A stretch of 64,000 nucleotides of DNA, taken from positions 393,806 through 457,805 of the forward strand of contig JAEPNP010000001.1 of NCBI GenBank assembly GCA_017643395.1. Direction: 5' to 3'. Numbering within the stretch: position 1 is the stretch's first letter; every line of letters begins with the position of its first letter. Both the position numbers and the translations under genes were made by a program. The DNA is from Rhodothermales bacterium. Lineage in GTDB: Bacteria > Bacteroidota > Rhodothermia > Rhodothermales > UBA10348. The notes beneath the pieces are model-generated. The model was given only the letters and a program-made list of their open reading frames with translations. It was not told where the DNA came from and searched no databases. Shown in pieces: positions 1-64,000 of this stretch.

Positions 1-4
1 GAGA

Positions 5-736
5 TCACGGACTGCGTGGGATGAGCGCGCGCACGCGTCGCACGGCTTCCAGCGCGACCGGATTGTCGCCGTGCACGCAGAGCGTATCGGCGCGGATCTG
101 CAAGGGCCCGTCAGGAGTCTGGACCGTACCGGCAAGAAGCATCTCCACGTGGCGCTCCACCTCCTCGGGGTCCTCGAGTACGGAGCCGGCATGCCGCCGG
201 GACTGCAGCCTGCCGTCGGACCGGTAGCGGCGATCCGCGAATGCTTCGAAAGCGAGTTGCAGACCGGTGTTCTGCAGCGCGAGCGCGTGGCGATCGCGAT
301 CGGGGGTGGCCTGGAGCACGAAGACCAGGGAGGGGTCCACAGCGGCTACGGCCTGCCCCAATCGGACCAACAGACCCCAATCCTCCATCATCGCGTTGTA
401 CAGGGCACCATGCGGCTTGACGTGGTGCAGGGTGACGCCCTCGGCGCGGGCCACGGCCTGCAGGGCACCGATCTGAGCCTGAACCTCGTGGACCAGAGTG
501 TCGATGGGCATGTCGATGCGGAGGCGCCCGAAGTGTCGCTTGTCCGGGTAGCCCGGGTGGGCACCGGCTCGCACGTTGTGTTCAGCTGCTAGCGCAAGCG
601 TGCGCGCCATCGTGTCCGGATCTCCGGCGTGACCGCCACAGGCGATGTTCGCCCAGTCGATGAGCGGCATGACTTCAGCGTCCCGGCCCTTTTGCCAGGG
701 CCCGAAGGACTCCCCCATATCGCAGTTCAGCAGCAT
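5..736 (-). CDS. pxpA: 5-oxoprolinase subunit A, LamB/YcsF family
   Basis: About 243 residues, the usual length of this family, which with PxpB and PxpC cleaves 5-oxoproline to glutamate using ATP. The N-terminus LLNCDMGESFG, followed by ANIACGGHAGDP and AHPGYPD, is the LamB/YcsF signature and covers the TIM-barrel-like active-site loops. An upstream in-frame start at 784 exists, but the ATG at 736 places the conserved motif at residue 2, so I use it. The partners pxpB/pxpC are not to the right; they could lie downstream, beyond the left edge of the window. The divergent neighbour is an M42 peptidase, which would fit peptide and amino-acid salvage (inference). Confidence 0.9.
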   Translation of the reverse strand: MLLNCDMGESFGPWQKGRDAEVMPLIDWANIACGGHAGDPDTMARTLALAAEHNVRAGAHPGYPDKRHFGRLRIDMPIDTLVHEVQAQIGALQAVARAEGVTLHHVKPHGALYNAMMEDWGLLVRLGQAVAAVDPSLVFVLQATPDRDRHALALQNTGLQLAFEAFADRRYRSDGRLQSRRHAGSVLEDPEEVERHVEMLLAGTVQTPDGPLQIRADTLCVHGDNPVALEAVRRVRALIPRSP

Positions 737-799
737 CGGCGAAAGATACACGGGCGGGACGGCCCTGATGTAGCTTGCCGCCAAACCAACCCGGATGCA

Positions 800-1876
800 A
801 TGACCGCAGGAGACCGCGCCTTTCTCAAGGAGCTTCTAGACACCCCCAGCCCCACCGGATTCGAACTTCCAGGCCAGCGCGTCTGGGCTCGCCGCGTGCG
901 CGAGTTCGCCTCGGAGGTCGGCAACGATGCCTATGGCAACACCTGGGCAACGCTGAATGGGCGCGGCGGTCCGACCCTGATGCTGGAGGCCCACGCGGAC
1001 GAAATCGGTTTCATGGTGAAGTACATCACCGACGACGGATTTCTGCATGTCGACCGCATCGGTGGCTCCGATCATGCGATTGCACGTGGCAAACGGATTC
1101 GGATTCTTGGGGACGATGGCCCCGTGCTTGGCGTCATCGGAAATACCGCGATTCACCTCCGTGAGCGGGGTACGGAAGAGAAGGCGCCGAAGCTGGAAGA
1201 GCTGTTTGTGGACATCGGTGCCGGCAGCCCGGACGAGGTCGCGCAGCGTGGCATTCGGGTAGGTCACCCGGCTGTGTACACGGACTCGGTCGATGAGCTC
1301 GGCGACGGGAAACTGATCGGACGCGCCCTGGACAATCGGCTTGGTGGATTTGTGATTGCGAAGGTGCTGGAGAACCTGGCGGCGTCGGCCGACCCTCCCG
1401 TTGCGACGGTGCTTGCCGTGAACGCGGTTCAGGAGGAGATCGGTGGAAATGGGGCACGCATGGTGTCGTACCGGTTGGAACCTCAGATTGCGCTCGTGCT
1501 GGATGTCACCCATGCCACGGACTCGCCGGGGATCAAGAAGGAGAAGCACGGAAAGGTGGTGCTTGGGGAAGGTCCGTCCATCACACACGGCACGGTGAAT
1601 CACCCCCTGATCGTCGAGCGGCTGATGAAGCTAGCGGAGGCGGAGAGTATCCCGCTGCAACATGAAGCCAGCAGCCGCTTCTCCGGCACGGATACGGACA
1701 AGATCTTCGTTACCAAGCGGGGCATACCCAGCGCGCTGATCTCGATTCCCATGCGATACATGCATTCGACGATCGAGATGGTGGATCTGAGAGATGTGGA
1801 GAGGACCGTGGCGCTGATGACGGCGTTCGCGCGGTCGATTGGGCCAGACGAGTCCTTCCGAAGCAGTCTGGCGTAG
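800..1876 (+). CDS. M42 family metallo-aminopeptidase (glutamyl aminopeptidase/endoglucanase-like)
   Basis: 358 residues from the ATG at 800, chosen because TPSPTGFE, the typical start of M42 enzymes, begins about 12 residues later; an upstream start at 629 would add unrelated residues that overlap the divergent gene. Cocatalytic metal residues are all visible: His65 (AHADEIGFM), Asp178 (ALDNRLGG), Glu212/213 (VQEEIGGNGA), Asp235 (LVLDVTHA) and His322 (RYMHSTIE), plus the SGTDTDKI loop. These are cytosolic tetrahedral dodecameric aminopeptidases that trim peptides. The next gene starts 7 bp downstream, so the genes at 1883 and 2440 may be cotranscribed with it. Confidence 0.93.
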   Translation: MTAGDRAFLKELLDTPSPTGFELPGQRVWARRVREFASEVGNDAYGNTWATLNGRGGPTLMLEAHADEIGFMVKYITDDGFLHVDRIGGSDHAIARGKRIRILGDDGPVLGVIGNTAIHLRERGTEEKAPKLEELFVDIGAGSPDEVAQRGIRVGHPAVYTDSVDELGDGKLIGRALDNRLGGFVIAKVLENLAASADPPVATVLAVNAVQEEIGGNGARMVSYRLEPQIALVLDVTHATDSPGIKKEKHGKVVLGEGPSITHGTVNHPLIVERLMKLAEAESIPLQHEASSRFSGTDTDKIFVTKRGIPSALISIPMRYMHSTIEMVDLRDVERTVALMTAFARSIGPDESFRSSLA

Positions 1877-1882
1877 ACAGGA

Positions 1883-2434
1883 ATGGCACCCGGCCTTACC
1901 AGCAGCAGCACGCAACGGGTCGTCTCCGCGCTTGTGGTGGCCCTGTGCCTGGCGCAGGCCGCGTACTCTCAGTCGCAGGAGGAGCCGTACCCAATTGCGG
2001 TAAGCCTTGTTGGTGGGTACGTCATTCAACCCGGTATTGTGATTGGCACCGAGTGGACGATGAGTGCTGCTGGGAGTCCTGTGGTCAGGCCTCGGATTGG
2101 CGGGTTTTCGTGGCCGCGCGACCATCGCACGCTGCTGGTCGGCGCGGACGCGTCATGGCAGCTGTCGTCGACCTTGTCATCGTTAACGGCCGGCCTTGAC
2201 GTGCACGTGGAGAGTCGGGTCATCGACGTCAGCGTGAGCATCTCGAGCGGCGACAAAGAGGCTTCCCGGCAGCTGAGACTCCACCTTGTTCCTGCGGTCG
2301 GATATCGCCTGGATTGGGGCAGGCAGCGGCTCAAGCACCTCCAGCTGGCCGTCGGGCGCCGACTGTCGTTCACTACGCCCGATGCGCTCTTTTTCATGGT
2401 CCAGGTTGGCGGGACCATACGCTTCAGAGACTGA
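1883..2434 (+). CDS. Secreted protein of unknown function, beta-barrel-like
   Basis: 183 residues with a probable signal peptide (hydrophobic run VVSALVVALCLAQAAYS, cleavage near residue 30). The rest is alternating polar/hydrophobic beta-strand-like sequence with glycines and aromatics and ends in GGTIRFRD, which suggests a small outer-membrane barrel. I do not recognise the family. It lies 6 bp after the M42 peptidase stop and 5 bp before the amine oxidase, with an AGGA immediately before the ATG, so it is probably part of that operon. The coding call is firm; the barrel is inference from composition. Confidence 0.7.
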   Translation: MAPGLTSSSTQRVVSALVVALCLAQAAYSQSQEEPYPIAVSLVGGYVIQPGIVIGTEWTMSAAGSPVVRPRIGGFSWPRDHRTLLVGADASWQLSSTLSSLTAGLDVHVESRVIDVSVSISSGDKEASRQLRLHLVPAVGYRLDWGRQRLKHLQLAVGRRLSFTTPDALFFMVQVGGTIRFRD

Positions 2435-2439
2435 ACACC

Positions 2440-3612
2440 ATGCACCGACGAGACTTTGTCCAGCGGATGGCCGCGATGGGACTCGGAGTTCCTGTTCTCG
2501 GCACCTTCCTCGGCTGCAGCGAAGACCTGTTTTCCGAACTGGTCGAAACAGATTTCAACGGAAAGGTGCTAGTCGTGGGCGCGGGCGCGGCGGGATTGAC
2601 TGCCGGATACGCGCTCGCGCGACACGGCATCGACTTCGAGATTCTGGAAGCGTCCGATGTGATCGGAGGCCGCATGAAGCGGTCCCGCGCGCTGGCGGAT
2701 TTCCCCATCGACCTTGGAGCCGAGTGGATCCATACCGACCCGACCATCCTGACTCGGTTGGTGAATGACCAGACGTTCGATGCGAGTGTGGAGGTTATTC
2801 GCTATTCACCTGAAACGATTTCGATCTGGAACGGCAGTCGTCTCAAGGGGCGCAACTGGATAAACGCGTTCTACGCCGAGTACAAGTTCAAGAGCACCAC
2901 GTGGTACGGCTTCTTCGAGCGGTTTATGCTACCCGCCATCGGAGACCGCATTCGGTTCGCACAGGTCGTTCAGAGTGTTGATTATGCCGGTGACAAGGTG
3001 GTGGTTCGCACCGCGGCCGGCCAGGAGTACACGGGAGACAAGGTTGTTATGACCGTGCCGATTGCCGTGTTGAAGGCAGGCGCCATCGACTTTACCCCTC
3101 CCCTTCCGGCGGATCGCGTAGAAGCGTTCGAGGACGTCGACGTGCCTCCCATCCTCAAAGCGTTCATCGAGTTCTCCGAAGACTTCTACCCGGATCTGAC
3201 GATTGATGGAAGCATCACCGATACCGACAAACTCTTCTACGATGCGGCCTTTCGAAAAGACACGGATCGTAATGTGCTCGGGCTCTTCGTGATCGGAGAC
3301 AAGGCCACCGCCTACACGGAGTTGGCTACGGAGGAGCAGGTTGTCTCGCGGGTGCTGGGCGAACTGGACACCATTTTTGGTGACAGAGCGACGCCCGCCT
3401 ACCTGGGCAGTGTGGTTCAGGATTGGACCAAGGAACCGCACATCATGGGTTCCTACTCGCACTGGGAGCGGGAGTCATCCCGAGAGCTTCTGGCGCAGCC
3501 GCTCGGCGCGAACCTGTTTTTTGCAGGAGAGGCGTTGGCTGAGGAGTGGTCTACCGTGCATGGCGCGAGTTTGTCGGGTTGGGATGCGGTTCGAGCGTTG
3601 CTCAGCGCCTAG
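2440..3612 (+). CDS. Flavin-containing amine oxidase, exported lipoprotein-like
   Basis: 390 residues from the ATG at 2440; the longer in-frame start at 2314 overlaps the preceding gene. The N-terminus RRDFVQRMAAMGLGVPVLG followed by FLGC looks like a twin-arginine signal with a lipobox, so the protein may be folded with FAD and then exported. The FAD Rossmann motif VLVVGAGAAGLTAGYAL is at about residues 43-59 and LEASDVIGGRM follows. The C-terminal FAD-contact motif NLFFAGEALAEEW and VHGASLSGWDAVRAL are typical of the monoamine/polyamine oxidase superfamily. The substrate cannot be told. Products of such enzymes are an aldehyde or imine and H2O2. Confidence 0.88.
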   Translation: MHRRDFVQRMAAMGLGVPVLGTFLGCSEDLFSELVETDFNGKVLVVGAGAAGLTAGYALARHGIDFEILEASDVIGGRMKRSRALADFPIDLGAEWIHTDPTILTRLVNDQTFDASVEVIRYSPETISIWNGSRLKGRNWINAFYAEYKFKSTTWYGFFERFMLPAIGDRIRFAQVVQSVDYAGDKVVVRTAAGQEYTGDKVVMTVPIAVLKAGAIDFTPPLPADRVEAFEDVDVPPILKAFIEFSEDFYPDLTIDGSITDTDKLFYDAAFRKDTDRNVLGLFVIGDKATAYTELATEEQVVSRVLGELDTIFGDRATPAYLGSVVQDWTKEPHIMGSYSHWERESSRELLAQPLGANLFFAGEALAEEWSTVHGASLSGWDAVRALLSA

Positions 3613-3695
3613 CGGGTGACCGGGACGGGGGCGGCCACGTCCCGCAGATGGGCACACGACGGGCTTGGGATCCAGCCCGAAAGTCTATGGTGGCC

Positions 3696-3836
3696 GGGGG
3701 GATTTGCTCGGCTGCGCCTCGCACATCCCGTCGGGGGGTGGGGGCTGCTCGGGATGAACCCTACGGCCCTGCGGCCCTGGGTTTTTTGTGGGGGCGGCCT
3801 TACAAGGCGCCTGGCGGCCGGTGTGCTGAATCCTGA
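3696..3836 (+). repeat. Intergenic repeat, copy 1
   Basis: About 140 bp that recurs at 3873-4010. Shared blocks are gatttgctcggctgcgcctc, gcacatccc, cgggatgaaccctacgg, ccctgggttttttgtggggg and cggccttacaaggcg. The core has a hairpin (AACCC..GGCC-ctgc-GGCC..GGGTT) followed by six T, so each copy looks like a rho-independent terminator for rightward transcription, 140 bp or more past the amine oxidase stop. No credible gene occupies the 3613-4090 interval; the short open frames there are by-products of the repeat. Confidence 0.8.
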
Positions 3837-3872
3837 TTGGGAGTGGGGAGGTCTGGCGGCCGAACCCTAGAC

Positions 3873-4010
3873 GGGGGGATTTGCTCGGCTGCGCCTCGCA
3901 CATCCCGGGGGGTGGGCCTGCACGGGATGAACCCTACGGGTCTCCGGCCCTGGGTTTTTTGTGGGGGCGGCCTTACAAGGCGCTTGGCGGCCGGTGTGCT
4001 GAATCCTGAT
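3873..4010 (+). repeat. Intergenic repeat, copy 2
   Basis: Second copy of the repeat at 3696-3836, about 177 bp later, with a changed hairpin loop but the same GGATGAACCC and GGGTTTTTTGTGGGGGCGGCC flanks and the same end (ggccggtgtgctgaatcctgat). A third, shorter relative in the opposite direction forms the tRNA-Ser terminator at 4047-4081. Confidence 0.8.
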
Positions 4011-4046
4011 AGAGGGGGGTGGGGGGCGCCTTGATGGCCGACCCCA

Positions 4047-4081
4047 CAAAAAACCCCCGGCTGCTGGCGCAGCCGGGGGTT
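4047..4081 (-). terminator. Rho-independent terminator of tRNA-Ser
   Basis: Near-perfect hairpin AACCCCCGGCTGC / GCAGCCGGGGGTT (4052-4081) followed on the minus strand by TTTTTTGTGGGG. It starts about 10 bases after the tRNA 3' end. Its flanks match those of the two repeats upstream. Confidence 0.85.
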
Positions 4082-4089
4082 CATCCTGT

Positions 4090-4179
<90 letters not shown>

Positions 4180-4328
4180 GAGAGGTGCTTTTTGGAGCGG
4201 CGGCAACTTACAGCGAACCGGGCCGGATGTTCTAGCCCTGATCCGTCAACTTTCTCTGCAGGAACTACGGCGCGGCGAACCCGGCGCAGGTGCACGGCGT
4301 GTAGAAATGCGCATCTTCCTGAATCCGG

Positions 4329-5078
4329 TTGCTGGACTTTCTCGCCCATTTTGATCAAGAGCTTGGCGCCCTGTTCGTCGAGTACGGGGCGTGGATGTAC
4401 GTCGCGCTTTTCACTATCGCCTTTCTCGAGGCGACGGTCACTCCCTTCGTTCCTGGCGACGCTCTGGTCTTTGCCGTCGGCGTAGTCGCCTCGACGGAGG
4501 TTGCCAGCTTCCCGCTGATGTGGGCCCTCCTGGTGACCGCGACCCTGGCGGGCAGTGTTACCAGTTATGAACTGGGCCGGCGGGTGGGCCCGCTCGCGTT
4601 CCGGGAAGACCGCCGATTCCTGAATGCTGAGCAGCTGGCGCACGTCCGCATCCTGTTTGAGCGATTTGGCGCCAAAATCCTGGTTGTAGGCCGCTTCGTA
4701 CCCCTCGTGCGCACCTTCGCACCCGTGGTGGCCGGAATGACAGCCATGCCGTATTCCCGCTTCCTCGCATTCTCGGTTGTCGGGATTGTGCTGTGGGTCA
4801 GCCTGCTGACTGGCGCGGGATACTTCGTGGAGCACGTGCCGATCCTGCACGACAACTTCGGGCTCCTACTGGCCGCCATCTTCGTGCTCAGCTTCGCACC
4901 GCTCATCTTCGAGTGGTTCTGGGAGCACCTGGGACGCCCACTCTTCCGCAAGCTTCTCCCCCGTCTCCTGGGCCAGGCCTACGTCTACGCCCGGGAAAGC
5001 GGCCGCATGGTAGTACGCGGCACAGCCGCCACCACCCGCCAGATCTTCAAGACAACCCGCCCTCAGCCGAAAGGCTGA
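4329..5078 (+). CDS. DedA family inner-membrane protein
   Basis: 249 residues. DedA (SNARE-associated/VTT) proteins are integral membrane proteins, recently linked to undecaprenyl-phosphate or phospholipid flipping and to envelope homeostasis. Signature pieces are FLEATVTPFVPGDALVF (residues about 35-51), SYELGRRVGP, and the long FGAKILVVGRFVPLVRTF with PVVAGMTAMPYSRF, followed by a tryptophan-rich helix. The C-terminal 40 residues are basic. The start must be the TTG at 4329: a TGA lies three codons upstream in frame, and the first ATG (4395) would remove the first helix. No clear ribosome-binding site is seen. Confidence 0.9.
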   Translation: MLDFLAHFDQELGALFVEYGAWMYVALFTIAFLEATVTPFVPGDALVFAVGVVASTEVASFPLMWALLVTATLAGSVTSYELGRRVGPLAFREDRRFLNAEQLAHVRILFERFGAKILVVGRFVPLVRTFAPVVAGMTAMPYSRFLAFSVVGIVLWVSLLTGAGYFVEHVPILHDNFGLLLAAIFVLSFAPLIFEWFWEHLGRPLFRKLLPRLLGQAYVYARESGRMVVRGTAATTRQIFKTTRPQPKG

Positions 5079-5096
5079 GCGATGCCGCGAAGAGGC

Positions 5097-6014
5097 CTAT
5101 CCCAGAGCGTCAGCTCCTGACGTGATCTCGATGAGCTCTTTCGTAATCGCATCCTGGCGGGCGCGATTGTACTTGAGCTTGAGATCCTTCAGCAGCTCGT
5201 CCGCATTGTTGGTGGCGTTGTCCATTGCCACCATGCGAGCCCCCTGCTCGGCCGCGTTCGACTCCAGCAGTGCTCGCCAGACCTGGTAGCCCAGGTACCG
5301 GGGCACCAGTTCGTCGAGAATCTTCTCGGCGCTGGGCTCAAAGATGTAGTCGACCGCAGCTTCAAGGTCTGCCTGGGCCGCATCGCCCTCCTGCTCTGCC
5401 ATCACCGGCGTGAGGAAGTGCTCACTCGGAATGGGCAGGAACGGCTCCACCACCCGGTTCTGGGAGATGGTGTTCTTGAATTCGTTGTAGATCAGGAATA
5501 CCTGATCCCACTTGCCGGACTGGTAGCCCTCCACCGCAACATCCGACACCGAGTCGGCCGAGGAGAACGTAAGCCTGTCGAACGTTCCCCGGTAGTCGCC
5601 CACCAACTGGTGGCCGCGACGCCCGAAGTGCTCATGCCCTTTGCGACCCACACAGATCAAATAGAGATCTCCGTTGTCCCGCTCAGTGGCAAAACGCTCA
5701 TTGATGGTCTTCTCGGCGACCTTGATCAGGTTCGAGTTGAACCCGCCCGCCAATCCACGGTCCGCCGTCACGATGATGAGGCAGACGCCCGGCGACACAT
5801 CATCCAGACTGAACAGCGGGTGGCTCGCCGGATCCACATGACGCTTCAGGTGCGCAATGATCTCACCAATCTTGAACGCGTACGGACGCGTCTGGAAGAT
5901 GCGCTCCTGGGCACGGCGCAGCTTGGCCGCCGCCACCATTTTCATGGCGCGGGTGACCTGCTGGGTATTCCGGACCGAATTGATCCGGGTGCGGATGTCT
6001 CTGAGGCTGGCCAT
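5097..6014 (-). CDS. atpG: F1Fo ATP synthase gamma subunit
   Basis: 305 residues. The N-terminal coiled-coil helix (MASLRDIRTRINSVRNTQQV, TRAMKMVAAAKLRRAQ) and C-terminal helix (LLKDLKLKYNRARQDAITKE, LIEITSGA) form the rotor shaft. Last gene of the cluster; it begins 11 bp after atpA. No atpD or atpC follows: the next gene is dedA on the other strand, tail to tail with 18 bp between. Confidence 0.97.
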   Translation of the reverse strand: MASLRDIRTRINSVRNTQQVTRAMKMVAAAKLRRAQERIFQTRPYAFKIGEIIAHLKRHVDPASHPLFSLDDVSPGVCLIIVTADRGLAGGFNSNLIKVAEKTINERFATERDNGDLYLICVGRKGHEHFGRRGHQLVGDYRGTFDRLTFSSADSVSDVAVEGYQSGKWDQVFLIYNEFKNTISQNRVVEPFLPIPSEHFLTPVMAEQEGDAAQADLEAAVDYIFEPSAEKILDELVPRYLGYQVWRALLESNAAEQGARMVAMDNATNNADELLKDLKLKYNRARQDAITKELIEITSGADALG

Positions 6015-6025
6015 GCGTCGTTAGC

Positions 6026-7615
6026 CTAAGCGGTCTGCAGGGCGACGAGGTCTTTGGCGACCTTCATCAGGGTCTCGGCGGCCTCGTCGGAGGTCTTTCC
6101 GGTGTCGCGGATGCTTGCCAGCACATCGGCGTGCTTCAGGCGCAACCGCTCGATGAACTCCTTCTCGAAGGCACCAACCTTGTCGGCGGCGATGTCGTCC
6201 AACAGGCCTTTCGTAGCCACGAAGATGATGGCCACCTGCTCTTCCACCGGGACCGGCTCGTAGAGGCCCTGCTTCAGCACCTCCACAAGGCGGGCACCAC
6301 GCGTCAGCTGCCGTTGCGTGGCGGGGTCCAGGTCAGAACCGAACTTGGCAAACGCCTCCAGCTCGCGGTACTGAGCCAGGTCCAGACGCAGCGTACCGGA
6401 GACCTTCTTCATGGCCTTGGTCTGGGCATTACCACCCACACGGGACACGGAGATACCCACGTTGATGGCGGGGCGCACACCGGCGTTGAAGAGCCCGGAC
6501 TCGAGGAAGATCTGACCGTCGGTAATCGAGATCACGTTGGTCGGGATGTACGCGGACACGTCACCGGCCTGCGTCTCGATGACCGGGAGAGCGGTCAGCG
6601 AACCGCCGCCCTTGACCTTGCCTTTCAGCGAGTCGGGCACGTCGTTCATCTGCGCCGCAACCGAGTCGGTACCGTTGACCTTGGCCGCACGCTCCAGGAG
6701 CCGTGAGTGCAGGTAGAACACGTCACCCGGGTAGGCCTCACGTCCCGGCGGACGACGGAGCAGCAGCGAGACCTGGCGATACGCCACGGCCTGCTTGGAC
6801 AGGTCGTCGTAGATCACCAGTGCGTGCCGACCGGTGTCGCGGAAGAACTCGCCGATGCACGCGCCGGCGTAGGGCGCGATGAACTGCAGCGGCGCCGGAT
6901 CGGACGCGGATGCGTTGACAATGGTCGTGTACTCCATGGCGCCGTTCTCTTCCAGGGCGCGCTGCACCTGGGCAACGGTGGAGTTCTTCTGACCAACTGC
7001 GACGTAGATGCAGAAGACCGGCTTGTCGGTCTGGTGCGTCGACTTCTGGTTGATGATGGTATCCACCAGCACGGCCGTCTTGCCGGTCTGACGGTCTCCG
7101 ATCACGAGTTCACGCTGACCCCGACCAATCGGGATCATGGAGTCGATGGCCTTGATACCTGTCTGCAGCGGCTCAGACACCGGCTCACGATAGATCACCG
7201 ACGGCGCCTTGCGCTCCAGCGGCATCTCAAACGTCTCACCGGAAATCGGGCCGCGGCCGTCGAGCGGATTGCCGAGCGGATCGATCACGCGACCCAGCAT
7301 GCCCTCGCCCACGTTGATGGACGCAATGCGCTTGGTGCGGCGGACTTCGTCGCCCTCTTTCACGGCGTCGACTTCGCCGAAGAGCACGGCACCCACATTG
7401 TCCTCTTCGAGGTTGAGCACCATGCCGGTCACACCACTGGAGGGAAACTCCAGCAGCTCACCAGCCTGCACTTTCGAGAGGCCGTAAATGCGGGCGATAC
7501 CGTCTCCAACCTGGAGAACGGATCCTACTTCGTAAACGTCGGTGTCGGCTTCAAAGCCGCCGAGCTCGCGCTTCAGGACTGCAGTGACCTCATCGGGCCG
7601 GATTGCGGTTGCCAT
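6026..7615 (-). CDS. atpA: F1Fo ATP synthase alpha subunit
   Basis: 529 residues. The P-loop [13 protein letters not shown], the catalytic-site arginine region ([15 protein letters not shown]) and the typical N-terminal [18 protein letters not shown] are present. The alpha subunit binds nucleotide at the non-catalytic sites and completes the catalytic site of beta. It sits between atpH and atpG, as in most bacterial clusters. A 14-bp palindrome lies between the atpH stop and this start. Confidence 0.98.
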
Positions 7616-7631
7616 CGCGTATCGAATTGTT

Positions 7632-7645
7632 GGGCCTCGAGGCCC
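7632..7645. other. Palindrome between atpH and atpA
   Basis: Perfect 14-bp palindrome GGGCCTCGAGGCCC in the 33-bp space between the atpH stop and the atpA start. In the mRNA it could form a short stem upstream of the atpA ribosome-binding site. No T-run follows, so it is not a terminator. Confidence 0.5.
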
Positions 7646-7648
7646 GAG

Positions 7649-8200
7649 TTAGTTCATCAGGGCGCCTTCCATCATCCGCTCGCGAAGCGACGCAAGGCGG
7701 TTGGAGACGCTGCCATCGTACACCGTGTCGCCTACCTGAACGACAATACCGCCGATCAGGGAGGGGTCTACCGACACTTCCAGTCTGACTCGCTTGTTCA
7801 GTCGCTTCTCGAGCGATGCGGCCACTGCCGAGCGGTCGGCCTCGTCGAGAGCCCGTGCACTCCGGACCGATACCTGGACGATGCCCAGTTCCTCGTCGCG
7901 CAGGCCACGGTAGGCAGCCAACACGTCGGCCACCTGTCCTTCCCGCCGCTTGTCCACAAGCATGTGGAGCAGACGAAGACTCAGCGCTCCTACCCGGTCC
8001 TTGAAAAGCCCATCGACAACGGACTTTTTCTTGTCGCGGGAAATGACGGGGCTGTCGAAGAACTGCTGCAGATCACGGGAGCCGGCCAGGGAGTCGCTGA
8101 TAACAGCGGTATCCTCGTCGGTGGACTCCACGTTGCCCGCGGCGCGTGCCTCTTCGAGTAGCGCCTGGGCGTAGCGACGTGATATTGCGAGATCGCTCAT
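7649..8200 (-). CDS. atpH: F1Fo ATP synthase delta subunit
   Basis: 183 residues, the OSCP/delta family that ties the peripheral stalk to the top of F1. The N-terminal SRRYAQALLEEA and the C-terminal PSLIGGIVVQVGDTVYDGSV are characteristic. Two base pairs separate it from atpF, so translation is probably coupled. Confidence 0.95.
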   Translation of the reverse strand: MSDLAISRRYAQALLEEARAAGNVESTDEDTAVISDSLAGSRDLQQFFDSPVISRDKKKSVVDGLFKDRVGALSLRLLHMLVDKRREGQVADVLAAYRGLRDEELGIVQVSVRSARALDEADRSAVAASLEKRLNKRVRLEVSVDPSLIGGIVVQVGDTVYDGSVSNRLASLRERMMEGALMN

Positions 8201-8202
8201 GC

Positions 8203-8712
8203 CTAGTTGGTCGGCAGATCGTTCAGGAAGTTGTCGACCAGCTTGCGCTGACGGGCATCGTCAACGCTCTCGCCCAGAACGCGTCCGGCTGCGGAGATGG
8301 CCAGGTCGGCCACTTCGTTGCGAAGCGTCTGCAGCGCGGCGTCACGCTCGCGCTCGATTTCCGTCTGCGCAGATTCCTGCATGTGACGGATCTGGGCTTT
8401 GGTCTTCTCGACCTCCTCGGTTCGCAGGGTCTCCGCCGTGTCACGGGCCTCACGCAGAATCTTCTGCGCATCGGCTTCCGCCTCACGACGGGCCTTGTCG
8501 TTGTCTGCCTGGATCTGCCGAGCTTCGGCCAGGGCCCTCTCGGCCTGGTCGATGGACGACTGGATCGTGTTCTCCCGCTCTTCCAGCGCACTGGTGATGG
8601 GTCCCCAGGCGAAACGCCAAAGGAGCAGCCAGAGCAGGCCGAACGTGATCAGTATCCAGACGGCCAACCCAATGTTGGGAGACAGGAGGCCTGCTGCCAG
8701 GATCGGTGTCAT
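8203..8712 (-). CDS. atpF: F1Fo ATP synthase subunit b
   Basis: 169 residues: one N-terminal membrane helix (about residues 12-32, rich in Leu/Trp) and then a long charged coiled coil full of Ala, Glu and Arg, the dimeric peripheral stalk. Position between atpE and atpH is canonical. A strong hairpin lies upstream, between it and atpE. Confidence 0.95.
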   Translation of the reverse strand: MTPILAAGLLSPNIGLAVWILITFGLLWLLLWRFAWGPITSALEERENTIQSSIDQAERALAEARQIQADNDKARREAEADAQKILREARDTAETLRTEEVEKTKAQIRHMQESAQTEIERERDAALQTLRNEVADLAISAAGRVLGESVDDARQRKLVDNFLNDLPTN

Positions 8713-8728
8713 GGTCTAAAGGGTCATG

Positions 8729-8753
8729 GGCCGGTCCCCAATCAGGACCGGCC
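8729..8753 (-). other. Intercistronic hairpin after atpE
   Basis: Perfect 9-bp inverted repeat GGCCGGTCC-ccaatca-GGACCGGCC, 20 bases after the atpE stop and just before atpF. No T-tract follows on the minus strand. A stable stem at this place could end or protect the atpE part of the mRNA, which would help make the extra c subunits a c-ring needs. The structure is seen; the role is inferred. Confidence 0.6.
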
Positions 8754-8771
8754 GTATTGCCGGGGTGGCGA

Positions 8772-8999
8772 CTACTTGATCGCCAGCAGGATGCAGATAA
8801 CCAGACCGAAGAGCGCCACACCCTCGATGAGAGCGGCAGCGATAATCATGGTCGTCCGGATATCGCCTGCTGCTTCCGGCTGGCGGGCAGAGCCCTCCAT
8901 GGCCGGGCCGGCAAGGCGGCCAATGCCGAGGCCGGCTCCGAGTGCGACAAGACCGGCGCCGAGTCCTGCGCCCAGGTAAGCCAAAGCTGTCGGTTCCAT
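8772..8999 (-). CDS. atpE: F1Fo ATP synthase subunit c
   Basis: 75 residues forming a two-helix hairpin with the conserved polar loop ARQPEA and the ion-binding glutamate in AALIEGVALFG. The Na+-type signature (Gln in the first helix plus Ser/Thr after the glutamate) is absent: helix 1 reads LGAGLGIGRLAG and the residue after Glu is Gly. This points to a proton-driven enzyme. Confidence 0.97.
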   Translation of the reverse strand: MEPTALAYLGAGLGAGLVALGAGLGIGRLAGPAMEGSARQPEAAGDIRTTMIIAAALIEGVALFGLVICILLAIK

Positions 9000-9076
9000 T
9001 GTATCAGTTGTGTTCGTGTAGGGTGGTAAGGGTGGCCGGCCGGCCCCGCATCAGCGGAGTCGGCATGGCCGGATAG

Positions 9077-10261
9077 TCATTCGAGTACCGTCTCGCCCAG
9101 CTCCGCGAGCGCAGGCGCGTGGTGATGATCCTCGTCGTGATCGTGGTGGTGCTCAACAACGGCCATGCCGATGAAGAGCGCCGAAAGCATGGTGAAGACG
9201 TACGCCTGGATGAAGGACACCAGGAGCTCCAGACAGTAGATGAAGAGCGAGAACGCGATACTGACCGGTGCCACGCCGTAGCCCGCCAGCGTGCCGAAAA
9301 GGCCGCCGAAGGTGAAAATCAGTCCGATGAGGCTGAGGATGATCAGGTGGCCGGCCGTCATGTTGGCAAACAGCCGAATGGCCAGGGCGATGGGCTTCGT
9401 AAACAGGCCCAGGAGCTCAACCGGAACCAGGATGGGCTTGACGAAGCCCGGCACACCCGGAGGGTTGAAGACGTGCGCCCAGTGATCCTTGGTGCCCCCC
9501 AGCTGCGTCAGCACGAAGGTGATGGTGGCCAGGACCGCCGTCACCATGATGTTGGAGGTGGCCGTCGCCCCGAAAGGCACGAGGCCAATCAGGTTGCAGG
9601 TCAGGATGAAGAAGAAGACTGTCAGCAGGTACGGCAGGTACTTGTCGGTCTTGTCGGCCAGGTTCGGCCGGGCAATCTCGTCCCGCACGAAAAGCACCAG
9701 CGTCTCGAGCGTGTTCTGCAGCCGACCCTTGGGGGCCGACGTGCGCCCGACGCCCGCCTTGTACTTGCGGGCCATTGACGTGAACAGCAGGAAGACGATG
9801 ATCATGCCGAACCACGCGAACAGCAGCTGGCGTGTGATGGACATGTCCAGCACCACTGAGGTGCCCGCAGGCGGCGCGAGAGCGGCGTAGTAGTAGTCGG
9901 TGCGTTCCTCGGTTGCGACCTCGGCGTCGTCATCAGCCGGCTCGGTCAGTTCCTCGGAGAGCACATCGGCCGGATCGTCTTTCCCGGCATCCTCCCAGGT
10001 GGCCACGTAATTGCCGGCGAGGACCGCCGAAGTCGAGGACCAGAAGAAGTCCACGCCCAGGCCGCCTTCAGCGTCACGCACAATGAAGATGCGCGGCAGT
10101 TCGACCTTTGGACCGGGTGAGAAATCCCAGTAATATCCGTCCGACGAGTGACCGACGACGTCAAGTTCTTCCCCTTCTGCGGCTGCGAAAGCCGGCGTGC
10201 CGGAAGCTGCGAATAACAGCGCGGCGAGCAGCGAAAAACCGAATCGGCTGGACTTGATCAT
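9077..10261 (-). CDS. atpB: F1Fo ATP synthase subunit a
   Basis: 394 residues from the ATG at 10261, which overlaps the stop of the preceding gene as ATGA; longer in-frame starts only overprint that gene. It is longer than the about 270 residues of E. coli because of an N-terminal signal-like segment (MIKSSRFGFSLLAALLFAASG) and about 130 acidic, exported residues. N-terminal extensions of this kind are known in Bacteroidota. The membrane part has the essential arginine in IALAIRLFANMTAGH. The C-terminus is a His/Asp-rich stretch (HHHDHDEDHHHA) that might bind metal. Confidence 0.95.
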   Translation of the reverse strand: MIKSSRFGFSLLAALLFAASGTPAFAAAEGEELDVVGHSSDGYYWDFSPGPKVELPRIFIVRDAEGGLGVDFFWSSTSAVLAGNYVATWEDAGKDDPADVLSEELTEPADDDAEVATEERTDYYYAALAPPAGTSVVLDMSITRQLLFAWFGMIIVFLLFTSMARKYKAGVGRTSAPKGRLQNTLETLVLFVRDEIARPNLADKTDKYLPYLLTVFFFILTCNLIGLVPFGATATSNIMVTAVLATITFVLTQLGGTKDHWAHVFNPPGVPGFVKPILVPVELLGLFTKPIALAIRLFANMTAGHLIILSLIGLIFTFGGLFGTLAGYGVAPVSIAFSLFIYCLELLVSFIQAYVFTMLSALFIGMAVVEHHHDHDEDHHHAPALAELGETVLE

Positions 10262-10572
10262 GTGCGAGCGACCGCCTGTCGAGTCTGTTGCCGGTGTAGC
10301 ACGGTAACCTCGAGCACGAGGGCCATCGCAAACACCGCGAAAAAGCTGGTTACGAAGGGCAGCGGCTGAACGGGCGCCAGTGCGAGCACCAGAACCACGG
10401 CCGTCGCCGCCATCATGAGGCGAATGGCCATGCCGCCGAACGCCACCATCATGAAGGTGCGCGCCGACTTCCGGAGGGCCAGTCGATAGGTGATGAAACT
10501 TGCAAGCCCGTAAACCACACCGAACGCGATTCCGAGGGTCAGACTCAGTACGTAAGCGTCGTTGGGCTCCAC
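10258..10572 (-). CDS. ATP synthase subunit I-like membrane protein
   Basis: 104 residues with about four hydrophobic helices (for example LGIAFGVVYGLASFITYRLA and AIRLMMAATAVVLVLALAP). Size, topology and position directly before atpB match AtpI/UncI proteins, which assist c-ring assembly or Mg2+ handling. The start is a GTG at 10572. Sequence conservation in this family is weak, so the call rests mainly on context. Confidence 0.75.
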   Translation of the reverse strand: MEPNDAYVLSLTLGIAFGVVYGLASFITYRLALRKSARTFMMVAFGGMAIRLMMAATAVVLVLALAPVQPLPFVTSFFAVFAMALVLEVTVLHRQQTRQAVART

Positions 10573-10763
10573 AGTGTTTGGGGGGATTGGGCTGGGGTTT
10601 CGGGCACCCCTGTTTCAAACAGGTGGCCATTCTACGTCAGCCCTCTTGCAGGGGATGAAGAGGAGGGGTGAAAACTGAATGAACGGGCCGGGGTGAAGCA
10701 GTGAAATAGGTGTGAACGGCCCCGAAATCGAGCTTTTTGCTGCCCGGCGACAGTCCCCCCGGC

Positions 10764-11138
10764 CTATCGGCGCTCCGTACCTCCTCCGTTACCGGAACCG
10801 TCTTTCCACGGGTCCTCATCCCGCCATTTCTCTTTCCACGGGTCCCGACCCCAGGCGGCATCGTCCAGCTCCCGGTAAGACTTGCCGGCGCCCGACGTCT
10901 TGCTTCCGGCATTCATTTGCCTGACCACCCGCACGAGCTGCAGAAAGAAGGCGATCATGCCGACCACCGCGCCCGCCACCAGAAACCAGGGCGAGGTATC
11001 CAGCCAACGGTCAAGCAGGTAGCCGATGGCCACATAGACCAGGACGGCACCGGCCAACTGCAGACCCAGGCCCAGGTACGGGCTCGAATCGCGAAGACCC
11101 GCCTGCCAGGCTGGCCCCTTCTGGTCAGGACTGGCCAA
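10764..11138 (-). CDS. AtpZ-like protein (F1Fo assembly factor family)
   Basis: 124 residues with two membrane helices (LGLQLAGAVLVYVAIGYLLD and FLVAGAVVGMIAFFLQLVRV) and a hydrophilic, Trp/Asp/Lys-rich tail. The GYLLDRWLDTSPWF loop between the helices is the AtpZ signature. Its 5' end overlaps the bactofilin 3' end by 14 bp. A 190-bp stretch with no recognisable gene separates it from the AtpI-like gene. Confidence 0.8.
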   Translation of the reverse strand: MASPDQKGPAWQAGLRDSSPYLGLGLQLAGAVLVYVAIGYLLDRWLDTSPWFLVAGAVVGMIAFFLQLVRVVRQMNAGSKTSGAGKSYRELDDAAWGRDPWKEKWRDEDPWKDGSGNGGGTERR

Positions 11139-11541
11139 TGACCGGTTTCTGCTTCGTATCGCTGCCGTCGCCCATCATGGCCTTGCGAGCGGCATCCAGG
11201 CGACCCATGGAGCAGTTGCCTTCAAATTTGGCCCCTTCCTCCACCACCAGACGCGACGTTCGAATGTTGCCCTCAATGTCCGCGGTGGACTTCAGCAGCA
11301 GCCTGTCGTCCACGACAAGGTCTCCCTTCAGCTTGCCGGCAACATCGGCGCTCTTCGCTTTCAGGGTGCCGTCTATGACACCCTTGTCAGCCACGATCAC
11401 CTTGCCCTCAACCGTCAGGTCTCCAAGGACCCGACCGTTGACACGCACGTCCGTGCTGGCGCGCATCGTGCCCTCGAGTTCGGTGCCCTCACCGATGAGG
11501 TTGATCGAGGAGAGGTCCGGCGTTGTCTGTGTTTTCGCCAT
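11125..11541 (-). CDS. Bactofilin, polymer-forming cytoskeletal protein
   Basis: 138 residues. The central region is the repetitive beta-helix of bactofilins (INLIGEGTELEGTMRASTDV, RVNGRVLGDLTVEGKVIVAD) with regular hydrophobic spacing and short unstructured ends. Bactofilins make nucleotide-free filaments that position cell-wall enzymes. The adjacent upstream gene is an M23 peptidase, a pairing seen in many bacteria and functionally linked in Helicobacter and Caulobacter relatives. Confidence 0.93.
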   Translation of the reverse strand: MAKTQTTPDLSSINLIGEGTELEGTMRASTDVRVNGRVLGDLTVEGKVIVADKGVIDGTLKAKSADVAGKLKGDLVVDDRLLLKSTADIEGNIRTSRLVVEEGAKFEGNCSMGRLDAARKAMMGDGSDTKQKPVIGQS

Positions 11542-11583
11542 GTCAGTACTGTTGTAGCGGTGTGGCCCGAGGACGGCCCCCCA

Positions 11584-12471
11584 TTATAAGGCCAGCAGGT
11601 AGTCTTCCGGATCCTGGGCCAACCCGTCCCGCCATAATTCAAAGTGAAGGTGGGGCCCGGTGGTGACTTCGCCCGTGTTCCCCGACATGGCGATGGGCTC
11701 TCTGGCCGATACGCGGTCCCCGACTCTTTTCAGGAGTCGCTGGTTATGCTTGTACACGGAAAGGAATCCACCGGAGTGCTGGACTGCAATCACGTAGCCT
11801 CCGTCATGCGTCCAGTCTGCCAGGACGACGTAGCCTCCACTGAGCGATCGTACCACCGACCCTTCGGTCACGGCGATATCCAGGGCATAGTGTCCGATCC
11901 GCGGTTCAAACCCCCTGGTCACAAAACCATCCACAGGGGGCAACGCAGGAAATCGTGGTATCGACAATCCTGACCCGGCGGCAAGCGCCACGGGCAGTCC
12001 CTGGCCTTCCTCGATGGGCAGCGAACCCAGATTGAGGGCCGGGCGCTGGTGATCTTCCCAATCGGCAGAGGTAGGATCTCCGGCGATCGCCTGATCCGGG
12101 TCCGGGTCAGACACGGGCGCCTCGGCATCCGGGGTTACCCGGCCCATCATCAGGGCACGCAGGTGGGTCATGTAGTCGACCTGAGCCTGCAGCGAGTCTT
12201 CCAGGGCTTCCAGACGCAGCATGTTCAGGCGAGCCTCCGAACGCATCTCGGCCGTTGCCAGGCCAGGAAACAGGCCGCGAAGCGGGGTTACGACCACCAG
12301 CAGGAGCATGAACAGTCCCAGGACAAACGAGACCCCCACCAAGGCACCAATCACCTGAGAAGGATGCAAGCGATAGCGTCGCGGCGCGTCCAGTCCGTCC
12401 TCATCCAGCAAGATGACGTCGAGCGCCTGGCCGGCACTACGCATGAAATCACTGAGAAAGGAGAACATCAA
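11584..12471 (-). CDS. M23 family metallopeptidase, membrane-anchored
   Basis: 295 residues: a cytosolic N-terminus, one membrane helix (about residues 38-65), a linker with a predicted coiled coil, and a C-terminal LytM domain. Zinc ligands of M23 are visible in GHYALDIAV (His and Asp) and in the HxH of GPHLHFELW. It should cut peptidoglycan cross-bridges in the periplasm, and the neighbouring bactofilin probably places it. First gene of the leftward cluster, divergent from rpsT. Confidence 0.92.
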   Translation of the reverse strand: MMFSFLSDFMRSAGQALDVILLDEDGLDAPRRYRLHPSQVIGALVGVSFVLGLFMLLLVVVTPLRGLFPGLATAEMRSEARLNMLRLEALEDSLQAQVDYMTHLRALMMGRVTPDAEAPVSDPDPDQAIAGDPTSADWEDHQRPALNLGSLPIEEGQGLPVALAAGSGLSIPRFPALPPVDGFVTRGFEPRIGHYALDIAVTEGSVVRSLSGGYVVLADWTHDGGYVIAVQHSGGFLSVYKHNQRLLKRVGDRVSAREPIAMSGNTGEVTTGPHLHFELWRDGLAQDPEDYLLAL

Positions 12472-12536
12472 TCAGGACGGGTCGTGGGATCGGCCTCAAC
12501 GAGACCGCTGAGAAGCCGGTTCCGGTCCGTCAGGCA

Positions 12537-12565
12537 TTGACGAAATGGATCCGATTGGCTATTAT
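12537..12565 (+). promoter_or_regulatory. Sigma-70-type promoter of rpsT
   Basis: TTGACG (-35, 12537-12542) and TATTAT (-10, 12560-12565) with an optimal 17-bp spacer, about 60 bp before the rpsT ATG. It is the clearest housekeeping-type promoter in the window. Confidence 0.7.
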
Positions 12566-12625
12566 GGCGGGCTCTGCGTAAATCAGTGATCGGCCCGAGT
12601 GACGGGCCCAACTCGCGTTCCCAAC

Positions 12626-12877
12626 ATGCCCCAGCACAAGTCAGCCGCCAAGCGCGTCCGGCAGGATCAGAAGAAGCGTGCAGCAAACCGCCTGCACCGT
12701 AGCCGTATGCGTACGATGATGAAGCAGCTCCGCTCCACGGAGAACAAGGAGGAGGCCAACTCCCTGCTCAGCGACGTCAAGGCGTATCTCGATCGTCTGT
12801 CGGCCAAGCGGATCATTCATCCGAACAAGGCGGCCAATTACAAGAGCGCTCTCGAGAAGCAGGTCAACGCCCTGTAG
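12626..12877 (+). CDS. rpsT: 30S ribosomal protein S20
   Basis: 83 residues, highly basic and helical. The N-terminus MPQHKSAAKRVRQDQKKRAA and the C-terminal IIHPNKAANYKSALEKQVNAL are typical S20. The ATG at 12626 is preferred over an upstream in-frame ATG (12599) because the family starts exactly here. It is monocistronic, with a promoter at 12537 and a terminator at 12902. Confidence 0.97.
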   Translation: MPQHKSAAKRVRQDQKKRAANRLHRSRMRTMMKQLRSTENKEEANSLLSDVKAYLDRLSAKRIIHPNKAANYKSALEKQVNAL

Positions 12878-12901
12878 AGTTTGACGCTTGCCCCGATTTG
12901 G

Positions 12902-12935
12902 AAAGGCCCGGTTCCGTAAGGACTCGGGCCTTTTT
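12902..12935 (+). terminator. Rho-independent terminator of rpsT
   Basis: Stem AAAGGCCCG / CGGGCCTTT with a 14-nt loop, followed by TTTTT. It lies between rpsT and a convergent gene whose stop codon is at 12936, so it may work in both directions. Confidence 0.9.
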
Positions 12936-13892
12936 CTATACCTGCCAGTACGTGAGCCAGAAAAGCAGGAAGCGGTAGGCCAGCACAAGCGCCAGATAAA
13001 CGATGCACAGGACCAGGGCGCGCAGGGCCGCAGCACCGACCGCATCCTCATAAAACCGTCGAAGCCCGAAGAACACGTAGAAGCCGAACGGAATCATGCT
13101 TCCGAGTTCGCTGAACCCCTCGAACCAGACGGCCAGCCGGGGGCGACTGAGAAGGAACTCGCGAAAGGCTTGCTCGCCACCCATCAACTCCACCAGTCCG
13201 GCGGTCAGGAGCACAAACGCTCCCAGATACAGCACCCCGATGGCAATCAGGTCCCAGGCCATGAGGTGGGTAGCAAACACCACATGATCCGCCGCCAGAC
13301 GCCTTCGCCCTAGGTAGAGCAGCACGAGCGTCAGCGCCAGAAAGGGGATGATCACAATCACCAGGCTGCTCGCCAGGCGGCTTGAGAGTCCGTCGAATCG
13401 CTCCTCGTAGTTCCGGAACTCTGACTGCCATCTTGCCTCGTATACCGGCCGCGCAAGACTGTCGGGATGCAGGTCCTCGGCAGCCAGCGTCACGTGCAGC
13501 CGTTCGGTGACCCGGGCGCGGACCACATCGTACAGACCCGCGTGGTCACTGTAGAACTGCCGCTCCATCTGTGATCGCAGCGGCGTGTTGTAGCCCGTGT
13601 AGGTGGTGAGAGGCTGTACAAGGAAGTACACCACGTTCATGAGCAGGAAAAGCCGAACCGGGTGCAGGTAGGCCCGGCGCCTGCCGATCGCCCAGAAGCG
13701 GGCCAGTCGTCCAGGCCGGACAAGCAGCACCCCCACGGTTCGCCACAGTACGCTGTCGACGTTGGTCACCTCTCCAAAGAGGCGGCCGATCAGCGCCCTG
13801 ACCGTGCGGTCCTCGGGTTCCACGCGGCGTTCGCCGCACTGCGGGCAGAATGCCCCCGGCCGGTCGGTGCCACAGGTCGGACAGGTCTCCAT
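12936..13892 (-). CDS. Zinc-ribbon membrane protein, DUF3667-like
   Basis: 318 residues. The N-terminus has a zinc ribbon, CPTCGTDRPGAFCPQCGE (two CxxC pairs at residues 4-20), followed by a helix, RRAYLHPVRLFLLMNVVYFL, and four or more further membrane segments. The layout and the HPVRLFLLMNVVYF motif match the DUF3667 family of Bacteroidota, whose function is unknown. It ends against the rpsT terminator. Confidence 0.8.
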   Translation of the reverse strand: METCPTCGTDRPGAFCPQCGERRVEPEDRTVRALIGRLFGEVTNVDSVLWRTVGVLLVRPGRLARFWAIGRRRAYLHPVRLFLLMNVVYFLVQPLTTYTGYNTPLRSQMERQFYSDHAGLYDVVRARVTERLHVTLAAEDLHPDSLARPVYEARWQSEFRNYEERFDGLSSRLASSLVIVIIPFLALTLVLLYLGRRRLAADHVVFATHLMAWDLIAIGVLYLGAFVLLTAGLVELMGGEQAFREFLLSRPRLAVWFEGFSELGSMIPFGFYVFFGLRRFYEDAVGAAALRALVLCIVYLALVLAYRFLLFWLTYWQV

Positions 13893-14035
13893 ATGGAGAA
13901 TCTAGCCCGCATGAGTCTCAAAACAGTACCCCGACCCCGCCAAAACGGCAGAAAAACGATGTTTCCGGAAATGGCACGGGAATTGGCGTCCGCATCGTGA
14001 CCAAACCTGCACTCATCACGCACCACTGCGGTCTT

Positions 14036-15223
14036 ATGCTCAAGACCTTCCGTCTTCTGGCCTTCTCCCTGATCCTGGGCACACTCGGGGTTGACGCCGC
14101 ATCTGCGCAGGCCAATCAGTTCCGGGACTCCCGGGCGCACCTCGGTGTGGCCGCAGGTCTGTTTACCTATCACGGACCGATCGACCTGCTTCAGCGACGC
14201 AGTGCCTCCAATTTCGTGCGTGAAAGCGATCCGGCCGCGGTCTTCTTCGGCTCGTTCCCCATCATCTCCGACCGGTTCTACTTCCGCGGGATGCTGGCCT
14301 TTACCAACTTCTCCCAGAGCGATGGCGAAGCACTGGTGGCGGCTCAGCCGCAGCCGGCCAAGAACGAGTTCCTGACGAGCTTTCTAATGCTCTGGGAGCC
14401 GGAGATCGTGATGACGCTCACGCCTGGATCCAGGTCACGCGTGTTGCCCTACATCTTCACCGGCTTCGGAGCGATGGTGGCGGACCCCTTTAAGTCCAAC
14501 CCGCAGGTGAACATCCCCGGCACCGGCGTGCCTGGCCCGGAGCGCTCCGTCTACCACATCCCCGTAGGAGCAGGCATCGACGTAGCCTTCAACGGCTGCT
14601 GGTCCGCGTTCGCGGAGGCCAGCTGGCGGTTCGACCTGAACTACGTCTGGCGCAATGAGGCCGACTACGATCCGCACAATACCTCCCTGGTCATGGGCGG
14701 TATCCGCATGTGTCTCAACCGTCGCAAGGTGCGCGCTCCCGAGCCTACCCGTATTCCCCCGCCGATGACGGTGCCGGCGTACGCTCCGCCACTCCCCGAG
14801 TCGCCCCTCATGTGCCCGCTTGTCGAGCTGAACTCGGTGTACTTCGAGTACGGCAGCGTTGAACTGAGCGCCGAAGCCCGGGCCATGCTGGACGAGAATA
14901 TCGAGGCCCTCACCATCAACGAGGCCTGCTGCGTGGAGATCATCGGTTACACCGACCGGGATGACTCCGGCATTGATGCACTGCGCATGTCCCGAGCGCG
15001 GGCCGATGCGGTCTTCAACTATTACGTGCGCCGCGGCCTGCCGGAAGACATGTTCACCGTGTCCGCGCAGGGCTATGGCGAGGCCTGCGGCAAGGCCAAG
15101 GACACCGAAGGTCCCGGCTGTCCGCGTGCCAGGCGAGTGGACTCACTGCCCTTTGACTGCGCCCAGGTCCTGCGGGGATCGATCCGGAATTCGTTCCGGC
15201 GCCCGCTGTACGAAAACTTCTAG
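14036..15223 (+). CDS. OmpA-family outer-membrane protein
   Basis: 395 residues from the ATG at 14036, chosen because it begins a good signal peptide (LKTFRLLAFSLILGTLGVDA, cut near ASA-QA); longer in-frame starts reach into the divergent gene. Residues about 30-235 look like a beta-barrel, then a Pro-rich linker, then an OmpA C-terminal domain (VYFEYGSVELSAEARAMLDE, IIGYTDRDDSG, MSRARADAVFNYYVRRGL) that binds peptidoglycan. Four cysteines in the OmpA domain are unusual and could form disulfides in the periplasm. Confidence 0.9.
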   Translation: MLKTFRLLAFSLILGTLGVDAASAQANQFRDSRAHLGVAAGLFTYHGPIDLLQRRSASNFVRESDPAAVFFGSFPIISDRFYFRGMLAFTNFSQSDGEALVAAQPQPAKNEFLTSFLMLWEPEIVMTLTPGSRSRVLPYIFTGFGAMVADPFKSNPQVNIPGTGVPGPERSVYHIPVGAGIDVAFNGCWSAFAEASWRFDLNYVWRNEADYDPHNTSLVMGGIRMCLNRRKVRAPEPTRIPPPMTVPAYAPPLPESPLMCPLVELNSVYFEYGSVELSAEARAMLDENIEALTINEACCVEIIGYTDRDDSGIDALRMSRARADAVFNYYVRRGLPEDMFTVSAQGYGEACGKAKDTEGPGCPRARRVDSLPFDCAQVLRGSIRNSFRRPLYENF

Positions 15224-15287
15224 GCTCCCCTCCCGGCAACAGCCCTCAAGAGGCGGCGTTCTCCCCCGAACGTCGCCTCACCTGTCT

Positions 15288-16244
15288 ATGCCCGGATTTG
15301 ATGCCTCCCAGCAGGAACGCCTGGCGCGCCGTCTCAAACAGCGCGCGCAGGAACTGGGCTTTCTTGCCTGCGGCATCTCGACGGCCGGACCCCTGGATCA
15401 GGAGGCGCGTGACCTCGAGGCCTGGCTGAACCAGGGACGACACGGCACCATGAAGTGGATGGAGAACCACTTCGACAAGCGCATCGACCCCACCCTGCTC
15501 GTTCCAGGCGCGCGCAGCGTGGTGTCCGTACTGCACAATTACTACCCGGAGCGCCAGCCTCCGGCAGACCCCGACATCGGCCGCATCAGCCGGTACGCCT
15601 GGGGAGACGACTACCATTCGGTGATGAAGGAGCGTCTCGCCGAACTGTTCGTCTGGTTGGGCGATGAGGTCGGCGACATTTCGGGACGGGTCTTTGTCGA
15701 TTCGGCGCCGGTGATGGACAAGGCCTGGGCCAGGCGGAGCGGCCTTGGCTGGATCGGCAAACACACCAATTTGATCACCCGGTCGGTAGGCTCGTGGTAT
15801 TTCATCGGCGAGATGATCATCGACGTGCCCCTGCCTGCCGACGGCCCGGATACCGACCACTGCGGCACGTGCACCCGCTGCATCGATGCCTGTCCGACGG
15901 ATGCGATCGACGCGCCCTACCAACTGGACGCGGCCCGGTGCATCTCCTACCTCACCATCGAGCACCGCAACGAGACGCTGCCCGAAGAAACGGCCGGCGA
16001 CATCGGAAACTGGATCTACGGATGCGACATCTGCCAGGAGGTGTGTCCCTGGAACCGGTTCGCTACTCCCACCGAGGAGCCCCGCTACGCAACCAGGACC
16101 GGCCTGCCTGACACGTCGCTTGAGGCCTGGGAGGAACTGGATACGGCCGGTTTCCGTGCCCTCTTCAAGGGCAGTGCGGCCAAACGCGCCAAGTATGCCA
16201 TGTTCATGCGCAATGTGCGCAATGCGCTGGAGAACCGGCCCTAG
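15288..16244 (+). CDS. queG: Epoxyqueuosine reductase
   Basis: 318 residues. QueG uses cobalamin and two [4Fe-4S] clusters for the last step of queuosine synthesis in tRNA. Both ferredoxin motifs are present: CGTCTRCIDACP and CDICQEVCPWN, with a further Cys in ARCISYLTIEHR. The N-terminal half carries the usual LGFLACGIS, GVD-like substrate loop and SGLGWIGKHTNLI. It starts at the ATG 15288; upstream starts overprint the porin gene. The C-terminal HEAT-like extension of longer homologues is absent. Its stop overlaps the convergent kinase stop by 4 bp. Confidence 0.95.
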   Translation: MPGFDASQQERLARRLKQRAQELGFLACGISTAGPLDQEARDLEAWLNQGRHGTMKWMENHFDKRIDPTLLVPGARSVVSVLHNYYPERQPPADPDIGRISRYAWGDDYHSVMKERLAELFVWLGDEVGDISGRVFVDSAPVMDKAWARRSGLGWIGKHTNLITRSVGSWYFIGEMIIDVPLPADGPDTDHCGTCTRCIDACPTDAIDAPYQLDAARCISYLTIEHRNETLPEETAGDIGNWIYGCDICQEVCPWNRFATPTEEPRYATRTGLPDTSLEAWEELDTAGFRALFKGSAAKRAKYAMFMRNVRNALENRP

Positions 16245-18958
16245 CCGCGATGGGCCTTCGGCATGCGGGGCGCCGTCAGATCGGGCGTGCTTGCCGCCGG
16301 CAGCGTGATGCGGAAGGTGGACCCGCCGTCCTTGACGCTTTCCACCTCAATTCTGCCGTCCATGAGCTGCAGCAGCTTGCGCACGAGTGCAAGTCCGAGC
16401 CCCGTACCCTGAAAACGGCGGTTCTTCCAGTCCTCTTCCTGGGTAAACGGCTCGAACAGGCGCGCCTGAAACTCTTCAGAGATACCGACTCCGGTATCGA
16501 TGACCTCGATGTCCACCTCGGAGCGCTGGTGCCGCGTGGTGACGGTCACCGATCCTTCATCCGTGAACTTGACGGCATTGGCGAGCAGGTTGTCAAAGAC
16601 CTGCTCCAGCCGATGGGCGTCGCCAAGCACTTTCGGGTCCCGGCTGTCCAGTTGAAGATGCATGCGCACACCCTTCTCGCGAAGCTGCGCTGCGAGTTTC
16701 TGGGCGCTCTTGCGGATGACCCCGTGGATGGCCACCGGTGACTTGCGCAGGGTGACCTCGCCCATTTCAAGGTTGGACACCTCAAACAGGTCCTGCACCA
16801 ACTCAAGGAGGCGTTTGGAGCGATCTCCGATGGCCTTCACAAATTCCTTGACCTCGTCCGGCATGCGCACGCCGAGGGACTGCTCCGTTTCGGCGATTTC
16901 GCGATCCAGCAACTGGGAGTAGCCTTGCACGGCGCCGAGCGGAGTGCGAATCTCGTGGCTCATCGTGGCCATGAACGCCGTTTTGCGACGCGCCTGGGTT
17001 TCCGCCTGCTGTTTGGCCGAGAGCAACATCTCCTCAGCCTCCTTGCGCTCGGTAAGATCAGTCAGCGTGCCGCTCACCGTCGAGAACCCGGTCGGGTCCG
17101 GGTGTGGCGCGGCCTGCTCCAGCACCCAACGAACATCGCCGTTTCGATGCCGGATGCGATAGGTAATCTTGCTTTCATGGCCCTGCTCAAGGGTGCGATC
17201 GTGCGCCCGCACCATGGCTCGATCTTCCGGGTGCACGACATCCTCGATCCAATCGAGCGTGCCGCTGCGCAGATCCACAAACTCGGGCGCTGCGTGGCCC
17301 GTCAGGGATTCCACCTGATCGGTGGCAAACAGATAGCGCCGGGCACCGTCCTCACCGAAGGCAAAGCCGAACAGGACGTTTTCAATGGCCGCGACGATCA
17401 TGCGGTAGCGCGCGCCGACCTGGATCCAGGACCAGAGTGTCTCGAAGGTTTCCCGGACATTCTCAAGATGGCTGCGCTCGCGGGCGGTCCACGCCGTACG
17501 GGCACCGTCCCCCCCGGGGAGTCGCTCCAGCGCCAGGTAGGCATCGTACCCGCCGGACTGCTTCAGCCTCAGCCAGATAGCCTCGTGCAGTTCGATCACG
17601 GACGCGAGGGCAGCTGCGTCCGCATCGTGTTCGGGACCCACGTACAGTTCGTTGTTGGGTCCCATGGTGACCAGCACCTCACGGTCCCCTTCGTAGCGCT
17701 GACGCGCATATCCGATTGTCGCCGTCCACTGCGCTCGTGTGAAGGGAGCCGATACGGCGGGATCGGAAAGCAGAATACGTACGCGGTCCGCGCCGGAAGC
17801 CTCGCCAATGATGCGGGCTGCCGAGTCCAGAAAGACGTTGTCGTCCGGCGATGCGGTCGCCACTTCGCGCAGGGCGGCGGAGGCGGCCTCATACCGTGAC
17901 TTGGGATCGTCCCACCCGTCGCGGCCACCGACCGTCTGAATGATGATGGTGCATCCGGCCCGCTCCGTCTCGGAGTACACCGGGGATACCGCCAGGTTTG
18001 CTCGCTGGATAGTGCCGGATGCGGTTTCGAAGCTCGCTTCGATGCCGCGCGCCGCGTCGCCTTCCACGAGGCACCGACGAATGGTCTTTGCCGCGGTGGG
18101 ATCAAAGCCCTTCGCCTCGTCAATGGTGCGGTTCAGCCAACCGGCGGACGTGGTGATCCCGAGAATCTCACGGACCCGGTTGTTCATGTAGCGGACCGTG
18201 CCGGACACGTCGATCCACAACATGCCCATCGGGCTCTGGTCGATGGCGTTGCGAAGTGCGCCGGAAAGCCCATCGTCTACACCCTGGCCCTCGAGCCGGG
18301 TCAGATCAAAGACGACCGCCTCGACCTCATATGCTTCGCTGAAATACAGGTGCATCTCCGCGCGGCGGACGACACCCTGCATGGTGCGATACTGGAAAGA
18401 GACGTAGCCACTCTTGGCTGCCGTGACGGAGCGAATGGCCTGCTCGACCTCGGAAATATGTTCCGTGACGGCAACACGGGACCAGAATCGGATTCCGACG
18501 ATGTCTTCCCTGGAATAGCCGGTACGCCGAGGCCCTTCCTGGTTCACGGAGAGGACCGTGCCGTCGGTCTGCATGCGCAGTACGATGGCCGGCATCTGGT
18601 CGAGCAATTGCGCGAACTCGCCGCCTTCTTCGTCCTCTTCCTCGATCGCGTCCGGCTCGTATCCAATGACTACCCAGCCCTGGTCCTCAGCCAGCCGCAC
18701 GGCATGCAGATAGAGCCCTCCCTTCTTCAAAGGCAGCGTTTCCGACGAATCGGGCTGCATTTCGCGCAGCATCCAGGCCACGTCGTCGGGCATCGGGTGC
18801 CCCTCTTCAAAGTCCCAGCAGAGCCGGGCGAAGGGGTTCAGCGTGCCGATCACTCCCTGTGCGTTCACCTCGGCAAAGGCGAACTCCTTGAGGTCTGCAA
18901 GCTCCTGCAGCGCATCGGCGCTCAGGGCTGAAACTTGCATCCACGTCGGAGAGGACAT
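16241..18958 (-). CDS. Multi-PAS sensor histidine kinase
   Basis: 905 residues with no membrane helix, so a cytosolic sensor. Order: an N-terminal PAS-like segment (about 20-100), PAS (115-215, MPAIVLRMQTDGTVLSVNQE), PAS (235-345, MLWIDVSGTVRYMNNRVREI), a GAF-like region (365-510), a further PAS-PAC (520-650), HisKA with the phosphorylated His668 (MSHEIRTPLGAVQGYSQLL) and HATPase_c (N-box FDNLLANAVKF, DTGVGI, GTGLGLALVRKL). No receiver domain or response-regulator gene lies next to it. The ligand is unknown. Confidence 0.92.
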   Translation of the reverse strand: MSSPTWMQVSALSADALQELADLKEFAFAEVNAQGVIGTLNPFARLCWDFEEGHPMPDDVAWMLREMQPDSSETLPLKKGGLYLHAVRLAEDQGWVVIGYEPDAIEEEDEEGGEFAQLLDQMPAIVLRMQTDGTVLSVNQEGPRRTGYSREDIVGIRFWSRVAVTEHISEVEQAIRSVTAAKSGYVSFQYRTMQGVVRRAEMHLYFSEAYEVEAVVFDLTRLEGQGVDDGLSGALRNAIDQSPMGMLWIDVSGTVRYMNNRVREILGITTSAGWLNRTIDEAKGFDPTAAKTIRRCLVEGDAARGIEASFETASGTIQRANLAVSPVYSETERAGCTIIIQTVGGRDGWDDPKSRYEAASAALREVATASPDDNVFLDSAARIIGEASGADRVRILLSDPAVSAPFTRAQWTATIGYARQRYEGDREVLVTMGPNNELYVGPEHDADAAALASVIELHEAIWLRLKQSGGYDAYLALERLPGGDGARTAWTARERSHLENVRETFETLWSWIQVGARYRMIVAAIENVLFGFAFGEDGARRYLFATDQVESLTGHAAPEFVDLRSGTLDWIEDVVHPEDRAMVRAHDRTLEQGHESKITYRIRHRNGDVRWVLEQAAPHPDPTGFSTVSGTLTDLTERKEAEEMLLSAKQQAETQARRKTAFMATMSHEIRTPLGAVQGYSQLLDREIAETEQSLGVRMPDEVKEFVKAIGDRSKRLLELVQDLFEVSNLEMGEVTLRKSPVAIHGVIRKSAQKLAAQLREKGVRMHLQLDSRDPKVLGDAHRLEQVFDNLLANAVKFTDEGSVTVTTRHQRSEVDIEVIDTGVGISEEFQARLFEPFTQEEDWKNRRFQGTGLGLALVRKLLQLMDGRIEVESVKDGGSTFRITLPAASTPDLTAPRMPKAHRG

Positions 18959-19037
18959 CTGGAGAGTCTTGGAGAGTTGGTGTCGATGGGCTCCCGTATC
19001 GAAAACGGTGCCAATCCTCTCCAGCCCCCCTCGACAC

Positions 19038-20327
19038 TCAGCTCCGTCCGGGTACCCGGGCCCGGGACCAGCGACGCTCGGCAGGCACCACGGCGGCGAT
19101 CCAGATGATGCCGGAAATAATCTGCAATCCTCCCAGCAGCATCACGACCGGCGCCAGCGTCATCAGGTCCCACTCAAGGAGCAGACTCGCCGACAGAATG
19201 GCCACGGTGTCGGCCGCCATGACAGTCAGCCACTCGGTAGCAAACACCCGCCCCCGCCATCGGTCTTCGGTGCGTTCCTGCAACAGCACGTTGGACAGGA
19301 CCCAGTTGGCCCCGGAGGTGGCGTGGCCCAGCACAATCAGTCCGACAATCCAGTAGCTCCACGGCACGAGGCCGATGACCAGGTAGCACAACCCGCTGAA
19401 GCTGATGCACGCGCCAAGAATGAACGGCCAGTGGCGCCGATCCCTGGCCAGCGCGCGAGCGGCGATGGGACCGATGCCCGTACCCACGCCACGAGCGGCG
19501 AAGAGAACCCCGATGGCCACCGATGCCGCGGCCGGTTCAATCGCTTCGCCCATGAGCGCGAGCAGGAACACCAGGCCGCCGCCGGCAATGGCCCAGGTGG
19601 CCTTGGCCAGTGCCATGCGCCCGATTTCCGGGCGACGCACCATGTGCTTCCACCCTTCGATCACATCCCTGGCCGCAGTGCGCAGCACGCCGGGCTCGGC
19701 AGGCACGGGATCGGTGTCCTGCGGAATGACGGTGCGCCAGATGAACCACGCCGAGAGCAGGTAGGTGAGCGAGTCCAGTATGAACACCGCCTGCAGGCCC
19801 AGATACTCGGTGGCAATGCCACCAGCCGCGGCTCCAAACGCCAGCATCGTAGACCACGTTGCTGCCATGAGAGCGTTTGCGGTGACCAGCTCGTTCGGTG
19901 CGGTGATATTCGGAACCGAGGAGTTCTGTGCGGGGCGGAATACCGAGCCGATGACTGTCTGCAACACCACCAACGTGTACAGCAACCACACCTCGGACGC
20001 CTGGTCGATGACCAGAAATCCGAGCACCACCACCGCGCGAAGCACGTCCGCACCGATCATGACACGGCGCCGGTTCAGGCGATCCACCAACAGTCCGGCT
20101 ACTGGACTGGCCAGGCCCGACGGCAGCATCTTGGAGATGAATACGGCCCCGAGTGCCAGCTCCGAGCCCGTCAGTTCCAGAACCAGCGCGTACAGCGCGA
20201 TGGTGTTGAACCAATCACCCAGCAGGGAGACGATGTTTCCCAGCCAGAGCCGGCGAAACATCGTGTTCTGCCGGACCAGCTGACCGTAGCCGACCTCACT
20301 CCAGGCGTCGGCCGAGGCGTTCGTCAC
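19038..20327 (-). CDS. Major facilitator superfamily transporter
   Basis: 429 residues, about 12 hydrophobic helices, of the MFS_3/enterobactin-exporter-like type: [20 protein letters not shown] in helix 1, [20 protein letters not shown] in the loop 2-3 and [20 protein letters not shown]. The GTG start at 20327 overlaps the lysS stop (GTGA), so the two are cotranslated. The substrate is unknown. Last gene of the leftward run that starts at 25343. Confidence 0.88.
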
Positions 20328-21874
20328 GCTCCGGCGTCCTCCGTGTCCGAATCCTCTTCAGCCTTCTCGGGCCTGAGCAGCGGAAACAGGATGACATCCC
20401 GAATGGACTCTGCGCCCGTCATGAGCATCGCGAGCCGGTCCACACCGACCCCCAGGCCGGCAGTCGGTGGCATGCCGTACTCGAGGGCCCGCAGATAGTC
20501 CTCATCGATCGCCATGGCCTCGTCGTCTCCGGCAGCCTGAAGACGGTCCTGCGCCTCAAACCGCTCTCGCTGATCGTCCGGGTCATTCAGCTCGCTGAAG
20601 GCATTGCAGATCTCCTTGCCTCCGACGATGGCCTCAAAGCGCTCCACCAGACCCGGCGACGACCGGTGCTTCTTGGCCAGCGGACTGAGTTCGATGGGGT
20701 AGTCGGTGATGAAGGTCGGCTGGATCAGGTGGGGCTCGACAAACTCGCCGAAGATCTCATCGATCAACTTGCCTGAACCCATGCTGCCGTCCACCTCAAG
20801 CCCGAGGTCTTCGGCGATGGCGGCCAGTTCGTCGCGAGAGCGTCCGTAGAGATTGTAGCCCGTGCGATCCTCGATGGCCTGCAGGAGGGGTACGCGCTTC
20901 CACGGCCGCGCCAGATTGATGCTATGCCCGCGGAATTCCACCTGCGTCGATCCATGCACGCTGATGGCGATGTGCTCCACCATCTCTTCCACCAGTTCCA
21001 TCATCCAGGCATAGTCCCGGTACGCCACATAGAGCTCCATCATGGTGAACTCCGGATTGTGGAACCGGGAAAGGCCTTCGTTGCGGAAGTCCTTGGCGAT
21101 CTCGTAGACCCCATCGAATCCGCCGACGATCAGGCGCTTGAGATAGAGCTCGTCCGCGATGCGCAGATACAGCGGCATATCCAGCGCGTTGTGGTGCGTG
21201 GTGAACGGACGCGCTGATGCGCCACCATAGATGGGCTGCAACACCGGAGTCTCCACCTCCAGGTAGCCGCGATCATCCAGAAAAGAGCGCATGGCGGAGA
21301 TCATGCGGGCGCGCTTGCGGAAGGTTTCGCGCACCTTCGGGTTTACAACTAGGTCCACGTACCGCTGGCGGTAGCGGAATTCCTTGTCGGTGACCTCATT
21401 GTAGACCTGCCCGTCCTGCTCCTTGACTACCGGCAGCGGACGCAGCGCCTTGGCCAGCAGCACCAGGCGCTCGGCATGCACGGACACCTCTCCCATGCGG
21501 GTTCGGAATACAAAGCCCTCGACACCCACAATGTCGCCGATATCCAACAGGCGCTTGAAAACCGTGTTGTAGAAGCCCTCCGGCAGATCGTCACGCCGGA
21601 TGTAGACCTGAATCTGCCCCTCGGAGTCCTGGAGGTGGAAGAACGACGCCTTGCCCATGATGCGGCGGGACATGAGCCGCCCCGCGATGCTCACGCGAAA
21701 CGGAGCTTCGCCGGTCTCCTGATCGGGCTGGTGCTCCTCATCCCTGAATCCGTCCACGATGGACGCCGAACGATGGGTCACGCTCCACGAATGAGGATAC
21801 GGTTCGATGCCCGCTTCCTCGAGATGGGCGCGCTCTTCGCGACGCCGCAGCTCCTGCTCGGTACGCTCTGCCAT
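20324..21874 (-). CDS. lysS: Lysyl-tRNA synthetase, class II
   Basis: 516 residues. An N-terminal OB fold ([20 protein letters not shown]) precedes the class II core: motif 1 around [14 protein letters not shown], motif 2 around [20 protein letters not shown], and motif 3 [20 protein letters not shown]. Length is typical. It starts 4 bp after the cyclophilin stop; its stop overlaps the MFS start. Confidence 0.97.
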
Positions 21875-21878
21875 GGGA

Positions 21879-22574
21879 CTACCGTTCTACCGGCCGAACC
21901 ACCATCGGAATCGGCTCCAGCGGCTGGTCTCCGAGCACCGGGCTCGTGGGCGTTCCCCGGCCATTCGGCGTATCGACCCGCGAAATGGCATCGAGCACGT
22001 CGAAACCTTCCACGAGCTCGCCGAACACGGTGTAACCACCGTCCAGCTGGGGCACACCGCCCTCGGTCTTGTACACCTCACGCTGTCCAGGAGGAAACTT
22101 GAATGGTGCGCCGTCGCGCTGGGAAAACATGGCTTCTACCTGGTCCAGCTCCTGGTCGGAGAATTGCCGTCCGACTACGATGTAGAACTGGCTGCCGCTG
22201 GATGCCTTGCCGGGGCTGTTGGGCCGACGAGCCGCAGCCACAGCTCCACGTTTGTGGAATAGCTCCGGCTTGATTTCGGCGGGCTGGGTGTAGCCGGGAC
22301 TTCCCACCCCGTTATTCATGGGGTTGCCGTCCTTGGAATTCGGATCACCGCCCTGCACCATAAAGCGCGGGATCACTCGATGAAACAGCGTGCCATCGTA
22401 GAAGCCTTCGTTGGCCAGCTTGCGGAAATTCTCCGCGTGGCCTGGGGTCTGCTCATCGTACAGCCGCACCACCATGGTGCCGAGCTGCGTTTCGATGGCA
22501 AAGTGATCACTGTCCTGAGGCTGTGCGCAACCCAGAAGCAGGGTCAGCAGCAGCACGGGGAGTACACGAGACAT
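21879..22574 (-). CDS. Peptidyl-prolyl cis-trans isomerase, cyclophilin lipoprotein
   Basis: 231 residues. A lipoprotein signal ([15 protein letters not shown]) ends at Cys16. The cyclophilin core reads [47 protein letters not shown] and [20 protein letters not shown], so the catalytic Arg in FHRVIP is kept. Probably a periplasmic or surface-anchored foldase. It sits between a small unknown gene and lysS; a related lipoprotein is at 30384. Confidence 0.93.
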
Positions 22575-22582
22575 GGCGGGGG

Positions 22583-22939
22583 TCAGAAGCCGGGGTCGAG
22601 ATGTCGATCAAGATAGCGGGCAATCGCGACACGCAGGAGACGTTCCTGATCGTCCTCGGAAAGCACGGGAATTGACCGAATCCGCTTCCAGCCGGCACCC
22701 TCGCGCGCATAGACCCCGAGCTCGGCGAGAACCGCATGCGTGCCGTCCATGATCAGGTCCTGCTTCATCTCCTTCTTCAGGCGCGCTGCGATGTCCCCAT
22801 CGCGGGAATGAATCCCGATCAGGAACAGCAGGCTTTCCACGGAGGCTTCCCGGCCGTAGCGCTTTTTTGCCCATCGCTCTACCCGAGCCCAGGCTTCTTC
22901 CGCCGCGGGGTCCGCCAGCAGGGATGCTACCGAATCCAC
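22583..22939 (-). CDS. Conserved-looking small protein of unknown function
   Basis: 118 residues, helical and charged, without a signal or membrane segment. It contains a patch WAKKRYGREASVESLLFLIG. I do not recognise a family. It is 8 bp from the cyclophilin gene and 1 bp from the DUF2520 gene, so it is in the operon. Its length, start and tight spacing make it a likely real gene. Confidence 0.75.
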   Translation of the reverse strand: MDSVASLLADPAAEEAWARVERWAKKRYGREASVESLLFLIGIHSRDGDIAARLKKEMKQDLIMDGTHAVLAELGVYAREGAGWKRIRSIPVLSEDDQERLLRVAIARYLDRHLDPGF

Positions 22940-22940
22940 A

Positions 22941-23855
22941 TCAGTCCTCTTCGCTCGCGGGCGGAATGGGAAGGGCTTCGATCACACGATCCAGGATTTC
23001 CATGGCGTCGGCACTGGTCAACCGGGCCGTCTTTCGGGCCACACGAACCGTTTCGGTGGCAAGTGCCACATACGCGGTGATGAGATGCGGTGCCTGCCGA
23101 GACAGCAACTCCACGTGGCGCTCCACCGTGGGGATGTCCCCACGAACGATGGGTCCGGTCAATGCACGCTCGGGTCCGCGAAGACGAATGTTCTCCACGG
23201 TGCCGGCAAGCAACGGCTGCAGCATGGCCACCACATCCTGTTCCCCGAGACCCGTAGTCTGCAGCACTTCCCTGGCCATGGCAGCGACAGTCACGGTGAA
23301 GTTGGAGATCATCGAGGCTGCCGTATGCACGGCCACCTTGTCGCTCTCGGTGACTTCGATGGCCAGAGCGCCAATCTCCTCCAGGGTGTTTCGCAGTGCA
23401 GCCGTCACCGCAGCATGCCCCTGCAGGGTCACATAGGCTCCCCGCAGCGCGCCGGGCTGGGCGGGTCCGGGAAAGGACTGCAGGGGGTGCATGGCTGCCG
23501 TGCGGGCGCCGTGCTGCTCCAGGGGAGCCAGGAACGATGCCGGATGGGCGCCCGAGGTGTGCACCACCATGCGGCCGCTCCAGTCCGCATCGCCCAGAGC
23601 AAGTTCTTCCGCAACCAGGTGAATCGCTACGTCGGGGACCGCGATAAGCACCAGGTCCGAAGCATGACACGCCTCGTCCAGCGAGATGCCGGCGTCCGCC
23701 CCCAGTTCCTCCGCGAGAGCCCGGGCACGCGGGCTGTCCGGCGTGCGCCCGAAAACGCCGATCGGCCGCCACTCCTGTCCCAGCAGCGCAAGCCCGAATG
23801 TGGAGGCCACGGCTCCGGCGCCGACCAGGGTGAATGTGGAAGCCTTGCGAGCCAT
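22941..23855 (-). CDS. Rossmann-fold protein with DUF2520 domain
   Basis: 304 residues from the ATG at 23855; the longer frame overlaps the next gene. The N-terminal NAD(P)-binding fold shows TLVGAGAVASTFGLAL and, further on, VLIAVPD and VVHTSGAHPASFLAPL. The C-terminal helical half (about 150-304) is DUF2520-like (HPLQSFPGP, SNFTVTVAAMAREVL). Such proteins are relatives of ketopantoate and F420-dependent reductases; the substrate is unknown. It begins 1 bp after the MEMO-like stop. Confidence 0.85.
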   Translation of the reverse strand: MARKASTFTLVGAGAVASTFGLALLGQEWRPIGVFGRTPDSPRARALAEELGADAGISLDEACHASDLVLIAVPDVAIHLVAEELALGDADWSGRMVVHTSGAHPASFLAPLEQHGARTAAMHPLQSFPGPAQPGALRGAYVTLQGHAAVTAALRNTLEEIGALAIEVTESDKVAVHTAASMISNFTVTVAAMAREVLQTTGLGEQDVVAMLQPLLAGTVENIRLRGPERALTGPIVRGDIPTVERHVELLSRQAPHLITAYVALATETVRVARKTARLTSADAMEILDRVIEALPIPPASEED

Positions 23856-23856
23856 G

Positions 23857-24624
23857 TCAGGTGCTGAGCAGCGCTCCGAGGTATCCGGGCTTGCCGTCTG
23901 CCGGGCGCTGAAAGTCGGTGATTGTGATCGTGCCTGCGCTGCGGTGCAGTGCCGCGATAAGCGCGACCAGCAGCGCGCCGCCACCCGTTATGTTCATGCG
24001 GTTGCCATTGACCAGCTGCATCAGGCCGGACACGTCCCTGTTTTCGAGGCGGGTGCGCAGGTCCTGCATGGCCGCATCGTCCGCTTCGTTGATGCTGACG
24101 CACGCCACCAGAAGCGTGGGCTGGTTGTACATGACCTCGCCAACCGCATGGCCGAGCTCTCTGCAGAGATCCGGTCCTTCGTGGCCCATGACGATCGGCA
24201 CCAGTTCGAAGTCCTCCAGGGTCATCTGCAGGAACGGAAGCTGCGCGTCCACGCCGTGGGTGTGAAAGTGGCCCTCATCGCCGACGAAAATGTCGTCGTC
24301 CTCGTCGCAGAGTTCCTGTCGCAGCCGATTGCTGATGGGTACCTCGCCGAGCGGTGTGCGGTACTGATCCAGGCTGCACACATTGAGCCGATTGAACTGG
24401 CCGCTGCGGCTGGGGGCCACCATGATCACGTGACGGTAGCCCTGGCCCCGTATTGCCGCGAACACGCGTGCCGAAGCCGCACCGCCATCCAGCAGGTTGG
24501 AGTCCGGAACTACGACGGCATGGACCCGGCTGGTGGTCCGCTCCTCCGGAGCCTCCCTCAGCAGATCGGTCAGCTGTTGCTTCAGGGGTGCTTCCTGGGT
24601 GGCGTACACGGCGTGTGCCCGCAT
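23857..24624 (-). CDS. MEMO/AmmeMemoRadiSam-B-like protein lacking metal ligands
   Basis: 255 residues. The MEMO fold is recognisable from the order of motifs: VVVPDSN.. (where MEMO has APHAGY), VIMVAPSRSGQFNR (for LGPSHH), YRTPLGEVPI (kept), GVDAQLPFLQ (for HSxExQLPFL) and the C-terminal GGGALLVALIAAL and PGYLGALLS. Residues matching the metal ligands of human MEMO1 are replaced: His49 by Asp, His81 by Arg/Ser, His192 lost and Cys244 lost. No AMMECR1 or radical-SAM partner is nearby. I start at the ATG 24624; the longer frame (24744) would overlap the BioD-like gene. Confidence 0.8.
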   Translation of the reverse strand: MRAHAVYATQEAPLKQQLTDLLREAPEERTTSRVHAVVVPDSNLLDGGAASARVFAAIRGQGYRHVIMVAPSRSGQFNRLNVCSLDQYRTPLGEVPISNRLRQELCDEDDDIFVGDEGHFHTHGVDAQLPFLQMTLEDFELVPIVMGHEGPDLCRELGHAVGEVMYNQPTLLVACVSINEADDAAMQDLRTRLENRDVSGLMQLVNGNRMNITGGGALLVALIAALHRSAGTITITDFQRPADGKPGYLGALLST

Positions 24625-24647
24625 GGTGTTTGAACTGGGTTGAACAG

Positions 24648-25343
24648 TCAGGATGTGATTCCCCGCAGAACGTCCACGAGGTGGGTTTGCTGCTCCAACG
24701 CCTGGACCAGGCCGTCCACGTCGTTTGGATAGGATGGACGCCATTCGATGGATGCCAGGACAGGCGTTGGGCGCGCCAACTCGGCGAGGACCTCCGGGTT
24801 CATGGCCTCCGCAAATCCGTCACCGAACTGCCCGAATCCATTCAGGATGAAGCCCAGGGGATGCGCCCCCTGCACGAACATCATGCGCTGGGTCAACAGG
24901 CAGTGGTTGAGGGTGCCCCGGGCGGTTCGGCCCACGATGATGGACGGCAGCCCCATGCGCTCGAGCAGGTCGATCATGAAAAACCGCTCTGCAATCGGTA
25001 CCAGGATGCCGCCGCCGTCCACGACCACGAATTCGTGCCGGCTCCTCAGGTCCCGGAACGCGTCCAGAATGGATTCGAGCGATACGGGTCTGCCCTCAAT
25101 CCGGCTCGCCACGTAGGGGGCGGCCATCGTCTCGAACTTTACCGGCTCGGTCAACGGCCGGGGGTCTTCAATGCCCAGGCGGCCTAGCGCATCCGCCGTG
25201 GATTCACCGGACCCACCGGTGGTGATCGGCGTCATCATCGTAGCGTCGACGCCCATCTTCCGGAGCAATCCGACCAGACCAAGCCCGACGAGGGTCTGAC
25301 CGACTCCCCGGGAACTGCCGACTAGAAACAGGCCTTCTGCCAT
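24648..25343 (-). CDS. BioD-like (dethiobiotin synthetase family) P-loop protein without catalytic lysines
   Basis: 231 residues from the ATG at 25343. It aligns by eye with BioD throughout: GLFLVGSSRGVGQT for the P-loop, MTPITTGG for YKPVASG, AAPYVASRIEGRPVSLESIL for SPHIxAxxEGRPI, VVVDGGGILVPI for VEGAGGWxTPL, and GTLNHCLLTQRMM for GCINHAMLTxQ. The P-loop Lys is Gln (codon CAG) and the Lys of KP is Thr, while an Asp at the Mg2+ position (ADALGRL) remains. Biotin genes bioA, bioF and bioB are not in the window. It is therefore likely not an ordinary dethiobiotin synthetase. First gene of the seven-gene leftward unit. Confidence 0.8.
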   Translation of the reverse strand: MAEGLFLVGSSRGVGQTLVGLGLVGLLRKMGVDATMMTPITTGGSGESTADALGRLGIEDPRPLTEPVKFETMAAPYVASRIEGRPVSLESILDAFRDLRSRHEFVVVDGGGILVPIAERFFMIDLLERMGLPSIIVGRTARGTLNHCLLTQRMMFVQGAHPLGFILNGFGQFGDGFAEAMNPEVLAELARPTPVLASIEWRPSYPNDVDGLVQALEQQTHLVDVLRGITS

Positions 25344-25541
25344 GCAGGCGCCAACCGCGAAACAAGGCGCAAAGGTACCTCCCCTGTGGCAGGGCAGCAA
25401 TCGAAAGTGCCGACCTCCCTGGAAGCATCTGTCCACCCGACTACCGGTCAATCGTCGAACGGCACCGTTCGGTCGGGATCATCGGAACGTGCAGGCCCGC
25501 TGAGGAATTCCCCGCGCCTTGCTGCTCACCCTCCCGTGTCC

Positions 25542-28091
25542 ATGGTTCGATTCCTCCCCGTTCTTGCGCTGCTACTGGCGGCCTGCTCCTCGCCCGAGCC
25601 GAAACCACGCCCCTCCGGTGCGTGGTCATCGCTGGATTGGATGACCCAGGCCAGGGCCTATCCCCAGCCGGATGTGCCGGCCGCCGGGGTATCCGAGGCC
25701 TTTGACCTGAAAAGGCGCGCGTTCAAGACGCAGGACTTCGAGCAGGAACCCTGGGAGGCCATCGGCCCCCACAATGTGGCCGGCCGCATGCTGTCGGTGG
25801 TGTTCAACCCGCAGCGGCCGCGCACGCTGCTGGCGGGCTCGGCCAGCGGAGGGCTTTGGCGCTCTTACTCCGGCGGCGAGGGAACGAGCGCCTGGCACCG
25901 GATCGAGACCGGATTCCCGGTCCTCGCCGCCTCGGCAGTCGCCTACGCGCCGGACGACTCCAGCACGATCTACCTCGGCACCGGGGAGGTGTACAACTAT
26001 CAGGATCGCGATGGACGGGGCGTCACCTATCGACCCTCTCGCGGCTCCTACGGCATGGGCATTCTGGTCTCCCGGGATGGCGGCACGAGCTGGAGCAAGA
26101 CGCTGGACTGGGCGGCCGAGCAGGGCCGCGGCGTGCAGATGATCACGGTGAACCCGCTTCGGCCGGCCTCGGTCTGGGCGGCGACCACCGAGGGTCTCTA
26201 TGTCAGCTACAACGCCGGACGCAGCTGGACGAACGTGCACCCGGTGATTATGGCCACGGACGTATCCCTGCATCCGGCCGACACGAGCCTGGTCCTGGCG
26301 GCGCACGGCAACCTGGGCACGCCGGGCAACGGCCTCTACCGATCCCTGGACGGCGGTGCCACCTGGAGTCGGACCACCGAAGGACTTCCCGCGACGTGGC
26401 GCGGCAAGGCCCTGATCACGCAGGCTCCCTCCGACCCGAACGTTGCCTACGCGACAATCGGGAACGGATTCACCTCCTCGGACGGGAATTGGCTGGTTCG
26501 CACGCTGGACGGCGGGGCGACCTGGGAGGTGATGCAGGAGACCACCAACTTCGTGGGGTCCCAGGGGTGGTATTCGCACGACGTTTCGATCAGTCCCGAC
26601 AACATCGACCACATCACGGTCGTGGGCTTCCTGATCTACACATCTACCGACGGCGGACGCGTCTTGAATCCGCAGACCGAATGGACGGGCTGGACGAACC
26701 CGACGCCCCCCATCGGTGGGCATGATGGGGTACCGCAGTGGACGCACCCGGATCACCATGCAATAGCAGTGCATCCCGAGGATGCCGACTACCATCTCTT
26801 TGCGACCGACGGAGGCATCTATCGCACGACCACCGGCGGTGCACCGTTCGAGGCCCTCAACGGGGGCCTGCAGACGGTGCAGTTCTATGCGGGTATGAGT
26901 AACAATCCCCAGGTGCCGCAGGTCGCCATGGCGGGCACCCAGGACAACTCCACGCTCCTCTACCGCGGCACCCTGCAGTGGCGCATCCTGAACGGAGGGG
27001 ACGGCGCCTGGACGGCCATCGACCCGGAGCAGCCCAATCGGGTTTACTGGTCCAGTCAGTACCTGGCGATGCGTCGCTCCACGGACAGCGGGCTCAGCTC
27101 CCAGGGCGTCGCACCGCCGGGCAACAACAGGCCCACGGGCTTCGTGGCACCGTTCGTATTGAGTCCCGTGAATCCCGCGCGGCTGTATGCCGGACGGGAC
27201 CGGGTATACATGTCCAGCAATCGCGGCGCCTCATGGGGCACCGGAAACGGTGGAAACCCGCTGACGGGTGAGCCGCTGGTCAGTCTCGCTGCCTCCTCCC
27301 AATCGGCCGATGTGGTCTATGCGGTAACGGCACCCGGCATTGAACGCGCGCGGGTGCTGGTTTCGCGCAGTGGAGCGGTTCGCTGGCAGGACATCACCGG
27401 GACATTACCAGATCGCTACCTGGTAGATATCGCGCTGGATCCTCAGGACGATAACCGGGCCTTCGTTGCTGTGGCCGGCTTTGGTACGCCCCATGTCTAT
27501 CGAACCGAAGACGGTGGTGCATCCTGGTCGGCTGCGATTTCGGGACTGCCCGACGTACCCACCTGGTCCGTTGTGGTCGATCCGCAGACACCCAACCGGG
27601 TGTACGCTGGAAACGATGTGGGTGTGTATGTCTCTTCGGACGGCGGCGATACCTGGGAGCCGTTCGACGAAGGACTTCCGGAGGCCCTCATCGCAATGGA
27701 TCTGGCCATCTCCGAAGCTGCCACCGCTGACGACGCTACCCGGCGGCTGAGGGTAGCCACGCACGGAAACGGCATGTTTCAGCGCGCGCTGGAAGGAACC
27801 GGATCGGAACCCGAACTACCCATTTTCAACCAGTTCGAGCTGCTGACCGTCTTTCCCAACCCGGCCCGTGAAGCCATCACGGTCACCTATGTGCTCGACA
27901 GCAGGCAGGATGTGCTGCTTACGCTGCATGACGCTTCCGGCCGACGTGCCAAAACGGTGATCGATGGGCCTGTCAACTCCGGCCGGGCGTTTGATCGCAT
28001 TCCGACTGCAGATCTCCCGGCGGGCATCTACTACGTGACCATTCGGTCCCAGGACGTGAACACCACCACCCCGGTGAGCATCGTGCGATAG
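25542..28091 (+). CDS. Sortilin/BNR-propeller lipoprotein with T9SS sorting domain
   Basis: 849 residues from the ATG at 25542, the start of a lipoprotein-type signal (VRFLPVLALLLAAC). The body holds at least seven Asp-box/BNR repeats such as SRDGGTSW, SLDGGATW, TLDGGATW, SSNRGASW, TEDGGASW and SSDGGDTW, the VPS10/sortilin-like ten-bladed-propeller family found in secreted glycosidases and surface proteins. The last 75 residues (VFPNPAREAITVTYVL ... DLPAGIYYVTIRSQD) are a type A T9SS C-terminal domain. The function is not assignable beyond secretion. The combination of a lipobox and a T9SS tail is unusual, and the lipobox could be spurious. Confidence 0.88.
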   Translation: MVRFLPVLALLLAACSSPEPKPRPSGAWSSLDWMTQARAYPQPDVPAAGVSEAFDLKRRAFKTQDFEQEPWEAIGPHNVAGRMLSVVFNPQRPRTLLAGSASGGLWRSYSGGEGTSAWHRIETGFPVLAASAVAYAPDDSSTIYLGTGEVYNYQDRDGRGVTYRPSRGSYGMGILVSRDGGTSWSKTLDWAAEQGRGVQMITVNPLRPASVWAATTEGLYVSYNAGRSWTNVHPVIMATDVSLHPADTSLVLAAHGNLGTPGNGLYRSLDGGATWSRTTEGLPATWRGKALITQAPSDPNVAYATIGNGFTSSDGNWLVRTLDGGATWEVMQETTNFVGSQGWYSHDVSISPDNIDHITVVGFLIYTSTDGGRVLNPQTEWTGWTNPTPPIGGHDGVPQWTHPDHHAIAVHPEDADYHLFATDGGIYRTTTGGAPFEALNGGLQTVQFYAGMSNNPQVPQVAMAGTQDNSTLLYRGTLQWRILNGGDGAWTAIDPEQPNRVYWSSQYLAMRRSTDSGLSSQGVAPPGNNRPTGFVAPFVLSPVNPARLYAGRDRVYMSSNRGASWGTGNGGNPLTGEPLVSLAASSQSADVVYAVTAPGIERARVLVSRSGAVRWQDITGTLPDRYLVDIALDPQDDNRAFVAVAGFGTPHVYRTEDGGASWSAAISGLPDVPTWSVVVDPQTPNRVYAGNDVGVYVSSDGGDTWEPFDEGLPEALIAMDLAISEAATADDATRRLRVATHGNGMFQRALEGTGSEPELPIFNQFELLTVFPNPAREAITVTYVLDSRQDVLLTLHDASGRRAKTVIDGPVNSGRAFDRIPTADLPAGIYYVTIRSQDVNTTTPVSIVR

Positions 28092-28167
28092 GTTCGGGGG
28101 TGGCCCGAACGGCTTGCCCGCGTCCGGGTGGGGTGGTTTCTTGGCCCAGAGCCAGCCCCCAAGAGCC

Positions 28168-28734
28168 ATGCAATCCCCCGAAGACCCGGACCGCCGCGCT
28201 TTCATCCGCCGCTTTGCTGGTCTTTCCGGTGGGGCCGCCCTGACGGCCTACATGCCGGCTTTTCTGGCTACCATGGACCTCGCTTGCAGCCCGGGAGCCG
28301 AGCAGCAGCCTTACCGCCTGTTCACAGCCGAGGAAGCCGCATTCGTGGAAGCCTTCACCGCGCGCATCATTCCAACCGATGACCGGCCCGGTGCCAGGGA
28401 GGCGGGTGTCACCCGGTTCATCGACATGGTGCTGGACACCATGCCCGTATTCACGGGAGCCGATGCGCTGATCCGCGGGACCATGGACCAGCTGGCCGGG
28501 CAGGCGGGCCAGCCCTTCGCCTCTCTTTCGGAGGACGAGCAGGACACCCTGATCCATGGGATCGAAACGGAGCTGCCGTTCCAGATCCTCCAATTCCTGA
28601 CTGTGGCCGGCTTTCTCAGCCATCCCGCTCGTGGAGGCAACCGGGGCAAGGTGGGCTGGCAACTCATCGGATTTGATGACCGTCACGCGTGGACGCCCCC
28701 CTTTGGCCACTACGACGCGGAGGTAAACGCATGA
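28168..28734 (+). CDS. Gluconate 2-dehydrogenase subunit 3-like protein (Tat)
   Basis: 188 residues. It starts with a Tat signal (DRRAFIRRFAGLSGGAALTA), followed by a region rich in FTAEEAAFVEAFTARIIPTDD and GVTRFIDMVLDT, the hallmark of the small subunit (subunit 3) of membrane FAD dehydrogenases. It helps export and maturation of the large FAD subunit, which follows with an ATGA overlap (28731). I use the ATG at 28168 because the twin-arginine motif is 9 residues after it. Confidence 0.9.
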   Translation: MQSPEDPDRRAFIRRFAGLSGGAALTAYMPAFLATMDLACSPGAEQQPYRLFTAEEAAFVEAFTARIIPTDDRPGAREAGVTRFIDMVLDTMPVFTGADALIRGTMDQLAGQAGQPFASLSEDEQDTLIHGIETELPFQILQFLTVAGFLSHPARGGNRGKVGWQLIGFDDRHAWTPPFGHYDAEVNA

Positions 28735-30380
28735 AACGTGTGGAGACCAGCACCCGCTATGCCACCCGTGAGGAGGTAGACTTTGTGATCGTCGGCTCCG
28801 GCAGCGCCGGCGGCATCATGGCCCGCGAATTGGCTGCCGCCGGCCACAGCGTGGTCCTTCTTGAGAAGGGCCCCTGGGTAGACCCGTCCGAGTTTCGGCA
28901 CGATGAGTGGAAAACGTTTTTTGAGTACGAGTGGATGGGCAACGGCGATGGCAGCCACGGGCAGACATTCCGCGCCTCCGAGGATCAGGTCGCGGCCCCT
29001 ACCCCGTTTCCGCCTGCGCTCTACGCAAAAATGGTCGGTGGCAGCAGTGTGCACTTCACAGCCAACTTCTGGCGCTTCCGCCCCGTCGACTTCAATGAGC
29101 GCAGCCGCCTCGGTCCGATTGCCGGAACGAATTTCGCCGACTGGCCGCTGACGTACGACGAGCTCGAGCCGTACTACACGCGGGTCGACTGGGAAATCGG
29201 AGTCTCCGGTACGCCGGCCCCGGACGACCCTCCGCGGTCCCGCCCCTATCCGATGCCGCCGCTTGCGGTGAAGTCCTCGGGCGTGCTGATGGACCGCGCA
29301 GCGGCCAAGCTCGGTCTGCACTCGCATCCCGCCCCCATGGCCATCCTGTCGGAGGTCTACGACGGTCGTGCGCCGTGCATCAATTGCGGCTTCTGCCTGG
29401 CATACGGCTGCGAGGTCAACGCCAAATCCTCCACACTGGCGACGATGATCCCCCAGGCGGTCTCATCCGGCAACTGTGAGGTCCGCCCGCTGAGCACCGT
29501 CTTTCAGGTTGCCCTCGGCGCGGACGGCCGTGCGCGGGAGGTCCGGTACCTGGACAAAGACGGACTGGAGCATGCCCAGGCCGCCAAGGCCGTCATACTG
29601 AGTGCGAATGGGGCCGAAACCGCTCGTTTGCTGCTCCTGTCGGAAATCGGGAATGGCAGCGGAATGGTGGGTCAGAACCTGATGTTCAACGGACAAACAG
29701 CGGCCAACGGACTGTTTGAGCACGCGCTGAACGAGTTCAAGGGCCCCCAGGTCACCCGGATCGTGCACGACTGGTACGATACCGACCCCGGCCGCGGCTT
29801 CTACGGCGGCGGTGGGCTGGACGCCCGTTTTCAGCCTGGAACCCCCATCTGGTGGGCCGTCGGAGGTGGGTTGCCGCCCTCTGTGCCTACATGGGGGGCC
29901 GGGTTCAAGGACGCGCTGGAGCGGTACTACACGCGTAGCATGACGGTGGCCGTGCACACCACCTCCCTGCCCGTCGCGAGCAACAACGTGACGCTGGACC
30001 CGACCCATACGGATCAACATGGGCTGCCGTCGCTTCGCATCACCTATCGCGACCATGATGATGACCTCGCCACCATGGCGTTTCTGCAGGACCGGGCTCG
30101 CGAGGTCCTGGACGCCGCCGGAGCCCAGGAAGTCTGGGCGCCGGAGGTTGTGCCTCAAAGTGCCGGAGCCCACCTGCTCGGCACCACCCGAATGGGCACG
30201 AATCCCGACACTTCGGTTGTGGATCGCTACCACCGCAGCCACGAGATCCCCAACTTGTTTATGGTCGATGGGGGCAGTTTCGTGTCTTCCGGAAGGGGGC
30301 AGCCCACCATGACCATCATGGCCCTGGCATTCCGCGCCGCAGAGCACATCTCCGAATTCGCCCGACGCGGCGAGATCTAA
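28731..30380 (+). CDS. GMC-type FAD dehydrogenase, large subunit
   Basis: 549 residues. The GMC oxidoreductase fold: FAD motif VIVGSGSAGGIMARELAAAG near residues 17-36, VLLEKG, the GMC signature MVGGSSVHFTANFWRFRP, and the C-terminal catalytic region HLLGTTRMGTNPDTSVVD, FMVDGGSFVSSGRGQPTMTI. A cysteine cluster C216-x2-C219-x2-C222-x4-C227 is in the hinge region, as in bacterial glucose dehydrogenases that carry an Fe-S cluster there. No cytochrome c subunit is adjacent. The electron acceptor is therefore unclear. The sugar or alcohol substrate is unknown. Confidence 0.9.
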   Translation: MKRVETSTRYATREEVDFVIVGSGSAGGIMARELAAAGHSVVLLEKGPWVDPSEFRHDEWKTFFEYEWMGNGDGSHGQTFRASEDQVAAPTPFPPALYAKMVGGSSVHFTANFWRFRPVDFNERSRLGPIAGTNFADWPLTYDELEPYYTRVDWEIGVSGTPAPDDPPRSRPYPMPPLAVKSSGVLMDRAAAKLGLHSHPAPMAILSEVYDGRAPCINCGFCLAYGCEVNAKSSTLATMIPQAVSSGNCEVRPLSTVFQVALGADGRAREVRYLDKDGLEHAQAAKAVILSANGAETARLLLLSEIGNGSGMVGQNLMFNGQTAANGLFEHALNEFKGPQVTRIVHDWYDTDPGRGFYGGGGLDARFQPGTPIWWAVGGGLPPSVPTWGAGFKDALERYYTRSMTVAVHTTSLPVASNNVTLDPTHTDQHGLPSLRITYRDHDDDLATMAFLQDRAREVLDAAGAQEVWAPEVVPQSAGAHLLGTTRMGTNPDTSVVDRYHRSHEIPNLFMVDGGSFVSSGRGQPTMTIMALAFRAAEHISEFARRGEI

Positions 30381-30383
30381 TTC

Positions 30384-31013
30384 ATGCGTACCGTTTCTCT
30401 CTTACTTGTTGTGGCTCTGGCAGGGTGCAGCGCCTCGGACCCCATCACCCAGCCGTCTCTGGTTTCCCTGCATCAGGCGGCCCCGGATTCCTTCGAGGTC
30501 CGCATGGAGACCAGCGAAGGAGCCCTGAACCTGCGTCTCTATCGGAACTGGTCTCCGGAAGGGGTGGATCGGGCCTACTACCTGTTCCGAAACAACTTCT
30601 ATGAGGGTGCCCGCTTCTACCGGGTGGTGGAAGACTTCGTGGCTCAGTTCGGCGGATCGGGTGACCCCGTCATTGACGAGCAGTGGCGCCAGATGCCGTT
30701 GAACGATGAGCCCGTTCGAGCCAGCAATGAGCGGGGCACCCTGTCGTTCGCCCGCGCCGGAGCGCGTACGCGGTCCTTCACCATGTTCATCAACCTGAAG
30801 GACAACATTCACCTGGACGCGGATCGCTCCTCACGCAACGTCGTGGGCTTTCCTCCCATCGGTCGTGTGGTCGAGGGCATGGACATCGTGGAGCGCTTGT
30901 TCAGCGCTTACGGGAACGAACCGATGCGTACCGACCTCGGAGCGCGCACACTGGCCGCTGAATACCCTGAACTCGATTCGATTGCGGTCACGACGGTAGT
31001 TCGTGCCTGGTAG
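30384..31013 (+). CDS. Cyclophilin-type peptidyl-prolyl isomerase lipoprotein
   Basis: 209 residues. Lipoprotein signal with Cys15 (SLLLVVALAGC). The cyclophilin domain spans about residues 38-205: METSEGALNLRLY, RNNFYEGARFYRVVEDFVAQ, GTLSFARAGARTRSFTMFIN and GFPPIGRVVEGMDIVERLFS. It differs from the 21879 gene and shows less conserved active-site residues (FYRVVEDF for FHRVIPxF, so the Arg is kept). It lies 3 bp after the GMC gene and is likely cotranscribed. It may help fold the exported dehydrogenase (inference). Confidence 0.85.
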   Translation: MRTVSLLLVVALAGCSASDPITQPSLVSLHQAAPDSFEVRMETSEGALNLRLYRNWSPEGVDRAYYLFRNNFYEGARFYRVVEDFVAQFGGSGDPVIDEQWRQMPLNDEPVRASNERGTLSFARAGARTRSFTMFINLKDNIHLDADRSSRNVVGFPPIGRVVEGMDIVERLFSAYGNEPMRTDLGARTLAAEYPELDSIAVTTVVRAW

Positions 31014-31076
31014 GAATCCCCTTTAGAGCGGGCCTGTGCTGACGATACCGACCGGGTATACCCCTACCCTGTCGTC

Positions 31077-34000
31077 ATGCGTCACTTTCCCCGTCCGGCT
31101 GTGCTTGCGGTGCTCACCACCGTGGCCCTCAGTGCACCGGCTCGTGCCCAGGACCACAACCATGAGACGCACGCCCAGTCTGATGCATTCTGGGCGGCAA
31201 AGGCCCGTAACCACACAGGCCGCTATGTCATCGCTGCGGGACCGCTCGTAGCCCAGAGCCCCGCCGATCTGAGTGAGCTCGGCGAGTGGAGCAGCGTGAT
31301 CGAGTGGCCGCACGTCCCGGTGTCGGCTGCGAATCTGCCGGACGGTCGCATTCTGACGTGGTCGTCCAACCGGACGGACGGATTCCCGTCGGGCTCGGAG
31401 TTCACCTATGCCTCTGTCTGGGACCCGCAGACCGGCAGCTTTGTGGACACACCGAACCACACGCACGACATGTTCTGCGCCCACCTGGTCATGCTGCCGG
31501 ATGGCAAGCTCCTGGTGAACGGCGGGCGCAACCACGTCAAGACCACCTCCGTCTTCGATCCGGATACGGGAAGCTGGTCGCAGACATTCTCCATGAATCA
31601 CGGGCGCTGGTACCCGACCACGGTCGCGATGCCGGATGGCACGGTGTTTACGGCTTCGGGGAGCGGCCAACCTAACGCGGCCGACACGGCTGAGCTCCTG
31701 ACGCCCGGGTCCGGATGGGCGGAACTGACAGGAATCGACTGGGGTGGAATCTCCGGCCAGTTGGGCTTCGAATCCCACTGGTGGCCGCACCTTTTCCTGG
31801 ACCCCAGAGGCGACATCGTGCATGCGGGGCCGACCTCGATCATGCACCGCGTCACGGTGCAGGGCAACGGACAGCTTCTGGAGTACGGCCCGTGGCTGCC
31901 CGATGCATGGTATTCCAAGCATGCGGCCGTGGCCATGTACGACGAGGGCAAGATTCTCATTGCCGGCGGCGCGGGTACGGCTGTCGCCGACCCCGCCACC
32001 AATCGGGCGTTGATCATGGATGTCAACGGGGCAACGCCCGTGGTCACCGAGATCGCGCCCATGCAGCACCCGCGCAGGTTCGCCAGCGCCGTCGTGCTGC
32101 CAAACGGCGAAGTGCTGGTGGTTGGCGGAAATACCACCGGCATCAAGTTCAGCGATGACGGCACGGTACTCCCGGTGGAAATCTGGAGTCCGGACGCCGG
32201 CACCTGGCGCACCGTCGCGGGGATCTCCGAGCCTCGCAACTACCACTCCATTGCCCTGCTCCTGGACGATGGCCGCGTGCTATCTGCGGGCGGTGGCCTC
32301 TGTGGCTCCGGATGTGCCGCCAATCACCAGGACGGACAGGTCTACACACCGCCGTATCTCTACGACGCCGCCGGGGCCCTGAAACCCCGCCCGGAGATCC
32401 TGAATGCTCCTTCAGCGGTCGGCTACAGCCAGACCTTCCAGATTCAGGCTACCCGGGACATCGACTATTTCACGATGATCAAGGCATCGTCCACCACGCA
32501 TGCGGTCAATACGGATCAGCGCCTGGTTCGCCTTGCGGTTCGGTCGCGCTCGGGAGACAACTACGAGGTCATCTCTCACCCGAACAAGAACGTGCTGTCC
32601 CCCGGATACTGGATGCTGTTTGCCGTCGATACCGACGGCACACCATCGACATCCATGCCCGTCCTTGTCACGGAAGATCTGTCGGCCTCACTGCTCTCGA
32701 TCGCCGACCAGGAATCGCGGAATCTGGACACCGTCAACCTGCAGGTTCAGTGGTTCGTGCCGGAGGGCATGACGGCATCGTTTTCAGCCACGGGGCTTCC
32801 CCCCGGGCTCTCCATACACGCCGAGACCGGCCTGATCTCCGGAACGATCGCGGCCGGCTCGACCGGCCTGCACGCGGTGGAGATCACGCTTACCGCAGGT
32901 CAACTCCAGGACACGGAATCATTCAACTGGACCGTGCGGGACGGCGGCACTGGTTCGATTCTCCGGGAGTGGTGGAGCAACATCCAGGGCGATGAGCTCG
33001 CCGGTCTTCGCAGCGACCCCCGCTATCCCGACAGTCCATCGGGAACCGACTACCCGGACCAGTTTGAGGCCCCGACCGACATCGCCAACTTCTACGGCAC
33101 GCGGATGCGGGGCTTCCTGCACCCGCTTGAGGACGGGCTGTACACGTTCTGGATTGCCAGCGACAACCACGGCGAGCTGTGGCTCAGCACCAGTGCATCT
33201 CCGGACGACGCGCAGGTCATCGCTACGGTCGGCCATTGGACTCCTTCGAGGGATTGGGAGAAATACGCCTCGCAGGAGTCGGCGCAGGTCTACCTCGAAG
33301 CCGGGAATCTTTACTACATCGAGGCTGTGCACAAGGAAGGAGCGGGCGGAGACAATCTGGCCGTGGCCTGGCAGACCCCGAGCCGCCTCCGAGAAGTCAT
33401 ACCGGGCACTTTTCTCTCGCCCTTCAATGGGTCTCCCGCCCTGGCAAACCCCGGAGACCAGCAGGACCCCGTCGGAACTGCGGTTAACCTGCAGCTGCAG
33501 GCCGCGGACCCTGAAAACGAGCCCCTGACGTTCTCCGCCTCCGGCCTGCCGGACGGCTTGTTGCTGGACACTCAGACAGGGATGATTTCCGGCATACTCG
33601 CCACGCCAGGCACGTTCACGGTGTCGGCGGCGGTGACTGACGGAACCGGACTGGAGTCGGTCACCTTCGTGTGGACGGTGGACTCAAACACCGCGCCGCT
33701 CGCCATTGCCGGGGTGCAGTCTTCACCCATTGCTGTCGGCCAGGCCGGCAGCGTTTCGCTGAGTGTCTCCGGGCCCGCTTCCTTCGATGTGGCATGGGAC
33801 TTTGGCGATGGGACAAGCACAACGGGCGGGGCGCAGGCATCCCACACCTGGAGCGCTCCCGGACGCTATCAGATTTCCGCCGTGGTCACGGCCGGCCCGG
33901 AATCGGCGCAGGTCTCGTTCTTCCAGAACGTGCACCCGGCCGAAACGGGCCAGGCGGGCAGCCGCAGCTCCAGCATTGTCCTTGACGCCTCCGGTCGGAT

Positions 34001-37000
34001 CTGGAACGTCAATCCGGACAACAACTCCGTAACCGTGACCAGTGCGAACGGGCAGGTTCGCCTCGCGGAACTTCCTGTCGGGGATAATCCGGTGGCGCTG
34101 TCTCATGCAGCGAACCGGGTGTTTGTGGTAAGTCGGGGTTCCGGCACCGTCACAAGCGTTTCCACCTCATCACTGGGTGTGGTGGAGACATTTGACATGC
34201 CGTTTGCAAGCAGACCCTATGGCATTGTGGTTCGCCCGGATGGATCGGAGGCCTTCGTAGCCCTCGAGGGCTCCGGGCGCGTGGTCCGACTGGACCTCTC
34301 TTCCGGTCTTGCCGAACAGTCATCGTCTCTGGGCCCCTGGCTGCGCCACCTCGCGTTGTCCGGCGACGGAAGCCGACTCTACGTCACAAGATTCATCACC
34401 CCGCCCATCGCAGGAGAAAGCACGGCCAACGTAGGGACCGAGGGGGGCGGGGAGGTACTGTGGATTCGTACATCCGATCTCGGCCTGGACCGCACGACCA
34501 CGCTGGCCTACAACGACGTGGTGGACACGCCCGATCGCGCTCGCGGCATCGCCAACTACCTCGCGGCTCCAGCCGTTTCCCCGGACGGTGCGTCGCTGTG
34601 GATCCCGTCCAAGTTCGACAACATTTTCCGCGGCCTGCAGCGTGACGGCGAGGCACGCGAGCACGACCGGCTCGTGCGTGGCGGCATCTCTGTGATCGAC
34701 ATCCCATCCGGAAACGAACGGGTGGCCGACCGACTCGACGTCGACGACCAGAGCCACCCTGTCGCGTCCGTGTTCGGGCCGCGCGGCAACGTGCTCTTTG
34801 TGGCTCATTCGGGCTCGCGTGCGGTGACGGCCATTGACCCGTTCCTGGGCCAGGCCATTACGCGCATCGCAGTCGGACGGGCCCCGACAGGTCTTGCGCT
34901 CTCTGCCGACGGCCGCACGCTGTTCGTGCACAACTACATGGACCGCACCGTGCAGTCCGTGAATGTGACCGCGCTCACCGAAGGCGGAAGCGGAGTGGAA
35001 GCGCCGGTCGGTCAGGCCATTTCGACGGTGGGTATCGAAGCCCTGGATGCCGTGGTGCTTCGTGGCAAGCAGCTCTTCAACGACGCTTTCGATGACCGCC
35101 TCTCGGCCCAGGACTACCTGTCCTGCGCCTCCTGCCATGCCGGCGGCGCGCATGACGGCCGCGTCTGGGACATGACAGACGGTGGAGAGGGACTGCGCAA
35201 TACCATCGATCTGCGCGGCCGCGGCGGCACCGACCATGGTCCGGTGCACTGGACGGCCAACTTTGACGAGATCCACGACTTTGAGAACGATATCCGGGGC
35301 GTCTTCGACGGAACGGGCCTGTTGAATAATGCCGACTTCCAGGCAACGCAGGACCCGCTTGGCCCCCTGAAGGCCGGGCGCTCCCCGGATCTGGACGCGC
35401 TGGCCGCGTACGTTGCAAGCCTGCGAGAATCAGGCAGCAGCCCCTTCCGCATGGCCGACGGTTCGCTTTCGGCCGCGGCGGCGGCGGGACTTGAGATATT
35501 TCGTCAACTGGACTGTGCCGCCTGTCACTCCGGTACGCGATTCACGGACAGCCCATCGCTCACACTGCATGATATAGGCACGTTGCGTGCATCCAGCGGA
35601 AGCCGTCTCGGGCAGCCATTGACCGGCATCGATACGCCGACGCTGCGGGGTGTCTGGGCCACGGGGCCGTACCTGCATGACGGCTCTGCCGCCACCCTGG
35701 GCGATGCCGTGCAGGCCCATTCCGGCGTGTCCGTCTCGGCAGGGGATTTGGCGAACCTGGTCGCCTATCTCCAGGCCATCGACGACGAGGAGGCCGCGGC
35801 TCCTTCATCAGGCGGCCCGCCCGTCGTGGACGCCATCGCCGAACAGTCGCACCTGCTCGAGGAGGCGGTCAGCCTGGTTGTTACCGCAAGCGAGCCCGAC
35901 GGGGACCCGGTGACGTTCAGTGCCTCCGGACTGCCACCCGGATTGTCCATGTCCCCCGACGGCCACATTACCGGCGCTGGAACACAGGCCGGAGCCTACA
36001 CCGTCACCGTGCGGGCGGAGGACATCGACGGTTCCGATGCGCGACAATTCACGTGGAGAATCCTGCAGGTTGACGTGCCTGTGGAGTCCACCTGCTATCT
36101 GGTGGCGGACAATAGCGGCGCCGCCGATGTGCTGACCATGGTTGTCGATGGCCAGGAATCCCGGGTTGGGGGCACGGGCACGACCAGGATCGAAGGCATT
36201 GCATACAGCCCCACCCTCGGCTCACTCTACGCGGCGGACGCGGACCGGCTGGGACGCCTGGACACGGCGACCGGAGCGTTCCTGGATGTCGGTGCCTTTG
36301 GCTCCGCTGACGGAGCGGACGGAACGCGCGGGGTCTCGGATGTGGACGGCATGGCCTTCCAGCCGGGAACGGGCCTTCTGTTCGGTAGCGTTGCCAAATC
36401 GGGAGAGCCCGACCTGTTGGTTGTCATCGACCCGGTTACCGGGTCCGTGGTCCCGAACCACTTCGGAGCAGGCACGGGATACGTCACCATCGCACCGGTA
36501 GACGGTGTCGAAACCCTGGACGACATCGCCTTTCACCCGACAACCGGAGTGCTGTACGGCGTCGGTACTACCTCCGGGGGTACACGGCTCTTTACCCTCA
36601 ATCCCGTGACCGGGATGACGGCTCTCGTCGGGGTGGTTGATCGCGAGATAGAAGGTCTCGGATTCACCACGGACGGTCGCCTCTTCGGCACGACCGGAGA
36701 CAACGGGCGCACGATCGTCGAGATCGACCAGATTACGGCCTCGACGACGGCCGTGGCGACGTTGGGAGAGGGTGGGACAGACTACGAGTCCATCGACTGC
36801 CGCGGACCGCAGGCCGAACAACGCATATCCGGCACTGTCTACTTCGACGAGAATGGGGACGGCGTGCTCGGAGCAGGAGAGAACGGCCAGGCCAACGCGC
36901 GGCTGGATCTGTTCCGTGACCTCAATTCGGACGACACCCTGGATGCGGGCGATGCCCTCCTGCGCTCTGTCACAACCGCCCAGGACGGTACATGGTCGTT

Positions 37001-38519
37001 CCAACTGGCAAGTCTGGGGGCGTTTCTGGTGCGCCTCGACTACGCAAGCCTGCCCCCGGCGGCGACCCCATCGAGTGAGGCCGTGGCTGCCGTGTCTGTG
37101 CAGTCCGAAGGCCAGCAGGTTTCGGGGGTGGATTTCGGCTACGAACTGGACCAGACCACTGCCTCCCTGTTCTGCTACGCGGTGGCCGACCAGGGAAGCG
37201 GGCTCGGCGACGGGGACGTGCTGACCCGCATCAGCAAAGGCTCCCTGCTCGAGACCACCGTAGGGGTCATGGGCTCGCAGTTGGTGGAGGCCATGGCATT
37301 CAACCCGCAGCAGACGACGCTCTACGGCGCGAATGGTCGCCGGTTTGGTTCCATCGATGTCGTCACCGGGGCATTCACTGAGATCGGCCGGTTTGGAAGT
37401 GGGTCCGGTCTGGCCGGAAACGTGACCTTCAGTGATGTGGACGGACTCACGTTTGACCCGAACACGGGCATCCTGTATGCGGCCGTTCGACGATCGGGCG
37501 CGACGGACTTGCTGATTCAGGTGGATCCGAATACCGGTGCGGCAGTGGCCGGGGCGTTCTCCAGCGGCGACTATGTGGAGATCGAGGCCATCGACGGCCG
37601 CGGCGACATCGACGATCTCGCCATCGACCCTCTGGACGGGCAGCTCTACGCCATTGCGAATGGATCCGGGTCGGGACAGGTGGTCCGGATTGACCGGGAA
37701 ACCGGTGCCTCTACGCTGGTAGCCAGCGTCAACGACGGCTCCCTGGAAGGACTTACGTTCGATGGGGACGGCACGCTGCTTGCCACGCGTGGCAGCAGTT
37801 TCCAGGAAGTGGTCGTGGTCAACCGCAGCACAGGCGCGACCTCCCTGTGGGCCTCACTCGGGGTCGACGGCCATCGTGACTACGAAGCCATCGCCTGCCT
37901 GACCAACGATACCAATACGACCGCCGGACGCGCTTACGCCGACATGAACATGTCCGGGGCCTTCGACGCGTACGATGCCGTGCTCCCCAATCTGGAGGTC
38001 TCTCTCTACAGAGACATGAACGCGGACGGACGACTGGATTCGGGCGATGCGCTCCTGGGCGTCACCGAGACGGACTTCTCCGGGAAATACACTTTCCGCA
38101 CTGCGTCCCAAGGTGACTTTCTCGTGACCACCTCGCGGCCCGGAGCTACCGTCCGCGGAGTGAAGCATCACGGATTCGGTCAGACGGCAGGAGCGGAAGA
38201 CTTTGTGCTGGAGATCGGATCGGCGACCTCGCAGGAGACCCCGGCTCAACTGCCGAAGGTGTTTGAACTCTTGCCGGCCTATCCGAACCCGTTCAATCCG
38301 ATCACAACCATAGGCTTCGACTTGCCGCAGTCTGCCACCGTGCGACTGGAGGTGTTCGACATGACAGGTCGGCGCGTTGCGTTGCTTGCCTCAGGCGCGC
38401 ATCCCGCCGGACGACATCAGGCGAGATTCGACGGTTCGCGATTTGCAAGCGGGATGTACTTCTACCGGCTGACGGCCGGTGCGCAGGTTCAGACCCGCTC
38501 GGTGATCCTGATGAAGTAG
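31077..38519 (+). CDS. Giant T9SS-secreted protein: copper radical oxidase + PA14/Ig/PKD + propellers + diheme cytochrome
   Basis: 2480 residues, with a signal peptide ending near ARA-QD. Domains in order: galactose-oxidase-like Kelch propeller (about 65-430) and its C-terminal DUF1929 domain (435-540); Ig-like (540-620); PA14 (624-770); Ig-like (787-870); PKD (873-955); YVTN-type propeller (960-1310); a cytochrome domain with CASCH (Cys1350, Cys1353, His1354) and CAACH (Cys1480, Cys1483, His1484) and the conserved GPYLHDGSAATL; Ig-like (1580-1660); a duplicated unit of propeller plus SdrD B-like domain (1665-2025 and 2030-2390); T9SS type A sorting domain (last 80, LLPAYPNPFNPITTIGFDL). Galactose-oxidase catalytic residues are matched: Cys134 (DMFCAHL), Tyr179 (RWYPTT), Tyr389-His390 (PRNYHSI) and His475 (TTHAVNTDQR). 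One uninterrupted frame. Confidence 0.93.
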   Translation: MRHFPRPAVLAVLTTVALSAPARAQDHNHETHAQSDAFWAAKARNHTGRYVIAAGPLVAQSPADLSELGEWSSVIEWPHVPVSAANLPDGRILTWSSNRTDGFPSGSEFTYASVWDPQTGSFVDTPNHTHDMFCAHLVMLPDGKLLVNGGRNHVKTTSVFDPDTGSWSQTFSMNHGRWYPTTVAMPDGTVFTASGSGQPNAADTAELLTPGSGWAELTGIDWGGISGQLGFESHWWPHLFLDPRGDIVHAGPTSIMHRVTVQGNGQLLEYGPWLPDAWYSKHAAVAMYDEGKILIAGGAGTAVADPATNRALIMDVNGATPVVTEIAPMQHPRRFASAVVLPNGEVLVVGGNTTGIKFSDDGTVLPVEIWSPDAGTWRTVAGISEPRNYHSIALLLDDGRVLSAGGGLCGSGCAANHQDGQVYTPPYLYDAAGALKPRPEILNAPSAVGYSQTFQIQATRDIDYFTMIKASSTTHAVNTDQRLVRLAVRSRSGDNYEVISHPNKNVLSPGYWMLFAVDTDGTPSTSMPVLVTEDLSASLLSIADQESRNLDTVNLQVQWFVPEGMTASFSATGLPPGLSIHAETGLISGTIAAGSTGLHAVEITLTAGQLQDTESFNWTVRDGGTGSILREWWSNIQGDELAGLRSDPRYPDSPSGTDYPDQFEAPTDIANFYGTRMRGFLHPLEDGLYTFWIASDNHGELWLSTSASPDDAQVIATVGHWTPSRDWEKYASQESAQVYLEAGNLYYIEAVHKEGAGGDNLAVAWQTPSRLREVIPGTFLSPFNGSPALANPGDQQDPVGTAVNLQLQAADPENEPLTFSASGLPDGLLLDTQTGMISGILATPGTFTVSAAVTDGTGLESVTFVWTVDSNTAPLAIAGVQSSPIAVGQAGSVSLSVSGPASFDVAWDFGDGTSTTGGAQASHTWSAPGRYQISAVVTAGPESAQVSFFQNVHPAETGQAGSRSSSIVLDASGRIWNVNPDNNSVTVTSANGQVRLAELPVGDNPVALSHAANRVFVVSRGSGTVTSVSTSSLGVVETFDMPFASRPYGIVVRPDGSEAFVALEGSGRVVRLDLSSGLAEQSSSLGPWLRHLALSGDGSRLYVTRFITPPIAGESTANVGTEGGGEVLWIRTSDLGLDRTTTLAYNDVVDTPDRARGIANYLAAPAVSPDGASLWIPSKFDNIFRGLQRDGEAREHDRLVRGGISVIDIPSGNERVADRLDVDDQSHPVASVFGPRGNVLFVAHSGSRAVTAIDPFLGQAITRIAVGRAPTGLALSADGRTLFVHNYMDRTVQSVNVTALTEGGSGVEAPVGQAISTVGIEALDAVVLRGKQLFNDAFDDRLSAQDYLSCASCHAGGAHDGRVWDMTDGGEGLRNTIDLRGRGGTDHGPVHWTANFDEIHDFENDIRGVFDGTGLLNNADFQATQDPLGPLKAGRSPDLDALAAYVASLRESGSSPFRMADGSLSAAAAAGLEIFRQLDCAACHSGTRFTDSPSLTLHDIGTLRASSGSRLGQPLTGIDTPTLRGVWATGPYLHDGSAATLGDAVQAHSGVSVSAGDLANLVAYLQAIDDEEAAAPSSGGPPVVDAIAEQSHLLEEAVSLVVTASEPDGDPVTFSASGLPPGLSMSPDGHITGAGTQAGAYTVTVRAEDIDGSDARQFTWRILQVDVPVESTCYLVADNSGAADVLTMVVDGQESRVGGTGTTRIEGIAYSPTLGSLYAADADRLGRLDTATGAFLDVGAFGSADGADGTRGVSDVDGMAFQPGTGLLFGSVAKSGEPDLLVVIDPVTGSVVPNHFGAGTGYVTIAPVDGVETLDDIAFHPTTGVLYGVGTTSGGTRLFTLNPVTGMTALVGVVDREIEGLGFTTDGRLFGTTGDNGRTIVEIDQITASTTAVATLGEGGTDYESIDCRGPQAEQRISGTVYFDENGDGVLGAGENGQANARLDLFRDLNSDDTLDAGDALLRSVTTAQDGTWSFQLASLGAFLVRLDYASLPPAATPSSEAVAAVSVQSEGQQVSGVDFGYELDQTTASLFCYAVADQGSGLGDGDVLTRISKGSLLETTVGVMGSQLVEAMAFNPQQTTLYGANGRRFGSIDVVTGAFTEIGRFGSGSGLAGNVTFSDVDGLTFDPNTGILYAAVRRSGATDLLIQVDPNTGAAVAGAFSSGDYVEIEAIDGRGDIDDLAIDPLDGQLYAIANGSGSGQVVRIDRETGASTLVASVNDGSLEGLTFDGDGTLLATRGSSFQEVVVVNRSTGATSLWASLGVDGHRDYEAIACLTNDTNTTAGRAYADMNMSGAFDAYDAVLPNLEVSLYRDMNADGRLDSGDALLGVTETDFSGKYTFRTASQGDFLVTTSRPGATVRGVKHHGFGQTAGAEDFVLEIGSATSQETPAQLPKVFELLPAYPNPFNPITTIGFDLPQSATVRLEVFDMTGRRVALLASGAHPAGRHQARFDGSRFASGMYFYRLTAGAQVQTRSVILMK

Positions 38520-38541
38520 TTCGATCCTGATGAAGTAGTTC
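38504..38541 (+). repeat. Perfect 19-bp tandem duplication at the stop codon
   Basis: gatcctgatgaagtagttc occurs at 38504-38522 and again at once at 38523-38541. The first copy holds the last codons and TAG stop of the giant gene; the second repeats them outside the frame. It looks like a recent replication-slippage event. Confidence 0.9.
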
Positions 38542-38570
38542 CGACGCGGCGGGGTACCTCCTCCATTACG

Positions 38571-38599
38571 AAAAAAACCCCGAACGTGGCCCCGTTCGG
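38571..38599 (-). terminator. Minus-strand terminator-like hairpin without an obvious gene
   Basis: 7-bp stem CCGAACG/CGTTCGG (38580-38599), followed on the minus strand by GG and seven T. The nearest leftward gene ends at 39030, 430 bp before it, so either that transcript is long or an unannotated leftward RNA ends here. Confidence 0.55.
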
Positions 38600-38646
38600 T
38601 GGAGACCGTCGCGTTTGTTTCCAAGCGTGACTTTCGGAGGAGTACC

Positions 38647-38808
38647 ATGAGTCCCACCCTTGCCTTGTTTGCCATCGCCTTGAATGTATTCGCGTTGGCT
38701 GCCTGTATCTGGATAATTGTCAGTCTTAGTGATCGGCAACCGGTGGACCCTGTGGGGGGTCCCCGCCGGGACCCCTCCCGTCACAGACCGCGCATGGCCC
38801 GTCTGTAG
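38647..38808 (+). CDS. Small single-span membrane protein
   Basis: 53 residues from the ATG at 38647, preceded by a good Shine-Dalgarno sequence (GGAGGA, 5 bases before). A hydrophobic helix spans about residues 4-26 (LALFAIALNVFALAACIWII) and the tail is basic and Pro/Arg-rich. I recognise no family. The strong ribosome-binding site and amphipathic layout argue that it is translated; it lies in a gap between the giant gene and a signalling cluster. Confidence 0.5.
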   Translation: MSPTLALFAIALNVFALAACIWIIVSLSDRQPVDPVGGPRRDPSRHRPRMARL

Positions 38809-38839
38809 ACGACGCAACCGCCTTTGGTGAGGGGTGACC

Positions 38840-39001
38840 CATGCCGGGGGCGGCACGACCTTGATTCGTTGACAAGCGCGGTCGGTGCGACTCGTCGTAT
38901 GGGGGTACGGGGGCGCGCCTTGTGGCCGGATGGTTGGAAGTACCGGATGAGGAGCCCGGGACACCTGACCAAACGAATCGGACGTGCCGTCCCCCGGCAT
39001 G
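38840..39001. repeat. 162-bp element bounded by a 26-bp imperfect inverted repeat
   Basis: CATGCCGGGGG-CGGCACG...GATTCGTT (38840-38870) pairs with AACGAATC...CGTGCCG-T-CCCCCGGCATG (38971-39001). The inner sequence can fold further (ACAAGCGCG with GCGCGCCTTGT). The stem is 28 bp downstream of the response regulator stop at 39030. It has no coding capacity and no T-run. It could be a MITE-like element or a long 3'-UTR hairpin. Confidence 0.7.
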
Positions 39002-39029
39002 CGGGATCGAGACGCCCGGTCTGGTGGGG

Positions 39030-39785
39030 TCAGTTGGAAATCACGCTTCCCGGGGTGACTTCCACCTCTGGAACCGGCTGCTGAACGGTGAGCAGGATGG
39101 CATCCGCACCGTCCCACCCAATCGAGACGGCATCGACCACATACTGGCGTTTGTCAATCAACATGAGCGCGGCACCGGAGCGTGGGTCCAGGTAGAGATC
39201 CAGCTGATCTCCAACCGCCCCCGCCAGATCAACGTGTAGCAACCCGCACCCCGCCGCGTTGGCATAGAGCAGGGCGAAGTCCGGATCCACCACGATGAGC
39301 GGCGTCGTTGTTGCCTCCGTCAGGGTTTGGAAGTCACGCCCGGACCCCGAGGCCGCCCTGAGCAGATTGTTCAGCTGCACCTGGATCTTGTGTCGGTTGC
39401 AGGCGAACTCGATCGCGTGCACCAGACTCCATCGGTTGACGTGGTCCTTGCGCAGAAAATCCTGTCCCCCCTTTTCCACAAGCCGGTACGACAGGTCGTC
39501 TTCGTCCGAAGCCGTCATTAGCACGATCGGTACCTGATCTGCAAAGGGTGCAAACTGGGCGAAGGTGTCGTCGGCTCCCGAACCCGGAAAGTGCAGATCC
39601 AGGAGCAGAACGTCCGGATTGAGTTCAGCCAGAGCGCTCAGCCCGGTCTCAATGGAGGACGCGCGCGTCACCTCATACCTGATGCCATGGGGGCCGGTGG
39701 AGGCTTGCAGGAAATGCTCGACAATGAGCGCGTCGGTGTCGTTGTCGTCCACCAGAAGAACCTGGCGGCGTACGCCGGACTGCAT
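39030..39785 (-). CDS. Response regulator with C-terminal PAS-like domain
   Basis: 251 residues. Receiver domain at about 8-130 with VDDND, phospho-acceptor Asp63 (LLLDLHFPGSG), TASDED and the conserved Lys in LRKD. The remainder (about 150-240) looks like a PAS sensor (TPLIVVDPDFALLYANAAGC). No DNA-binding output is visible, so it may work by protein contact, for example with the kinase encoded just upstream. Together with the genes to 41695 it forms a leftward signalling unit. Confidence 0.85.
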   Translation of the reverse strand: MQSGVRRQVLLVDDNDTDALIVEHFLQASTGPHGIRYEVTRASSIETGLSALAELNPDVLLLDLHFPGSGADDTFAQFAPFADQVPIVLMTASDEDDLSYRLVEKGGQDFLRKDHVNRWSLVHAIEFACNRHKIQVQLNNLLRAASGSGRDFQTLTEATTTPLIVVDPDFALLYANAAGCGLLHVDLAGAVGDQLDLYLDPRSGAALMLIDKRQYVVDAVSIGWDGADAILLTVQQPVPEVEVTPGSVISN

Positions 39786-39816
39786 GTGTTGAGGGGTTGA
39801 GGGGTGAGGGGGTCGA

Positions 39817-41271
39817 TCACGTCTCAGGCACCATTTCGCCGGCCGGAATCACCAGCGTGAACCGGCTGCCTGTACCCGGTTCGGAATCAATTTCGAGTTC
39901 GCCATGGTGGATCTGAGCCACGCGCTGGCAGATTGCCAGCCCCATGCCGAGGCCCTTCTTGTCGCGACCCAGTCGGGAAAACGGCCGCACGACCTTGGCC
40001 TTGTCTGCGGGCTTGAACCCGATGCCGTTGTCGGCCACCGTTATCCGGTGTTCCTCTTCCGTCCGCATCGCATACACATACACATTCGGCGCCCGTTCGG
40101 GGTGCCGGTAGCGAATGGCGTTTGAGATCAGGTTCTGGAAGAAGGCCGCCAGCAGCGTGGATCGGCCGAGCACGTCCGGCAGAGGGTCAATCTTGATCTC
40201 GGCGCCGGCGGCGTCAATATCCGCCGTCAGGTTGCGACAGACGTCCCTCACCACGCCTTCCAGGCTGACCCACGTCAGCTCTTCACGAGAGCCGGTCAGG
40301 CGTGCGTACCGGTACAGTTCGTCGATCAGGGCCTGCATGTGGGTGGAACTCTCCACAATGCGATCCAGAACGGGAGTCAGCTCATCGGAATGCTTCAGGT
40401 CATGCTTGAGCAGACTTACCAGGCCACGAATGGTCTTCAGGGGTGCCTGTAGATCGTGTGCTGCGGCGTACGCGAATTGATCGAGGGCCTCATTGCTGCG
40501 CTGGAAGTCCTGAAACCGGTCGGTGATGTCCTGGAAGACTCCGAACACCGACTCAACGTCACCGGTCACCGGATCCAGGGTCACTTCGCCCCGGCTGTGC
40601 ACCAGGCGCTCTTCCCCGTCGGCCCGGATCAGGCGAAGCTGGAATGAGAAGCCTTCCTTCTTTTCGATGGCCCGGTTGACGTAGTCCCGGACACGCCGCT
40701 GGTCTTCCTGGTGGTAGGCCTCGATCCCTCCTTTAAGCGGAGGGGTGCCGGAGCCGGGATCGAGCCCGTGGATGCGATACACTTGCGGTGACCAGTAGAG
40801 CTCTTCCGTAGCAAGGTCGATGCGCCAGTGGCCCACCTGGCCCATCTCTTCCGCCATCTCCAGCCAGCCCACCTGCTCGCGCATGCGTTTCTGCTCCGCC
40901 ACACGATCGGTGACATCCCTGGCAGAGGCATACAACTTGCCATCCGGGTACGGCGTGCAAAGCCAGTCCAGGGACCGGTAGCTGCCGTCCTTGGTCCGAT
41001 AGCGGTTGATGAACTTCAGGGTAGGCTGCCCCTGACGCAGCTTTTCGACCTCAGCCAGCGTGGCGGCTATGTCCTCCGGATGAACGAACTCCAGAAACGG
41101 CCGGGACAGCAGCTCGTCCATCGACCATCCCAGCAGCTCGGGCCAGGCCTGGTTCAACCAGTAAAAGCGGGCATCGGTACCAGCTACGCAGAACAGGTGC
41201 AGAGCGTCGTCGACCAGGCGATGGAAATCAACACCGTGCTCGGCAGCCGTGGCCTGCGCATCACCGGCCAT
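39817..41271 (-). CDS. PAS sensor histidine kinase, phytochrome-like type
   Basis: 484 residues. Two PAS/PAC units (about 15-135 and 145-260: HPEDIAATLAEVEKLRQGQ, YWSPQVYRIHGLDPGSG), then HisKA with His272 in AYAAAHDLQAPLKTIRGLV and HATPase_c (NLISNAIRYRHP, DNGIGF, GLGMGLAICQRVAQIH). The kinase core resembles those next to phytochromes (light/redox systems), but no chromophore site is visible. It overlaps by 11 bp the single-domain receiver gene at 41261, which is probably its partner. Confidence 0.92.
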   Translation of the reverse strand: MAGDAQATAAEHGVDFHRLVDDALHLFCVAGTDARFYWLNQAWPELLGWSMDELLSRPFLEFVHPEDIAATLAEVEKLRQGQPTLKFINRYRTKDGSYRSLDWLCTPYPDGKLYASARDVTDRVAEQKRMREQVGWLEMAEEMGQVGHWRIDLATEELYWSPQVYRIHGLDPGSGTPPLKGGIEAYHQEDQRRVRDYVNRAIEKKEGFSFQLRLIRADGEERLVHSRGEVTLDPVTGDVESVFGVFQDITDRFQDFQRSNEALDQFAYAAAHDLQAPLKTIRGLVSLLKHDLKHSDELTPVLDRIVESSTHMQALIDELYRYARLTGSREELTWVSLEGVVRDVCRNLTADIDAAGAEIKIDPLPDVLGRSTLLAAFFQNLISNAIRYRHPERAPNVYVYAMRTEEEHRITVADNGIGFKPADKAKVVRPFSRLGRDKKGLGMGLAICQRVAQIHHGELEIDSEPGTGSRFTLVIPAGEMVPET

Positions 41272-41695
41272 ACCTGCTCACCACCTGGTCCAACAACTCC
41301 ATGCTTACGGGCTTCTCGGCAAACTCCTTCACGATGCCGTAGGCGCGGGCGCGATCCCGGTCCCTGCGATCCACCGAACTGGTGAGCATCATCACGACCA
41401 CCGGCACGGGATCCAGAGAATCCTCGACCTCCCGGAAGGCGTCCAGGAACTCGAATCCATTCATGCGGGGCATGTTGATGTCAAGGATGATCAGCGTCGG
41501 CGGGAAATCGTCGCCCATCAAACGCTCGCCGGTTGCCTGGCTCCGAAAGAGCTCCAGAGCTTCCTGCCCGTCCGCCACGTCATACACGTCACCGAACCCC
41601 CCGTGACGTCTCATCAATTCCCGCGCCAGAAAGACATCCACCTCGTTGTCATCCACAACGAGCACGGACGCAATGCGGGCAGTCACTTCAGCCAT
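41261..41695 (-). CDS. Single-domain response regulator, Rcp1-like
   Basis: 144 residues, receiver only. VDDNEVD at the acidic pocket, phospho-acceptor Asp72 (IILDINMPRMNGFEFL), the Thr/Ser switch LTSSVD and Lys in FAEKPVS are all present. This form typically pairs with a phytochrome-like kinase by phosphotransfer, and the next gene (39817) is such a kinase with overlapping coding ends. Confidence 0.93.
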   Translation of the reverse strand: MAEVTARIASVLVVDDNEVDVFLARELMRRHGGFGDVYDVADGQEALELFRSQATGERLMGDDFPPTLIILDINMPRMNGFEFLDAFREVEDSLDPVPVVVMMLTSSVDRRDRDRARAYGIVKEFAEKPVSMELLDQVVSRYGR

Positions 41696-41808
41696 ACCTC
41701 AACAGACAGGAACGGCTGTAAACATAGGGCTTTGGCTCCGGAACCGCCCGATTCTGACCTTAAGGTTTCCTAAGGAACAAGTTGTGGTCTCGACTCCGTG
41801 ATCTCCGG

Positions 41809-42489
41809 TCAGGCCTCGTTCACGAACACGTTGCGGGCCACTTCACGGCCGATTGTTTTCTCGCCCGACTCCAGTTGCACGCGCAGGGGTCCATTGAACG
41901 GTTCCTTGCGCACGACGTGCACCCGGCTGTTGGGCAGCAGGCCCGTAGACTCCAGGTAGTGCAGCATTTCGGCATCTCCGTCCGACACGTGGTGCACCAC
42001 GACGGAGCTTCCGGGATCTACATCTGCAAGCGTCTGCGTCGCGGAGTCGGCAATCACCCCGTCCTTGGTGGGAATGGGGTGGCCGTGAGGATCGTGCGTG
42101 GGGTAACCCAGCATCTCGTCGATGCGCTCCTCGAATTCCTCAGAGATGTGGTGCTCCAGGCGCTCGGCTTCATCGTGCATCTCACTCCAGGAGAAGCCCA
42201 TGATCTCCTTGAGGTAGGTCTCGAGCAGGCGGTGGTGCCGGATAATCTCAAGCGCAATTTTTCGCCCTGGCTCCGTCAGGCGGACACCGCGATAGGCCTC
42301 GTGGTCCACCAGCTCCATGCGTGTCAGCCGCTTGAGCATCTTGGTAACCGTGGCGGACGACACCTCCAGTGACTGGGCCAGGTCGTTCGTACCCACGCGA
42401 CCGTCTCCCTGAAGCATGTAGATGGTCTTGAGGTAGTCTTCTGCTACCTGGCTCAGCATGCGGCCGGATCCGGGGGCCTCGTTGCTCAT
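41809..42489 (-). CDS. DtxR-family metal-dependent transcriptional regulator
   Basis: 226 residues. N-terminal winged helix (VAEDYLKTIYMLQGDGRVGT, LEVSSATVTKMLKRLTRMELVDH), a metal-binding dimerisation helix region (HRLLETYLKEIMGFSWSEMH, LEHHISEEFEERID with the HPHGHPIP-like loop YPTHDPHGHPIP) and a C-terminal SH3-like FeoA domain. Members (MntR, IdeR, DtxR) repress metal-uptake genes when Mn2+ or Fe2+ is high. It is the third gene of an operon with a TonB receptor, starting 7 bp after it; the operator-like palindrome at 45265 is probably its binding site. Confidence 0.92.
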   Translation of the reverse strand: MSNEAPGSGRMLSQVAEDYLKTIYMLQGDGRVGTNDLAQSLEVSSATVTKMLKRLTRMELVDHEAYRGVRLTEPGRKIALEIIRHHRLLETYLKEIMGFSWSEMHDEAERLEHHISEEFEERIDEMLGYPTHDPHGHPIPTKDGVIADSATQTLADVDPGSSVVVHHVSDGDAEMLHYLESTGLLPNSRVHVVRKEPFNGPLRVQLESGEKTIGREVARNVFVNEA

Positions 42490-42496
42490 GGTCAGA

Positions 42497-44803
42497 TCAG
42501 GGAAGGATGAGGCGCACTCCCGCGCCGAAATGCCGACCCTCTATGGGGCCATAGACATAGGCCGTGTCGAACGAGTCCCCGAATCCGGGCGTTCCTTCGT
42601 AGTAGCCCACCAGGGGCGACGACTGTTTGAATCCGGTGAGGTTTTCGAGCGCAACGTACACCTGGAGCAACCGCCCGGAGGTGGAGCGGAAATCGCGGGT
42701 GGCCTGCAGGTTGTGCACAGCATATGTCGGGGAGCGCTCGTGCAGGGTGACCCCGGTCGCCTGCCTGTAGGCTTCGCGCACAGACGGCTCAAATCCCGGC
42801 ATCTGCATGGGGCCCGTGACGCGCGCGGTGTAATCCAGCACGACATCGTTCGGGGCCTGCCAGGTGATGGTCGCGGTGCCCTGATAGGCGGGGGCAAACT
42901 CATGGTCCCGTCGCGTGCCATCCTCTTCGACGTAGACATCCATCAACGTGCCCGCCACCGAGTAGCTCACCCCTCCCGTCACATTGCCCTGAACCTGAAG
43001 GGCGACGCCCCGAGTTGCGTAGTGCCCGCGGAGATTCCGGTACCGCACCTCACCGGGCGTGTCGTAGTCCGGCTCGATCTTGTTGGAGAACCGCGTCCAG
43101 AATGCGTCAAAGTCGACCGTAATCGGGCTTCCCATCCCCGTGAGGATGTGCTGGATCGAGCCGGCGGTACTCACGCTGCGCTCCGGGTTCAGGTCCTCGA
43201 GGATCACCGTAGCGCGGCCGCCCGTGTAGGCAGCATGGTCCTCGGTAAAGAGATTCACGACCCGAAAGCCCGTGCCGACGTTCAGACGCAGCGTGGTCAA
43301 ATCACCCAGCTCCACCTTCGTCGCGAGTCGTGGTGATGGTATCAGCCCGTGATCCGGCTGATAATCCAGGCGCAGGCCACCGAGCACCCTGAGACGGTCC
43401 GTGACCTCCACGTCATCCTGAACGAAGAGACCTGGAATCAGGCGCGTATCGGGCTGGTTTTCGAGCAGTGTGCCGCTGTCGTCATAGCGGCCCGTCACGC
43501 CTGAACCGTCGTCGTAGCGCTGATACCGCATCGCCAGTCCGATCAGCAGATCGTGGTGCTCACGGGCCGCGGGCATGAACGGCGTCCAGGTGGCCTGAAG
43601 GAAGCCGTCAGTCTGCTGTGCCTGGTAGCCCGAGTCGCCATAGAAAGAGTCCTGATCGTGCAGACTCAGGGCGGACGCCACGTTCAGGGTGCTGGTCGCG
43701 CGCACCGTAGCCATCAGCTCGGCGCGACGCGTGAAGATGGACTCCCCGTAGGTCGCGCCGGAGCCACGGAGATCCTTCGGAGCCTTCAGAAAGGATTCGA
43801 CACCGGCCTCACGGTCTTCGTGATAGAACTTGGCCACGACGGAGGCTCGGTCAAACCCCAGCGCGTCTGTGCGCGTGCCTTTGGCGAACAGGGCTACGCG
43901 AGACTGGAATGGACGGTCCGAGAAACCGTCGGCATTGTTGTCGTGGTAGTCCTGTGCCGACAGCAGGGTGCCGGACACCAGCAGGTTGGTTCTTCCTCGC
44001 AGTGCAACCGCGGAGGCCTCTGCCACGTGCTCGCGGTGCTGCGTGGTGTACGCGTTCGCGGAGAATCGCGGCGTCGAGCCGGGATCCTTGGTCCGGATGT
44101 TCACGACACCACCCAGCGCCTCCGACCCATAGAGGGTGGACATGGGACCCTTGACCACTTCGACCTGCTTGATGAGCATCGGTGAGATGCCGTTCAGTCC
44201 GTACACCGCTGCCAGACTGCTCATCATGGGCATGCCGTCGATCAACACGGCGGTATTGGGCCCGTCGATGCCGTTGATCCGGATGTTGTTGGTGTAGCAG
44301 ACGCCGCAGTCAATCTGCTGATAGAGCCCGTTGACCCGGTCGATCACCTCCATCAGGTTGGACGTCGGCACGGTCTCCAGGAAGCGCGAGGGTAGCAGGT
44401 TGACCTTCACCGGCGATTCTGCCGTCGTGATCTCGGTCATCGTTCCTGTCACCACCAGTGCTCCAGACTCGTACACCGTCGGGATGAGCTCGACGTCCAG
44501 GCGTATGGTCTCCACCCCCTGGATCTCAACCGACCTCTCCAGCGGCTGGTAGCCAATCGCAGTGAACAGGACGGTGATTGACCCTTCGGTTCCGGTCGGC
44601 AGTTTCAGGCTGTAGACGCCCGCTTCGGAAGCCGCAACACCTGCACGGAGGTCGGGCAAGCGCACGCTGGCATAGGCGACCGCTTGCCCCTCAGAGCGTA
44701 CTGTGCCCTCGATGGTCGCGAACTGTCTGGCCTGGCCCTGGGAAGCCATCGTCAGCGAAAGCCCCGCCACCGCCAGTGTGATACCCCAACTACGAGTCGT
44801 CAT
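42497..44803 (-). CDS. TonB-dependent outer-membrane receptor, metal/siderophore type
   Basis: 768 residues from the ATG at 44803, with a signal peptide (ITLAVAGLSLTMASQGQA). A carboxypeptidase-regulatory-like domain (about 25-105, IEGTVRSEGQAVAYASVRLP) is followed by the plug (RVNGLYQQIDCGVCYTNNIR, INGIDGPNTAVLIDGMPMMS, MSTLYGSEALGGVVNIRTKD) and a barrel ending in GAGVRLILP. The CxxC in DCGVC is shared by some iron/copper receptors of this group. It is cotranscribed with a thioredoxin-like gene and the DtxR-type regulator, so it probably imports iron or manganese chelates. Confidence 0.92.
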   Translation of the reverse strand: MTTRSWGITLAVAGLSLTMASQGQARQFATIEGTVRSEGQAVAYASVRLPDLRAGVAASEAGVYSLKLPTGTEGSITVLFTAIGYQPLERSVEIQGVETIRLDVELIPTVYESGALVVTGTMTEITTAESPVKVNLLPSRFLETVPTSNLMEVIDRVNGLYQQIDCGVCYTNNIRINGIDGPNTAVLIDGMPMMSSLAAVYGLNGISPMLIKQVEVVKGPMSTLYGSEALGGVVNIRTKDPGSTPRFSANAYTTQHREHVAEASAVALRGRTNLLVSGTLLSAQDYHDNNADGFSDRPFQSRVALFAKGTRTDALGFDRASVVAKFYHEDREAGVESFLKAPKDLRGSGATYGESIFTRRAELMATVRATSTLNVASALSLHDQDSFYGDSGYQAQQTDGFLQATWTPFMPAAREHHDLLIGLAMRYQRYDDGSGVTGRYDDSGTLLENQPDTRLIPGLFVQDDVEVTDRLRVLGGLRLDYQPDHGLIPSPRLATKVELGDLTTLRLNVGTGFRVVNLFTEDHAAYTGGRATVILEDLNPERSVSTAGSIQHILTGMGSPITVDFDAFWTRFSNKIEPDYDTPGEVRYRNLRGHYATRGVALQVQGNVTGGVSYSVAGTLMDVYVEEDGTRRDHEFAPAYQGTATITWQAPNDVVLDYTARVTGPMQMPGFEPSVREAYRQATGVTLHERSPTYAVHNLQATRDFRSTSGRLLQVYVALENLTGFKQSSPLVGYYEGTPGFGDSFDTAYVYGPIEGRHFGAGVRLILP

Positions 44804-45272
44804 GATTGGATGCCGCTCTTGCGGCCGCATTCAGGATGGGTAGCAGTCCTTCCGGGGGGAGGAACCCGGTGTGCCTGCCGAGGACCTGCAGATCCGAGGT
44901 GAGCACCAGCAGTGTCGGAGTTTCCGCCGCGCCCAGGCGCTCTGACCAGGCTGCCTCGGTGAGACGGTACGGGCCGATGCGCTGTTTGCGATCCCAGTCG
45001 TCAATGGTGAGCTCGACCGGCACGAACGCCCGCATGGCTCTGGCGACAAGCGGGTCCGGGTACGTCTCCGACTTCAGCCGGGCACACGGGCCACACCACG
45101 GTGCGCCCACCATGAGGAAGATGGGCTTGTCGGCTTTCTGCGCCCTTGCTACGCCCTCCTGAAACTGGAGCCACTGCACGGCGAGCGTGTCCGCAGACTC
45201 CTGTCCACGGACCTGTCCCACGACCAGGCACAGCACCCCGGTCACAACCACCGACAACCTGATTTTTAGCAC
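44790..45272 (-). CDS. Secreted thioredoxin-fold protein (WCGPC)
   Basis: 160 residues with a signal-like N-terminus (residues 1-23) and a thioredoxin domain; the redox site is Cys60-Gly-Pro-Cys63 (GAPWCGPCARLKSE) and the cis-proline lies in AETPTLLVL. It should act in the periplasm as a disulfide reductase, perhaps on the receptor or on c-type cytochromes. The start is a GTG at 45272, inside the operator palindrome; no ribosome-binding site is visible and the mRNA may be leaderless. It overlaps the receptor gene by 14 bp. Confidence 0.88.
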   Translation of the reverse strand: MLKIRLSVVVTGVLCLVVGQVRGQESADTLAVQWLQFQEGVARAQKADKPIFLMVGAPWCGPCARLKSETYPDPLVARAMRAFVPVELTIDDWDRKQRIGPYRLTEAAWSERLGAAETPTLLVLTSDLQVLGRHTGFLPPEGLLPILNAAARAASNHDDS

Positions 45273-45307
45273 AGGCTAAATTTATTGTTGCCTGCGACTA
45301 CACACAA
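45265..45307 (-). promoter_or_regulatory. Bacteroidetes-type promoter with palindromic DtxR-like operator
   Basis: Minus strand: TTG (45307-45305), 20-bp spacer, TAAATTTA (45284-45277), matching the Bacteroidetes consensus TTTG-N19-21-TAnnTTTG. Overlapping its downstream half is a perfect palindrome TTTAGC-CTGT-GCTAAA (45280-45265), like DtxR/IdeR-type operators. The regulator gene is the last cistron of this operon. The start codon at 45272 falls inside the palindrome. Confidence 0.6.
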
Positions 45308-45331
45308 GACCCCGATGGGATCCCGGATCCG

Positions 45332-48157
45332 CTACTCCGGGAACAGTCGGGCGATGAGCACCTGCTCGGGATCGAGGAGGTCGATGGCCGTCTGCTGCAA
45401 GGCCTCTTTACTCAGCGCCGCAATGCGGTCATAGTAGGTGAGGATGCGGCGTGGGTCGTCACCCCGGGTGTAGGCCCCGTCCAGCGCCGAGCGCCAAAAA
45501 CTGTTCTCCTCCATGCGGGTCTCCCGTGTTCGCTTTCTGGTTTCCCGTACAGCGGCTACCTCTGCTTCTGTCAGGCCCTCGGATTTCACCTTCGCGATTT
45601 CGTTGAAGACGGCCTGCTCGAGTTCGTGCACGTTTTCGGGGGCGCAGCCAAACCGCACCGTAAAGGTGTAGCGCTGGGTCGGAATCCGGGAGATGTAGCC
45701 ACTGACCGAGACGCCATATACCGCGCCCATCTCTTCGCGCAGCACCTCCCGCAATCGGGTTCGCATGACGTCTGCCAACGCGCCCAGGCGCAGCGAGGCG
45801 TCCGATGAGTAGCTCGCCTCTCCGTGGAACCGGATCTCTACACGACTCTGCTGCTCCAGCCCCTTGTGCACCACCACCTCGGTCACCCCGTCCGGACGTT
45901 CGGGGCTGTGGTCCTGCCAGGTTTCCTCACGCTTGATGGATGGCAGACCTCCGAGATAGGTAATGACCAGGGGTTCGATCTCCTTCAGGTCAATGTTGCC
46001 GACAATCACAAAATGGAAGTCGCTGGCATCGGCAAATCGATCCTGGTAGACCTCAAGAGCTCGCTGGAAGTCCACCTCCTGGAGGAGCTCGGTCGTCGTT
46101 GCGCGCTCCCTGGCATGCCCTCTGGACCACACCGACCGGATGCTGTCCGATAGCGCACTCGACGGCGTGTTCCTATTGGCAAAGCCGATCCCCAGCTGAT
46201 GCCGCCAGGTTTCGGCTGCCTCCAGGTCGAGCCTGGGGGCCGTAAACCGGGCATAAATCAACTGGAACAGCGTCTCCGCGTCAGATGCGGCCCCGCTTGC
46301 GATCACATCTTCGGAAACATCGCTGATCAGCATGGAGACACTGGCAAGTTTCCCAGCCATCCACTTCTGCAGCTGGGTGCGATCAAAGTCCGCTACTCCA
46401 CCCGCTTGCAGCAGCAGCGTGGCGAAGTCCCCGCTGACGTAGTCCTCATCGGAAATAAGTGACAGCCCACCCGGGCTGGTCGCGCCGATCAGGATTTCAT
46501 TCTCCTGAAAGTCCGTCGGCTTGAGAATCACCTTCACGCCGTTGAGCAGCGTCCACTCCGTGACGCCCAGCTCCTCGATGTGGTTGCGGCGGATCACCAT
46601 TCCCGGGCGGGGCTTCTCCGCCAGCAGCGCTCCCTCCGGCGCGTCGTCCTCCCAGGGCTCAATGTCTTCGGCAGCACGAACCCGGTCGAACACCGCAAGG
46701 ATCTCCTCATTCGAAGGCAACGGCGCGTCTTCCTTTTCCGGCCCGCTAACCGCTATCACCGTTCCGAATCCTTCCGACATCTCCCGGGCAACCGCATTTA
46801 CCTCCTCCAGCGTTATACCGGGCAGAAGGCGACCGTTGAGTTCGTAATTCACCGCCACACCGGGAATGGCCGCGCCTCCCAGGAAATGCATTACCGCCTC
46901 GGCCGCATACGCGGTGGACGGTCTCCGATCACGCTCGGCGTAGACCTGCTCCCAGAACCGCATCAGGTTGACCTTGGCTCGGTCCAGTTCCGTGGCCGTG
47001 AAGCCGTGGCGGCGAACCCGTTCGACCTCGGTCAGGAGCGCTTCCAGCCCGGGAATCACGTCACCGTCTCGCACGCCGGCGTACTGCATGTGCAGTGCTG
47101 TGGAACGCACCAGGGCCGCCGGCAGTGACCCTGCCCCCGTGAATGGCGGATCGGGTCTTCGCGTCAGTTCCTGAAAGCGCAGGTTGATAAGGCCGTGGTA
47201 GAGACCCTCTACAAGTCCTGCCCGCGCCTGCGCCTCGGTCTTCACCTCGCGAGGAGGCAGCTTCCGGTAGATGTTGACGCTCGTGGAACGCGCCTCCGGG
47301 TCCGTGACCGCCGCTACCTTGGTTTCGTGGGGCGGCATATTGAAGGTGGGCCTGGGACGTGGAGACTCCGGCCCCTGCAAGGCCGAGAATCGTTCGACAA
47401 TCCGGGCCTCGACCTCCTCAGGGTCCAGGTCTCCCACCACAATCACCGCCATCAGATCGGGCCGATACCAGTCACGATAGAAGCGCCGGATGGCCTCCGG
47501 ATCCGACTCCTGGATGGACTGAACTGAGCCTATCGGTAGCCGCTCCGCATAGCGGGATCCGGAAAACAGCGAGGGGTACTGCTTTTCCCGAACCCTCGCG
47601 GTCGCGCCGCGGCCCTGACGCAGTTCTTCCAGAACCACGCCCCGCTCTGCCTCGATGTCCTCATCGTTGAGGCTGATTCCACCGGCCCAGTTCTCCAGAA
47701 TCCGGAACGCCTGGTCCACGATTTCGGCGGAGTCGGTCGGCACCTCCAGCATGTAGAGCGTCTCATCAAAAGAGGTGACCGCGTTTACATCCGGGCCGAA
47801 CCGCATCCCGATGGATTCCAGGTACGTCACCAGCGATGTCTTGTCGAAGTCCCTGGTGCCGTTGAACGCCATGTGCTCCAGGAAATGCGCCATGCCCCGC
47901 TGGTCATCATCCTCAAGCACCGACCCTGCGTTGACGGCGAGCCACATCAGCGCGCGATTGCTCGGCCGGTCATTCGGGCGGATGATGTAGGTCAGACCGT
48001 TCTCCAGTTTGCCGATGGTGAAGAGGGAATCCGTCGGCAATACGGGCGATGAGGTCTCCGCCTCGACGACAGGCGGAGGTGCGAGGACGGCCTGCTCAGA
48101 TGCACAGGCCGGCAGAAAGAAGAGCAATAGCAGCGGTACGAGGCGGGAGAGTCTCAT
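45332..48157 (-). CDS. M16 family zinc metalloprotease, lipoprotein
   Basis: 941 residues from the ATG at 48157 (RLSRLVPLLLLFFLPAC, lipobox with Cys18); a longer frame is not preferred. Two M16 halves. The first carries the inverted zinc motif His91-x-x-Glu94-His95 (GMAHFLEHMAFNGT) and the downstream Glu in LNDEDIEAERGVVLEE; the second half lacks HxxEH, as is normal for the inactive M16 half. Related to pitrilysin/PqqL-type proteases that degrade peptides in the periplasm or on the cell surface. Confidence 0.93.
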   Translation of the reverse strand: MRLSRLVPLLLLFFLPACASEQAVLAPPPVVEAETSSPVLPTDSLFTIGKLENGLTYIIRPNDRPSNRALMWLAVNAGSVLEDDDQRGMAHFLEHMAFNGTRDFDKTSLVTYLESIGMRFGPDVNAVTSFDETLYMLEVPTDSAEIVDQAFRILENWAGGISLNDEDIEAERGVVLEELRQGRGATARVREKQYPSLFSGSRYAERLPIGSVQSIQESDPEAIRRFYRDWYRPDLMAVIVVGDLDPEEVEARIVERFSALQGPESPRPRPTFNMPPHETKVAAVTDPEARSTSVNIYRKLPPREVKTEAQARAGLVEGLYHGLINLRFQELTRRPDPPFTGAGSLPAALVRSTALHMQYAGVRDGDVIPGLEALLTEVERVRRHGFTATELDRAKVNLMRFWEQVYAERDRRPSTAYAAEAVMHFLGGAAIPGVAVNYELNGRLLPGITLEEVNAVAREMSEGFGTVIAVSGPEKEDAPLPSNEEILAVFDRVRAAEDIEPWEDDAPEGALLAEKPRPGMVIRRNHIEELGVTEWTLLNGVKVILKPTDFQENEILIGATSPGGLSLISDEDYVSGDFATLLLQAGGVADFDRTQLQKWMAGKLASVSMLISDVSEDVIASGAASDAETLFQLIYARFTAPRLDLEAAETWRHQLGIGFANRNTPSSALSDSIRSVWSRGHARERATTTELLQEVDFQRALEVYQDRFADASDFHFVIVGNIDLKEIEPLVITYLGGLPSIKREETWQDHSPERPDGVTEVVVHKGLEQQSRVEIRFHGEASYSSDASLRLGALADVMRTRLREVLREEMGAVYGVSVSGYISRIPTQRYTFTVRFGCAPENVHELEQAVFNEIAKVKSEGLTEAEVAAVRETRKRTRETRMEENSFWRSALDGAYTRGDDPRRILTYYDRIAALSKEALQQTAIDLLDPEQVLIARLFPE

Positions 48158-48287
48158 GCGGAAGGTTTGATGGAGGGAGCGCACAATAGCGTGCGGGAAC
48201 CGGTCAAAACTGGACTTTTTTGGCCGGCAGTCTACTGCATTGACCCGGAGGCGGGGCGCGCATAACCCCATCGCCCGAAAAAACGAT

Positions 48288-49721
48288 CTATCGGGAGTTG
48301 CGCTCCGGTCGACTGCGGCCGGATAGGAAGAGTCCCGAGTTTGGGCCGAAACCATGCGCCGGATTCAGCGAGCGCACCGTGTCTCGAATCACGTAGACCC
48401 CCCGGAGGCGCTTCCGACGCACGGGATCCGGCACACGCAAGAGAAGGAGCCATGCCAATGTGCGAATGAGGAAGGACAGCACGAACAGCGTCTTCAGCCC
48501 GTCGAGAAGGTCGAGGGAGGCGAATCCAGGAGTCCCAAGCAAGATGCCGGCGAGCACTCCGCCCAGGAGTGAGCCTGCCGCACCGAACGAGCCTCCGACG
48601 GCCGCCTGAGTCGCGAAGAAGGGGGTCTTTCCGTCTGCGGGCGCCAGGCGCATCATCAGGTTTCCGGTGGCCAGCGTGAATCCACCCCAGGCGAATCCGC
48701 CTGTAATACTCAGAAGCACGATGAGGTAGAAGCCCGGACCCGACGACGCGGTGAAGATCCACCAGAGCGGCTGGAGCGCCACAGTCAAACCGGACAGACT
48801 CATGACCTGCTTGTCGCCGTAGGTGTCGCAGATTCGACCCCATACACGCTGTCCCAGCAGATTGGACACTGTGCCAGCCGCGGTGAAGAGCATTACCGAA
48901 TGCAGCCCAATTCCGGCTTCCTCCAGCATGTAGACTGTGAAGAACGGAGCCACGAACCAGATTCCGAATCCCCACGCCGCACCAAAGGTCAGATAGCGTC
49001 GGAACGCGAGGTCGCCGAAGGGTCTCCGAAAACGTGCGAGAAACGTTCCGGGTGGGATACGATCAGGGGCAGGCTCCTGCTGGCGCGCCAGATACCGGAT
49101 GCTCACAAGCCGTGAGAGCACACCGATCCCGAAACACACGAGGAATACCGGAATCGGATCGCCCGGGGCAACCCGTACTGCCCATCCGGCGACCACCGCC
49201 GTGATGGCTCCAAAACCGTTGGCCACAAAGTTGCGCGTCCCGAAGTACCGCCCACGCAGGCGTACGGGGACGAGGTCGCTGATCAGACTGGTCCAGGCTG
49301 TGCCCGCGAAGGCCAACGCGCCCTGCTGTACGGTGATGACCGCGAGTACCGTGATCAACGCTGCGCCGGGCGACAGCCAGATGACCGCCGCGAGACTCAC
49401 GCTCCAAAGCAGGGCGTCCACCAGAGCTGCAGTCACGAGCAAACCCTTGCGGTGCCCTCCGCGGCGCCGGATGATCTCGGCGCCGAGGGGTTGCAGCAAG
49501 CCACCCAGAAGGGGCAGCGCGCCGACCAGTCCGATCTGGGGTGCCGAGGCGCCCAGCACAAGCAGAAATGCAACGAGGAAAGGCCCCGCTGTCAGCGTGG
49601 TGTACTGGACCGCGAAAACTCCATCCAGCAGACTGAGTCGCATGGCGCGGCGAAACGGTACTCGCCCCGACGCCGTGCGGCGGGCTACGACACGCCGCCG
49701 TCCGCCGTCAGAATCCGACAA
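48288..49721 (-). CDS. Major facilitator superfamily permease
   Basis: 477 residues with 12 probable helices. Motif A-like loop PLGAEIIRRRGGHRKGLLVT, and a later VWGRICDTYGDKQVMSLSGL loop. Of the exporter type used for drugs or siderophores; the substrate is unknown. The first 25 residues are basic and not hydrophobic. It overlaps the next upstream gene (49708) by 14 bp. Confidence 0.87.
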   Translation of the reverse strand: MSDSDGGRRRVVARRTASGRVPFRRAMRLSLLDGVFAVQYTTLTAGPFLVAFLLVLGASAPQIGLVGALPLLGGLLQPLGAEIIRRRGGHRKGLLVTAALVDALLWSVSLAAVIWLSPGAALITVLAVITVQQGALAFAGTAWTSLISDLVPVRLRGRYFGTRNFVANGFGAITAVVAGWAVRVAPGDPIPVFLVCFGIGVLSRLVSIRYLARQQEPAPDRIPPGTFLARFRRPFGDLAFRRYLTFGAAWGFGIWFVAPFFTVYMLEEAGIGLHSVMLFTAAGTVSNLLGQRVWGRICDTYGDKQVMSLSGLTVALQPLWWIFTASSGPGFYLIVLLSITGGFAWGGFTLATGNLMMRLAPADGKTPFFATQAAVGGSFGAAGSLLGGVLAGILLGTPGFASLDLLDGLKTLFVLSFLIRTLAWLLLLRVPDPVRRKRLRGVYVIRDTVRSLNPAHGFGPNSGLFLSGRSRPERNSR

Positions 49722-50052
49722 TGGCGCGCTGCAGGTGGTCGATGAGCTGCAGGCCCGCCTGACGGTGTTTGCGCCACACCGACAGTTTCACCTCTCCCTC
49801 GAGAAAGCCCGGCAAGCCCTCGAAAAGCTCGTCGTTCTTGGGGGCCAGGCAAATCTTGTCCTTGAACCAGCCCGTGGTCAGGTGGGCGTCCTCCAGTGTC
49901 GCGGCCTCGATCTTGAAGATGCGCTCCTCCTTGTTGAACTCGCCCATGAGCGAAGTCTGGAGACGAATTTCTACATATCCGTCTATCAAGCGCACGGAGC
50001 CCTTCCGCTCGGTGAAGCCGTCATCCGGGAGGGAGAAGGGGATGGGGGTCAT
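49708..50052 (-). CDS. Hypothetical protein
   Basis: 114 residues, soluble, beta-strand-rich at the start (SVRLIDGYVEIRLQTSLMGE) and charged; ends LIDHLQRAIVGF. No family recognised. Its 3' end overlaps the MFS gene by 14 bp, so the two are cotranscribed. Base composition is ordinary for this genome. Confidence 0.72.
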   Translation of the reverse strand: MTPIPFSLPDDGFTERKGSVRLIDGYVEIRLQTSLMGEFNKEERIFKIEAATLEDAHLTTGWFKDKICLAPKNDELFEGLPGFLEGEVKLSVWRKHRQAGLQLIDHLQRAIVGF

Positions 50053-50134
50053 GGGCGGAAGATAGCCGGGAGAACCGACCTGCGCGCTGGTCCATCGGGT
50101 GGTGTTCGCGGGCCAGGGGCGGTCCTTGAGATGC

Positions 50135-50345
50135 TCAGTCGTCCGTCAGCAACCCCTCCCGCAGCGAGCTTGTGTGGGCAATTCCGGCTGAGTCGGCATT
50201 TGCGGTATGCAAGGCAATCGCCTCGTCGATGTAGAGGAGAGCCTCCTCTTTGCGACCCAGCGCGCCCAGGATTGAGGATGCCACCTCCAGACTTCTTCCC
50301 GTTTCAGGCGAGCCAAAGCGCAGGGTCGCGCCGCGAGTCAGCCCG
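50135..50345 (-). pseudogene. Remnant of a TPR protein gene
   Basis: The last part of an open frame reads GSPETGRSLEVASSILGALG and then KEEALLYIDEAIALHTANA with a stop at 50135. That is a tetratricopeptide-like helix pair with the usual A-L-Y-A spacing. Upstream of about 50345 the frame changes into Arg/Ser/Pro-rich sequence that also forms inverted repeats, so the 5' part appears missing. I see no start. Probably a 3' fragment left by a deletion or insertion. Confidence 0.4.
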
Positions 50346-50368
50346 CTGGCAGGCGACGATTTGCCGCA

Positions 50369-50503
50369 AACGTGGAATACAGCGGCGCTATTCCGACAGC
50401 GTTGCCCTCTGCGGCGCCCTCGAGTGGAATCCGACCCCGTTTTTGGACTTGGCAGGTCTGCTGCGGGGCCGAGATGTGGAGTAGCGCCCACTGATTCCAC
50501 GTT
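50369..50503. repeat. 135-bp element with imperfect inverted repeats
   Basis: AACGTGGAAT(A)CAG(C)GGCGCTA (50369-50390) is inverted at 50482-50503 (TAGCGCCCACTGATTCCACGTT). It lies just beyond the truncated TPR frame and before tRNA-Val. It has no coding capacity of its own. It may be a MITE or a REP-like element and a possible cause of the truncation. Confidence 0.5.
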
Positions 50504-50564
50504 CCGGGCAACTCGCCGCGCAGCGGGCGGCGGATTGGGGCGGTGCTGACGGGCTGAACTCGAC

Positions 50565-50581
50565 GTGGGCCCGACGGGATT
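50565..50581 (-). other. Duplicate of the tRNA-Val 3' end (att-like)
   Basis: gtgggcccgacgggatt repeats 50713-50729 exactly (17 bp), which is the 3' acceptor and T-arm end of tRNA-Val(CAC). Duplications of a tRNA 3' end usually mark integration sites. The 131 bp between the two copies hold no gene other than the tRNA terminator. Confidence 0.5.
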
Positions 50582-50667
50582 ACTCCGGCGCTGCGCGCCT
50601 CCATCAGTCGCTCCCTGCGGTCGCTCGTGTCGAACCTGGGAACGGTTCGAACCCCATCGCGCAAGAA

Positions 50668-50710
50668 ACGAATCAGCCCTGCCGCGCTACGCACGACAGG
50701 GCTGATTCGT
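50668..50710 (-). terminator. Rho-independent terminator of tRNA-Val
   Basis: 14-bp perfect stem ACGAATCAGCCCTG / CAGGGCTGATTCGT, with a 15-nt loop, followed on the minus strand by TTCTTGC. It starts 3 bases after the tRNA. Confidence 0.85.
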
Positions 50711-50713
50711 ATG

Positions 50714-50787
50714 TGGGCCCGACGGGATTCGAACCTGTGACCTCTCGCGTGTGAGGCGAGCGCTCTAAACCGCTGAGCTACGGGCCC
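50714..50787 (-). tRNA. tRNA-Val (anticodon CAC)
   Basis: 74-nt cloverleaf on the minus strand. Acceptor GGGCCCG pairs with CGGGCCC, discriminator A; D-arm GCTC..GAGC; anticodon arm CTCGC-CTCACAC-GCGAG, giving CAC; T-arm ACAGGTTCGAATCCCGT. CCA is not encoded. A terminator follows, and a copy of its 3' end lies 148 bp further on. Confidence 0.93.
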
Positions 50788-50932
50788 GGAAGGGCGCAAA
50801 TAGTACGGAGGCGGGAGAACGGCGGCAAGCGAAGCTTTCGTGCGGCCAGCCCGCGACGCTCACAAACCCACACTGGCCAGCCCGCAGAGCCCGCGAGCCT
50901 CGCAAACTCACAACGACCCAGCCCCAGGAACC

Positions 50933-51505
50933 CTACGGCGTGGCCACGGCCGGCTGCACCAGCGGCCCGGCAAACAACGGCGTCATCAGCGGAGACTCCT
51001 GCAGCGAAGGCAGTTGTGCCCCGCCGCGCACGTAGCGCACCGTCGAAACATTCAACCTGGCCGGCACGGCGGCGTGCGCATCGCTCGGAACGATCTCACG
51101 CTCGGCCACGATCTCCGGCCCCGACGCGGGCGTGTTGTATTGGACCACCGCGGTCCCGAAAAGCATGCCCATAATCAGCATGAGGCCGACCGCCGACGTC
51201 AACCAGGCCGCCGACCCAAGACTGCCGAACGGGGCGGGACTCCCCAACTGCTCGCGCGCAATCGCCTCCTTCAGTCGAAACTGTAGCTCGCTTGTCCCGT
51301 GAGGACAAGCTACCGATTGCGACAGAAGTCGCTTCGCCTGACACAGGCACTGCGCGTGCGCCGCAACCTGCGGATTTGCACGCAAATACTCCTCGAACGC
51401 CTTGAGCACTACGGGGTCCATTGCCCCGTCCACGTACTCACAAAGGAACTCGTCCAGTCCTTCGTCGAGGGGTGCCGATTGTTCGCCGTCGTAGCCTTCG
51501 GCCAT
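50933..51505 (-). CDS. Putative membrane-anchored anti-sigma-factor-like protein
   Basis: 190 residues. The N-terminal part has the zinc-finger layout of anti-sigma factors: CEYVDGAMDP, then FEEYLRANPQVAAHAQCLCQ, with His/Cys spacing not fully canonical. A single membrane helix follows (about residues 100-122, AWLTSAVGLMLIMGMLFGTA), then an extracytoplasmic tail rich in Ala/Pro. No sigma factor gene is adjacent (the ECF gene at 56815 is 5 kb away). I use the ATG at 51505 with AAGG before it, rather than the GTG at 51544. Confidence 0.6.
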   Translation of the reverse strand: MAEGYDGEQSAPLDEGLDEFLCEYVDGAMDPVVLKAFEEYLRANPQVAAHAQCLCQAKRLLSQSVACPHGTSELQFRLKEAIAREQLGSPAPFGSLGSAAWLTSAVGLMLIMGMLFGTAVVQYNTPASGPEIVAEREIVPSDAHAAVPARLNVSTVRYVRGGAQLPSLQESPLMTPLFAGPLVQPAVATP

Positions 51506-51775
51506 ACGCCTTGCTGAGTGGGGATGGAGCGCATACACCGTCACAAAACGCTGGATCCGAAATCCTGCAAAAAATCTGCAGGTGGACTGACAGCGCCGCT
51601 CGTCCCAAAGAATCGCCGCCCGTCTGAACTCGATCCATCTTTTGCCTTACGTTCGACACAGATTTGTGACAACCCCGCAAGTCAAACCTCCGTCTATTTA
51701 TGCGAAGGCACCGATGAGTGTCATCAAGTCCGACAATCCAGATCAGGTGGCCTGGGGAGACTGCCTGAATGGGCA

Positions 51776-51815
51776 GGGCCGGTGGGAGCGCTCCCGCCGG
51801 CCCGCTTTGTTTTAG
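51776..51815 (+). terminator. Strong hairpin with T-tract on the + strand
   Basis: Thirteen-base-pair stem GGGCCGGTGGGAG / CTCCCGCCGGCCC followed on the + strand by GCTTTGTTTTA. It lies at the 3' end of the leftward L,D-transpeptidase operon and just after a possible 33-codon frame (51714-51815, with GAAGG before the ATG). It could end either transcript; the T-tract favours a rightward one. Confidence 0.6.
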
Positions 51816-52444
51816 GGTGTTACCAGGACCCGAGCCCCGATCGGGAGCGCCCGGTATATGGCCCGCGCATCCCGGTCAGACATCTGCAGGACCAGCGGCG
51901 GCCGGGGAGCCGGGTCGCCAGCGCCCATCGTCCGCACCAGACGGACACTCGTGCGCAGGTGGTCTACCACCCGGTACCCTGACACCTCCAGCGATCCAAA
52001 CACGCCGGTGTCGTGGGGTGAGAGCCGGATTTCCCGGCCGTTCTCCAGCACCAGCACGCCGTAGGCAGGATCACTGTCAAGCGGACGCACCCGTGGCGGC
52101 TCCGCAGATGCCGTATCCGGCGGCGCTGTGACGTGCTGAATGGGCTCAAACGGCAGCGTTCCCCGGCGACCGGCCAGGGCCGATATCTCGACCATACGAG
52201 ACGCGCCTCGAAGGCCACGCAGCGGAATCTCCCGCATGACGGCAGCGCCGTGCACCAACTCGGCTCGGGCTTCCCCCACGCGGATGACCAGCGCGAACTC
52301 GCCCTGTCGCGCCAGCGTGTTTCGGGCCTCGGCCGCGGTAAGGGCCGGCGCCTCGACAATCCGAAGATGCGGACGGGACAGTCCCGCCCAGAGTACCGTC
52401 GCCAATGCCACAACGGCCGCAACGGACAGAAACGCTTGCTTCAT
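51812..52444 (-). CDS. Secreted protein, L,D-transpeptidase-like tail without catalytic motif
   Basis: 210 residues from the ATG at 52444. One N-terminal membrane or signal helix (FLSVAAVVALATVLWAGL). The C-terminus SDRDARAIYRALPIGARVLV resembles the end of YkuD L,D-transpeptidases (xxLYxxxPxGTPVxI), but there is no HxxxHGC motif. A non-catalytic companion of the two transpeptidases is possible. One base pair separates it from the 52446 gene. Confidence 0.6.
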   Translation of the reverse strand: MKQAFLSVAAVVALATVLWAGLSRPHLRIVEAPALTAAEARNTLARQGEFALVIRVGEARAELVHGAAVMREIPLRGLRGASRMVEISALAGRRGTLPFEPIQHVTAPPDTASAEPPRVRPLDSDPAYGVLVLENGREIRLSPHDTGVFGSLEVSGYRVVDHLRTSVRLVRTMGAGDPAPRPPLVLQMSDRDARAIYRALPIGARVLVTP

Positions 52445-52445
52445 C

Positions 52446-53069
52446 TCAGTACATGTAAACGGGCGCGCCCATCCCCATGGCCATGAACACGGCCTGGAGA
52501 TCGACGTCACCCAACCGCACGCACCCATGGGTCACGGGCTGCCCCAGCAGTCGCTGGTAGGGTGTGCCGTGAACCAGGTACCCGTCACCCAACGCGAGTG
52601 CGTAGCGCCCAAGTACGCCGCGCTCGTAGCGGCTTGGGTGACCGGCGGGGGGAACTGGAAGGCCCGCCTCGACAAACGCCCAGTCGGGCTTGGACCAGAC
52701 GGGATTCGTGCGTTTGTCCAGTACGCGGAATCGCCCGCGAGGCGTCTGGAACAGCCACGAGCGACCGTCGGCAGCATCCAGCTTCACGTAGCTCCCGGTC
52801 GAGCAGATGCCCTCGCGCAGCGTATCGGCGCCAGCCATGAGACGGAAGGTGTTGTCGGTAGTGGAGACCACCAGATAGGGCCCACTCGGCTTGAGCCGAT
52901 TTGTGGCCGCTTCCAGGCGTGCCACCTCGCGGGCCACCGCGGTCGAATCAGTAGTCCACGTCTCCGAGATCCGGGAAGGCGTCAGGGACGCCAGCCACGG
53001 CACAAGAAAAACCCCGGCGAGGGCACCGCACAGGGCACCCGTCAGAACGGGATGGGATGACGACTTCAT
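52446..53069 (-). CDS. L,D-transpeptidase (YkuD domain)
   Basis: 207 residues: N-terminal membrane anchor (ALCGALAGVFLVPWLASL), then a YkuD domain. Catalytic pieces: YLVHGTPYQRLLGQPVTHGC with the Cys nucleophile, preceded by His, and VR after it. These enzymes form 3-3 peptide cross-links in peptidoglycan or attach lipoproteins. It overlaps the next transpeptidase gene by 4 bp. Confidence 0.88.
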   Translation of the reverse strand: MKSSSHPVLTGALCGALAGVFLVPWLASLTPSRISETWTTDSTAVAREVARLEAATNRLKPSGPYLVVSTTDNTFRLMAGADTLREGICSTGSYVKLDAADGRSWLFQTPRGRFRVLDKRTNPVWSKPDWAFVEAGLPVPPAGHPSRYERGVLGRYALALGDGYLVHGTPYQRLLGQPVTHGCVRLGDVDLQAVFMAMGMGAPVYMY

Positions 53070-54154
53070 AGCAGAGCCGGCGCAATGAGCACCGGCGTAT
53101 CGACAGGAATGCGCGCAAAAAGCCGCGCCATGTCTTCGTTGGTCAGGGCGACGCAGCCGTCGGTCCAGTCACCGCCCTTGCCGCCTTCGCCATGGATTTC
53201 GATGAGGCCGCCAATGCGCGCTTGATCCGTCAGCTGTCCGGCTTCCCGGGCTGCACGGAAACGCGAACGATCGGCCTCGTTGGGATAATCAAGGAGCAGC
53301 GCCATGTGGTAGCGGGACTGACCGCGTCCGAGCTTTCTCGACACGCGGTACTGCCCTTCCGGCGTGCGCCGGTCTCCCTCCTGCTGCTTGTCGCCCATCC
53401 ATTCGGCACCGAGCTCGACATGAAAGGTGTCGACGTCGGTCTCAGAGTAGCGGGCCACCAGCAGTCGGCGGCGCTTGTCAACAAGAATCTGGGGGAATCG
53501 GGCGATGGACTCTGCGGCGCGCGAAGACGCCAACAGCGAAGCATCCAGAGCGCCGAGACTGTCTTCAAAGGCCTGCAGCAATCCGGTAGCCTCTTCGAGC
53601 CGGAGTGAGGCCTCGACGACCTGTCCGGCATCAGAGGCCGCCAGGGCGCGAGCCCTGAGGGCCCGCACCTGCGTCAGCATGTCAACCGGCACCCGGGATC
53701 CGGGAAACCGTCGCGCCAGCGAATCCGCCTGCGCCAGGCTGGCTTTCAATCCGGATTGGGTTTCCACGAGATGCGCCACGAGCGAGTCCGACGCCCGGTT
53801 CGCCCGCTCGGCGGCGTAGTCGGCCAGCCGCATGGTCTCCTCGGCGAGCTCCCGAACCTCAGCAAAGCGTCCGTACGGCAGCCATCCCGTGGAGTCCAGT
53901 TCCGCAAGGACCTGCTGCCAGGTTGCCGAGGCCGCCTCGAAGGCTTCCGGGGCCAGCACTGCGGCACCGGCCGCTTCAGCAGCGGCCAGGCGCTCGCGAG
54001 CGGTCCGAACTTCCTCAGCCGGCAGTTGCCGGCTGGAGCTCATCGCCAGAAAAGAACCCGCTGCCAGAAGCAGCACACCACCGGAAATCGATATAAGCGC
54101 AAAGCCCGGCCGCACGGGGCGACCGGGCTTTGCCTCACGCTTGCGCGAGGTCAC
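53066..54154 (-). CDS. L,D-transpeptidase family protein with coiled-coil domain
   Basis: 362 residues: membrane helix near the start (FALISISGGVLLLAAGSFLA), a long Ala/Arg/Glu-rich helical region (about 45-205), then a YkuD domain (about 225-362). The motif IHGEGGKGGDWTDGC places the His and Cys of the active site, in the WTDGCVAL variant. Probably periplasmic. The helical stalk resembles the lipoprotein encoded next to it (54156), so the pair may bind each other (inference). Confidence 0.85.
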   Translation of the reverse strand: MTSRKREAKPGRPVRPGFALISISGGVLLLAAGSFLAMSSSRQLPAEEVRTARERLAAAEAAGAAVLAPEAFEAASATWQQVLAELDSTGWLPYGRFAEVRELAEETMRLADYAAERANRASDSLVAHLVETQSGLKASLAQADSLARRFPGSRVPVDMLTQVRALRARALAASDAGQVVEASLRLEEATGLLQAFEDSLGALDASLLASSRAAESIARFPQILVDKRRRLLVARYSETDVDTFHVELGAEWMGDKQQEGDRRTPEGQYRVSRKLGRGQSRYHMALLLDYPNEADRSRFRAAREAGQLTDQARIGGLIEIHGEGGKGGDWTDGCVALTNEDMARLFARIPVDTPVLIAPALL

Positions 54155-54155
54155 G

Positions 54156-54761
54156 TTATGAGCGGCGACCGGGGTTGGCCGACTGGATGGCGGTCTCCAG
54201 TTCAGCTTTCAGTTCGGCGGCGCGGTCCATCACGGACTGGGCCAGCTGGCGTGCTTCGTGCACGTTGCCGTTCTCCTGTGCCGTGCGTGCCTCGACCAGC
54301 GTCGCGGAGGTCGCGGTCAGGTCGGTGCGGATGGAGGCCAGCGCGAAAACGCCGTCTTTGCCGCGGGGAGCCATGCCCATGAGCTGGTTGACCTCAGCGA
54401 TGGCCGTTTCGACTTCCTGGAACAGGACTTCGTTTTCGGCGGCCATCATCTCTTTGGCCACGGCAGCGCCCGAAGCAGATGAGTCGGCCGTCTGGATCAC
54501 GAAGGCCAGCAGGGACTCCACGCGGTCATAGTTGCGAACGATGGCGTTGCGGGCGTCCTGGATGGCGATTTCCGCCTCGGCAGCTGCGAAGGAGTCTGCA
54601 GCGGCCTGGTACATGTCAACCAGGTAGAGGTTGGCTTCGGCATCCTGGGCGGCCTGAAGGCTGGCTTGAGCCTGGTCGAGGGTATCAACCGGGGCTTTCG
54701 CGCAGCCGGCAATGCCGAGGATGGTGATGAGGGTAAGGGTGATTATGGAGAAGCGTTTCAT
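54156..54761 (-). CDS. Helical lipoprotein, DUF4398-like
   Basis: 201 residues. Lipoprotein signal (FSIITLTLITILGIAGC, Cys20). The rest is alpha-helical with Ala/Glu-rich heptads (QASLQAAQDAEANLY, ADSFAAAEAEIAIQDARNAI). The family is not certain; it resembles DUF4398 lipoproteins, which often precede OmpA or L,D-transpeptidase genes. One base pair before the transpeptidase gene. Confidence 0.75.
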   Translation of the reverse strand: MKRFSIITLTLITILGIAGCAKAPVDTLDQAQASLQAAQDAEANLYLVDMYQAAADSFAAAEAEIAIQDARNAIVRNYDRVESLLAFVIQTADSSASGAAVAKEMMAAENEVLFQEVETAIAEVNQLMGMAPRGKDGVFALASIRTDLTATSATLVEARTAQENGNVHEARQLAQSVMDRAAELKAELETAIQSANPGRRS

Positions 54762-54826
54762 TGCAGTAGTAGAGGTATCCCTTTCGGGATGAGGGAAGAA
54801 TGCGGCTCGTTGTCGTCCAGACGGAC

Positions 54827-55000
54827 TTAGCCTAGGACCGCAATGATCAAGAGGAGTGCGAGCGCGCTGACCAGCGTGCCTGCCAGGAAGTAGAAGGACC
54901 AGGTAGTAATCCGGTCCAGCTCCGGGGAGCTGGGGGGCGGAATCACGCGATGGACCCGCGCCGTGGTGACACGCTGTCTGCGCGCCGTCGTGCGAGGCAT
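54827..55000 (-). CDS. Small single-span membrane protein
   Basis: 57 residues from the ATG at 55000, which has GAAGG 5 bases upstream (a TTG at 55012 is in frame too). Basic N-terminus (RTTARRQRVTTARVHR) and one C-terminal helix (WSFYFLAGTLVSALALLLII). Probably real because it is the first gene of the transpeptidase unit and has a good ribosome-binding site. No family recognised. Confidence 0.5.
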   Translation of the reverse strand: MPRTTARRQRVTTARVHRVIPPPSSPELDRITTWSFYFLAGTLVSALALLLIIAVLG

Positions 55001-55117
55001 GGATGCCTTCAAGGAAGCCGAATCAGGGCTCCCGTCGTCCGGCGGCCGTTTGCCGCATCGGCCGAGTGGCCTGGGATTCAGATGAGCACTTATACGCGGG
55101 TTTCGTCCGGCGTATTC

Positions 55118-55187
55118 AAAAAAACCCGAGGCCGAATAATTTCACAAATCGTCCCTCGTCGCTTCATAAGGGCGATTTTGGCCTCGC
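55118..55187 (-). terminator. Long structured terminator after the 55227 gene
   Basis: Outer stem CGAGGCC/GGCCTCG (55127-55133 with 55180-55186) encloses an inner stem AAATCG(T)CCCT/AGGGCGATTT, and on the minus strand TTTTTTT follows (55118-55124). It lies about 40 bases past the stop of the lipoprotein gene. The 60-nt branched structure is larger than most simple terminators. Confidence 0.7.
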
Positions 55188-55226
55188 CAGACCCTGCCAA
55201 ACACTGGGAAGAAGGTCGGTCAGCCG

Positions 55227-56708
55227 CTACTGCCGCAGGGTGAGAGTCTCCGACCATCCTGATTCCCGCTGACTCTTGAAGTGTCTGAGGCGAGTGAATC
55301 CTTGACCGGGCACCGCGGTGTATTCGACGCCGTATGCGCCCCCGAACCCGGCCACGTAGTTACGCGAGTCTGAAACAGGTCCCTGCCCAGCGCCGAAGTC
55401 GGTCAGGCGGATGGCAGGAATCCGATCGGCGTAATGCCCAACAACCAGCTGTGTCCTCGACATGTAGACGGACAATTCGCGGACCCGCACCGAATCAACC
55501 GAGATACCCGTTGGGTCACTTCCCGAGGTCCTGCGATAGGTACCCGTAAATGACTCCTCGATGGTCAGTCGGTAGAGAGCGTCCTTTCGGATACAGGAGT
55601 CGGAGCCGGAGTCAGCACCGAGCTCTTCGATGCCCGAGACCGTCCACCGCGCTGTACCCGTCAGGCTCCGCTCGGCCCTTTCAATCCCGTTCCATCCCCA
55701 GCCGGACTCGACGTAGTCGTAGGTCCATGACCGGCCATCCTGCAGGGGGACCATGGTCGCAAGCGGATCTACGGATGCACATCCGGGCGCAGTATCGAGA
55801 ATGAGGCGAGTATGGAGCGTCGACCCGAGCGTTAGACTCGGAACGTACAAGCGACCGTTCCAAAGCATCCAGAAATCGTTGTTGCCTGTGAGCCACAGAG
55901 CACGCCCCTGTTTGGCGGGCAGGGTCCAGGAGCGCGGGGCCTGCGACTGTTGACTGCCGCCGGTCAGGACAGACACCGTGACCGTAGGCCCGACGGAAAC
56001 CTTGAAGTCCGTCGACCAAAGGACCTCTCCCTTCGTATTTGTGGTGATCAGGGGCTCCCCCGAAAACGTGATACGCTCCGAGGCGGCGCTCGATGAATGC
56101 AGGGTACCCGACAGGTTGATGACGGAGTACTGCTGCATCAGGGCCCATGGGCCATCCATACTTCCCGCATCCCACTGGTCGAAGAACAGAAAAAGGCCCC
56201 TGCTATCGAATCGTGCGACTACGACCGGAGCGGTACTTGGATCATCGGGATCGAACCAGATCAATCCATCCGCCTCCTGATGAACCCCCTCCCATCTGCC
56301 GCTGATGGCCTGCTCTCTCCAGGGCCTTGAGCGGCTGTACGCGACCTGGCCTGTCCAGGCAAGTGCGTAGGTGCCATCGGATTCCATTTCGAGGTCGATG
56401 GAAGTGATACGCACCAGGTCGGCCCACGACAGGGAGTCCGGCGGCCTGTAGTACCCCCAACTCCCTGCGGCGGCGGGCGCGTGGAAAGACTCGCCGCTTC
56501 TCGCAAGGCTCCTCAGGGAAAAGGAACCGGCGCCCCCCTCGAATCCGGCACCAATCTCGCCTCCGTCAGGGTCTGAGTCACTCCAGGGCACCGACACCTC
56601 ATCGGGTGCGGGAACAGAATCGCAGCCCGTGAGCACCATAGGAAGCAGAAGTAGCGCTGCTGCAACTACGGCGAGTTTATCTGCCACGAGTCGGACGATC
56701 ATCTGCAT
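55227..56708 (-). CDS. Large lipoprotein of unknown function
   Basis: 493 residues from the ATG at 56708; an upstream start at 56750 is less likely. Lipoprotein signal: VAAALLLLPMVLTGC. Low-complexity acidic and Gly/Ser-rich linker (residues 35-65), then a body rich in aromatic residues and beta-strands (for example GLFLFFDQWDAGSMDGPWAL). Several cysteines may form disulfides. I recognise no family. It stands alone between the sigma factor and the transpeptidase unit. Confidence 0.75.
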   Translation of the reverse strand: MQMIVRLVADKLAVVAAALLLLPMVLTGCDSVPAPDEVSVPWSDSDPDGGEIGAGFEGGAGSFSLRSLARSGESFHAPAAAGSWGYYRPPDSLSWADLVRITSIDLEMESDGTYALAWTGQVAYSRSRPWREQAISGRWEGVHQEADGLIWFDPDDPSTAPVVVARFDSRGLFLFFDQWDAGSMDGPWALMQQYSVINLSGTLHSSSAASERITFSGEPLITTNTKGEVLWSTDFKVSVGPTVTVSVLTGGSQQSQAPRSWTLPAKQGRALWLTGNNDFWMLWNGRLYVPSLTLGSTLHTRLILDTAPGCASVDPLATMVPLQDGRSWTYDYVESGWGWNGIERAERSLTGTARWTVSGIEELGADSGSDSCIRKDALYRLTIEESFTGTYRRTSGSDPTGISVDSVRVRELSVYMSRTQLVVGHYADRIPAIRLTDFGAGQGPVSDSRNYVAGFGGAYGVEYTAVPGQGFTRLRHFKSQRESGWSETLTLRQ

Positions 56709-56755
56709 CGGAAGCCCACGCCGCTCATGAGTTCCGTGCTGCCGTCGCACATAAC

Positions 56756-56789
56756 AAAGGCCGGCTGGGCATCCACCCAGCCGGCCTTT
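56756..56789 (-). terminator. Terminator after the ECF sigma factor gene
   Basis: Perfect 14-bp stem AAAGGCCGGCTGGG / CCCAGCCGGCCTTT with a 6-base loop, 25 bases beyond the sigma factor stop. On the minus strand GTTATG follows, with few T; on the + strand GTCTTTTT follows, so it can act in both directions. Confidence 0.8.
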
Positions 56790-56814
56790 GTCTTTTTGCA
56801 GCGCGCGCGCCTGA

Positions 56815-57516
56815 CTAGTCGTCAGACGACGGCGTATAGATGTCTTTCAGCAGTGCCTGGAGCTTGGTCCGGCCGCGGTTGATGCGGCTCTTGACCGTGC
56901 CCATCGGCAGGCCTGTAATGTCGGCGATTTCCTCGTAGGCGAGCTGCTGCACGTCGCGCAGCACCACGACCTCACGGAATTCCTCCGGAATCTGGGCCAG
57001 TGCCTCCTGGATGAAGTGATCCTGGATGGTGCTCTCGGCGTGCTTGTCCGGAGAGAACGTCTCGTCCGGAATCTCGACCTCGTACTCCTCGTCGTCGCGG
57101 TTTACAGACTGCAGCGAGTACAGACGGCGGCGCTTGCGCTTCCGGTACTCGGAACGCGCAAGGTTACCGGCAATCGTGTACAGCCACGTGCTGTACTTGG
57201 CAATTCGACGGTAGGAGTGACGGTTGCGATACACCCGCAGGAAGGTTTCCTGCAGGAGGTCTTCGCACTCCTTCATATCGCCCAGGAAGCGATAGATATA
57301 GTTGGTCAGAGGATCCTTGTACCGGCTGACGAGAATGTCGAAGGCTTCGACAGTTCCCATCTGGAACTGGGACATGAGGTCCTCGTCACTCATCGCCATC
57401 AGCGCTTCGTAGTGGCGATTGTTCGGATTCACATTGGCCTGAATTCCGAGCTTGCTCGCCTTAACACGCAGCGTGCGCTTCTTGAGTGGGCTGACCCTGG
57501 TTGTCGTCTCAGTCAT
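56815..57516 (-). CDS. ECF-type RNA polymerase sigma factor
   Basis: 233 residues. Region 2 (YKDPLTNYIYRFLGDMKECE, DLLQETFLRVYRNRHSYRRI) binds the -10 element; region 4 (IPEEFREVVVLRDVQQLAYE, IADITGLPMGTVKSRINRGR) binds the -35 element. The first 40 residues are an extra N-terminal segment not usual for ECF factors. There is no adjacent anti-sigma gene. It lies 51 bp after holA on the same strand. Confidence 0.92.
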   Translation of the reverse strand: MTETTTRVSPLKKRTLRVKASKLGIQANVNPNNRHYEALMAMSDEDLMSQFQMGTVEAFDILVSRYKDPLTNYIYRFLGDMKECEDLLQETFLRVYRNRHSYRRIAKYSTWLYTIAGNLARSEYRKRKRRRLYSLQSVNRDDEEYEVEIPDETFSPDKHAESTIQDHFIQEALAQIPEEFREVVVLRDVQQLAYEEIADITGLPMGTVKSRINRGRTKLQALLKDIYTPSSDD

Positions 57517-57530
57517 ACTGTTGTGTTTTT

Positions 57531-57561
57531 CGGACCGAAGTCCGAGTGGCGGAAGTCCGCC
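57531..57561 (-). other. Twin hairpins between holA and the sigma factor gene
   Basis: In the 51-base gap the minus strand forms GGCGG-ACTT-CCGCC (57561-57548) and CGGAC-TTCG-GTCCG (57544-57531). The second is a UUCG tetraloop, one of the most stable RNA hairpins. An A-rich, not T-rich, stretch follows to the sigma factor start, so this is not a classic terminator. Confidence 0.55.
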
Positions 57562-57567
57562 GTGGAT

Positions 57568-58608
57568 CTATGCCGCGATAGCCGCGTTGGCCTCTCCCCC
57601 GGTAATCCGGCGAAGCGCCAGCATCAGAATCAGGCGCTCACTCCGGCTGCTTCCGCCTTTAAGCTCGAAATCAGCCGATGCCAGCGTCCTGAACGCTGTT
57701 GCCAGCGCCGACGCGTCAAATCGCTTAAGCGTGTTAAGATACTCCTTCAAGTAGAAAGGTGGGATCCCGACACGTTGCGCCATGTCTTTTTCGCCAAAGC
57801 TTTGTCTCTGACAAGATGTCAGAATCCAGAGCTTGGTGAAGAAAGATGTCAGGATTGCAACGATCATCAGAGCCTCTCCACGGCTGTTTGATGCTTGTTG
57901 CAACAACCGCTCCGCAATCCGCTGAGCGCGCGCAAACTGGCGTTCTCCCACTGCTTTTTGCAATTCGAAGACGTTGACCTCCCGCGAGTGACCACTCGCC
58001 TGGACAACATCGTCTGCCGAAATGCGCTCTCGGTCCCCAGCGAACGTGAGCACTTTTTCGATCTCCCGTACGGCCTTCTGCAGATCGGAGCCTACATACT
58101 CCGCCAGCATCTGAACCGCCCGGCCTTCGATCTCGCGCCCACGTCGCCTGACTTCACCTTCGAGCCAGCGCGGCAGCTCGCGGTCGTACAACCGCTTGCA
58201 GTCCACCGCGACTCCCTGCGCCTTGATGGCGCGATACGGGTGATGCGCCGTGTTCACCTTGCCTGAGGCCACAAGGACCACCACCGCGGTCGGATTCGGC
58301 TGCTCGGCATAGGCCTTGAATCGCTTGTTTTCCGACAGTTTGTCGAAATCGCGCACAATGACCAGCCGACGCTGCGCCATCACGGGATAGCTGGCACACA
58401 GGGCAAGCACCTTCTGGACATCGGTCTCGGGACCGTACACAATGTCCATATTGAAGTCCCGCTCGTGGGGCTGCACCGCATGCTCGATGGCCAGGCGCTG
58501 CAATTCGTCCACGAAATACCGCTCCTCGCCGTACAGGAGGTACAGCGGCTTGAAGTTGCCGTGCCGGAAGGCAGTGGCAGTATCGTCGTAGGACGAGCTA
58601 CGAGCCAT
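57568..58608 (-). CDS. holA: DNA polymerase III delta subunit
   Basis: 346 residues, the usual length. N-terminal LYLLYGEERYFVDELQRLAIE, and then LVIVRDFDKLSENKRFKAYA, are characteristic, as is SDLQKAVREIEKVLTFAG. Delta is the wrench of the clamp loader that opens the beta clamp. A TATAAT box on the minus strand at 58713-58708 and a structured leader precede it. Confidence 0.93.
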   Translation of the reverse strand: MARSSSYDDTATAFRHGNFKPLYLLYGEERYFVDELQRLAIEHAVQPHERDFNMDIVYGPETDVQKVLALCASYPVMAQRRLVIVRDFDKLSENKRFKAYAEQPNPTAVVVLVASGKVNTAHHPYRAIKAQGVAVDCKRLYDRELPRWLEGEVRRRGREIEGRAVQMLAEYVGSDLQKAVREIEKVLTFAGDRERISADDVVQASGHSREVNVFELQKAVGERQFARAQRIAERLLQQASNSRGEALMIVAILTSFFTKLWILTSCQRQSFGEKDMAQRVGIPPFYLKEYLNTLKRFDASALATAFRTLASADFELKGGSSRSERLILMLALRRITGGEANAAIAA

Positions 58609-58626
58609 GTAAGGAAGCGGTCTGGC

Positions 58627-58713
58627 GGTAGAAACCTACCTACGGAAGTATGACATCCCAGTGACAGGCACGTTGCTGGGTTGCCGCACTTCCGTTGGCG
58701 TTACTTCATTATA
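58627..58713 (-). promoter_or_regulatory. holA promoter -10 box and structured leader
   Basis: Minus strand: TATAAT at 58713-58708, no good -35 match. The predicted leader begins with the stem ACGGAAGT/ACTTCCGT (58695-58688 with 58649-58642) around an inner CCCAG/CTGGG, then a perfect hairpin GGTAG-GTTT-CTACC (58640-58627), 19 bases before the holA ATG. The stems are seen; a regulatory role is inferred. Confidence 0.45.
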
Positions 58714-58812
58714 ACGGCCAAAACGTCCATCCTAGTGTCCGCCCGGCGGCCCATATCGCCTCTTGCCCGAAAGTTGACAACGGGACGGGCGTCGCCGCCT
58801 CACCGGGAAGCC

Positions 58813-59226
58813 CTACATCTTGGAAACCCGAGGTGCGCCCATGGCGGCCTCATTGAGTCGCAGACCAACCTCGCGGAGCTGAGCCGCGTCCGCCTGCGTG
58901 ATCCGGTAGCACACGTCCAACCGCTCAGAGTCCAGTGCCGTGGCCCGCAGTTCCTGCAGGGTGCGCTTCCTGAGCGCACCCACCTGGCGTAACAGGTCTG
59001 CCGGAGTGTCGGACGACGGAAACTCCACAGGCTCCAGGCCAAGTGCTGTTCGATGCTCGTCGGCCTCTCTGGAGGCCATCGCCCGATACATCTCCCTCAG
59101 GGTCGTCGACCCCGGCGGCCGGGCATCCCAAAGCACATCAGGAATCAGCCCGAGAACCACCTGCTGCGCCTCAAGCTCATCGACCAGATACGCCATCTGG
59201 TCCAGCACCTCGTCCTGACGACTCAC
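58813..59226 (-). CDS. Small helical protein, DinB-like by appearance
   Basis: 137 residues, mostly amphipathic helices (MAYLVDELEAQQVVLGLIPD, REMYRAMASREADEHRTALG, ADLLRQVGALRKRTLQELRA). The helical pattern and a metal-ligand-like ADEHR suggest a DinB/YfiT-type four-helix bundle, but I cannot show it. It starts 1 bp after nuoI and may be translated with it. Confidence 0.6.
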   Translation of the reverse strand: MSRQDEVLDQMAYLVDELEAQQVVLGLIPDVLWDARPPGSTTLREMYRAMASREADEHRTALGLEPVEFPSSDTPADLLRQVGALRKRTLQELRATALDSERLDVCYRITQADAAQLREVGLRLNEAAMGAPRVSKM

Positions 59227-59227
59227 G

Positions 59228-59842
59228 TCAGTGGGCGCCGCCCGACGTAAGCGCCTTCAGAAACGGGCGGTTATGCAGGGAATGACGGTTGTTCTCCTCC
59301 GGGTGGTCCCACACCTCGTCGCCGAACTGCGGATTGCGCTGCTTCGCCAGCCAATCCAGTCGATCCTTGAGGCGCTCCTTCGGCACCAGCAGACGATCCA
59401 TGCCGAAGATCGCCTCCTCCCGGTCGTGGAAGGTCAGATCATATTCCTTGGACATGATGATCGCTTCTTCCGGGCACACTTCCTCACAGAAGCCGCAGTA
59501 GATGCACCGGAGCATGTTGATCTCGAACCACTCGGGCTCGCGCTCCTTGGGGCCCTCAATCTCATGGCTCTGCATGGAGATGGCCATGGGCGGGCAGGCG
59601 CGCGCGCACAGGTTGCAGGACACACAGCGGGGCTTGCCCTCTTCCTCCACCAGCACCGGGCGGCCGCGATAGGCATCCGGCGGATACCACTGCTCGTCGG
59701 GGTACTGGAAGGTGTACAGCGGGTCGCGCATGCGCCGCGCCGAGTAGCCTAGGCCTTTCAGTACTTCGGGGAGGTACAGCCGCTCCCAGAAATTGAGCTT
59801 GCGCTCGTCCTTCTTGGCTGTGATCTGTGGGGTGCCGCCCAT
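59228..59842 (-). CDS. nuoI: NADH-quinone oxidoreductase subunit I
   Basis: 204 residues. Two [4Fe-4S] motifs: [13 protein letters not shown] and [16 protein letters not shown], the N6a/N6b clusters that pass electrons toward the quinone site. Other features of NuoI ([30 protein letters not shown]) are present. No other nuo gene is in the window; it stands between der and the helical small protein, so complex I genes are split in this genome. Confidence 0.95.
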
Positions 59843-59926
59843 GGGCTGGAAACGATTCGTGAGTCGGGAATCTACAACGGCTGTGGCCGTCCGTGGGACC
59901 GCGCAGCGGATTTCAACGCCGCTTGA

Positions 59927-61225
59927 CTACTTCTTTCTGGCCGATATGGTCAGCGGTACGCCCTCAAAGTCGAAGGCTTCCCGAAGGCGGTTCTCAAGGT
60001 AACGCCGGTAGTCCTCCCGAATGCCCTTCGGCTGGTTGGTGAAGAACACAAAGACGGGCGGTCGGGCCTTGGTCTGGGTGGCGTATTTGATCTTCACCCG
60101 AGCGTTCCGATACATCGGCGGCCCGTGGCGCTCGATGGCGGGGAGAATGACTTCGTTTAGCTTCGCGGTGGGGATCCGTTTGTCCAGTCGCTCCGACACG
60201 GCAAGCACGGTTTCCAGCAGCTTGCCGGTTCGCTGGCCGGTCACGGCAGAGAACGTGACGATGGGCACATAGTCCAGCGTCTTGAGCCGCTCGCGGATCT
60301 GGCGCTCGTAGTCGCGCACCGTGTTGGTCTCCTTCTCAACGAGGTCCCACTTGTTGAGGCCGATGACCAGACCCTTGCGCAGCTCCTCAGCGCGCTTGAG
60401 CACCTTGATGTCCTGCGACTCCAACCCTTCAACCGAATCCAGCAGCAGCACCGCGATGTCGCAGCTCTCGATGGCCCGCTCCGTGCGCAGCAGCGCGTAG
60501 AACTCGACATTTTCCCGAATGCGGGTGCGCTTGCGCAGGCCGGCCGTGTCGACGAGCACGATCTCCCGGCCGTGGTACTTCATGACCGCATCGACCGCGT
60601 CCCTGGTAGTGCCGGAGATCTCGGTCACGATGGACCGCTCTTCTCCCAGCCACGCGTTGGTCAAGGATGATTTGCCGACGTTGGGACGGCCGATGATGGC
60701 CACTCGAAGGCGGTCATCTTCCTCTTCCTCGTGATCAGGCAGCAGTTCGACGACAGCGTCCAGCAGGTCCCCTGTGCCCATGCCGTTGATGGAGCTGGCG
60801 GCGAACACCTCTCCAACGCCCAACTCGTAGAACTCGGACGCCTGCCAACGACGCTCCTCGTTGTCAGCCTTGTTGGCCAGGATCAGCACGGGCACGCCGG
60901 ATTTGCGCAGCAGTGCAGCGACGTCCTGGTCCAGATCCGTAACCCCCACCGTCACGTCCACCACAAACATGATGGCGTCCGCTTCCTGAATGGCGATGGC
61001 CACCTGCTCGCGAATGGCCGCTTCAAACCGGTCCTCCGAGTGTGCGACGAAACCGCCGGTGTCGACAACCGAGAACTGCTTTCCGGCCCACTCTGCGTGC
61101 CCGTACACGCGATCACGAGTCACGCCCGGCTGGTCGTCCACGATCGAGTCGCGGCTCTCCGTGAGCCGGTTGAAGAAGGTGGATTTGCCGACGTTGGGTC
61201 GGCCTACGATGGCGAGCAGTGGCAT
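59927..61225 (-). CDS. der: GTPase Der (EngA), ribosome biogenesis
   Basis: 432 residues from the ATG at 61225 (a GTG at 61237 is in frame). Two G domains: GRPNVGKSTFFNRL, DTGGF, NKAD in the first; GRPNVGKSSLTNAW, DTAGL, NKWD in the second; then the KH-like C-terminus (RNARVKIKYATQTKARPP). Der is needed for maturation of the 50S subunit. Confidence 0.97.
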   Translation of the reverse strand: MPLLAIVGRPNVGKSTFFNRLTESRDSIVDDQPGVTRDRVYGHAEWAGKQFSVVDTGGFVAHSEDRFEAAIREQVAIAIQEADAIMFVVDVTVGVTDLDQDVAALLRKSGVPVLILANKADNEERRWQASEFYELGVGEVFAASSINGMGTGDLLDAVVELLPDHEEEEDDRLRVAIIGRPNVGKSSLTNAWLGEERSIVTEISGTTRDAVDAVMKYHGREIVLVDTAGLRKRTRIRENVEFYALLRTERAIESCDIAVLLLDSVEGLESQDIKVLKRAEELRKGLVIGLNKWDLVEKETNTVRDYERQIRERLKTLDYVPIVTFSAVTGQRTGKLLETVLAVSERLDKRIPTAKLNEVILPAIERHGPPMYRNARVKIKYATQTKARPPVFVFFTNQPKGIREDYRRYLENRLREAFDFEGVPLTISARKK

Positions 61226-61286
61226 GACCGCTTCCACCTGAGGGCGGACCGGCCGTTCCGTAGCGGCGGCGAATTCGCCGGGAAGG

Positions 61287-61706
61287 CTAGGCTACGTGGC
61301 GATGCCACTTTCCACGCTTGAAGCGCAGGAGAATGCTGCGGGCCTGATCCAACTCGGCACCGGCAAAAGGCATCTTGCGCCGGAAGAAGTCACTGAATCC
61401 CGGAAGATGCGCGCCGCCCGTGTTGAAGAAGCCCATCTTCCACTCACCGAACGACCGCTTTGTGACGTGTGTCTTCGCCAGCAGTAGCACGTTCCCATGC
61501 CTTCGGTCGCGTTCGATGCGGCGGTAGATGGAGTCCACGGCGGCCTCAGGCCCCTCCAGTACCTGGAGAAACGATCCCTGGTCATATACCAGCATCCCGG
61601 TGACATTCGCCCGTTGATTGTTGACCCGCGCCTTGGCCAGCAGCGCCTGCAGATCGGCCTCGCTGAACGGAACGGTCGCCGCGCTGGCGTAAATCATCTG
61701 AATCAT
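61287..61706 (-). CDS. BLUF-domain blue-light photoreceptor
   Basis: 139 residues, BLUF domain at 1-95 and a short C-terminus. Flavin-binding residues are present: Tyr6 (IYASAA), Asn30 (ARVNN), Gln48 (GSFLQVLEG) and Trp89 (FGEWKMGF), matching Tyr21, Asn45, Gln63 and Trp104 of AppA. It is a short-form BLUF protein without an effector domain, so it must signal to another protein. Its flanks are der and a propeller lipoprotein; no cyclic-di-GMP enzyme is adjacent. Confidence 0.93.
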   Translation of the reverse strand: MIQMIYASAATVPFSEADLQALLAKARVNNQRANVTGMLVYDQGSFLQVLEGPEAAVDSIYRRIERDRRHGNVLLLAKTHVTKRSFGEWKMGFFNTGGAHLPGFSDFFRRKMPFAGAELDQARSILLRFKRGKWHRHVA

Positions 61707-61796
61707 GGCGGCCTCCTGGTGGGTGTGCTCCCGGGAGGTATCGGCTACCGGCCGGCCAATTTTCAGTTTTGGGTCTCTACCGCTCTCTTCGCTCTC

Positions 61797-62681
61797 TCAA
61801 TTCGGAGCCGGGCCGGGCACATCACTTGTATCGGGTCGCTGAGCGCGCGGCAGCCAGATCGGGTCTCCGTCGAAGCCCTCAAGCCGGGTCACGCGCTGCA
61901 ACCCGGTACCGTCTGCCTGCATGGTGAACACTTCCCAGTCCCCATCCCGAACGCCGCCGAATGCGATCTGCCGTCCGTCCGGCGACCAGCGTCCCACCAG
62001 CTCATTCTCAGGTGTGTCGGTCAGTTGTCTGGGTGCACCCTCAGGACCTCGTTTCGAGAACAGGTCGGCGTTGCCGTCCTCGTATCGGTAGTAGATGAGT
62101 TCGCGCCCGTTCGGGTGCCATGCAGGGTGGCCCTCCATCGCGGGATGGGTCGTCCATGGCCGGGTCTCACCGGTCGAAACGTCCACAACCCAGATGTCCC
62201 GGTTTCCGGTCCGGGCACTGGTATAGGCCACACGCGAACCGTCCGGCGAGAAAACAGGCTGGGTGGCCGTCGAGTCTTCGACCAGCCACCGCCCCTCGGA
62301 GGCAGACATGCCGCGAAGCCCTCCGTCGATGATGACGATCCCTGTCGCCACGCGATACACCCAGTCTGACCCGTTGAAATCAGGCGTCTCTTCCTCATGC
62401 CGACCCGGTGAATTGGTGCGCCGTGACTGCCACCATACGGGGTCGGTGTGCCTCGTTTGCGCGCGACCGTCCCTTACCGTCGAATAGAGGATCATGTCCG
62501 ACCGAAACCGGGCTCCGAACATGCCCCCCTCCTCAAACGTCACCTGCTCCAGCGCTGAGTCCGCCCGCACCCGCCAGATCTGGGACCCGCTTCCGCGGTC
62601 GGACAGAAACGCCACGTCGTACTCCTGCGCGCACCCGGCCAGGGACAGCAGCCCCGCCATCGCCCATACAATCCTGTTCAC
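61797..62681 (-). CDS. TolB-like beta-propeller lipoprotein
   Basis: 294 residues from the GTG at 62681, which overlaps the upstream stop (GTGA); other starts overprint that gene. Signal VNRIVWAMAGLLSLAGC (lipobox). Repeated WD40-like/PD40 blades: VFSPDGSRVAYTSARTGNRD, AWHPNGRELIYYRYEDGNAD and WSPDGRQIAFGGVRDGDWEV. It resembles the propeller of TolB, and would act in the periplasm as a binding protein; the partner is unknown. Confidence 0.85.
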   Translation of the reverse strand: MNRIVWAMAGLLSLAGCAQEYDVAFLSDRGSGSQIWRVRADSALEQVTFEEGGMFGARFRSDMILYSTVRDGRAQTRHTDPVWWQSRRTNSPGRHEEETPDFNGSDWVYRVATGIVIIDGGLRGMSASEGRWLVEDSTATQPVFSPDGSRVAYTSARTGNRDIWVVDVSTGETRPWTTHPAMEGHPAWHPNGRELIYYRYEDGNADLFSKRGPEGAPRQLTDTPENELVGRWSPDGRQIAFGGVRDGDWEVFTMQADGTGLQRVTRLEGFDGDPIWLPRAQRPDTSDVPGPAPN

Positions 62682-63877
62682 CCGATCAGCGCCTCTGTCA
62701 ATCGATCGATGTCCGCTTCGGTAGAAAAGTAACCCGGCGAAACGCGCATGCGGTCGCCACTGAGCGTGACCACCACGCCGGAAGACGCAAGACGCTCCCG
62801 CACTTGGTCGGGCTCTGAGAGCCTGAATGTGACGATGCCGATGGCGTCGGGGTCGGGAGAGATGCACTCGAACCGGGCTCGTGGCAGCGCCCGGATCAAC
62901 CGCCGGTTGAGCGCCACTGCATGGTCCCGAACGCGCTCCGGCCCGATGGCCAGCAGCCGTTCCAGCGATTCATACGCCGCGCAGTAGCCGATGTAGTTGG
63001 GATGTCCCGCCTCATAGCGGCGGGCCGTGGAAGACGCGCTCCAGGAATACGCCTCCTCCAGCTCAGGCCCCCAGGGCGCATAGCCGTGGCGAGCCCTGCC
63101 AGGGTACATGCGGTCGGGCAAGGCCTCTCCCTGGACCTCCTGCCGCACGAACAGAAAGCCCGCGCCATAGACACCCAGCAGGTGCTTGTAGCCGTTACAG
63201 GCCGCCACGTCCACTCCGAGCTCACGCAGGTTCAGGGGCATTGCGCCGGCGGCCTGGATGATGTCCGCGTAGAGCAGGCCACCCCGCTCATGCACCGCAT
63301 CAGCCAGCACCCGCACGTCCTCGATGTGTCCGTTGATGTTGGACACGAGGCTTACGCATACCAGCGCCGTGCGCGCGTCCATGGCCTGCACCATGCGCTC
63401 CGCAGAAACCCGCCAATCCAGCGCACGCACAATGCGCACATCCACGCCCGAGTGCCGCAGCCCCAGAAGGTTGTTCAGCGAGCCCATAAAGTGCAGGTCG
63501 TTGGTGACCACGTTGTCCCCGGCCCGAAGCCGGTCCATGACCCCGTCGATGGCTATCTGCTCGCCGGCCTTGGTGCAGTACACCAGTCCGATCTCCGGCT
63601 CGCGCGCGCCGACCAGCTCTGCAAAGCGGCCACGAACGCCCTCCTGCACGGCGCGCAAGTAGTCAGAGCGCCCATCGCCCGGACCCTCTTGCTGGAACGC
63701 GACACCCACGTCCATGCCTGCGGAGGCAAACCGGGCCAGCGGACCCATGGACGCCATGTTCAGCCAGACGGTGTGCTCCAGCATGGGAAACTGGGCACGG
63801 AAGTCAGCCGACCGACCGGCGGCAAGCCCGGCGAGAGCCGGAGCCAACGACGATGCCAGAAATGCTCTGCGGTCCAT
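62678..63877 (-). CDS. Class V aminotransferase-fold enzyme with Tat-type signal
   Basis: 399 residues. The N-terminus MDRRAFLASSLAPALAGLAA looks like a twin-arginine signal, so a PLP enzyme may be exported after folding. The PLP site is intact: Lys231 (CNGYKHLLGVYGAGF), Asp in YADIIQAAGAMPL, and the Tyr-Asn loop of the cysteine desulfurase/kynureninase-like fold. A substrate cannot be assigned. The next gene on this strand begins with a GTGA overlap. Confidence 0.88.
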   Translation of the reverse strand: MDRRAFLASSLAPALAGLAAGRSADFRAQFPMLEHTVWLNMASMGPLARFASAGMDVGVAFQQEGPGDGRSDYLRAVQEGVRGRFAELVGAREPEIGLVYCTKAGEQIAIDGVMDRLRAGDNVVTNDLHFMGSLNNLLGLRHSGVDVRIVRALDWRVSAERMVQAMDARTALVCVSLVSNINGHIEDVRVLADAVHERGGLLYADIIQAAGAMPLNLRELGVDVAACNGYKHLLGVYGAGFLFVRQEVQGEALPDRMYPGRARHGYAPWGPELEEAYSWSASSTARRYEAGHPNYIGYCAAYESLERLLAIGPERVRDHAVALNRRLIRALPRARFECISPDPDAIGIVTFRLSEPDQVRERLASSGVVVTLSGDRMRVSPGYFSTEADIDRLTEALIG

Positions 63878-63923
63878 GACGACAACCCGGTGGGTGTGCC
63901 GTCATGGTACGCATTGCCGTCGA

Positions 63924-64000
63924 TCAGCGGCGGTTTCTACGGCTTCCGCCGGATCTGCGCCGGCCACCGTTGGGTCGCCCGGAGGCGCCCGATGTCCTTC
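63924..64000 (-). CDS. C-terminal tail of a further gene (Arg/Gly/Ser-rich)
   Basis: An open frame entering from the right edge ends with the stop at 63924-63926. Its last 24 residues (ASGRPNGGRRRSGGSRRNRR) are an RGG-like, basic tail such as ends DEAD-box RNA helicases or RNA-binding proteins. It lies 46 bp upstream of the aminotransferase on the same strand. The identity is a guess, since only the tail is seen. Confidence 0.4.
   Translation of the reverse strand, partial: RTSGASGRPNGGRRRSGGSRRNRR

Follow-up and report, generated by a model that had tools for sequence, protein, structure and literature searches.

A bacterial AA5 copper radical oxidase fused to a hydrazine synthase-like propeller and diheme module

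We found that a single gene of a Rhodothermales bacterium encodes, in one 2480-aa frame, both an AA5 copper radical oxidase and a diheme cytochrome. The gene lies in the 64,000-nucleotide stretch of genomic DNA analysed here, which we call the window. The AA5 domain sits ahead of a module resembling the joined beta and gamma subunits of hydrazine synthase (HZS), a family already reported as widespread. While the parts, as well as partnerships between AA5 enzymes and peroxidases, are already known, the fusion of AA5 with an HZS-like diheme appears, from the literature searched, to be the new element. We tentatively favour a link through H2O2, in which the diheme would act, among other things, on the AA5 domain itself; we regard this reading as falling somewhat short of probable.

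Layout of the fusion protein

The frame runs from an ATG at 31077 to a stop codon ending at 38519 on the forward strand, exactly the coordinates, length and frame given in the initial annotation of this DNA, and the five AA5 cofactor residues and two CxxCH motifs named there were all verified at their positions in the translation. The annotation's outline of an AA5 oxidase, a diheme and a type IX secretion (T9SS) tail also stood, but it had missed the Ig, PA14, PKD and YVTN propeller domains in between. The gene, its parts and its upstream neighbours are as follows.

28114..28734, + strand: gluconate 2-dehydrogenase subunit 3-like gene, upstream neighbour
28689..30380, + strand: GMC oxidoreductase, upstream neighbour
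30384..31013, + strand: cyclophilin-type isomerase, directly upstream of the fusion
31077..38519, + strand: whole gene, 2480-aa AA5-diheme protein with T9SS tail (ORF translation and motifs)
31077..31151, + strand: putative Sec-type signal peptide, residues ~1-25 (by eye)
31272..32681, + strand: AA5 copper radical oxidase domain, residues 66-535, kelch repeats and GO-like early set (Pfam and PDB sequence matches; fold from the model of homologue L067)
31476..31478, + strand: Cys134, cross-linking cysteine of the AA5 cofactor (motif alignment)
31611..31613, + strand: Tyr179, would-be cross-linked tyrosine and copper ligand (motif alignment)
32241..32246, + strand: Tyr389-His390, copper ligands (motif alignment)
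32499..32501, + strand: His475, copper ligand (motif alignment)
32682..32936, + strand: He_PIG Ig-like spacer, residues ~536-620 (Pfam; borders by eye)
32952..33398, + strand: PA14 domain, residues 626-774 (Pfam)
33687..33917, + strand: PKD domain, residues 871-947 (Pfam)
33927..35036, + strand: YVTN beta-propeller, HZS-beta-like, residues 951-1320 (model and fold search)
35037..35811, + strand: diheme cytochrome domain, residues 1321-1578, HZS-gamma/MauG/CCP superfamily (Pfam, PDB sequence matches, model)
35124..35138, + strand: first heme site CASCH, residues 1350-1354 (motif)
35514..35528, + strand: second heme site CAACH, residues 1480-1484 (motif)
35817..36062, + strand: He_PIG Ig-like domain, residues 1581-1662 (Pfam)
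36078..38246, + strand: two DUF4394-like and two SdrD_B-like stretches, residues ~1668-2390 (Pfam; outer borders approximate)
38280..38507, + strand: T9SS type A sorting domain, residues 2402-2477 (Pfam, NCBIfam)

Another He_PIG stretch, bringing those in the protein to three, was matched by Pfam between the PA14 and PKD domains. The fusion is the sole frame of the window with two CxxCH motifs. Its C-terminal tail scored above the curated cut-offs of both T9SS models (TIGR04183, 41.9 bits versus 23; PF18962, 37.2 versus 27), in agreement with the annotation of a T9SS protein. The genome holds 130 PF18962 tail matches at E <= 0.001 and two places above cut-off for the cytochrome c assembly family PF01578, so that export and heme attachment would be possible, and the fusion protein may be exported by the T9SS and loaded with metal and heme. 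Compared with the sister species, dN/dS was 0.247/1.771 for the AA5 domain and 0.175/2.418 for the diheme domain; dS above 1 is saturated, and the values thus inform on direction only, which for both domains is that of purifying selection.

The AA5 copper radical oxidase domain

The roles of the Cys-Tyr pair, the tyrosines and the histidines of AA5 enzymes are well established. Residues 68-529 matched solved galactose oxidases (phmmer E 1.6e-86), with the FC, R-x-Y, YHS and TH motifs in register in the phmmer alignment, and a query with the AA5 domain only matched them over the full domain length (E 7.7e-88). Pfam GO-like_E_set was found at 73.1 bits (cut-off 25), and matches to Glyoxal_oxid_N (Pfam) and to the NCBIfam GlxA model lay below their cut-offs. 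When the model of a compact homologue, L067, was searched by fold, the best 27 PDB rows were all AA5 enzymes. The AA5 assignment made in the annotation is thus borne out by the whole-domain match, by the cofactor residues in register and by the fold of the homologue. Like galactose oxidase and other AA5 enzymes (PDB 9g43/9g8h, 1gof; GlxA 4unm), to which it is similar along the whole domain, the window protein has the Cys-Tyr pair, both tyrosines and both histidines. Unlike galactose oxidase, it has Gly197 in place of Trp290 (GGSWSGG) and a tryptophan, Trp178, before Tyr179 (RWY); unlike any of the solved AA5 enzymes compared, its AA5 domain is built into a heme protein of 2480 aa.

The propeller-diheme module

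Residues 951-1580, comprising the YVTN propeller and the diheme domain, were modelled together from 56 sequences (pLDDT 90.9, pTM 0.92), and in this model they are one rigid HZS-beta-gamma-like unit. The best PDB match of the model by Foldseek was HZS beta (E 2.5e-20). VIA-align likewise ranked 5c2v_B, HZS beta, at the top (Z 38.4, 302 aligned residues, rmsd 1.7), followed by an archaeal YVTN propeller (Z 36.8). Among the matches listed, the fold searches cover the propeller part (model residues 15-366); the diheme half was, therefore, barely probed by fold, and its identity rests on sequence. Searched alone, the diheme domain found HZS gamma, 5c2v_C, as its best match (E 3.6e-18), ahead of MauG and of the cytochrome c peroxidases (best 5.3e-10, others weaker), and Pfam assigned it to CCP_MauG (29.7 bits versus 25.6) and RoxA-like_Cyt-c (28.1 versus 26.7). 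By these matches the domain belongs to the bCCP/MauG superfamily, with its two CxxCH motifs in linked cytochrome lobes. The CcpA/MauG class proposed in the annotation, thus, holds at the level of the superfamily, but the closest relative by sequence is HZS gamma, and the domain is rigidly joined to a propeller: the module is an HZS-beta-gamma-like protein, not a plain CcpA.

We rejected hydrazine synthase itself, as the NCBIfam HZS beta-gamma model scored 81.4 versus a cut-off of 1250, and the only cysteines at 1300-1600 are those of the two CxxCH motifs, leaving no third heme cysteine. In HZS gamma, by contrast, excerpts of PMC12758564 describe a third heme-bound Cys at heme gamma-I. The same excerpts report that distantly related fused HZS-beta-gamma homologues are highly prevalent in environmental bacteria; hydrazine synthase beta-gamma and these homologues have, like the window protein, a YVTN propeller ahead of a MauG-like domain with two CxxCH motifs. 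Some homologues carry extra N-terminal heme domains, whereas the window protein has an N-terminal AA5 domain, of which these excerpts make no mention in the homologues. Homology of the HZS gamma subunit to bacterial CCP and MauG is likewise stated in an excerpt of PMC12607021.

Distribution of the fusion

To scan the genome_contigs collection we used residues 67-1666 of the window protein, a query containing AA5, and obtained 63 loci. AA5 and diheme share one frame in 21 of them, and in three more (L015, L036, L068) AA5 and the propeller are followed by the contig edge. Three further fusions (L105, L106, L108) from two genomes already represented, L144 and the window bring the total to 26. The records of the scan name Rhodothermales, Thiotrichaceae, Granulosicoccaceae, Woeseiaceae, Lysobacterales, other Gammaproteobacteria, Flavobacteriaceae and Chloroflexi. 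Most members of the fusion family are from metagenome-assembled genomes (MAGs). L144 (4119-10426; protein UST56369.1), one of the two records of the plasmids collection matched by the diheme query at E <= 1e-20, comes from an isolate in culture, a member of the Comamonadaceae obtained from an Arabidopsis leaf, and lies on a complete 424-kb plasmid of that isolate. With 26 proteins in several phyla, one of them on an isolate plasmid, we can rule out that the fusion is an assembly fault or is peculiar to one genome; the search for proteins with AA5 plus diheme domains, which the annotation had suggested as a check, thus shows that the window protein is no one-off.

AA5 is nevertheless rare in the phylum, being found in 4 of 394 genomes drawn, and of two other genomes of the window's genus one had an AA5 match while in the other, 98% complete, it was absent. 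Some propeller-diheme match was found in 304 of the 394 genomes; among the matches listed it was full-length in at least three (G000, G346, G140) and only partial in the others. The family is laid out as an N-terminal propeller, PKD, YVTN propeller and diheme, with PKD detected in part of the family. The N-terminal domain varies: in 59 module proteins it was AA5 in 25, what we take, from reading the sequences and with no Pfam basis, to be an LVIVD propeller in 25 and an FG-GAP propeller in 6, and unclassed in 3, the share of AA5 being, if anything, over-represented because the query that yielded the sample contained AA5. The module stands behind non-AA5 propellers in 31 of the 59, so the diheme can have no general need for peroxide made by AA5.

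Cofactor residues across relatives

Equivalents of the copper ligands Tyr389-His390-His475 were present in 43/43 AA5 rows, and that of Tyr179 in 42/42 rows covering the position. The cross-linking cysteine varied. Among 28 fused rows, two of them cut at that point, it was kept in 20 of the 26 covered, including the window, and was alanine in 6; all 14 covered rows called unfused had Cys, five of these having their C-terminus off the contig end. The six alanine rows (L009, L010, L014, L015, L023, L036) are from MAGs of Leucothrix, Cocleimonas or Thiotrichaceae and have the four copper ligands intact. Four have the diheme in the same frame, and the contig ends before it in L015 and L036. Two pairs of Ala-type AA5 domains gave dN/dS of 0.065/1.038 and 0.120/1.511, with saturated dS.

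In the diheme domain, E1371, R1374, N1375, H1391, W1392, E1398, D1401, E1403, R1407 and K1432 were invariant in 56/56 sequences, those from E1371 through R1407 lying after the first heme site. In the sequence alignment His1548, which might be the sixth ligand of heme 2, was present in 18/22 fused rows and 11/34 other rows; in known bCCP/MauG members the sixth ligand of the C-terminal heme is Met or Tyr.

Origins of the pairing

Trees were built for both halves; they are quick trees with no bootstraps, and rejection of one clade alone cannot separate gains from losses. On the AA5 tree of 43 rows the fused proteins require 6 changes, at least 5 of which are forced by starred branches, and one clade of fused AA5 was rejected with all 43 rows (p-AU 5.4e-119) as well as without the long or partial rows L063, L038, L092 and L113 (p-AU 3.2e-59). 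Addition of L144 resulted in 7 changes, 6 of them forced. As five rows called unfused in the 43-row tree (L006, L007, L092 and both of L118) lose their C-termini at a contig edge, we also built a stricter tree of 34 rows, 24 fused and 10 unfused with a stop codon, from which five cut fused rows were dropped too. It gave 6 changes, 4 of them forced, and one fused clade was rejected (p-AU 2.4e-122; 3.9e-5 without the long rows L063, L110, L113 and L114). There, L012 pairs with L119, which is complete and unfused, as its sister (98), L067/L032 group with the unfused L109/L111 (97) and L063 with the unfused L116 (97).

On the module tree, which has 3 changes for AA5, the Flavobacteriaceae fusion L012 falls inside the LVIVD group (support 100), and the window and its sister L008 join L063 and the FG-GAP proteins (support 100). 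A grouping of the AA5 rows in one clade apart from the LVIVD rows was rejected (p-AU 1.75e-5). L144 has an AA5 domain of the L012 type and a module of the main AA5 group, indicating that AA5 domains have also been exchanged. A single clade of fusions is, thus, rejected on both trees. The AA5-diheme pairing seems to have been assembled more than once, and such repeated assembly suggests that the two halves work together.

A proposed mechanism

AA5 enzymes require one-electron oxidation to reach their Cu(II)-radical form. We propose that the fusion would be a secreted bifunctional oxidoreductase with both activities in one polypeptide. Its AA5 domain would oxidise a primary alcohol, perhaps of a glycan or other polymer to which the PA14 and Ig spacers hold on, yielding an aldehyde together with H2O2. 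The propeller-diheme, as a tethered peroxidase partner, would take up the H2O2. The oxidising power of H2O2 might then bring a resting or immature AA5 copper site to the active tyrosyl-radical state and/or pass to an outside donor, also clearing surface peroxide. We infer the H2O2 production, the peroxidase activity, the coupling with its direction and the substrate alike. By analogy, the fused diheme may be a bacterial one-polypeptide version of the separate peroxidases that partner AA5 enzymes.

In excerpts of PMC9770985, the fungal peroxidase CorPerox is reported to activate CorAlcOx, with EPR support. This tandem pair likewise ties AA5 to an activating heme peroxidase, but as two separate proteins with a class II peroxidase and no diheme c-type cytochrome. 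A bacterial AA5 enzyme dependent on a heme peroxidase and a copper chaperone is GlxA of Streptomyces lividans: according to excerpts of PMC4736821, mature GlxA was not seen in liquid culture with no copper supplement when DtpA was lacking; its maturation also required Sco, and added copper restored it. In the authors' proposal, DtpA, a DyP peroxidase, acts by oxidising Cu(I) bound to Sco, which they favour over a direct action on the radical site, and it probably removes H2O2 as well. GlxA and DtpA, unlike the halves of the window protein, are separate, unfused proteins, and the peroxidase is of another family. A likeness to the GlxA system is the SCO-family gene of L144, which lies directly downstream of the fusion together with a gene for a small CxxCH protein.

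Coupling is favoured by the recurrent fusion with conserved sites and low dN/dS, by the complete AA5 cofactor residues in the window, by the single propeller-diheme unit of the model, by the PF01578 places of the genome, by the two downstream genes of L144 and by the known AA5-peroxidase partnerships (excerpts of PMC9770985 and PMC4736821). It is weakened by the function that the module must have without AA5 and by the six AA5 rows without the cross-linking Cys. Bulky spacers also part the sites, with ~790 residues of separate domains between AA5 and diheme, and no fixed arrangement was seen in the compact homologue, the model of which (pTM 0.68) is uninformative on domain packing. Moreover, HZS gamma, the closest relative, has no peroxidase role in its own pathway. 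A SCO gene was found beside one fusion only among the loci searched: phmmer detected none beside others in the window, L008-L070 or L105-L119, many of which have short flanks. The preference for Sco-bound Cu(I) oxidation expressed in the excerpts of PMC4736821 points the same way. The suggestion of the initial annotation that one polypeptide produces and uses H2O2 is, thus, plausible, given the repeated fusion and the known partnerships, but it would not be general for the module. A stronger version would be a self-activating radical oxidase, in which the diheme forms or restores the tyrosyl radical of AA5 with H2O2 that AA5 itself has made; in the Ala clade of Thiotrichaceae type it would also drive an AA5 site whose tyrosine is unmodified and which could not be active alone. 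We consider this version improbable.

Alternative explanations

A doubtful, though serious, alternative is that the H2O2 made by AA5 is only detoxified by the diheme, or used by it on an external donor, with no action on AA5 itself. Membership of the CCP/MauG superfamily fits this explanation, and H2O2 removal is one role proposed for DtpA in the excerpts of PMC4736821; yet the module is common without AA5, and peroxide at the surface would diffuse away, so that removal alone should gain little from tethering. Another explanation, which we hold to be unlikely, is that the diheme does the real chemistry and AA5 is mainly a binding or copper-holding propeller serving it, as the LVIVD and FG-GAP propellers may. 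The swapping of N-terminal propellers, with 3 changes for AA5 on the module tree, is consistent with such a role, as is Ala for Cys in six AA5 rows, with low dN/dS in the two pairs tested. However, copper ligands invariant in every AA5 row, and a cysteine kept in most of the covered fused rows, the window included, speak against it.

The annotation had also considered that oxidase electrons might be sent to the hemes, which in place of O2 would make the protein an alcohol dehydrogenase feeding an outside cytochrome. The small CxxCH protein encoded directly downstream in L144 and the GMC/gluconate 2-dehydrogenase subunit 3 pair upstream in the window could be read in this way, but the relay found no support in the long stretch of separate domains between the sites or in the compact model with no fixed arrangement, and AA5 enzymes use O2; we judge it very unlikely. 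HZS-like nitrogen chemistry, that is NO reduction, has on its side that the module finds its best structural and sequence relatives in HZS beta and gamma. It is extremely improbable in view of the NCBIfam score, far under its cut-off, and of the third heme-bound Cys of HZS gamma (excerpts of PMC12758564), which is without counterpart in the window.

The fusion bears on how copper radical oxidases mature and stay active outside the cell, a process in which separate heme peroxidases take part in fungi and Streptomyces. It would be a natural single-molecule system with cofactors that can be mutated one by one, would offer a possible function for part of the large HZS-beta-gamma-like family, and, through its Ala clade, bears on whether AA5 can do without the thioether once it has a peroxidase attached. 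In keeping with the annotation, which knew of no described enzyme with this architecture, we found no description of an AA5-diheme fusion in the literature searched, mainly titles and the starts of abstracts of the papers listed. Another bacterial AA5 fusion, with an inactive CE3 domain in Burkholderia pseudomallei, was reportedly described in Mazurkewich 2023, cited in PMC11267884; by its title, the partner there is an esterase-type domain and not a heme domain.

Gene neighbourhoods

The cyclophilin gene adjoins the fusion upstream in the sister species as well (76% identity), whose 7.7 kb of available upstream sequence gave no match to the GMC gene. A pair of YtkA-like and MauG/MbnH-like diheme genes lies beside four gammaproteobacterial AA5 fusions (L020, L022, L046, L062), and one FG-GAP locus (L025) has a MauG-like gene without the YtkA-like one; neither was found in the remaining loci (window, L008-L070, L105-L119), many with short flanks. 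We rejected a common gene neighbourhood, since the pair occurs in four fusion loci only and is hence not general, and left it out of the mechanism.

Further upstream in the window (25386-28091) a Sortilin/BNR-repeat protein is encoded, the T9SS tail match of which scored 26.9 versus the Pfam cut-off of 27; it is kept in the sister species (65% identity). In that species, genes for a DHOR di-heme protein and a Rieske protein (L008:5228-6999) are divergent from the cyclophilin-fusion pair. The LVIVD relatives of Vibrio, Photobacterium and Saccharospirillum (L050-L052, L055, L056, L061) have recurring neighbours, which by eye resemble genes of sugar or polyol catabolism.
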